Positions 1 to 25,426 of a stretch of 25,426 nt of DNA are shown piece by piece (the stretch's first letter is position 1; every line of letters begins with the position of its first letter). The DNA is from a virus. The stretch covers positions 41,507 to 66,932 of IMG/VR virus record IMGVR_UViG_3300037847_005438. One strand, given 5' to 3'. Position numbers and translations under genes: made by a program. Under the pieces are notes generated by a model. That model did not search any database, was not told where the DNA came from, and worked only from the letters and a program-made list of their open reading frames with translations.

Positions 1-4
1 CCAT
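1..4 (-). CDS. Possible start of next late gene (cut by window edge)
   Basis: Only an ATG on the minus strand (bases 2-4) and one further base are visible. It is proposed as a start because the AT-only stretch upstream of it is nearly the same as the leader before the 392-residue scaffold-like gene at 2765, and because it lies just beyond the terminator that follows the capsid gene. In related phages, head-tail connector or ring proteins commonly follow the capsid gene. Nothing can be said about the product. Confidence 0.3.
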
Positions 5-33
5 AATATAATATATAATAAAATTAATAAAAT

Positions 34-63
34 AAAAGGCCGAGGCCGAAGCCCCGGTCTTTT
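34..63 (-). terminator. Intrinsic terminator after the capsid gene (UUCG loop)
   Basis: Read on the minus strand, AAAAGACCGGGGC and GCCTCGGCCTTTT pair around a TTCG tetraloop, with one A-C mismatch and one G-T wobble, and a T-rich tract follows. It begins about 10 bases after the capsid stop codon. The A-run at the other end means it could also act on transcripts from the left. It would separate high capsid expression from the next late gene. Confidence 0.85.
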
Positions 64-72
64 AAAAATAGT

Positions 73-1566
73 TTACTTCATTAACATAAAGTTGTTAGCA
101 CCTTGAGTAACTAAACATCTTTCAGTTAACATGTGAATTTGCATTACATCTAAAGCAGATGTAGCAGCACCAACAGAACCAGTAACCCAAGTTTTCATTC
201 TTCGGTCATCAGTTTGTGAAGCTCTATATCTAATGTGTAAGAAAGGACGTCTAACAGCAGCTCCAACAGTTTGATCATAAACTGAAGAAGATCCAGCTGG
301 TATAATAACACCTCTTAATGCTTCAGATCCAGCTGTAGCGTTAATACCACCTCTAGTAGCTAAATCATTTAAGTATCTAAAGTCAGACTTGTAGAAGTCG
401 TAAGAACCTCTTCTAAATCCAGAGAAACCTAAGTTAAGCGCCATATCTTCAGAGTTGTTAAATACTCCGTAAGAAGTACCACCAGCTCCGTAAGAATTCA
501 TTGAAGCTAACATGTCATCAATAGCTAAACTAGTAGCTCTATTAACAAACATCATGTTTTCTTCAATAGCACCTTGCTTATCAAACTCAGCTAAGATAGC
601 ATCAAATTCAGCTAAATCAGTAGCAGCATTAACACCAGTAACACCAGTAGTAACGTTACCTCTTTGCTCAATAGCATAGAATAAGCCTTCAGTACCAGCA
701 TCACCTTCTGGAGATAAACCTAATTCACCATCAACATTAGTTGAATTGGATCCTGGAACAGACTCAAGCATAGCCATTTCTAAATAATCAGTAAATCTAG
801 CTCTAGTATCTGCTTCAGCTTTTAAGTACCATAAATATCCAGAAGCACCACCTTCAGAACTAACTTCTATCCAACCAATTCTACCAGCATCAGAACCTGA
901 TACTTCGTAGTAATCTTTCATAATGATCGGCTTGTTAGTAAAAGTTTTAAAAGAAGGCTCGTTAGCACCTCTTGTAGATGAACCATCGTAGTTATCACCT
1001 TTTTTAAACTCAGAACCTATAACTAATAAGGTAGCAGCACCAGCTGTTTCAGAGTGACCAGTTAAATCATCTGCTTCATAATCTCTAAGACCTATAGTAT
1101 TGCCATCAACAGCTACAACTAAACATCTTGATACTTTACCTGGAGTTGAAACTAAAACAATATCGTGGTTTCTAACACCGTGTGCGTCACCTGGATTTGA
1201 AGCACCAAATCCATCTGCTACAACGTTTCCATCAATATCAGATGTTACTGTGAATTTACCTTTAGTACCTGATGAGCTAACGTTACCATCAACATCAAGT
1301 GTTCCTTTAAGTGAGATATGTAATCTTGATTGCTCAGACCATATAACTCTATCAGAAGACATTGCTTCTTCTGCACCTACTTGAGCAAGGAAACCAGAAA
1401 TAGTACGAGGTCCAAAGATCTCAGCTTCTTTTTCCATTAACTCAGGTAGATATTGTTGTGCCCAACCTTCAGTTGAAGTGGACGTAAAATCTACGTAGTT
1501 TGTAGATAGTGCTTGTTGCTGTGAACTTGGAACACTATTTAAACTACCTCCTGCAGTAATTGCCAT
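73..1566 (-). CDS. Major capsid protein (HK97-type, crAss-like)
   Basis: 497 residues, rich in Ala, Gly, Ser and Thr, with no signal peptide and no membrane segment. It probably forms the icosahedral shell. The call rests on size (crAss-like capsid proteins are close to 490-500 residues), on its place directly after the terminase, portal and scaffold-like genes, and on the strong terminator immediately downstream, which fits a highly expressed final gene. The N-terminus contains a helix-rich stretch (about residues 32-60, around WAQQYLPELMEKEAEIFGPR) that could be the N-arm. Codon use is more GC-rich than in the early genes, as expected for high expression. I do not recognise a diagnostic motif, so the fold assignment is inferred from context. 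Confidence 0.75.
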   Translation of the reverse strand: MAITAGGSLNSVPSSQQQALSTNYVDFTSTSTEGWAQQYLPELMEKEAEIFGPRTISGFLAQVGAEEAMSSDRVIWSEQSRLHISLKGTLDVDGNVSSSGTKGKFTVTSDIDGNVVADGFGASNPGDAHGVRNHDIVLVSTPGKVSRCLVVAVDGNTIGLRDYEADDLTGHSETAGAATLLVIGSEFKKGDNYDGSSTRGANEPSFKTFTNKPIIMKDYYEVSGSDAGRIGWIEVSSEGGASGYLWYLKAEADTRARFTDYLEMAMLESVPGSNSTNVDGELGLSPEGDAGTEGLFYAIEQRGNVTTGVTGVNAATDLAEFDAILAEFDKQGAIEENMMFVNRATSLAIDDMLASMNSYGAGGTSYGVFNNSEDMALNLGFSGFRRGSYDFYKSDFRYLNDLATRGGINATAGSEALRGVIIPAGSSSVYDQTVGAAVRRPFLHIRYRASQTDDRRMKTWVTGSVGAATSALDVMQIHMLTERCLVTQGANNFMLMK

Positions 1567-1586
1567 AATTTTGTAATTTTAAATTG

Positions 1587-2765
1587 TTATTTATTATTTT
1601 TAATTTTAAACTTAAAATCAGAAGAATTATCACCTAAAACTTTTACTTTTATTCCACCAGCTTCTATTTGTCCATGAGCTTGTCTTGGATTCATATCAAC
1701 ATTTTTAGATTTAGCAACACTATTTTTCATAGCGTCAGCTTTACCTTGTTCATAAAAGTGTTTTGCGATAGCATCAGCATTCATTGCTGTAAATAAAGAT
1801 TTATGATAACCCTTAGCGTCTTTTAAAGCTGAATTTTTATCTAAAAACTTTTTAGTAAAATTACTTATATCACTTTGAGTATTTTTAACCTCTTCAGCAT
1901 TGTTTACATTAAACCTATATTTTTTATCACCGACATTGTATTCAAAACCTTTGAATTTGTCGTTAAAAACTTGATTAGTTTTTTGTGTAAAAATATCAGA
2001 GTTCTTTTTTACTATCTTTTGGTTTGCTTCTGACTCTTTGTTATATCTATTAAAGAAATCCATAGCTTTTTGTTGTTCAGGCGTAAGCTTTGAACCAGCT
2101 TTAATTTCTTGATAGTATTTGGACTTTTGCCCGTCCAAGTGGCTTCTAGCGCTGGCAACTTGCTCTTTAAACGCTAATTTTTTTCTTTTTATTTCTCTAT
2201 CTGTATCTTCTTCTTCATCTATTTGAAAAGAATCTTCCATTAAGAAATTTATTTCATCGTTAGTTAAATGTGGTTTTGTTTGTTTGTAATACTCATATAA
2301 TACATCATCATCATTTAACTTGCTATAATCTTGATTAAGCTTTACATAGTCATTTATATCACCACCAGTTTCTTCCATAAAATCAACTAGCTTTTGAATA
2401 TTTTCTGGTAGTGGTTTACCGGTTGCTTCAGCTTCAGCTACAGCTTCTTCAATTTTTTCTTCTACTTCTGCAACTTGTTCTTCAGTAGCTTCTTCAGTAA
2501 TTTCTTCTAATACTGCTGTTTCTTCTTGTGCTTCTGCTTCCGGTTGTATTTCTTCTTGTTTTTCTGCGGGCTCGGTGTCTTTAGACTCTGCAGCCACTCC
2601 GCTGTCGTCAGCGTTATTTTCTTTAGTTTCATTTTCTTTTGGTGTTGGTGGTTTATCTAAATTTACTTTTGTAACGTTTTCTTTTTCTTGAGTGTTTTTA
2701 ATTTCAACTTTAGTTACATTTTCTTGTGTAGTTTCTTCAACTACGTTTTCTTTGTTTTCTTCCAT
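1587..2765 (-). CDS. Scaffold-like / capsid assembly protein
   Basis: 392 residues. The first ~120 are extremely acidic and low in complexity (Glu, Thr, Val, Ala; for example runs like EEAVAEAEATG). The rest is Lys/Glu/Asn-rich, helical and ends in a basic tail. It lies between the portal and capsid genes, the usual place for a scaffolding protein in tailed phages. Acidic, coiled-coil, low-complexity composition is typical of scaffolds, which fill the procapsid and then leave or are cleaved. No protease motif (Ser-His pair) is evident. The leader upstream of the ATG is purely A/T, without a Shine-Dalgarno sequence. The function is inferred from position and composition. Confidence 0.55.
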   Translation of the reverse strand: MEENKENVVEETTQENVTKVEIKNTQEKENVTKVNLDKPPTPKENETKENNADDSGVAAESKDTEPAEKQEEIQPEAEAQEETAVLEEITEEATEEQVAEVEEKIEEAVAEAEATGKPLPENIQKLVDFMEETGGDINDYVKLNQDYSKLNDDDVLYEYYKQTKPHLTNDEINFLMEDSFQIDEEEDTDREIKRKKLAFKEQVASARSHLDGQKSKYYQEIKAGSKLTPEQQKAMDFFNRYNKESEANQKIVKKNSDIFTQKTNQVFNDKFKGFEYNVGDKKYRFNVNNAEEVKNTQSDISNFTKKFLDKNSALKDAKGYHKSLFTAMNADAIAKHFYEQGKADAMKNSVAKSKNVDMNPRQAHGQIEAGGIKVKVLGDNSSDFKFKIKNNK

Positions 2766-2793
2766 AATATAATATAATAATAATTAATAAATT

Positions 2794-5211
2794 TTATCTA
2801 GGCTCAAAAGATTCTAGATTAAAGCTACCACCCATAATATCATTACCTGCAGATTCAAAGTTTTTAGGTGGTTTACCTGTTTTTCTTTGCTCTATCATTT
2901 CACTTTGTTGTGTAGCTTGTATTTTTGTTCTTTCGTCTTTACGATCTTCTTTTTCTTTTTCTCTTTGTTTTATACCTTGTATTTCAGCATTACGAAGTTG
3001 CATGTTATACTGAAACTCTAAAGCCATTAATTCTTTTTTAAGCGCAGCTTCTTGTTGCATTTTTTGAGCATCTATTTGTGCTTTTATTTGTTCAAGTTGT
3101 GCTTGGCTTTGTGTCATAGCTTGATTTTTCTGCATTTCAACTTGCGCTGCAGCTTGTGCAGATTGTGTATTAGACTGTGTTTGCGCTTGGATATTTTCCA
3201 TTTGCATTTTTCTGTCTTTGTCTTGTTTCTTTTTTCTACGTATTTTTAGAAGTTGATTAGCTAGTTTTATATTTTTTATTTCTCTAAGATCAATAGCATC
3301 TTCAAGCTCTATACTTTGTTGTTGTAAAGCCATTTGAATATTATTTTCTAATCTAGCTTTCTCTTCTTCGTCTGGTTGTAATTCTATAAATATACCAAAA
3401 TCATATAAGTGTAATTGTTTTATTTCATCTAACGTAGCAACATTATGCGCTCCTATAGCTTGTATAAAAGCATCAGCTGTAGGTGAATACTCTAATATAT
3501 CAGAAACTCTAAGTGATAAACACTCTGCTACTTCCGCTGTTAAATACAAACCTGATTGTAATATATGTCTTGTAGCTGTATTTGAATTAGCTGCCGCTAA
3601 TTTTTGAACACCTACTAAAGCATTTTTATCTGGAGTACTACCATCTCTAGCTTCGTTCAACCCGGTTACATCTCTTATCATTTGTAAATAATAATTGTAA
3701 TTAGCAATAAGCGCTTGCATTTTATTACCACCACTACCAGATGTTATTTCTTGTATTGGTACTTTACCAGGGTTCATATCACCTTCTTGCGTAAACGATC
3801 TACCAATTACACTACCTGTTTGGAAGAACATGTTTAAAGCTTCTTGTGGATTATAATTAGTACCATTACCTAAATCTATTTCAGCTAAACCATCTGCATC
3901 TAAATAAACACCATCAGGTATCATACGTGACAATACTTGTTGTAGTTTTAAATGTGTTAATTGTATCATATCAGCAAAACCTGTTATACGCTTAACTAAA
4001 CTTTCTATTCTACCATCATACATACGTGGAGCACATATAGCGTAGTTCATTTTTACCTTAGTATAATCACTTTTAGGACGAAGCATATTTTTAGCCATTT
4101 CCCATCTAAGTAGTTTATCTGTACCTAAAATTAAAGCTCCTTCATATAAACACTCTACAGATCTTAATAATCTAGAATAACCACCTTCTTTATTTTCAGG
4201 TGGATTAAAATTATCATCTTTAGGTATTACTTTTTCAGCACCAGTACCAGTTTCTTTTATTTTGTAAACTTCATTCATATAAGTTTTATAATTAAAATAT
4301 AAAACTTGTATTTTATTATTATCTTCTTTGTCTGAGTTGTATTTACTTCTATTACTGTTCCTATGATAAGATTTGTTTTTCATTATATCTTGTAAATCAC
4401 TTTCAGTAAGATGTGGAAATTGTTTTGCTAATTCATTTACTGGTATAGATTTAACTTCACCAACATAATATATATCATCAAAATAAGGAGAGTCTGTGTA
4501 AGAGTATACAAGATTAGCAGGATCAACATAATCTATAGTAACACCTTCTGAAGTGTTAAAGTTTGTTTTAACAGCACCTATACCCAATACAGTTAAATCA
4601 TAATAAAAACGTTTTTTAGTTAACTCATATTTATTTCCTTCCATTAAAACATTTAAAGCTTGCTCTTGAGCTAATTCAACAGCTTGCTTATATGTTAATT
4701 GCATATGTATTCCTAACTCTTCTTCTGATCCTGGTAATTCTTCAAGATCAGTTTCTTTAGTGTTTATACCAAACCTAGATTCAACCTCTCTATCAAACTC
4801 TTTCATTTTCATATCAGTAAGAACTTTTTCCATATATTCAGTTCTTTTTTCTACCCCGTTTGGTGATTGAGAAAAAGCTTTTATATCATAAGTTCTTTCA
4901 GCTATACCATTAACAACGATATCTACAAACTTAGGTATAATAGGTACAGGCGTCCAGTCTAAATTTAAATAGGACAAATCACCGTTTATAGATAATTCAT
5001 CCTTATATTTTTGTATTGACTGTTCACCTCTAGCATATAGTCTTAAATTATGAAAGTTATTCATATTGTTTCTATACCTGTTATTATTATAGTCGTCGTT
5101 AAACCACTCAGTCTCTATAGCCCTAGCTACTTTTAAACCATAGTCATAGCTAAGCTTTTCAGCATCACTCACCGTTTGGCTAGGAAAATAACTTTTACTA
5201 GAATATGCCAT
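2794..5211 (-). CDS. Portal protein (crAss-like)
   Basis: 805 residues, in the size range of crAss-like portals. The portal is the dodecameric ring at the capsid vertex through which the terminase packages DNA. The N-terminal third includes LDWTPVPIIPKFVDIVVNGI (about residues 84-103), a stretch I associate with crAss-like portals. The central region has the mixed alpha/beta character of portal stem and wing domains. Residues ~640-760 are a long Gln/Lys/Glu/Ala-rich coiled coil (many MQ, AQ and QQ pairs), probably the barrel or a scaffold contact. The gene starts 2 bases after the terminase stop codon, so the two are likely co-translated. Confidence 0.85.
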   Translation of the reverse strand: MAYSSKSYFPSQTVSDAEKLSYDYGLKVARAIETEWFNDDYNNNRYRNNMNNFHNLRLYARGEQSIQKYKDELSINGDLSYLNLDWTPVPIIPKFVDIVVNGIAERTYDIKAFSQSPNGVEKRTEYMEKVLTDMKMKEFDREVESRFGINTKETDLEELPGSEEELGIHMQLTYKQAVELAQEQALNVLMEGNKYELTKKRFYYDLTVLGIGAVKTNFNTSEGVTIDYVDPANLVYSYTDSPYFDDIYYVGEVKSIPVNELAKQFPHLTESDLQDIMKNKSYHRNSNRSKYNSDKEDNNKIQVLYFNYKTYMNEVYKIKETGTGAEKVIPKDDNFNPPENKEGGYSRLLRSVECLYEGALILGTDKLLRWEMAKNMLRPKSDYTKVKMNYAICAPRMYDGRIESLVKRITGFADMIQLTHLKLQQVLSRMIPDGVYLDADGLAEIDLGNGTNYNPQEALNMFFQTGSVIGRSFTQEGDMNPGKVPIQEITSGSGGNKMQALIANYNYYLQMIRDVTGLNEARDGSTPDKNALVGVQKLAAANSNTATRHILQSGLYLTAEVAECLSLRVSDILEYSPTADAFIQAIGAHNVATLDEIKQLHLYDFGIFIELQPDEEEKARLENNIQMALQQQSIELEDAIDLREIKNIKLANQLLKIRRKKKQDKDRKMQMENIQAQTQSNTQSAQAAAQVEMQKNQAMTQSQAQLEQIKAQIDAQKMQQEAALKKELMALEFQYNMQLRNAEIQGIKQREKEKEDRKDERTKIQATQQSEMIEQRKTGKPPKNFESAGNDIMGGSFNLESFEPR

Positions 5212-5213
5212 AT

Positions 5214-7427
5214 TTATTTTATTATTTTTGATGTATTGCCAGTATTTTTATACTTAGAAATACTTATGTTTAATTTAGGTTTTTCTATTTTAGCATTTGG
5301 CCTGTATAAATGTTTATTATTTGCCATTATAGCTAAACCACTACTTATAGAAGCATCATGCTTTGTTCTTTTGTTTATATCAAATTTAGCCCAGTCATTT
5401 AATAATTCATTAAAATATAAATTACCAAAGCTACCATCTTGATTCATACCTACGTGATCTTGTATATACATTTCAATAGCTGCTGCATGTGCTTGCTTTA
5501 TATCTTCACTTGTGTTTGGTATACCACCTATTTCTTTTTCTGCAACAGATAGTTTATTCCAAACTTTATCAGGTCTATTCATACTAAAACCTCTATAACC
5601 TCTACGTCTTAAATAGTACAAAAGTCGAGGTTTATTATTCTCTGCTAGTATTGGCATTCCGTAAAAAACTAAAGCCATTAAAACATCTTCAAAGAATATC
5701 TCCGCCGTAGGTGGTCTTGATAGGTATTCTAAAAAGAAGCTATTAGCAGGAGCGTCCTCCATGCTGAACTTAGTTAGTCCGTGAAGTGCTCCTTTAGAAC
5801 CTTCACCATCTACGGTCCCTGATATATCATAAGAGTCACAACCAAATGCGCCCATATGTTCATTACCAGGGTATCTCACACCATTTTTTAATATAACTCT
5901 GTTTTGTAATTGTTGAGATGGTACCCAACTAACTTTAAATCTACCTTTTGGATCTGGGTAAAATATTACTTGTGTATCTTTAATACCATTCACCCATTGA
6001 AAATTACCTGTTGTAATTCCTAAAGTTCTAGACATTTCTTCGTTATAATCTATCTGCTCGTATATTTTAACTAAGTTAAATATACTATTTTTTGTTTCAT
6101 CTCTAAACGCGTGCTCTTCAGTTCTTGGAAACTGGCGGTAAAATTCATTTAAAGCATCTTGATCATTTTTTAAACCATCAGCTTCATTTTGCCAGTGATC
6201 TATTACACCAACGTCTATTAATTCACCGTCTGGGGCGAGCACATCGACGTCAGGTGTATTAAATACTGGAACTCCGAACTCATCAATAAATCCTTCGTAG
6301 TTCCATTCCATTGGGATAAACAAAGAATAGAGGCCAGACTTAGTTTGACCATTTCTATTTCTTTTAGTGACATCTGATGCGTTGTATAGTTTTTTAAAAT
6401 TTTCTCCACCTTTATCTAATGCGTTTGAAGTTGAGCCCATCATACATTTACCTATAATTCTACTACCTAATCGTAAACATGTTTTAGTTACTCTCCAGTT
6501 ATTTAATATATTATCAGGTCTTTCCCATTTACCGCTTTCATCATGTACTAATAAGTTTAGCTTTTCACCATCATAACTATTGTCACCAGTATTTTTCCAG
6601 TCAATAGTAGTATCTAATCCTTCTAGTTCTTCTATTTTTTCGTTAGCTGTTATTTTTTTACGAGTAAATTTACTAGCTGGTACTCTATATGCTAATTCTG
6701 TTTTAGGTCGATCCATACCATCTTGAATCGGTTTAAAGAAAAACGGGTAGTTAATACTAATAGGTACTACTTTATCGGTAAACATTTTCTTAGCGTCTGC
6801 ACCTGTTTTAGATAGTATCCCATATCTACTATCACTTGCAAGAGTGGCTAAATTAACTGTTTCAGCAGATGACATAAACGAAAACCCTGATCTTCTGTTC
6901 TTTAGGTAGCACATACCGTAACATCTTTTATCAGCTTTACAAGCTTGCCAAAATATATAGAACAATCTATTTGCCTCTCTAAAATCTGGAGCACCTACAT
7001 CTATCTTACTCCATTGTAAGTACATATAGTGTGTACCTGTTATATATGTTGGTTTACCATTATTATTAAACCAAAAACCTTCTTCTCTACGTTTAAACTC
7101 TTCGTCTATATAATCAAACCATTGTTCTTTTGATTCTTCTGGATAATTTCTCCAATCAAATATATTTTTAAGACGTGATAATTCTTTTGGTTGTTCTATT
7201 CTTGACCACTTATTCCCTTGCAGTTTATGTACTTGCACGGGCACAGATGGTAAAGCAATTTTAAGATTTTGTATTTCATATATTTCACCTATTTTACCTG
7301 TTTTAGATATAACAATTATATCGTGTTCTTTGTTATAACCATACTCCCATTTTTTACCACGATTTAATCTTGTTATCGTAGTCTTTTTAATAGGCTCTAT
7401 AACCTTAACTAAACTTTGCTCGTACAT
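5214..7427 (-). CDS. terL: Terminase large subunit (TerL)
   Basis: 737 residues, the ATPase and nuclease that packages DNA. An N-terminal targeting region contains GTHYMYLQW (131-139). The ATPase shows a Walker A-like KNRRSGFS (176-183), a Walker B LLVHDE (292-297) and a coupling motif MGSTSN (330-335). The nuclease has acidic residues at D531 and D534 (CDSYD) and D691 (KHDASISSG), with a probable middle acidic residue near E580. The Walker A-like loop lacks the canonical GK[ST] and matches the divergent KxRRxGxS form I associate with crAss-like terminases. The start ATG overlaps the upstream stop as TAATG, indicating translational coupling with the 92-residue gene before it. Confidence 0.93.
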   Translation of the reverse strand: MYEQSLVKVIEPIKKTTITRLNRGKKWEYGYNKEHDIIVISKTGKIGEIYEIQNLKIALPSVPVQVHKLQGNKWSRIEQPKELSRLKNIFDWRNYPEESKEQWFDYIDEEFKRREEGFWFNNNGKPTYITGTHYMYLQWSKIDVGAPDFREANRLFYIFWQACKADKRCYGMCYLKNRRSGFSFMSSAETVNLATLASDSRYGILSKTGADAKKMFTDKVVPISINYPFFFKPIQDGMDRPKTELAYRVPASKFTRKKITANEKIEELEGLDTTIDWKNTGDNSYDGEKLNLLVHDESGKWERPDNILNNWRVTKTCLRLGSRIIGKCMMGSTSNALDKGGENFKKLYNASDVTKRNRNGQTKSGLYSLFIPMEWNYEGFIDEFGVPVFNTPDVDVLAPDGELIDVGVIDHWQNEADGLKNDQDALNEFYRQFPRTEEHAFRDETKNSIFNLVKIYEQIDYNEEMSRTLGITTGNFQWVNGIKDTQVIFYPDPKGRFKVSWVPSQQLQNRVILKNGVRYPGNEHMGAFGCDSYDISGTVDGEGSKGALHGLTKFSMEDAPANSFFLEYLSRPPTAEIFFEDVLMALVFYGMPILAENNKPRLLYYLRRRGYRGFSMNRPDKVWNKLSVAEKEIGGIPNTSEDIKQAHAAAIEMYIQDHVGMNQDGSFGNLYFNELLNDWAKFDINKRTKHDASISSGLAIMANNKHLYRPNAKIEKPKLNISISKYKNTGNTSKIIK

Positions 7428-7705
7428 TACTTAGATCTGCCTTCCGCGAATCCTTTAAAGACTTTTTCCTTTCTCTCTTCAGGTGTTTTTCCCTCAAGCA
7501 AGTTTTTTTCTTCTTGGATTCTGTTAAGTATTTCAAACGCGTCAAATATAGCTAGTTTTTTAGTAGCTGCAGCATTTTTTAATCTATCAGCACTAACGTC
7601 ATCTTCGGTGTTAGTAATAATCTTTTCTTTAGCAACGTTAATAAGTTCTTCAACTGCTTTTTGCCCAGCTTGGATTATAAGTTTCTTCGTTTCCTTGATA
7701 TTCAT
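7427..7705 (-). CDS. Possible small terminase subunit
   Basis: 92 residues from the ATG at 7705, strongly helical (Lys, Glu, Ala, Leu), with a segment near the centre (DRLKNAAATKKLAIFDAFEIL) that could be a DNA-binding or oligomerisation helix pair. It directly precedes terL and is coupled to it by TAATG, the usual place of a small terminase, which recognises packaging sites. I prefer the start at 7705 because an A/T-rich leader precedes it. An upstream ATG at 7756 would add 17 residues and overlap the preceding gene by more than 100 bases. Even with the shorter start the overlap is 56 bases. The function is positional only. Confidence 0.45.
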   Translation of the reverse strand: MNIKETKKLIIQAGQKAVEELINVAKEKIITNTEDDVSADRLKNAAATKKLAIFDAFEILNRIQEEKNLLEGKTPEERKEKVFKGFAEGRSK

Positions 7706-8240
7706 ATTTAATTGTAATAAATTTAGATAAAACTCTATATAGTTTTTCGCCGTCAACTATAAATTCGTACTCACTATTTGGTGTAAAGCCTATTAGATCA
7801 TTAACGTTTACTGTACCATCTGAGTATTTAACAACGCCTTGTAAAGGCTTTTCTTTTTCAATGTTAAATTTATCTACAGCTTTTAAAGGTTTTACAAAAC
7901 AATAACCTTTTGGTGCTAACCATTTATTTTTTCTTTTATATAAATATATTTGATCGTTAGCTATAAAATATGTAGATTCGTTAAAATAACTTCTACTATT
8001 TTTTTCTACACCGTACTGATTATGCCATCTACGAAAAACGTTATGGTGCACTATAACTGTATCACCTGGCTTAATATCTGTATTACCAATAATAGGTGTT
8101 GATATAACAATCGCTTCTCTATTTATATATTGATGGTTAAAAATTTCAGTATTAAGTATCAACTCTGAATCACCAACTTTTTTAGTATTGTTATATCTTT
8201 CTCCTTTTGGTTTTACAACAAAGTTGTAAACACTTTTCAT
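7650..8240 (-). CDS. Tandem GroES-like (Cpn10-fold) protein, putative
   Basis: 196 residues, no signal peptide. I read it as two GroES-like beta-barrels in a row. The first has VVKPKGE (8-14), a mobile-loop-like ELILNTEI (26-33), REAIVIS (41-47) and KPGDTVIVHHNVFR (57-70). The second has YCFVKPL (113-119), GVVKYS (135-140), VNVNDLIGF (144-152) and DGEKLYRVLSKFITI (163-177). The order strand, flexible loop, strand, GD-V-x-F, DGE-x-L, final strand parallels GroES (VKVGDIVIF, then DNEEVLIM, then ESDILAI). The role, if correct, would be a specialised co-chaperonin, perhaps like T4 gp31 for capsid folding. This gene lies just before the packaging genes. It could instead be an unrelated barrel or virion protein. 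Confidence 0.5.
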   Translation of the reverse strand: MKSVYNFVVKPKGERYNNTKKVGDSELILNTEIFNHQYINREAIVISTPIIGNTDIKPGDTVIVHHNVFRRWHNQYGVEKNSRSYFNESTYFIANDQIYLYKRKNKWLAPKGYCFVKPLKAVDKFNIEKEKPLQGVVKYSDGTVNVNDLIGFTPNSEYEFIVDGEKLYRVLSKFITIKYEYQGNEETYNPSWAKSS

Positions 8241-8461
8241 TAGTACTCTAGATTATATTCTACAGATACAGCCATGTTTTTGTTAAAGTCTTTCCACGGT
8301 AATACATCTTTATTTTTTTTAATATAAATAGAATACTTGTCTTCTTCTTCTAATATATCACAAATAGTATGTCCACCGTAAACTTCTTGACCAACAGCAT
8401 AATGCATAGCATCGTTTTTATAGTCTTTACCTACACTAATCTTTCTTATTAACTTCGCCAT
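8240..8461 (-). CDS. Small conserved-looking protein, unknown
   Basis: 73 residues, with a predicted small beta-rich fold: VGQEVYGGHTICDILEEED reads like a short SH3-like barrel (V-G-Q-x-V then I-x-x-I). No catalytic motif, membrane segment or metal site is seen. Its ATG overlaps the upstream gene by 26 bases, and its stop overlaps the next start (about 1 base), so it belongs to a tightly coupled late operon between a coiled-coil protein and the GroES-like protein. The function is unknown. Confidence 0.65.
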   Translation of the reverse strand: MAKLIRKISVGKDYKNDAMHYAVGQEVYGGHTICDILEEEDKYSIYIKKNKDVLPWKDFNKNMAVSVEYNLEY

Positions 8462-8738
8462 TTTCTTTTGGATAATTTATTGTACCATCTTGTATGTTAA
8501 TATCTGAAGTACCATATTCTGATTCAAACTTTATTTGCATTTCACCAATTTTTTCTTGCAATAAAGATATTTGATGTAAAAGATTATGTTTTCTAGTTTC
8601 CATACTACCTATTTCCAATTGAGACTTGTTAATGTCGTTAATTGTAGTTTGTACTTCTTTTAATTGCTCTTCTGTAATTTTTTTAGGTTTACTAAGATCA
8701 ATTATTTCTTCTTTCTTTTTTGTTTTTGCTTTTGCCAT
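8436..8738 (-). CDS. Small coiled-coil late protein
   Basis: 100 residues. A Lys-rich N-terminus (KAKTKKKEEI) is followed by a coiled coil at about residues 21-73, with regular Leu/Ile/Met spacing (LLHQISLLQEKIGEMQ), and a short polar tail ending in INIQDGTINYPKENGE. No enzymatic motif is present. It lies in the late operon between the 241-residue virion-like protein and the 73-residue protein, so a structural or assembly role is plausible but unproven. An A/T leader without a Shine-Dalgarno sequence precedes the start. Confidence 0.65.
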   Translation of the reverse strand: MAKAKTKKKEEIIDLSKPKKITEEQLKEVQTTINDINKSQLEIGSMETRKHNLLHQISLLQEKIGEMQIKFESEYGTSDINIQDGTINYPKENGEVNKKD

Positions 8739-8766
8739 TTTATTTAATTTAAGTTAATTTAATTTG

Positions 8767-9492
8767 TTAAGTTGTAGCAGATAATATAAACTGTACAGGG
8801 TGTATATTGTATAAATCTTTATTTACAGCACTAACACTAGCACAGTTTTCTGCTAATACAAGATTTGTATCATCCGTAACGCTTTTAACAGTACCGATAA
8901 CTAAATCGTTTTCATCGTGAAGAACGTCTCCAGGTGCAAAATTTACCAAAGCACCTGTAGTTTTAACTACTACCGCCGTAGTGTTAGTAGCTGTTTCAGT
9001 AGCAACTTGAACTGTTGATCTAAAATCAAGAGCGCCTTTTACTATAGCGGCCATATATAAATCTTGTCCTACAGGTATATTTAATCCTGAAGCCGTTGCT
9101 ATATTTAAAACATCTAAATCTCCATCGTTAAAAGCGAATGCAGCTTCAGATACATCAAAAAGCACGTGACCTGTTAAATTGTTTTTCCATTGATATGTAC
9201 TTACACCAGCGTTAACAGTACCTAAGCTAGGTGGAGCAATATCAACGCTTATGCCTCTAGTATCTTCTTTAATTCCACTAGTAGCGAATAGTAATTCAAA
9301 ATCAACCATAGTTTGATCGGCACCGTTCGTACCTCTAATTATAGCTGTTATACCATTTATTTCGACGCCTTTAAAGCCATCGACCTTATGCCAATCAAAT
9401 AGTATATCTTCATCTTGAAAAGCCGCTCCAGCTTGTATACTAGCAGCTATTGTTGGTATTACTTTTGTAGTTGTTTTATTATATAATGCCAT
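8767..9492 (-). CDS. Probable virion structural protein
   Basis: 241 residues, rich in Ala, Val, Thr, Asn and Asp and poor in Lys, with an all-beta appearance. It starts with MALYNKTTTKVIPTIAAS, the short exposed N-arm style of virion proteins. The C-terminal part (about residues 183-235) contains FAPGDVLHDEN followed by VIGTVKSVTDDTNLVLAENC, a small SH3/OB-like barrel seen in phage decoration and fibre proteins. Composition resembles that of the capsid protein and differs from the Lys-rich small proteins around it. The gene sits between the lysis-like genes and the packaging genes. It may be a head decoration, fibre or tail protein. Confidence 0.6.
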   Translation of the reverse strand: MALYNKTTTKVIPTIAASIQAGAAFQDEDILFDWHKVDGFKGVEINGITAIIRGTNGADQTMVDFELLFATSGIKEDTRGISVDIAPPSLGTVNAGVSTYQWKNNLTGHVLFDVSEAAFAFNDGDLDVLNIATASGLNIPVGQDLYMAAIVKGALDFRSTVQVATETATNTTAVVVKTTGALVNFAPGDVLHDENDLVIGTVKSVTDDTNLVLAENCASVSAVNKDLYNIHPVQFILSATT

Positions 9493-9493
9493 T

Positions 9494-9880
9494 TTATTTT
9501 TTTACTTTTTCAAATGATCGACCACCAAAATAAGCGCCGATCACAGTTATTAATACTAATTGAAGTAAATCAACCCAACTAGATTTAACTTCAAACTTTA
9601 ATGCACCTGCGTCTATAAATATTAATAGCATGGTGCATACTATTAAAAATATTAAAGTCATAGGCCTAACATTTTTACTAAGCCATGAATCGCTTTTTAA
9701 ATCTGCTTCCCAACGTGCTGTAATGTTTTTTTCCATTTCAACTTCGTAGTTAGCAATTAATTCTTTTATTTTTCTTTCTGCTTCAAACTTTTCTTCTTTA
9801 GACGTGTGTAAGCTATCTATAACTCCACCTACATTTTTTACTAAATCAGCAGCTCCACCAGATAATAATTTTCCCAACAT
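9494..9880 (-). CDS. Holin, 3TM gene-transfer-release type
   Basis: 128 residues. An amphipathic N-terminal third (LLSGGAADLVKNVGGVIDSL) is followed by a charged helix (24-60), the motif SDSWLSKNVRP (63-73), a hydrophobic segment at 73-90, a second at about 102-120, and a basic tail (GGRSFEKVKK). This order matches the 3TM holins found in gene-transfer agents and many marine phages, where S-D-S-W-L-x-x-N-x-R-P precedes the first clear membrane helix. It would permeabilise the inner membrane at lysis. It lies next to a second small membrane protein and an HExxH protein, suggesting a lysis cluster. Confidence 0.8.
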   Translation of the reverse strand: MLGKLLSGGAADLVKNVGGVIDSLHTSKEEKFEAERKIKELIANYEVEMEKNITARWEADLKSDSWLSKNVRPMTLIFLIVCTMLLIFIDAGALKFEVKSSWVDLLQLVLITVIGAYFGGRSFEKVKK

Positions 9881-9889
9881 AATTTAATT

Positions 9890-10108
9890 TTATTTTTTTG
9901 CAAATTTTTCTAAACCACTTATACCAAAGCAACCAAGCACTACAAGTACAAATGAATCATATACAAATTCATTTATTATTAAATCTTTACCTACATAACC
10001 GGTTACAAGGTCTGCTATCATAATCACACACATTATTGCAAATGCAATAAATCCTACAATAGATTTTTCATTCCAGTCGTTATTATCTTTAAATACTTCC
10101 ATGCTCAT
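9890..10108 (-). CDS. Two-TM small membrane protein, second holin or antiholin candidate
   Basis: 72 residues with two clear membrane helices (about 16-36, VGFIAFAIMCVIMIADLVTG, and 48-66), a short polar N-terminus with an acidic start and a basic C-terminal end (LEKFAKK). It overlaps the upstream HExxH gene by 20 bases and ends 9 bases before the 3TM holin gene. Size, topology and context fit a class II holin or an antiholin that tunes the timing of its neighbour. No lipobox or cysteine pair suggestive of a spanin is seen. An alternative start is the third codon (MEVFKDN). Confidence 0.65.
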   Translation of the reverse strand: MSMEVFKDNNDWNEKSIVGFIAFAIMCVIMIADLVTGYVGKDLIINEFVYDSFVLVVLGCFGISGLEKFAKK

Positions 10109-10523
10109 TACCGTTATTTGCTTCTTTTTCCCAAGGAAAACCTTCGCTACCAGCTTCTTTTGCTACTCCATCTACTATAATCATATCTTTACCATTAATA
10201 GTTTTTCTTGGATAAGTTACACCGTTATACTTTACAAAATCATCACCATAAGCTAATTTCCCTAATCTCATATCTGTAGAGTGACGCATTTCATGATTTA
10301 TTACTTGTCTTTCTTCTTCACTACCTGGTACTATTTTATCGCTAATATATATACTACCATCCATATTAGCTTCACCAAGTATTCCTTCTGCTAATGGTTT
10401 TCTAATAACAGGTGTACCAGGTACAGACGCGTCACCTCCAGCCTCTTGACCAAAACGTAATTTGTTTTTTATTATACCACCTGAGGCATAATTACTTTTA
10501 CCTGTACCTAATTTAAAACCCAT
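10089..10523 (-). CDS. Small HExxH metalloprotein (zincin-like)
   Basis: 144 residues. H77-E78-M-R-H81 is a zinc-metallopeptidase motif (NHEMRHSTD), and E132 or E134 in PWEKEAN could be a gluzincin-type third ligand. The N-terminus reads MGFKLGTGKSNYASGG, which echoes the FKL start of three other late proteins here. The middle contains VPGTPVIRKPL and a beta-rich stretch (GSIYISDKIVPGS). It adjoins two holin-like genes. It could be a virion-associated peptidase, a peptidoglycan endopeptidase or a prohead maturation enzyme; the sequence alone does not decide. There is no signal peptide, so cell-wall access would need the holins. Confidence 0.6.
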   Translation of the reverse strand: MGFKLGTGKSNYASGGIIKNKLRFGQEAGGDASVPGTPVIRKPLAEGILGEANMDGSIYISDKIVPGSEEERQVINHEMRHSTDMRLGKLAYGDDFVKYNGVTYPRKTINGKDMIIVDGVAKEAGSEGFPWEKEANNGNEHGSI

Positions 10524-10525
10524 AT

Positions 10526-10783
10526 TTATTTTTTAAATCTTTCTAAACCTTTTAAAGCTTCTTCTTCAGGTGTTGATTTTTTAGTTTCTTCTTTCTTTTT
10601 AGTTTCAGTTTTCTTATTATCTTCATTCATGCCAAAAAGATCTCTTATTACATTTACAGCGCCATATTTAGTTAAAGGATGACTAAATATACCTGTGCCT
10701 TTTATTGCGTCTTTTAAACCCATGAATTTAGCTATTGAAGGTTTATTACCTGATCTTAATTTAAAGCCACTATTTTTTTTCAT
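10526..10783 (-). CDS. Tagged small late protein (FKLRSGNKPSIAK family)
   Basis: 85 residues, very Lys/Glu-rich in the C-terminal half. The N-terminus is MKKNSG followed by FKLRSGNKPSIAKFMGLKD, the same block that opens two other late proteins in this window (at 14479 and 14856). A short hydrophobic stretch (KYGAVNVIRDLFG) follows, then a charged, probably disordered or helical tail. The product is unknown. The shared start suggests a common destination such as the virion, with the rest acting as variable cargo. It is preceded within 4 bases by the possible winged-helix gene and ends 2 bases before the HExxH gene start. Confidence 0.6.
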   Translation of the reverse strand: MKKNSGFKLRSGNKPSIAKFMGLKDAIKGTGIFSHPLTKYGAVNVIRDLFGMNEDNKKTETKKKEETKKSTPEEEALKGLERFKK

Positions 10784-11220
10784 CTGTCTTTGTCTTTAAT
10801 CATATCATCTATAGCTTTATTATAAACTTTATCTGTATATGATTTGTTATTATAAAAAATACTTCTTTCTGATGTAGGTAAATCTTCTTCACCCAAAAGT
10901 ATTCTGTAAATTCTACTTATCATTTGAGAGCATTTAAAAGATGTTTTAAACACGGAGTACATTATGGTAGTTCTATTACGATGTCTCCAAGTATCTATCC
11001 AACCATTTCTTCTTAATCTCTCCCATCTGTTTTTATCCCATGAATAAGTGTAAACTCCATCCATAAAATCTTTTCGTGTAAATCTTCCTTTACAATCTAA
11101 ATAAATTAATAATTCTAAATCTGCATCTTTTAACCCGTAAGTTTTACAGACCCACTTCCTAGTGAGCCTGTAATACTTAAGGATATTCATTTCACGCAGA
11201 TCCTGCGCGGTTAATCTCAA
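10780..11220 (-). CDS. Winged-helix-like DNA-binding protein, putative
   Basis: 146 residues with a basic surface and many aromatic residues. LKDADLELLIYLDCKGRFTRKDF looks like the first helices of a winged helix-turn-helix, and WDKNRWERLRRNGWIDTWRHRNRTTIMYSVFK like the recognition helix and beta-wing, as in MarR-type folds. The C-terminal part (MISRIYRILLGEEDLPTSERS) would be a dimer or scaffold helix. It lies among late genes, so it may control late transcription or bind packaged DNA. No ligand or metal site is seen. It overlaps the next gene start by 4 bases. The fold is inferred from pattern only. Confidence 0.5.
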   Translation of the reverse strand: MRLTAQDLREMNILKYYRLTRKWVCKTYGLKDADLELLIYLDCKGRFTRKDFMDGVYTYSWDKNRWERLRRNGWIDTWRHRNRTTIMYSVFKTSFKCSQMISRIYRILLGEEDLPTSERSIFYNNKSYTDKVYNKAIDDMIKDKDR

Positions 11221-11226
11221 TTGTTA

Positions 11227-11637
11227 TTACGAGTTATCGTAAACAGCGTTGATTGTAATTGTACCACAAGACGTAATATCAGAAGATATATACTGAGTAC
11301 CTCCAGCAGCGTCAGCAGCATCATCAGCAACTACAATAAAACCAGAGTTTAATCCAGCGTTCATAGCTCCAACAATAGCTTCTAATACTTCTTTACCTTT
11401 ATTAGCGTTGATATTAAGAACTACAGTATCACATAAAGGTAAGTTGTCAGCGTTATCTACAACTAAGCTGTTACCGTGATGATCTGGTCTTTTCAAGTTT
11501 TGAAAAAACAAAGTCATACTAGTATCACTAGTCATCTCACCACCTCTAAAGTGATCTGCTGGAAAGCAAGCTGAGTTTCCTGAGCCATCATCATCTGCGA
11601 CAGCAGCTTCTGTTCTAAAATACAAATAATTTTTCAT
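11227..11637 (-). CDS. Late protein next to chaperonins, possibly virion component
   Basis: 136 residues, low in Lys and rich in Ala, Asp, Asn and Gly, with composition like the capsid protein. It starts MKNYLYFRT, close to the MTYLYYKT start of the 97-residue protein on the other side of the chaperonin genes. The middle contains VVLNINANKGKEVLEAIVGAM, a strand then a helix, and the end is beta-like (CGTITINAVYDNS). A 68-base A/T-rich leader without any gene separates it from groES, leaving room for its own promoter. A decoration or accessory virion protein is the best guess; I do not recognise the family. Confidence 0.5.
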   Translation of the reverse strand: MKNYLYFRTEAAVADDDGSGNSACFPADHFRGGEMTSDTSMTLFFQNLKRPDHHGNSLVVDNADNLPLCDTVVLNINANKGKEVLEAIVGAMNAGLNSGFIVVADDAADAAGGTQYISSDITSCGTITINAVYDNS

Positions 11638-11705
11638 TTTTTTAGTTTTTTAATTAATAATTTGTTTTCGTTTTTCCGTTTAAGGTTTTTGGATTATGGT
11701 TTTGG

Positions 11706-11963
11706 TTAATCTACTAAAACAACGTCACCATCACGAATAACTCTATAAAGAGTGTCTTTCCATGACATGTCGTGTCCAGCATGTTTATCGTAGTATATCG
11801 TGTCACCATCTTTTAATCCTTCGACTAAATTACCACACGATATTATTTTTGCTTTTATATAACGATTGTCTACATCTGTATCATCCGTCATTATAAGACC
11901 AGCAACCTTTTTAGGCTCTGTCTTTATTTTATCTACTATTATATATCTATTAATTGCCTTCAT
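11706..11963 (-). CDS. groES: Co-chaperonin GroES (Cpn10)
   Basis: 85 residues, slightly shorter than cellular GroES (~95). It caps the GroEL ring. NRYIIVDKI (5-13) is the first strand. The mobile loop spans about 15-31 with GLIM (22-25) in place of the usual GGIVL, keeping the hydrophobic triplet that docks on GroEL. AKIISCGN (38-45) corresponds to EVLAVGNG, LKDGDTIYYDKHAG (50-63) to VKVGDIVIFNDGYG, and the final strand is GDVVLVD. The gene follows groEL and overlaps it by 14 bases, the reverse of the bacterial groES-groEL order, so the two proteins are probably made together. Confidence 0.9.
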   Translation of the reverse strand: MKAINRYIIVDKIKTEPKKVAGLIMTDDTDVDNRYIKAKIISCGNLVEGLKDGDTIYYDKHAGHDMSWKDTLYRVIRDGDVVLVD

Positions 11964-13512
11964 TCATCCTCATATTTGAAATTACACAATCTGCAGATAT
12001 AATTGTTGAAACTACACTTACTGCGTTTTTAAGTGCAGACTTAGTTACAAGTACAGGGTCAATAATACCAGCTTCAATCATATCAGCTTCTTCACCTGTT
12101 ACAACGTCTACACCTAAACCTTTTTTTGGTCTTGGTTCTACTTGCTCTAAACCAGCATTTTCAAGTACAGTGTGAAAAGGTGCTGTAATAGCTTTAAATA
12201 GTATTTTTTCACCTACCGCGTCAGCGGTTAAATTTTGTGAAGCATTTAATAGTGCTACACCACCACCTGGCACTATACCTTCTTTAAGTGCAGCTTTAGT
12301 AGCATATATTGCATCTTCAACTCTATCTTTCTTTTCTTTCATCTCAACTTTAGAGTTAGCCCCTACTTTTACAATACCAACACTACCTGATAACATGGCT
12401 AATCTTTGTCGATGTTTCTTTTGTATAAACGGGTTTTTATCCCATTTGTCTATAGTTTTCTTAATACTCTCAATTCGCTCTTCCATTTGCTCTTCTGGAG
12501 TATCTATAGTTAACACAGTGTTTTTATCATCTGTAATAGCCGTATGCGCTTCACCTAAACAATCTATAGTTATAAGATCTAAATCATCACCTAATTGTTC
12601 ATTTATAACTTTAGCACCAACAAGAAAAGCTAAGTCTTCAACTGTATCTTGTTTAGTGGGACCAAAGCCTGGTAAGTCAACTATATTAACTTTTATATTA
12701 CCTTTTACTTTATTCATAAGAAGCGCAGCTTTAACCTGCTGTTCAACTGGAGCAACAATCAGTAATGATCTTTTGTTTTTTATTACATGCTCTAATATTG
12801 TTTGTATTCTTCTTATGTTTGGTATTTCTGAACTAACGATTAATACTAACGGATTATCAAGTTCACAAACTTGTTTATCTTTATCAGTAACGAAATGTGG
12901 TGATGTAAGTCCTGAATCTATTTGTACACCATCTACAACTTCAACATATGTCTCTTCAGTTGGTGACTCTTCCATTAATACCACACCATCTTTACCTACT
13001 TTAGTATAAGCTTCTGCTATAATCTTTCCTAGCTCTGCATCATTATTACAACTAATTGAACTAACAGATTCCAGCATATCGCCCTCGATCTTGACAGAAA
13101 TCTTATTTAGGTAATCATTTACCTTTTTAAGACCGGAGTTTATCCCATCTTTTATTGTTCTAATAGCTTCATTGCTATTATTTACTTCTTTTAACAAAGA
13201 TTCAGCAAGGACGGTAGCTGTAGTAGTACCGTCACCTGCTTCTCTTACTGTATTTCTTGCAGCTTCTTTAATAAGGGTAGCCCCCATATTTTCAACCGGG
13301 TCAAATAAGACAACAGATTCTGCTACTGTTACACCGTCTTTAGTTATGACCGGGAGTCCTCTGGCGTCTTCGTAAATCACGCACTTTCCAGATGCTCCTA
13401 AGGTTGATTTTACTGCTTTTGCGAGCTTTTCTACGCCCGTAATTACCTTTTTTTTAGCAAAATCGCCAAAATTCACGTCTTTGACAATCTCGCTAGGCTG
13501 ATTGTATTCCAT
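11950..13512 (-). CDS. groEL: Phage-encoded chaperonin GroEL (Cpn60)
   Basis: 520 residues (cellular GroEL ~548), the ATP-driven folding chamber. Conserved ATPase elements are TKDGVTVA (57-64, D59), GDGTTT (93-98, D94) and RVEDA (397-401, D400), with PGGGVAL (415-421) and IDPVLVTKSAL (484-494). The apical domain keeps SP-x-F (204-207) and PGFG (281-284). Two positions that bind substrate and GroES in E. coli appear polar here by my alignment: L234 becomes Q237 and L259 becomes K261. The C-terminus ends at MRMNEGN without the Gly-Gly-Met tail. The equatorial stretch before residue 470 is shorter than in E. coli. It is probably a functional ring for virion protein folding. Confidence 0.97.
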   Translation of the reverse strand: MEYNQPSEIVKDVNFGDFAKKKVITGVEKLAKAVKSTLGASGKCVIYEDARGLPVITKDGVTVAESVVLFDPVENMGATLIKEAARNTVREAGDGTTTATVLAESLLKEVNNSNEAIRTIKDGINSGLKKVNDYLNKISVKIEGDMLESVSSISCNNDAELGKIIAEAYTKVGKDGVVLMEESPTEETYVEVVDGVQIDSGLTSPHFVTDKDKQVCELDNPLVLIVSSEIPNIRRIQTILEHVIKNKRSLLIVAPVEQQVKAALLMNKVKGNIKVNIVDLPGFGPTKQDTVEDLAFLVGAKVINEQLGDDLDLITIDCLGEAHTAITDDKNTVLTIDTPEEQMEERIESIKKTIDKWDKNPFIQKKHRQRLAMLSGSVGIVKVGANSKVEMKEKKDRVEDAIYATKAALKEGIVPGGGVALLNASQNLTADAVGEKILFKAITAPFHTVLENAGLEQVEPRPKKGLGVDVVTGEEADMIEAGIIDPVLVTKSALKNAVSVVSTIISADCVISNMRMNEGN

Positions 13513-13541
13513 ATTTGATTAAATTTAATTAAATTGTACTT

Positions 13542-13835
13542 CTATTTGAATGTTTTTACTACTTTTGGCCCTTTTGTAGCCTCTAATTTCTTTGAGAAAT
13601 GGTCGATGCTTCCGTCAATTGCTGCTTCGGCACCTTCTATGGTCTCTCTACGTGTAACATCGTGCCAATTTTTATCATTATCTGGATCATTTACTTCAGT
13701 TTGATAAAAACCGTTAGGTAACTGTGTAATTCTCCAGTTACTTTTGTCAGCTAGATGCGTCCATTGGTTAATAGTTTTTTCATTCGGTTTAACATTGCTA
13801 GTCATTGTACTAGTCTTGTAGTATAAATAAGTCAT
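13542..13835 (-). CDS. Small late protein before groEL, unknown
   Basis: 97 residues starting MTYLYYKT, similar to the MKNYLYFRT start of the 136-residue protein beyond the chaperonin pair. A helix-rich middle (RETIEGAEAAIDGSIDHFSKKLEA) may correspond to the KEVLEAIVGAM helix of that protein. Trp and Asn/Asp are frequent, and no enzymatic motif or membrane segment is visible. It ends 29 bases before groEL. A virion or chaperonin-client role is a guess from position only. Confidence 0.55.
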   Translation of the reverse strand: MTYLYYKTSTMTSNVKPNEKTINQWTHLADKSNWRITQLPNGFYQTEVNDPDNDKNWHDVTRRETIEGAEAAIDGSIDHFSKKLEATKGPKVVKTFK

Positions 13836-13879
13836 TTTGGTTTTATTTTTGGTTAATAACTTGGTTGCAGGGTCTTTCC

Positions 13880-14479
13880 CTATTTTTTCTTTTTATATTT
13901 TCTTTTTGTAATTGGGGTCATATCTAAGTTTTTACCTTTATAATCACTAATAAATAAATTATGAATTGCTCGTTTTCCAGCTTCAGTTTTTGGTGTTTCC
14001 CAATCATCACTTCCAGGTCTTTGGAATTGGTAGCCTTCAAGGGCCCCAGCAGCAACAGTCCTGTCTCTATACTTAAACTTATCACCTTTTTTACCTGAAA
14101 AAGTGTAGTAATAACCTTTTGATTTTTGTTTAGAAGCGTCTGTAGACTTTTTAACTTCAGGCGTCTTTATTTTTGTTTCTTTAATTTCAGAAGGTTTTTT
14201 AACATCTTTGTTCTTTCTTTTAAACTTGTTAAACTCTTTCCTCATTCGAGTTCTTTCTTGAAACTTAGATTCACCTCTTCTAGTTCTAGCGATCTTATCC
14301 TCCATATCTTGCTTTATATTGATCCTGCTTTCACTTTGTCTTTTTTCTTTAAAGTCTTTAGCTTTTTGACCAATGTCTTGTAATTTTCCAAATAAATCTT
14401 TAAGACCTGCTAATTTAGCAATAGAAGGTTTATTTCCAGATTTTAGTTTAAATGCTGATTTTTTATTTCCTGGTTCCAT
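13880..14479 (-). CDS. Tagged basic late protein (FKLKSGNKPSIAKLAG)
   Basis: 199 residues, very rich in Lys and Arg. After MEPGNKKSA it carries the tag FKLKSGNKPSIAKLAGLKD shared with two other late proteins. Residues ~25-125 are a charged, Lys/Glu/Arg-rich helical or disordered linker. The C-terminal ~65 residues (from YYYTFSGKKGDKFKYRDR) look like a small folded domain with aromatic and Gly residues, ending in a basic tail KRKYKKKK. It probably binds nucleic acid or sits inside the capsid. The 13835-13881 spacer below it contains a weak AGGG/CCCT hairpin. The function is unknown. Confidence 0.6.
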   Translation of the reverse strand: MEPGNKKSAFKLKSGNKPSIAKLAGLKDLFGKLQDIGQKAKDFKEKRQSESRINIKQDMEDKIARTRRGESKFQERTRMRKEFNKFKRKNKDVKKPSEIKETKIKTPEVKKSTDASKQKSKGYYYTFSGKKGDKFKYRDRTVAAGALEGYQFQRPGSDDWETPKTEAGKRAIHNLFISDYKGKNLDMTPITKRKYKKKK

Positions 14480-14505
14480 ATTATTTTTTTATTAGGATAA
14501 TTTTT

Positions 14506-14856
14506 TTATCTTAATGGAAAATTTCTAAACTCATACTTTCCTCTTTCTTCATTCCATCTAACTTCTAGCGTTTTATCGTTAATTCTGTCTAAAATACGAT
14601 TTCGCTCTTTTTTACTCATTTTATGTAGACCAAGATCTTCTTTTTGCAGCATATCTCTTGTTGGTCCTGGTGGTGGCTGACTTTTTCCTTTATAATTTCT
14701 TCTATTCTTATCTTTAGTTGCAATAATATTTGCTTGATCAACTCTTGTTTTGTCTTGAGCTGCAGGAATAGGGTCTATTTTCATAGGAGATACACCTGAT
14801 AGCTTTGCTATAGAAGGTTTGTTTCCTGATTTTAATTTAAACGGTCCTTTTTTCAT
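14506..14856 (-). CDS. Tagged small late protein (FKLKSGNKPSIAKLSG)
   Basis: 116 residues from the ATG at 14856, which sits 1 base after the preceding stop and gives MKKGP followed by the tag FKLKSGNKPSIAKLSG, matching the MKKNSG start of the 85-residue relative. An earlier in-frame ATG at 14889 would overlap the upstream gene and add 11 residues, so I reject it. After the tag comes a Pro-rich linker (KSQPPPGPTRD) and a charged C-terminus (DKTLEVRWNEERGKYEFRN) that could form a small beta hairpin. Basic overall. The product is unknown; the shared start implies a common sorting role with its two relatives. Confidence 0.6.
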   Translation of the reverse strand: MKKGPFKLKSGNKPSIAKLSGVSPMKIDPIPAAQDKTRVDQANIIATKDKNRRNYKGKSQPPPGPTRDMLQKEDLGLHKMSKKERNRILDRINDKTLEVRWNEERGKYEFRNFPLR

Positions 14857-14857
14857 G

Positions 14858-15094
14858 TTATTTTTCTTTTTTAGTACCTTTACCGTCATTGCCTCGGTTA
14901 GCTTTAACCGACTTGAACTTACGGTCTTTATGGTCGTAGTCTTTATTTTTTATGTTTTTACCTGCTTTTTTGGCAGCACGCCTCTTACGCTGGTTCTCTG
15001 CTTTTTTCTTACGTCTATCCTCTGTCATAGCCGCACGTTTATCACGAGCCGCCTTCATTCGCTTTGCAGTGGGTGTAAGTTTTTGTTTTGCCAT
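14858..15094 (-). CDS. Very basic DNA-condensing-like protein
   Basis: 78 residues, roughly half Lys or Arg, with Ala, Asp, Glu and Asn making up most of the rest. It has no hydrophobic core, so it is either a single long charged helix (about 1-50, RRKKKAENQRKRRAAKKAGK) or disordered. It is the first gene of the late arm, right after the divergent intergenic region. Such a composition fits a histone-like or protamine-like protein that neutralises packaged DNA, or an RNA-binding protein. It is more GC-rich than its neighbours because of Arg and Ala codons. The longer plus-strand open frame overlapping it is a shadow. Confidence 0.6.
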   Translation of the reverse strand: MAKQKLTPTAKRMKAARDKRAAMTEDRRKKKAENQRKRRAAKKAGKNIKNKDYDHKDRKFKSVKANRGNDGKGTKKEK

Positions 15095-15101
15095 ATCTCT
15101 A

Positions 15102-15118
15102 TTATTACATAGTAATAA
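15102..15118. promoter_or_regulatory. Perfect dyad upstream of the late arm
   Basis: TTATTAC and GTAATAA flank a 3-base centre, a perfect 7-bp inverted repeat. It lies 8-24 bases upstream of the first late (minus) start codon at 15094. It could be an operator for a repressor or activator of the late arm, or a small hairpin in the leader. A TATAATAT sequence sits a little further upstream on the minus strand (around 15142-15149) and could be a -10-like box. Confidence 0.35.
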
Positions 15119-15155
15119 AGTAATTTACACTTGTTTTTAGGATATTATAAATATT

Positions 15156-15280
15156 GGGGTATAGTGCTGCGCCCCCCTCCCGGGGACCCGGCTCCCCCCA
15201 AAAATGATTTGCGAAAGCCCCACGGGCCCCTACGGCCAGTGATTTGCCGTAAACTTTTTACGTTTTGCTGGCTAGCCCCT
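15156..15280. other. GC-rich structured island between the two arms
   Basis: In a strongly AT-rich window, 30 of the 34 bases at 15166-15199 are G or C. Visible pairings include GGGGA (15182-15186) with TCCCC (15193-15197), GCCAG (15235-15239) with CTGGC (15268-15272), and CGTAAA (15248-15253) with TTTACG (15257-15262) around a CTT loop. ATTTGC occurs twice (in GATTTGCG and GATTTGCC). The island fills the divergent intergenic region. It may be a bidirectional terminator, a replication origin, a small RNA or the late-arm leader. No gene is seen in it. Confidence 0.55.
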
Positions 15281-15300
15281 ATATACTAAATGTTTTTTTA

Positions 15301-15338
15301 CACAAACTAGTTTAGTGTACAGTTAGATAATATATATG
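15301..15338 (+). promoter_or_regulatory. CACAAA/AGATAATA element, copy 1
   Basis: CACAAACTAG, then 14 bases, then AGATAATATATATG. It is the first early-arm element and lies 39 bases before the 72-residue gene. The AGATAATA block starts at base 25 of the element, as in every other copy. Confidence 0.75.
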
Positions 15339-15377
15339 TAACTAAAATAAAATATTAACTAACTAAATAATTAAATT

Positions 15378-15596
15378 ATGGAAACTAAAAGATTCGTTAT
15401 CAGAAAAACATTAATCGGAAAGAATACAATAATAACTTTCGTTAATAAGAAAAAAGAAACAGTGAAGTATAATCATGATGAAGTATACAATGCTCACAAA
15501 GAAAGATTCGACAACATGAACTGTTTCGCAAAGTATAAAAGTTATACTAATAGTAATGCGATGCCAGCATTCTGCCGCGACTTACAAATAAAGTAA
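15378..15596 (+). CDS. Small early protein, paralogue A
   Basis: 72 residues, basic, with no membrane segment. It is clearly paralogous to the 76-residue protein at 16246: both have KRFV-x-RK-x-LIGKN, NKK, YNHD-x-VY, then Cys, KYKSYT and P-x-x-CR in the same order. Two conserved cysteines (in MNCF and FCRD) are shared and could bind metal or pair. Each paralogue has its own copy of the 38-bp promoter-like element, so the gene and its control were duplicated together. As a first-expressed tiny protein it may act on host machinery. Family not recognised. Confidence 0.75.
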   Translation: METKRFVIRKTLIGKNTIITFVNKKKETVKYNHDEVYNAHKERFDNMNCFAKYKSYTNSNAMPAFCRDLQIK

Positions 15597-15608
15597 GTCA
15601 AGGCAACG

Positions 15609-15648
15609 CACTTGAAAAAGCAAGTGTGTATAGCACTTGTGTATAGCA
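15609..15648 (+). repeat. Competing CACTTG hairpins with an 11-base direct repeat
   Basis: CACTTG (15609-15614), CAAGTG (15621-15626) and CACTTG (15634-15639) allow two mutually exclusive 6-bp hairpins. TGTGTATAGCA occurs twice (15625-15635 and 15638-15648), 2 bases apart. The block lies between paralogue A and element copy 2, where a terminator or operator would be expected. There is no T-run, so intrinsic termination is not well supported. Confidence 0.45.
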
Positions 15649-15660
15649 ACGTCACTCGTA

Positions 15661-15698
15661 CACAAACTTAATTAGACCACCATCAGATAATATATGTG
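15661..15698 (+). promoter_or_regulatory. CACAAA/AGATAATA element, copy 2
   Basis: CACAAACTTA, 14 bases, AGATAATATATGTG. It lies 8 bases before the start codon of the 57-residue gene. Confidence 0.75.
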
Positions 15699-15706
15699 AA
15701 TATAAA

Positions 15707-15880
15707 ATGAAAACTATGAAGATAGAATTATACAATCATCAGAATGAATTAATTGGAATATTACTAGAATTTCCATTTGAAGAAACTAATCAAGAACTTG
15801 AAGAATTAATAGTAGATTATATTAATGAAAATACTGATGTTGAAGAAAATGAAATTGATTACTATAAAATTGTAGAGTAA
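15707..15880 (+). CDS. Small acidic early protein
   Basis: 57 residues, MKTMKIELYNHQNELIGILL followed by a very acidic, Glu/Asn-rich part ending NEIDYYKIVE. It is probably a short beta-beta-alpha fold: ELYNHQNELIGIL reads as a beta hairpin and ETNQELEELIVDYI as a helix. The strong negative charge could mimic DNA, a feature of some phage inhibitors, but this is only a suggestion. The gene has its own upstream element copy, and element copy 3 begins 2 bases after its stop. The start could be codon 4 (MKIELYN). Confidence 0.7.
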   Translation: MKTMKIELYNHQNELIGILLEFPFEETNQELEELIVDYINENTDVEENEIDYYKIVE

Positions 15881-15881
15881 T

Positions 15882-15919
15882 CACAAACTAAATAAGTCAC
15901 TCGTCAGATAATATATATG
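15882..15919 (+). promoter_or_regulatory. CACAAA/AGATAATA element, copy 3
   Basis: CACAAACTAA, 14 bases, AGATAATATATATG. It starts immediately after the stop of the 57-residue gene and lies 18 bases before the 62-residue gene. Confidence 0.75.
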
Positions 15920-15937
15920 AACTTAAAATAATAAATT

Positions 15938-16126
15938 ATGTCGAGAAATAAAATAATAGAAGAAACAGTAGAAACTATAATAGATAATATAGAAGAGAAA
16001 TTAGTAGAATATATGTTTGACCTTGGTGACTACTCAGAAACTAATAATAAATTTTATAAAGATAAAGAAGAATTAACTAACTTAGTAATAAAAGAATTAT
16101 ACAATAGAGTAAGAGAAGTAGAATAG
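15938..16126 (+). CDS. Small helical acidic early protein
   Basis: 62 residues, almost all helix: IIEETVETIIDNIEEKLVEYMFDL and then EELTNLVIKELYNRVREVE, with regular hydrophobic spacing that suggests a helical hairpin or dimer. Acidic, without Cys. It is a single-gene unit between element copies 3 and 4. No family is recognised. The start follows AAATTATG, as is usual in this arm. Confidence 0.7.
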   Translation: MSRNKIIEETVETIIDNIEEKLVEYMFDLGDYSETNNKFYKDKEELTNLVIKELYNRVREVE

Positions 16127-16155
16127 TACCTCTATACTAAAAATATCAAGTAAAC

Positions 16156-16169
16156 AAAGTATATACTTT
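16156..16169. promoter_or_regulatory. 14-bp perfect palindrome before element copy 4
   Basis: AAAGTATATACTTT is perfectly self-complementary and ends one base before element copy 4. It could be an operator for a dimeric regulator. A terminator is less likely because there is no loop. Confidence 0.35.
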
Positions 16170-16170
16170 T

Positions 16171-16208
16171 CACAAACTAAAATCGATGTAAGTAAGATAA
16201 TATAAATG
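16171..16208 (+). promoter_or_regulatory. CACAAA/AGATAATA element, copy 4
   Basis: CACAAACTAA, 14 bases, AGATAATATAAATG. It lies 37 bases before paralogue B, almost the same distance as copy 1 to paralogue A (39 bases). Confidence 0.75.
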
Positions 16209-16245
16209 TAAAAACAAATAACTAACTAAATAAAATTAAGAAATT

Positions 16246-16476
16246 ATGGAAAATGTATTAAAAAGTAAAAGATTCGTAGTAAGAAAGTCATTAATTGGTA
16301 AAAATCAAGTAATAGTATTTACTAACAAAAAAGGTGATGAAGTAACCTATAACCATGATAAAGTATATGAAATCATGAAAGAAAAATTAACTACTCTACC
16401 ATGTTGGGAAAAATATAAGTCATACACAGCGACTAATAACATACCAACTATATGTAGAAACAAAGAACTAATTTAG
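16246..16476 (+). CDS. Small early protein, paralogue B
   Basis: 76 residues, paralogous to the 72-residue protein at 15378 (shared KRFV, RK-x-LIGKN, YNHD-x-VY, Cys, KYKSYT and a final P-x-x-CR). It has a few extra N-terminal residues (MENVLKS). The two conserved Cys are kept (LPCWEK and ICRN). It is followed by a structured, probably terminating, hairpin region. Function unknown; duplication in the early region points to a dosage or specificity benefit against the host. Confidence 0.75.
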   Translation: MENVLKSKRFVVRKSLIGKNQVIVFTNKKGDEVTYNHDKVYEIMKEKLTTLPCWEKYKSYTATNNIPTICRNKELI

Positions 16477-16491
16477 TTAGTTAGACTAGTC

Positions 16492-16564
16492 GAGGTGTGC
16501 ACTTACGGTACTAATAATAGTATCTTGGACGGAAACGGTAATTAGTGTACACCTCTACTTTTTA
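16492..16564 (+). ncRNA. Structured RNA / terminator-like element
   Basis: GAGGTGTGCACT (16492-16503) pairs with AGTGTACACCTC (16544-16555) as a 12-bp helix with one G-T wobble, and TACTTTTT follows. Inside, GGTACT (16507-16512) pairs with AGTATC (16519-16524) around AATAAT, and a 19-base stretch with ACGGAAACGG remains unpaired. ACGGTA occurs twice. It is more elaborate than a plain terminator, so it could be a small RNA with its own terminating helix, or a regulated terminator after paralogue B. Confidence 0.55.
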
Positions 16565-16570
16565 CAAAGT

Positions 16571-16616
16571 GTGACATTAGGTAGTTAATATAACTAGAGT
16601 AACAGGCAATTGTCAC
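16571..16616 (+). promoter_or_regulatory. GTGACA...TGTCAC hairpin element, copy 1
   Basis: GTGACA (16571-16576) and TGTCAC (16611-16616) are complementary and flank TAACTAGAGTAACAGGC (16591-16607). An internal TAGTTA/TAACTA hairpin is also possible. The same conserved block with the same flanking arms occurs at 21687-21730. The last three bases overlap the CACAAA of element copy 5. Confidence 0.6.
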
Positions 16617-16651
16617 AAATTAAATTAAACAATAGTAAGATAATATAAATA
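16614..16651 (+). promoter_or_regulatory. CACAAA/AGATAATA element, copy 5
   Basis: CACAAATTAA, 14 bases, AGATAATATAAATA. It lies only 6 bases before the start codon of the 62-residue gene at 16658, so any transcript would have a very short leader. Confidence 0.75.
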
Positions 16652-16657
16652 AAAATT

Positions 16658-16846
16658 ATGAAATATATAACAGTGTTAGATTTTGAAGATGGTAGAATAT
16701 ACCAATATGATATAGGTTTTCAAGTAAACAAACTTGGTTGGAATCCTGATAGTGAATCGTGTGAAGGTTATTTAGTAAATAAAGGTCATAATTTAAGTAA
16801 CTGTGAGTGGATGGTTCATAAAGATAGACAAGTAATAACAAAGTAA
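16658..16846 (+). CDS. Small early protein, unknown
   Basis: 62 residues with a beta-rich look: KYITVLDFEDGRIYQYDIG is a likely beta hairpin, and the C-terminal half contains two Cys (SESCEGY and SNCEW) and ends in QVITK. No known motif. It is the first gene of a unit that continues through 16848, 17046, 17299 and 17523 with 0-3 base spacing, so these genes are probably co-expressed from element copy 5. Confidence 0.75.
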   Translation: MKYITVLDFEDGRIYQYDIGFQVNKLGWNPDSESCEGYLVNKGHNLSNCEWMVHKDRQVITK

Positions 16847-16847
16847 T

Positions 16848-17042
16848 ATGAAGATAGATTTTGATAAAGTAGAGGTATTAGAAGTAAGTAATATAAATCA
16901 ATGTGACTACCCAGAGTATTGTGACGCTTACATATCAGAGGCGAACTACAATGGTAAAACAATGAGTGATGAGATGTTAGATGAGATAAATGATAACTAT
17001 CCTGACTTTGTATACATACAAGTAATGGAACAAATAAACTAA
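16848..17042 (+). CDS. Small acidic early protein of a common phage hypothetical family
   Basis: 64 residues. It has the pattern VEVLEVSNIN, then D-x-P-E-Y-CDAYI, then a helix LDEINDNYPDFVYIQVMEQ. This order (V-x-V-x-x-V, P-x-F/Y-CDA-x-I, acidic helix) is one I know from many uncharacterised phage proteins, but I cannot name a function. Acidic, single domain. It starts 1 base after the preceding stop. Confidence 0.75.
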   Translation: MKIDFDKVEVLEVSNINQCDYPEYCDAYISEANYNGKTMSDEMLDEINDNYPDFVYIQVMEQIN

Positions 17043-17045
17043 ACT

Positions 17046-17297
17046 ATGAAAAAAAGAAATTATATACTAACCTTAGTTGACTATGGTTATAAAGTTGAAG
17101 CGTGGGATGATTATGGTAAATATGTGTGTGTCTATGAAAAAACTCGTGAAGCAGCAAGTGAATTTATAATGAACTGGTGGGAAATGTCAAAGCAAAACAA
17201 AAAAAGTGATGACAACTGGAATAAAGCAATGCTAAAAATGATAGAGTTAGACAAAAAGTATGGTATTAATAAAGATAATAGAGACGGACTAGATTAA
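17046..17297 (+). CDS. Small early protein, unknown
   Basis: 83 residues. YILTLVDYGYKVEAWDDYGKYV is a strand-rich N-terminus, followed by helices rich in Trp and Lys (ASEFIMNWWEMSKQNKK and NWNKAMLKMIELDKKYG). No metal site or membrane segment. It starts 3 bases after the preceding gene and ends 1 base before the lipoprotein gene. Family not recognised. Confidence 0.7.
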   Translation: MKKRNYILTLVDYGYKVEAWDDYGKYVCVYEKTREAASEFIMNWWEMSKQNKKSDDNWNKAMLKMIELDKKYGINKDNRDGLD

Positions 17298-17298
17298 A

Positions 17299-17523
17299 GT
17301 GTTAAACAAAATAATAAATAAAATGGTAAAAATAGTAGAAAAAAACGTAGCAGAATTAATAATAGTTTCATTAATATTACTAGTGTTTCTAACAAGTTGT
17401 GGAACCGCTAAACAAATACAAGAAGAACCAATGAAAGAGTGTTGTAAGAAAACTGCACAAGCGGTATATGAATATGAAGGATGGGTGGTAAGTGATTGTG
17501 AAAACTGTGACGAAATAGACTAA
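17299..17523 (+). CDS. Early phage lipoprotein, superinfection-exclusion candidate
   Basis: 74 residues from a GTG start (an ATG at codon 9, position 17323, is the alternative). A lipoprotein signal peptide is visible: a basic N-region, a hydrophobic core IIVSLILLVF (21-30) and the lipobox LTSC with the lipidated Cys at residue 34. The mature part is about 40 residues with four further Cys (ECCKK and DCENC) and an acidic end. Small phage lipoproteins made early often block further infection at the envelope, as T5 Llp does; that role here is inferred from type and position only. The stop overlaps the next start as TAATG. Confidence 0.75.
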   Translation: MLNKIINKMVKIVEKNVAELIIVSLILLVFLTSCGTAKQIQEEPMKECCKKTAQAVYEYEGWVVSDCENCDEID

Positions 17524-17594
17524 TGGGAGCGTGGATAATATTAATAATACTATCGGCAATGGTTTTAAGCTATTTTGGTAGTGAGTACGAGTAA
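17523..17594 (+). CDS. 23-residue membrane microprotein
   Basis: MGAWIILIILSAMVLSYFGS then EYE: a single hydrophobic helix with an acidic tail. It is translationally coupled to the lipoprotein gene through TAATG, and its stop is followed 2 bases later by element copy 6. A membrane-anchoring partner of the lipoprotein is possible. It is short, so coding is supported mainly by the coupling and the clear membrane helix. Confidence 0.5.
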   Translation: MGAWIILIILSAMVLSYFGSEYE

Positions 17595-17596
17595 AA

Positions 17597-17634
17597 CACA
17601 AATTAAATTTGACAACAGTAAGATAATAAATGTG
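17597..17634 (+). promoter_or_regulatory. CACAAA/AGATAATA element, copy 6
   Basis: CACAAATTAA, 14 bases, AGATAATAAATGTG. It lies 21 bases before the 56-residue gene. Confidence 0.75.
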
Positions 17635-17655
17635 TAACAAATAAAATAACTAACT

Positions 17656-17826
17656 ATGAACAAAATTAAATTTTTAAAGCAAGACAAAATTAGATTAAAT
17701 GGTATAACTTACAAGCCTTATACTATATGCCAACTACCTGAAAGATTTGGCTTAGTAGATAATGATGGCTACTCATACTTTACTGAGTGGTTCAATTACA
17801 AAGGTTTTACTTACATAGCAGAATAA
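17656..17826 (+). CDS. Small aromatic-rich early protein
   Basis: 56 residues, MNKIKFLKQDKIRLNGITYK followed by a Tyr/Phe-rich part (DGYSYFTEWFNYKGFTYIAE). It is probably an all-beta mini-domain built of hairpins. It starts after element copy 6 with an A/T leader (TAACTATG) and ends 1 base before the zinc-finger-like gene. Family not recognised. Confidence 0.65.
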   Translation: MNKIKFLKQDKIRLNGITYKPYTICQLPERFGLVDNDGYSYFTEWFNYKGFTYIAE

Positions 17827-17827
17827 T

Positions 17828-18037
17828 ATGAAGTGTAAGTGTAATAATATAATACCTCAAGGCCGAGTTAATCTTGGATTCAAAGTATGCGTAGACTGCT
17901 CTACGACCGAAGCATATGGTTGTGCTCCAATTATAAACCATAAAACCGGTAATTCCATACAGATTATGTCAAGCAGTGACGCTGCTCGCATATCCAAGAT
18001 AACTCAGCGTAGAGGTTATGGTACAATGTTAGGTTAA
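17828..18037 (+). CDS. Small zinc-ribbon protein, DksA/TraR-like finger
   Basis: 69 residues. C3, C5, C21 and C24 form a probable zinc site: CKCNNIIPQGR then KVCVDC. The IP-x-x-R between the Cys pairs resembles the finger of DksA/TraR proteins, which act in the RNA polymerase secondary channel, but the long helical part of DksA is absent. The rest (INHKTGNSIQIMSSSDAARI and RRGYGTM) is a pattern I know from uncharacterised phage proteins. It could bind RNA polymerase or nucleic acid. It uses more GC-rich codons than its neighbours. Confidence 0.65.
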   Translation: MKCKCNNIIPQGRVNLGFKVCVDCSTTEAYGCAPIINHKTGNSIQIMSSSDAARISKITQRRGYGTMLG

Positions 18038-18075
18038 CACAAATTAAATTAAATTAGTAACAGATAATATAATAA
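18038..18075 (+). promoter_or_regulatory. CACAAA/AGATAATA element, copy 7
   Basis: CACAAATTAA, 14 bases, AGATAATATAATAA. It starts at the stop of the zinc-ribbon gene and lies 8 bases before the 95-residue gene. Confidence 0.75.
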
Positions 18076-18083
18076 AATCAAAT

Positions 18084-18371
18084 ATGAAAAAACTAACTAA
18101 ACAAAAAGTAAAACAGTATTTCTCTTACAGGTCAGATGATAAATTACTACATTGTCCTGAAGCAATTGCCAACGCTTGTAATAGTATGGCTGATGATTTT
18201 AGTAATCACGAGTTTGCTGATGTTGATGCACTAGATCTTATGAGGTTATTACTACTTAACACAGCGTTAAATGGTAAAGGTATACCAACACATAGTTATG
18301 GTTTTCATACAGCAACAGGTCGAGCAATTATTAATAAACTACAAATGAAATATTATGAGTATAAAAAATAA
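18084..18371 (+). CDS. Early protein, unknown, helical
   Basis: 95 residues, mostly helical: an N-terminal KKLTKQKVKQYFSYRSDDKL, then an acidic helix (DFSNHEFADVDALDLMRLLLL) and a Gly/His loop (GKGIPTHSYGFHTATGRA). No catalytic motif is recognised. Its end overlaps the start of the 162-residue gene by 17 bases, so the two are probably coupled. Confidence 0.7.
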   Translation: MKKLTKQKVKQYFSYRSDDKLLHCPEAIANACNSMADDFSNHEFADVDALDLMRLLLLNTALNGKGIPTHSYGFHTATGRAIINKLQMKYYEYKK

Positions 18372-18843
18372 ATTACAACTACTTGGTATACAAGAGGTTA
18401 CAACTAAAAGACAAGAGAAAAATGGTACACGTGAATTTAAGTTACCAATAAACGATCCTTATGGTGATGCTATACACGTCGCATCTTTCGCCACTGGCTA
18501 CGTTAGACGTACTAGAACTACTGGTCGTAGTGATTGGCAACTAAATAAAACAAAGCAAGAAAAGCGCTACGTAGAAATGAAAGATTATGATACAGGTAGA
18601 CCGGTAATTAGAACATTTAAAGATACTGTTAGAATATTAATAGAAGATGAGCAAGAAAGGTTAGAGTATTTAATAAGCTATTGTCTCAAAAACTATTACA
18701 TCGGTCAAGCAAATATGTTATCAAATGGTAAATATATACCTAAATGGAAGTATGATAACAAGTGTAATGAGTGTGATAGAGATGATGGCGCTTTACAAAA
18801 CTTATCAGTAATAGTAAATAACGAAAGATATAGAATAATATAA
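18355..18843 (+). CDS. Early protein with a late Cys pair, unknown
   Basis: 162 residues, basic. It has a strand-rich N-terminus (REFKLPINDPYGDAIHVASF), an Arg/Thr-rich loop (YVRRTRTTGRSDWQLNKTK), a helix (EDEQERLEYLISYCLKNYY), and CNECDRDDG near the C-terminus, which with C-x-x-C spacing might be half a metal site. A DNA- or RNA-binding role is possible from charge alone. It overlaps the 95-residue gene upstream, and 1 base separates it from the 46-residue gene downstream. Family not recognised. Confidence 0.65.
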   Translation: MSIKNKLQLLGIQEVTTKRQEKNGTREFKLPINDPYGDAIHVASFATGYVRRTRTTGRSDWQLNKTKQEKRYVEMKDYDTGRPVIRTFKDTVRILIEDEQERLEYLISYCLKNYYIGQANMLSNGKYIPKWKYDNKCNECDRDDGALQNLSVIVNNERYRII

Positions 18844-18844
18844 T

Positions 18845-18985
18845 ATGGGAAAACAAAACGAAAAACTACTAAAAAATATAGAATTATATGAGCAAAAAAA
18901 GAAAGCTGAACAGCAAAAATCCAAAATACTGGGACAAAAGCCAGATAACCGAAAAACCAATAGCAAAGAAAAAGCTAATGTGTGA
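18845..18985 (+). CDS. 46-residue Lys/Gln-rich protein
   Basis: MGKQNEKLLKNIELYEQKKK continues with AEQQKSKILGQKPDNRKTNS and a short end. It is probably a single charged helix. The ATG sits 1 base after the preceding stop, the usual spacing in this arm, which supports translation. It overlaps the 45-residue frame at 18888 by 98 bases in another frame, so one of the two may be spurious. Confidence 0.45.
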   Translation: MGKQNEKLLKNIELYEQKKKAEQQKSKILGQKPDNRKTNSKEKANV

Positions 18986-19025
18986 AACTAAAGGTGTTAA
19001 AATATATGGAATATGGTACGCTTAG
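18888..19025 (+). CDS. 45-residue protein in an overlapping frame
   Basis: MSKKRKLNSKNPKYWDKSQI then TEKPIAKKKLMCETKGVKIY and GIWYA. It contains Trp, Tyr, Cys and Gly, a more protein-like composition than the overlapping 46-residue frame. The ATG lies inside that gene, so translation would need an internal start. It ends 22 bases before the candidate RNA at 19048. Confidence 0.45.
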   Translation: MSKKRKLNSKNPKYWDKSQITEKPIAKKKLMCETKGVKIYGIWYA

Positions 19026-19047
19026 TAGTCATATGGCCTAGTTAATA

Positions 19048-19267
19048 CGAGGTGAGGGTGGTAGCGCGTGAGACGTGTAGCAGAGGAACGTGGGTTGAAA
19101 TTACCTGGTGCACAAAATAATACGTTCTAATAATATCTGCATCTTACTCACTTGGCAGAACGGCAGGATAAAGCAAATATAAGGAAGAACAAAGATCGAG
19201 CAGGTACAATTTAAAATACCAAGGAGTCGAGCCTTATAAGAACCACACCTGCCCGACCTCGTTTTAT
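19048..19267 (+). ncRNA. Candidate structured noncoding RNA (~214 nt)
   Basis: The 19026-19316 stretch has no gene and is more GC-rich than its surroundings. CGAGGT (19048-19053) pairs with ACCTCG (19256-19261), which is followed by TTTTAT, as if a closing helix doubles as a terminator. Inside, GCAGGT (19200-19205) pairs with ACCTGC (19247-19252), GGTA/TACC makes a hairpin at 19203-19220, CTGC/GCAG another at 19137-19158, and GCGCGT-GAG-ACGTGT a third near 19062-19078. Element copy 8 begins 7 bases after the helix. GAGGAA after the third hairpin and GCCTTAT near the 3' end faintly recall RNase P RNA, but the P4 pairing is not convincing. Confidence 0.55.
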
Positions 19268-19305
19268 CACAAATTAAAATAGAAGTAAAATAGATAATAT
19301 AATAA
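19268..19305 (+). promoter_or_regulatory. CACAAA/AGATAATA element, copy 8
   Basis: CACAAATTAA, 14 bases, AGATAATATAATAA. It lies 11 bases before the 133-residue gene and directly follows the candidate RNA. It is the last intergenic copy; the long gene block downstream could be read from it. Confidence 0.75.
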
Positions 19306-19316
19306 AATTAAATACA

Positions 19317-19718
19317 ATGACAGAAAACGAATTATTACTAAAAATTGAAGGCTTAGAAAAAGCTATCAAAGAACATCAAGACTTTGTTAATACGTATGGT
19401 AATACGTTAACAACTACTAAACAAGAACTAGTTGACTTACACAAACCAGAGTTAACTACATCTCAAATGGAAGCTATTGAACGTGCTGTGGAACAAGCTG
19501 TTAATGAGTTTGATTTTACAGATACAGATAACTATGAAATAGATTATAGTCTTGACTATGATAATAGAGTACAATGTGAATCACATGAGTTTATTAATGA
19601 AAGTGATTTAGTTGAAATGATAGTTAACAGAGTGTGTAAATTATTCAAAGAAGTTGAAGAGTTAGACACAACAGAACCTGACCATCATAAAGTTACTCAC
19701 GTAGAAAAAATTATATAA
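19317..19718 (+). CDS. Acidic coiled-coil early protein
   Basis: 133 residues, strongly acidic. Residues ~1-40 form a coiled coil (LLLKIEGLEKAIKEHQDF), followed by a helix (SQMEAIERAVEQAVNEF) and an Asp-rich segment (DFTDTDNYEIDYSLDYDN). It ends with a His/Glu stretch. No enzymatic motif. The acidic, repetitive surface could mimic DNA, which is speculative. One base separates it from the gp88-like gene. Confidence 0.7.
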   Translation: MTENELLLKIEGLEKAIKEHQDFVNTYGNTLTTTKQELVDLHKPELTTSQMEAIERAVEQAVNEFDFTDTDNYEIDYSLDYDNRVQCESHEFINESDLVEMIVNRVCKLFKEVEELDTTEPDHHKVTHVEKII

Positions 19719-19719
19719 T

Positions 19720-20328
19720 ATGAATCTATTAACACAAAATAGTAAACTAAAACGTACATCTAAAGAATTAGGCTTAAGAGTATTTAACTTTGGTATACCT
19801 GCATACAGGTCTGCTAGTGGTAAATTAACATGTCCATTTGCTGATGAGTGTGTTAAGTTTTGTTATGCTAAAAAAGGTGCATACATATGGAGTAATGTAC
19901 AGCCTGCGTTTGAAAAGCGTTATCAACTTAGTAAAACAGATAAATTTATACCAGCGATGATGGACGAGATAGTTAACAAGCGTCCTGATTATATCAGAGT
20001 ACACGATAGCGGTGATTATTATTCACCTGCATACTTAGAAAAATGGTTACGTATAGCTAGAACATTTCCTGAAGTTAAATTCTACAGTTATACTAATTGT
20101 GTAAATATGCTTAAAAATGTAGATTTACCTGATAACTATGATATTATATTCTCAGACAGTGGTAAACAAAAACATATGATAGATCAAACTATAGATCGTC
20201 ATACTAAAATATTTGACAGTCAAGATGAATTAATGTCTAACGGTTACATAGATGCATCTAAGATTGATTTATATGCAACGAAATGGTTTAACAAAGATAA
20301 TATTAACGTAGGGCTTATAGCTCATTAA
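19720..20328 (+). CDS. Phage gp88-family protein (Cys-rich N-terminal motif)
   Basis: 202 residues. The start NLLTQNSKL, the Cys cluster CPFADECVKFCYAKKG (C38, C44, C48), RVHDSGDYYS (93-102) and the barrel-like FYSYTNCVN match the Gene product 88 family known from mycobacteriophages and others. The three clustered Cys suggest a metal or Fe-S site, and the alternating strand-helix pattern suggests a TIM-barrel-like fold, in some ways like a radical SAM enzyme. No function is established to my knowledge. It probably starts at 19720, 1 base after the preceding stop. Confidence 0.8.
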   Translation: MNLLTQNSKLKRTSKELGLRVFNFGIPAYRSASGKLTCPFADECVKFCYAKKGAYIWSNVQPAFEKRYQLSKTDKFIPAMMDEIVNKRPDYIRVHDSGDYYSPAYLEKWLRIARTFPEVKFYSYTNCVNMLKNVDLPDNYDIIFSDSGKQKHMIDQTIDRHTKIFDSQDELMSNGYIDASKIDLYATKWFNKDNINVGLIAH

Positions 20329-20338
20329 AAATTAAATT

Positions 20339-20722
20339 ATGTCAACAAGAGCACAAATACGATTTGCTACGCGTGAAGCAGGTCAATCATTTAACAAGCA
20401 TCCAAATGCTATACACGCACAATTTTACAAGCACAGCGATGGTTATCCTGAAGGTTTAGGTATAGATATAGCTAATTCTATTATGAATAATGTAGGATTA
20501 AATGGTATTGAAATAGAACCATTAACACATAAGCATAGTGATTTAGAATATATATATTATATTTGGCAAGCACCAGGTAAAGAAACATTTATAAGTATAT
20601 TTGAAGTAAATATGATACCAGCTTACTGCGAAACTTGTGGTCAAGACGTACAACTTGAAGATGCTTGTGTATTTGTAGGATTACCAACAGAATTAATAAA
20701 TAAGTATTCACAAACTAAATAA
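20339..20722 (+). CDS. Conserved phage protein with C-terminal Cys pair
   Basis: 127 residues. The opening MSTRAQIRFA, then FYKHSDGYPEGLG, is a pattern common to many uncharacterised phage and bacterial proteins (S-T-R-x-x-I, then F-Y-x-H-x-DGYP). The C-terminal part has YCETCGQ (C-x-x-C), perhaps half a zinc site. It is likely a compact alpha/beta domain. No function is known to me. Its last codons (SQTK and stop) coincide with the start of embedded element copy 9. Confidence 0.75.
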   Translation: MSTRAQIRFATREAGQSFNKHPNAIHAQFYKHSDGYPEGLGIDIANSIMNNVGLNGIEIEPLTHKHSDLEYIYYIWQAPGKETFISIFEVNMIPAYCETCGQDVQLEDACVFVGLPTELINKYSQTK

Positions 20723-20746
20723 GAAATATGACAGATAATAAAAGAG
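20709..20746 (+). promoter_or_regulatory. CACAAA/AGATAATA element, copy 9 (inside coding sequence)
   Basis: CACAAACTAA, 14 bases, AGATAATAAAAGAG, with the same internal spacing as the eight intergenic copies. It straddles the junction of two genes: the CACAAACTAA block encodes the end of the 127-residue protein and AGATAATA encodes residues 2-5 of the next. If active, it could not serve the gene at 20728 from its own ATG and would feed genes further downstream. Confidence 0.5.
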
Positions 20747-21072
20747 TTACAAATAAACAAATATTAGATAAAATCGACTCGTTAAAAGTAGGTGACGAAG
20801 GACTTAACATATTGGCTACCAAAATAGTAAGTCGTATGGTAAAACTCAAGTCAATGGAGGACTGGTTTCATCATGTTGCTAAGTCTGATAAAGCTTGGTC
20901 ATCGACTTACAAAGATCTTAATTTATCAGAAGAAGTTGAGGCTTTGGGTGAAGCTGCAAAGCTTATGACATTAATGAATATATGTCAAGAAGATGAAGAG
21001 TATGAAAAATGCGCCTTAATTAAAAATCGTATGGACGAGGTTAATAAAATACTTAAAAAATATAAAAAATGA
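20728..21072 (+). CDS. Helical early protein, unknown
   Basis: 114 residues, nearly all helix: NKQILDKIDSLKVGDEGLNI, then KIVSRMVKLKSMEDWFHHVAKSD, then LSEEVEALGEAAKLMTLMNI and a Lys-rich end. No membrane segment or metal site. It overlaps the next tiny gene as ATGA. Family not recognised; possibly an adaptor or regulator. Confidence 0.7.
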   Translation: MTDNKRVTNKQILDKIDSLKVGDEGLNILATKIVSRMVKLKSMEDWFHHVAKSDKAWSSTYKDLNLSEEVEALGEAAKLMTLMNICQEDEEYEKCALIKNRMDEVNKILKKYKK

Positions 21073-21170
21073 CACGAAATGAACAGCAAATGTATAGAGA
21101 CATTAGCAACTTAACTAAAGCATTAGAAAAATTAGTAAAAGTATTAACTAAATTAGCAAAAGAACAATGA
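21069..21170 (+). CDS. 33-residue leucine-zipper-like microprotein
   Basis: MTRNEQQMYRDISNLTKALE followed by KLVKVLTKLAKEQ. Leu, Ile and Val fall at heptad spacing, giving an amphipathic, dimer-type helix. It overlaps the gene before it (ATGA) and the gene after it (ATGA), which is strong evidence of coupled translation. It could form a complex with the helical 114-residue protein. Too short to assign. Confidence 0.6.
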   Translation: MTRNEQQMYRDISNLTKALEKLVKVLTKLAKEQ

Positions 21171-21652
21171 ATATATTTTATTTAGATAAATGCCCTGAAA
21201 AAGCGGCTAGACTACAGTATAATAAACATGTAGTTAAAATGATACTTGAGTCAGCTCAAATGTTATGTACAGCTCATCATTGTATTATGGGTGCTGATGC
21301 TAATGTACCTTATAAAGCAGCACATAGAAATCATCCATCAACTAAATGGGCTAGACAATCTGGTGAAAATTATACTTGGCTGTATAGACACATGATGGAA
21401 CTAGGTAGAGAGTACGAAAAACGTTATGGTAAAAAACATCTATCTATAATTAAATGTGAAGATCCATTGTCTATATTGCCAGGTGGTATATTAGAAACAG
21501 GATTAACTGAAATGCCTCAGTGTATGCCAGATGAATATAAAGATAAATGTAGTATACAAGCTTATTGGAATTATTACATAGGCGAAAAACACGTAGTAGC
21601 AAACCCTAAAACTGAAAAATTATATGAGCGAAGACCTCAAGAAACGTATTAA
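21167..21652 (+). CDS. Conserved phage protein, possible DNA-repair relative
   Basis: 161 residues with the pattern MNIFYLDKCPEKAA, KHVVKMILESAQMLCTAHH, AHRNHPSTKWARQS and NYTWLYRHMMELGREYEKRYG, ending in AYWNYYIGEKHVVA. I know this order from many marine phage proteins, usually left unnamed. The final Y-x-x-YY-x-x-K recalls the end of T4 endonuclease V-type proteins, but I cannot confirm a catalytic site. Many His and Cys residues leave a metal site open. It is followed by the shared hairpin element that covers the next start codon. Confidence 0.65.
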   Translation: MNIFYLDKCPEKAARLQYNKHVVKMILESAQMLCTAHHCIMGADANVPYKAAHRNHPSTKWARQSGENYTWLYRHMMELGREYEKRYGKKHLSIIKCEDPLSILPGGILETGLTEMPQCMPDEYKDKCSIQAYWNYYIGEKHVVANPKTEKLYERRPQETY

Positions 21653-21680
21653 AAAAGTTTTAATTACATTAAAACCACAA

Positions 21681-21730
21681 GGGACTGTGACAACAGCCCC
21701 TAAATAACTAGAGTAATAGGCTAATGTCAC
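21681..21730 (+). promoter_or_regulatory. GTGACA...TGTCAC hairpin element, copy 2, over a start codon
   Basis: GTGACA (21687-21692) and TGTCAC (21725-21730) flank TAACTAGAGTAATAGGC (21705-21721), as at 16571-16616. The start codon of the 206-residue gene (21724-21726) overlaps the 3' arm, so the long helix would hide it. A competing hairpin, GGGACTGT with ACAGCCCC around GACA (21681-21700), uses the 5' arm and would free the start. This looks like a translational switch. Confidence 0.55.
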
Positions 21731-22344
21731 ACGAAAGAAAATTAAAGTATTTAAATCAAAACCAAATTGTATACCGTAGACAACCAATAAAAGATATACC
21801 AGACATTGATAATGAAGTATATATGTTTTATGTTAACGGCACACATGAGTGTTACGAACTGTTTAGATCATCAGCTAAAATAACTACATACAAATCTCTT
21901 AAATGGCATTTGTTAGTATTATGGTATTTAAACCCTGATTTAGATCAAGATAAGTTTATGCAACTAGCAGAAGTTATATGCCACAAACCAAATGGCTTTG
22001 TAAGTTTTGCTATACACATTGATTTATTACGTAAAATAGTATATGAAGTTAGCATGCTAGATTTAGATGAGCCACCTAAAAACAAGCTGCGTAAAGTTAT
22101 ATTTAAACCATTTACTAGAGTTAGTAAAGAAGAAAAATTACGTATTGTAGGTGAGTTAATAGGTAGAACAAAACGTATAACTCAAGATGATATTTACGAC
22201 TGCATGTTAGAAATAAATAATAATAAAGAAAAAATAACTATAGCTAAACTAGCTAAGTTATTAAGCTGTACAAGTAGAACAATACACAGGAACATAGGTG
22301 TAGAATTAAAACGAGAAAAAGAATTATTAAATAAACAAATATGA
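21724..22344 (+). CDS. Helix-turn-helix protein coupled to the sigma factor
   Basis: 206 residues. The C-terminus (171-191, ITIAKLAKLLSCTSRTIHRN) is a clear helix-turn-helix with a charged tail (ELKREKELLNKQI). The N-terminal part is mixed alpha/beta (VYMFYVNGTHECYELF) with a central helical region. It overlaps the next gene, a sigma factor, as ATGA, so the pair is probably made together and may act together in transcription control. Its start codon lies in the hairpin element described at 21681. It may be a transcription regulator or a replication initiator. Confidence 0.7.
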   Translation: MSHERKLKYLNQNQIVYRRQPIKDIPDIDNEVYMFYVNGTHECYELFRSSAKITTYKSLKWHLLVLWYLNPDLDQDKFMQLAEVICHKPNGFVSFAIHIDLLRKIVYEVSMLDLDEPPKNKLRKVIFKPFTRVSKEEKLRIVGELIGRTKRITQDDIYDCMLEINNNKEKITIAKLAKLLSCTSRTIHRNIGVELKREKELLNKQI

Positions 22345-23102
22345 AAAGTTATAATATACAGAACTATATTAGATATAAAAAAGATTTAGAAAAAACAATA
22401 GCAAGAATAAAAATAAAAGAACATTATTCTTTATATGATAGAGATACATTAGTAACTTTATTTATGCCACTTGTAGAAAATATAGCTAGAAAATTTGCAA
22501 CATCACAACAGGCTAGCGGTGTAATGAGTATAAATGATCTTATACAAGAAGGTAATTTAAACTTAATAAAAGCAGTTGATCGTATAGATTGGGATAAAAT
22601 GTCAGAGTCTGAAGATCAAGAAAAAACTATGAAATCATTTTTATCTAAACGTATTAAAGGTGGTATACGTAGGGCAATAGATATTAACAGAGGTCAAATG
22701 CGTTTACCAGAACATATAACAAACGAAATACGTAAAAACTTTGGTAAAGATAAAAAAATGGTTGCTATGTTTTTTAACTCTATATTTTTAAGTATAGATG
22801 CGGGTTCAAGAGATGATGAAGATATGTTGTATCAAATAGAAGATCAGTCAGAGCCTTATAATCAAGAATTTTTAAATATGTATCTTACAAGCTTATTAAA
22901 ACAACATCTTGATGACAAAGAGTTTCATGTATTAAGATTAAGTTATGGTCTTGATTGTGACAAGCACTCAGCTAAAGAAATTGCTAAGTATTTAGGCATT
23001 GAAGGCAGTGGTGCTTATGTACGTGTTTCGCAGTTAAAAAAGCAAGCAGTTAATAAATTAATAGAAAATGTAGATCACTCGCAAGTGATTGATTATCTGT
23101 AA
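22341..23102 (+). CDS. Sigma-70-like factor
   Basis: 253 residues. Region 2: LFMPLVENIARKFA (40-53), INDLIQEGNLNLIKAVDRID (64-83) and the promoter-melting/recognition helix SFLSKRIKGGIRRAIDI (99-115). Region 3-like: MRLPEHITNEIRK (120-132). Region 4: FHVLRLSYGL (195-204), AKEIAKYLGI (211-220) and VRVSQLKKQAVNKL (227-240) as a helix-turn-helix. There is no region 1.1. It would redirect host RNA polymerase to phage promoters, perhaps those of the late arm. Start at 22341 in an ATGA overlap with the preceding gene. Confidence 0.85.
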   Translation: MKSYNIQNYIRYKKDLEKTIARIKIKEHYSLYDRDTLVTLFMPLVENIARKFATSQQASGVMSINDLIQEGNLNLIKAVDRIDWDKMSESEDQEKTMKSFLSKRIKGGIRRAIDINRGQMRLPEHITNEIRKNFGKDKKMVAMFFNSIFLSIDAGSRDDEDMLYQIEDQSEPYNQEFLNMYLTSLLKQHLDDKEFHVLRLSYGLDCDKHSAKEIAKYLGIEGSGAYVRVSQLKKQAVNKLIENVDHSQVIDYL

Positions 23103-23163
23103 GTTACTATTGTAAATATGAACAAAAACATGTAATAATATATATACACCAAATACCAAAAAT
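23103..23163 (+). promoter_or_regulatory. Possible variant promoter before the recombination genes
   Basis: This 61-base gap contains TAATAATATATATAC at 23133-23147, which resembles the AGATAATATATATG half of the 38-bp element, but the CACAAA half is missing at the expected distance. TTGTAAAT lies at 23110. It may be a different promoter class serving the recombination and replication genes. Confidence 0.3.
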
Positions 23164-23769
23164 ATGAAAGAATTAAACCAAAAACTAGCTCAAATACAAA
23201 CTGAGCTAAAAGCAAAAAAATCGAGTTACAACTCATTCGGTAAATACTATTTTAGAAAAGCCGAAGACATTTTAGAGGCTACAAAGCCTTTTCTTTTAAA
23301 ACATGGCGTTACAGTTACTCTTAATGAAGAGCTAATCATGGTGGTAAATGATGATACAACTGACCCTGTTCCAACGATCAAATCAACAGCAACAATAACA
23401 GATGGCGAAAATGCTATACACGCGACCGCTATAGTAGGTGTAGACCTTAATCAAAAAGGTATGCAAACCGCTCAACAATTCGGTGCCGCATCTTCTTATG
23501 GAAAGAAATATGCATTAGGTAATTTATTTTTAATTGATGATACTCAAGATGCCGACGCTAGTAATGATCATGGTAAATCTAAAGCTGTGTCTAAAATTAA
23601 ACAAGCTGCAAAACCAGCTATAACTAAAGAGCAATTGAAGAAAGCTGAGGAGTATGTATTAGCAGGTGGAGAAGTTAAAGCTATTGAAACAAAATACAAA
23701 CTAACAGTTGAACAAATAAATAAATTAAATGACCTTAGAAAAGAAAAGTCAGATCTTACAAAGGCTTAA
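23164..23769 (+). CDS. erf: ERF-family single-strand annealing protein
   Basis: 201 residues, a phage recombinase that anneals complementary single strands. The family signatures are FGKYYFRKAEDILEATKP (26-43) and QQFGAASSYGKKYAL then GNLFLIDDTQDADA (about 103-131), matching the G-A-x-SY-x-KRYAL and E/D-DDA features of ERF. The C-terminal third is Lys-rich with a short helical repeat (KAEEYVLAGGEVKAIETKYK). It overlaps the exonuclease gene by 41 bases. Together they would form a two-component recombination pair, as in many phages. Confidence 0.9.
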   Translation: MKELNQKLAQIQTELKAKKSSYNSFGKYYFRKAEDILEATKPFLLKHGVTVTLNEELIMVVNDDTTDPVPTIKSTATITDGENAIHATAIVGVDLNQKGMQTAQQFGAASSYGKKYALGNLFLIDDTQDADASNDHGKSKAVSKIKQAAKPAITKEQLKKAEEYVLAGGEVKAIETKYKLTVEQINKLNDLRKEKSDLTKA

Positions 23770-24469
23770 AAACGACGAAGACTACTACGGTGAGTTTGGT
23801 AATCAGTTTATATCTAACTCACACGTTGGTAGATTATTAAAAGATCCATTAAGAGCCTTTGAACCAAGCAAACCATCTCCAGCATTTTTAGTTGGTGGGT
23901 ATTTTCATACTTGTATATTAGAACCTGATAAAATAGATAAGTATAAAGTTGTTAAATCAACTACTAGAAATACTAAAGCTTACAAAGATGTTGCTGGTGG
24001 CGAGCTGTGTCTATTGCAACACGAAGTAGATACAATTGAATTAATGAGAGATAAAGTTATGCAAAACGATATATGTAAAGATCTTATACAAGGTCCACAA
24101 ATTGAATACGAACAACCACAGATAATAAATATGTTCGACAACGACTGGAAAGGTAAAGCAGATATTGTTAACCATAACGAAAAACTAGTTATTGATTTAA
24201 AAACAACAGCAGACATTGATAAGTTTCAATGGTCAGCGACTAAGTATAACTATGACTCACAAGCTTATATCTATAGTAAGTTATTTGGATATGAGATGTT
24301 ATTTATAGTTATCGATAAAGCCACTCATAAAATAGGTATGTTTGATTGTTCGCCTGAGTTTTATGAACGTGGGGAAGACAAGGTGCGTAGAGCAAGTGAA
24401 GCTTATGACTTGTTTTACAAGACCAAGGACTTTGATCCTAAACAATATTTCATAAGCAAAACCTTATAA
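23729..24469 (+). CDS. PD-(D/E)XK exonuclease
   Basis: 246 residues. The catalytic core is KGKADIV (141-147, D145) and LVIDLKTT (153-160, D156 and K158), with Q178 in SQAYIYS as the following motif. FLVGGYFHTCIL (53-64, H60) is the N-terminal helix motif of phage RecE/YqaJ-like exonucleases. It would resect DNA ends to give single strands for the ERF protein. The ATG at 23729 overlaps the ERF gene, indicating coupled translation. A later start is possible, but the overlap is typical for this arm. Confidence 0.88.
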   Translation: MTLEKKSQILQRLKNDEDYYGEFGNQFISNSHVGRLLKDPLRAFEPSKPSPAFLVGGYFHTCILEPDKIDKYKVVKSTTRNTKAYKDVAGGELCLLQHEVDTIELMRDKVMQNDICKDLIQGPQIEYEQPQIINMFDNDWKGKADIVNHNEKLVIDLKTTADIDKFQWSATKYNYDSQAYIYSKLFGYEMLFIVIDKATHKIGMFDCSPEFYERGEDKVRRASEAYDLFYKTKDFDPKQYFISKTL

Positions 24470-24479
24470 ACCTAAAATT

Positions 24480-24647
24480 ATGCCAAGAACTAAATCAAAA
24501 GTATGTAGCGTTAGTGGAATTAAAACATCTGAAAAAAACTTTTATAAAGGTCACAACCATGTAAAAGCTGTAGATAATTTAAGAAGAAACAGTGGTGCTA
24601 CTAAAGAGCAAATAATGAGAATGTTTAACCAATTAAATAATTATTAA
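24480..24647 (+). CDS. Small basic protein between exonuclease and SSB
   Basis: 55 residues, MPRTKSKVCSVSGIKTSEKN then FYKGHNHVKAVDNLRRNSGA and a helical end (QIMRMFNQLNNY). Basic, with one Cys and several His. It starts after CTAAAATTATG and ends directly before the SSB-like start (TAAATG). It may bind nucleic acid at the replication complex; the function is not recognised. Confidence 0.65.
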   Translation: MPRTKSKVCSVSGIKTSEKNFYKGHNHVKAVDNLRRNSGATKEQIMRMFNQLNNY

Positions 24648-24956
24648 ATGGCGAGTATTATTAAAACAAGTATTAACCTAAATGAAATACCGAAAGACAA
24701 AATCTATGTAGGTAAAAAAGGTAAATACTTACCAATTACAATTACTTTGAATGATGAGCTAGATCAGTTCGGTAATCAAGGTCCTGTAGTTGTAGAACAA
24801 ACTAAGGAGGAAAGAGATGCTAAAGCACCTAAGACTTACCTTGGTAATGTAAAAGTGGTTTGGACTAATGGTTCTAATGTAGAGCCAGCTCCAAGAGATA
24901 ACAACTCAGCACCGGCACCTGCTCCTGCCGAGGCTGAAGAAGATCTACCATTTTAA
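24648..24956 (+). CDS. SSB-like protein with acidic DLPF tail
   Basis: 102 residues. The N-terminal ~75 residues look like an OB-like beta barrel: IKTSINLNEIPKDKIYVGKK, YLPITITLNDELDQFGNQ, TKEERDAKAPKTYLGNVKVV. A Pro/Ala-rich linker (SAPAPAPAEA) and the tail EEDLPF follow. A flexible linker ending in an acidic D-x-P-F tip is the hallmark of bacterial SSB, where it recruits replication proteins. This domain is shorter than E. coli SSB. It lies between the recombination genes and the primase-helicase, and its stop overlaps the next start as TAATG. Confidence 0.8.
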   Translation: MASIIKTSINLNEIPKDKIYVGKKGKYLPITITLNDELDQFGNQGPVVVEQTKEERDAKAPKTYLGNVKVVWTNGSNVEPAPRDNNSAPAPAPAEAEEDLPF

Positions 24957-25426
24957 TGAATAAAGAAGAGATCAATGGATTTGTGATTGACGAGTTCAAT
25001 CAATATGGCCTAAAAGAAAATGCAACACAGGGGATTTGTCCCTTGTGTTCGCATACTAGGAAACCTAAGAATCAAAAAGCACAATGTGCTAGTTATGATT
25101 GGGAACGTGGTCTCGGTACATGTCACAACTGTAATACTACATTTCAACTTCATACTTACCAACGCAAGGGCAATAGCGAACGCGTCTATGTTAGACCAGA
25201 TACGCCAGCCAACTTTAACGAGGTGAGTACGAATGTTGAAACGTGGTTTGGTACAAGAGGTATATCAAAACAAACACTCAAAGATCTTCATGTAACTGAA
25301 GGTCCTGAGTTTATGCCTCAAACTGGTAAGCAAGAAAACACAATACAGTTTAATTACTTTATGGGTGATCAGCTTATTAATGTTAAGTACCGTGACGGTA
25401 GAAAAAACTTTAAGCTTTATAAAGGT
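24956..25426 (+). CDS. Primase-helicase, Twinkle / T7 gp4-like (N-terminal part)
   Basis: 157 residues are visible before the window ends. The N-terminus has a zinc ribbon, CPLC (28-31) and CHNC (56-59), as in phage primases that read template trinucleotides. WFGTRGISKQTL (about 98-109) matches the E/T-RGIS-x-x-T motif of Twinkle- and gp4-type primases, and the following strands (QFNYFMGDQLINVKYRDGR) begin the primase core. The Toprim and helicase domains would lie beyond the edge. The ATG overlaps the SSB stop as TAATG. Confidence 0.88.
   Translation, partial: MNKEEINGFVIDEFNQYGLKENATQGICPLCSHTRKPKNQKAQCASYDWERGLGTCHNCNTTFQLHTYQRKGNSERVYVRPDTPANFNEVSTNVETWFGTRGISKQTLKDLHVTEGPEFMPQTGKQENTIQFNYFMGDQLINVKYRDGRKNFKLYKG

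Follow-up and report, generated by a model that had tools for sequence, protein, structure and literature searches.

A strand-specific bipartite element in a relative of Bacteroidota phages, its linkage to a phage-encoded sigma factor, and a candidate promoter class

Which factor reads a two-part sequence element that recurs on one strand only, mostly between genes, in one arm of a viral genome? The element was found in a window of 25,426 nucleotides, the whole stretch of DNA analyzed here (positions 41,507 to 66,932 of IMG/VR record IMGVR_UViG_3300037847_005438). Searching the whole 66,932-base record with the pattern CACAAAYTWA-N14-AGATAATA yielded 10 matches in forward and 0 in reverse orientation, and the reversed pattern employed as control gave 0 matches. 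A first-pass annotation had claimed nine copies, each with AGATAATA starting at base 25, and no copy on the minus strand. All nine were recovered at their coordinates, the copy at 15301 deviating by one base (CACAAACTAG), but a tenth copy inside a DUF3799 gene had been overlooked. The absence of reverse matches was confirmed for the window and the whole record, in the window even with up to 3 mismatches allowed. Using the same tolerance, 10 matches were counted in the window compared to 0.56 (sd 0.78) in dinucleotide shuffles, none of which reached ten. A motif frequent at random positions would have spoken against a specific element; the genome-wide scan gave ten copies only, with about 0.6 expected by chance. 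A profile built on the copies scored the ten at 37-49 bits, while all other places, on plus and minus strand as well as in the reversed control sequence, scored below -5. Among pairs of CACAAA and AGATAATA at most 60 bases apart the distance of 24 alone recurred, i.e., the spacing is invariant.

Setting GATAAT as positions -12 to -7 places the expected transcription start (+1) at element position 38. On this basis the copies, all on the plus strand, are located at 15301-15332 (-10 GATAAT; predicted +1 at 15338, with a leader of about 40 nt up to the ATG at 15378), 15661-15692 (predicted +1 15698, ATG 15707), 15882-15913 (predicted +1 15919, ATG 15938), 16171-16202 (predicted +1 16208, ATG 16246), 16614-16645 (predicted +1 16651, ATG 16658), 17597-17628 (predicted +1 17634, ATG 17656), 18038-18069 (predicted +1 18075, ATG 18084) and 19268-19299 (predicted +1 19305, ATG 19317). 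Most copies are intergenic, with two exceptions. The copy at 20709-20740 (predicted +1 20746) extends from the last bases of one gene into the beginning of the following one, and the copy at 24096-24127 (predicted +1 24133) lies inside the DUF3799 gene and was also found in the close relatives L012, L014 and L019. A distance of 6-39 bases to the start codon, as annotated before, roughly describes the interval from the predicted +1, whereas 12-45 nt separate the last base of the element from the ATG. In the copy at 20709 the annotated ATG (20728) falls within the spacer.

Two arms diverge in this genome from a hub near 15100-15300. The rightward one has eight of the ten copies in its initial 4 kb, where they precede genes encoding 56-133 residues; the ninth copy is found 5.4 kb into this arm. 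In the minus arm intergenic gaps are few, and no promoter motif was seen there. Matches to phage head families were obtained for the terminase, portal and capsid proteins, and a C-terminal crAss muzzle domain was recognized in a large structural protein. The terminase shares 64% identity with that of MW202828 and 45% with those of the Flavobacterium elemo phages, and also matches Cellulophaga, Tenacibaculum and Maribacter phages. The virus is a relative of phages of marine Bacteroidota, and since the terminase relatives are phages of flavobacteria, its host is most likely a flavobacterium. A scan of bacterial genomes with the phage sigma factor described below retrieved distant sigma factors only (23-40% identity, one 25-residue stretch excepted) and no host.

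Two regulatory candidates are encoded on the same rightward arm. The first, on the plus strand at 21724-22344, is a helix-turn-helix (HTH) protein of 206 aa and a candidate co-regulator (HTH_11 just under the cut-off). Its gene overlaps the start of the second, a sigma-70-type factor of 253 aa at 22341-23102 on the plus strand. For the latter, Pfam matches to Sigma70_r2 (1.8e-6) and Sigma70_r4 (2.9e-5, region 4 being at the cut-off), membership in PHROG 351, a profile match to SigA/RpoD chains (7e-10) and a predicted model matching the SigA fold (mean pLDDT 76, domain packing uncertain) were obtained. By these matches the phage encodes a sigma-70 family protein with regions 2 and 4. The HTH gene accompanies the sigma gene in 76 of 81 sigma loci. 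The fold search of its product against solved structures gave no match, and no search made matched it to MotA. The multisubunit-type RNA polymerase motif D.DGD was absent from all frames of more than 250 residues in the genome, and no RNA polymerase family was found among the large proteins scanned. A promoter of a crAss-like virion RNA polymerase was considered and rejected, there being no motif or family match in the genome.

A search of IMG/VR with the sigma factor yielded 80 loci of 60-90% identity. In about 140 sigma-bearing IMG/VR relatives a fuller form of the element was found, TTACAAACTAAATACGA-N8-nGATAATA, almost always on the strand of the sigma gene; the occurrence of the motif in related genomes, which the first-pass annotation had left as a check, was thereby established. 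Compared to this form the element studied here is degenerate: position 1 is C instead of T, and of TACGA little but G15 and A16 is left. The earlier statement that the intervening bases are not conserved holds inside this genome but not among the relatives, where positions 9-16 (AAATACGA) belong to the best conserved ones, and G15 and A16 are their remnant here. Strict matches were present in 31 of 41 long sigma-bearing records, 124 in total, about 118 of them on the sigma strand. Several of the records without strict matches showed clear variants (L022 TTACAATA, L062 TTACAGTC, L081 and L084 TTGCAAAC, L087 GATATTA). No strict element was detected in nine long relatives by terminase (TerL) that lack the sigma gene, no element in the MW202828 and elemoA genomes, and no strict match in the reversed control across 50 records. 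For the reverse test 40 long records were chosen by the element, one of them a previously known sigma carrier. The sigma gene was found in 31 of these 40, including 24 of 24 records of at least 55 kb. The nine remaining records are 48-53 kb long, with copies within about 6 kb of the contig end, towards the expected sigma gene, and one of them still carries the HTH gene at the contig end. Linkage of element and sigma factor across the relatives holds in both directions. We are aware of the fact that this co-occurrence is confined to one clade and partly reflects shared ancestry.

The predicted start was analyzed in 141 genomes with a total of 902 distinct copies. Of these copies, 893 have G or A at position 38 and 610 have T at position 37. 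Counting a start codon when it opened a frame of at least 30 codons, an ATG was found exactly at position 38 in 79 copies from 48 genomes, compared to 3 at position 37 and 10 at position 39. A second, broad start-codon peak at 55-62 corresponds to an ordinary short leader. All ten copies of this genome have a purine at position 38, and predicted leaders are 7-40 nt long. From the genomic data, start codons fixed at the predicted +1 are hard to explain unless the RNA starts there; with the ATG at position 38 in 79 copies, leaderless mRNAs are therefore predicted. Leadered mRNA is the norm in Bacteroidota, with 87% of the predicted transcripts of F. johnsoniae having leaders longer than 10 nt (PMC6847099), and 1 of 37 Bacteroidetes/Chlorobi genomes was found to contain leaderless genes (PMC3160421).

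We consider it likely that the elements are promoters, recognized by the core RNA polymerase of the host when it carries the phage sigma factor, and that the sigma factor positively controls its own synthesis. The holoenzyme of host core polymerase and phage sigma (22341-23102) would read the -10 sequence GATAATA at -12 to -6 and also the upstream box at -37 to -22, for which TTACAAACTAAATACGA is the consensus of the relatives. RNA synthesis would start at the purine 7 nt beyond the -10 sequence, i.e., at element position 38, and would yield short-leader mRNAs, leaderless ones in many relatives, for the small genes along the rightward arm. These genes may be early or middle ones, and the first sigma molecules may come from the virion, from a host promoter or from leaky transcription. 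Autoregulation would be effected here by read-through from the copy at 20709, the closest upstream copy to the HTH-sigma operon, and no terminator-like site was found between the two on the plus strand. In relatives it would be effected by a copy directly before the sigma gene. Such an arrangement was observed in about nine relatives, with the sigma ATG at position 38 in four and at most 3 bases off in the others; L384, with its nearest copy 135 bases from the sigma gene, makes a weak case for it. Ten relatives have a copy on the opposite strand that faces the other way, in most cases leading out of the hub along the leftward arm, thus the class need not be limited to one arm. The phage sigma is favored as the reader because it accompanies the element everywhere except in truncated records, because four records without the HTH gene (G091-G094, two of them longer than 60 kb) keep sigma gene and element, and because the element directly precedes the sigma gene in the relatives just named. 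It is further favored by the housekeeping promoter not being enriched and no phage RNA polymerase being found, and by the phages 7-11 and phiEco32, which provide tested precedents of private sigma promoters (PMC8948821). In addition, all copies in a genome have the same lineage variant of the upstream half, as expected if one trans-acting factor reads the sites. That the promoters form a non-standard class, recognized by a phage factor, had first been proposed from the window alone; this proposal gains support from the fixed -10/+1 geometry, the purine at +1, the start codons at +1 and the sigma linkage.

The alternative that survives best divides the work between two proteins. The sigma factor would read the -10 sequence, perhaps with the proximal TACGA, and the distal TTACAAAC would be bound by an activator of its own, be it the HTH protein (21724-22344) or some other factor. 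We regard this as a possible reading, held with less than even confidence. The upstream half extends from -37 to -22 and is longer than a usual -35 element. While its proximal TACGA and the -10 sequence are nearly constant, the distal part differs by lineage (TTACAATA, TTACAGTC, TTGCAAAC, TTCGAAAC, CCCCTAAC). Identical sigma region 4.2 helices were found together with different distal halves (L026/L496 and L457/L436), thus the upstream half is not determined by region 4.2 on its own; this also counts against the preferred reading, as does the position of TACGA (-26 to -22), which is not a usual sigma contact. TAC is repeated with an 11-base period. In the four genomes that lack the HTH gene the distal half is always TTCGAAAC-like instead of TTACAAAC. 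A second protein may therefore read the distal half. However, L496 and L053 differ in this half in spite of similar HTH recognition helices. Matrix correlations favor the HTH protein slightly over the sigma factor, but are tiny (partial motif-HTH correlation about 0.07-0.13 for the upstream box), and the distal half lies at -37 to -31, where a -35 element belongs. Residue-base covariation of sigma or HTH protein with motif positions gave suggestive pairs and no firm assignment; in L081 and L084 TTGCAAAC occurs together with an altered recognition helix (AYVRVSQ to ATVIVSQ), but the same altered helix occurs also with A at that position. Tentatively, the promoters might consist of two separately read halves: the constant TACGA/GATAATA would be tied to the sigma factor, a replaceable partner would re-specify the upstream half genome-wide from lineage to lineage, and the ATG fused to +1 would give leaderless mRNAs, which are rare in this phylum.

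Recognition by an alternative sigma factor of the host, with the phage sigma serving other promoters, appears improbable. The first transcription has to be started by the host in some way. Nevertheless, relatives of the same terminase family without the sigma gene lack the element, the upstream half changes in concert throughout a lineage, and the element precedes the phage sigma gene itself. An operator or other repeated protein-binding site for a repressor or for replication, which the first-pass annotation had offered beside the phage or alternative factor, would agree with repeats on one strand, mostly between genes. It would not account for the -10-like core and the purine at the expected +1, and a non-promoter site would leave the distance to the start codon unfixed, whereas the ATG is pinned to +1 in 79 copies. 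We therefore judge a pure operator very unlikely and retain of that proposal the promoter read by a phage factor; a site for an upstream activator, combined with a -10 element, is a possible form. That the elements are Bacteroidota housekeeping promoters (TTTG / TAnnTTTG) is hardly credible even though the nearest cultured relatives infect flavobacteria: the consensus is missing from the element, and, in agreement with the earlier annotation, TTG-N16-20-TAnnTTTG was not more frequent in the genome than in the reversed control. Reading CACAAACTTA on the minus strand as a TAnnTTTG box was rejected, only one copy fitting. The E. coli-type promoter TTGACA-17-TATAAT was rejected as well: it showed no excess over shuffles, and the -10 sequence resembles TATAAT, yet has an invariant G at -12.

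Phage sigma factors with private promoters are already known; the variant in phages of Bacteroidota appears to be new, and the search, which covered the open literature, found no earlier description of this system. If the preferred reading is true, a promoter class and its sigma factor are at hand for a large uncultured group of Bacteroidota phages, and operons, start sites and leaderless genes become predictable from sequence. The upstream half, changed in all copies at once in each lineage, would represent a natural experiment on shifts of promoter specificity. Furthermore, the pairs are candidates for orthogonal sigma/promoter tools in Bacteroidota, in which E. coli promoters fail.

The middle promoters of phage T4 combine a MotA box with a -10 element and are read by host sigma-70 together with MotA and AsiA, MotA taking the place of a -35 element, as the activator would in the two-protein reading. 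As in the element, the upstream box is long and some 9-13 bases away from the -10 sequence, but these promoters depend on host sigma-70 with MotA/AsiA, whereas a phage-encoded sigma factor is present here. The crAss-like phage phi14:2, a related podovirus of Bacteroidota with likewise phage-controlled transcription, has a virion RNA polymerase (reviewed in PMC10136315), the motif of which is missing from this genome, where a sigma factor is found instead. The Bacteroidota housekeeping promoter (-33 TTTG / -7 TAnnTTTG; PMC6847099) is the likely promoter type of the host, but no copy of the element satisfies it. The sigma factor gp36 of phiEco32 serves a dedicated promoter class before several operons, including middle genes (PMC8948821), and thus resembles the system proposed here; it lacks region 4 and reads the single element tAATGTAtA, whereas the sigma factor here has region 4 and its candidate promoters have an upstream box. 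Salmonella phage 7-11 encodes the sigma factor SaPh711_gp47 and carries bipartite promoters of the form GTAAtg-(16)-aCTA with starts 6-9 bp from the element (PMC8948821). Its promoters differ in sequence, serve late genes and function in an enterobacterial host, compared to an upstream box of about 16 bases and another spacing here, but in both cases a sigma factor and bipartite promoters, candidate ones here, occur in the same genome, with the starts, predicted ones here, close to the element.

The gene for the HTH protein (21724-22344, plus strand) and the overlapping gene for the phage sigma-70-type factor (22341-23102, plus strand) differ in their identity to the related locus L029, with 87% for the HTH protein versus 69% for sigma, and this sequence difference indicates that the HTH gene has recombined independently of sigma. 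The HTH gene was searched for and not found in the related records G091-G094, and the promoters of these records carry TTCGAAAC in place of TTACAAAC. In G066, the record of locus L293, the sigma gene (G066:C1:55767-56520) is apparently interrupted by internal stops and falls into two frames that overlap; the predicted promoter element is present despite this seemingly broken gene.

Ahead of the element copy at 19268 lie approximately 215 bases without coding (19045-19262). Comparison of sequences revealed that the blocks ACGAGGTGAGGGTGGTAGCGCGTGAGACGTGTA, TACTCACTTGGCAGAACGGCAGGATAAAGCAA and CCACACCTGCCCGACCTCGT, in this order, are conserved in several relatives, and the ends of the stretch are able to pair. 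Its folding energy was not unusual (z 0.05) and a match in Rfam was not found. The stretch may encode a small RNA. At the hub between the two arms, a GC-rich island (15160-15290) stands out from the genome at 32% GC, with a folding z of -1.9 for its minus strand, and several relatives carry a minus-strand element copy pointing across a comparable GC-rich stretch. Nearby, two small paralogue-like genes (15378-15596 and 16246-16476) possess one element copy each.

Among the relatives, 82 of 349 copies showed ATGTAA, a start codon immediately followed by a stop, at element positions 36-41, overlapping the predicted +1. The plus-strand copy at 24096-24133 (through the predicted +1) is located within the DUF3799 gene and places an ATG in frame with that gene at the predicted start site. 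A shortened nuclease-domain protein could be expressed from this copy. The same arrangement was observed in the close relatives L012, L014 and L019.
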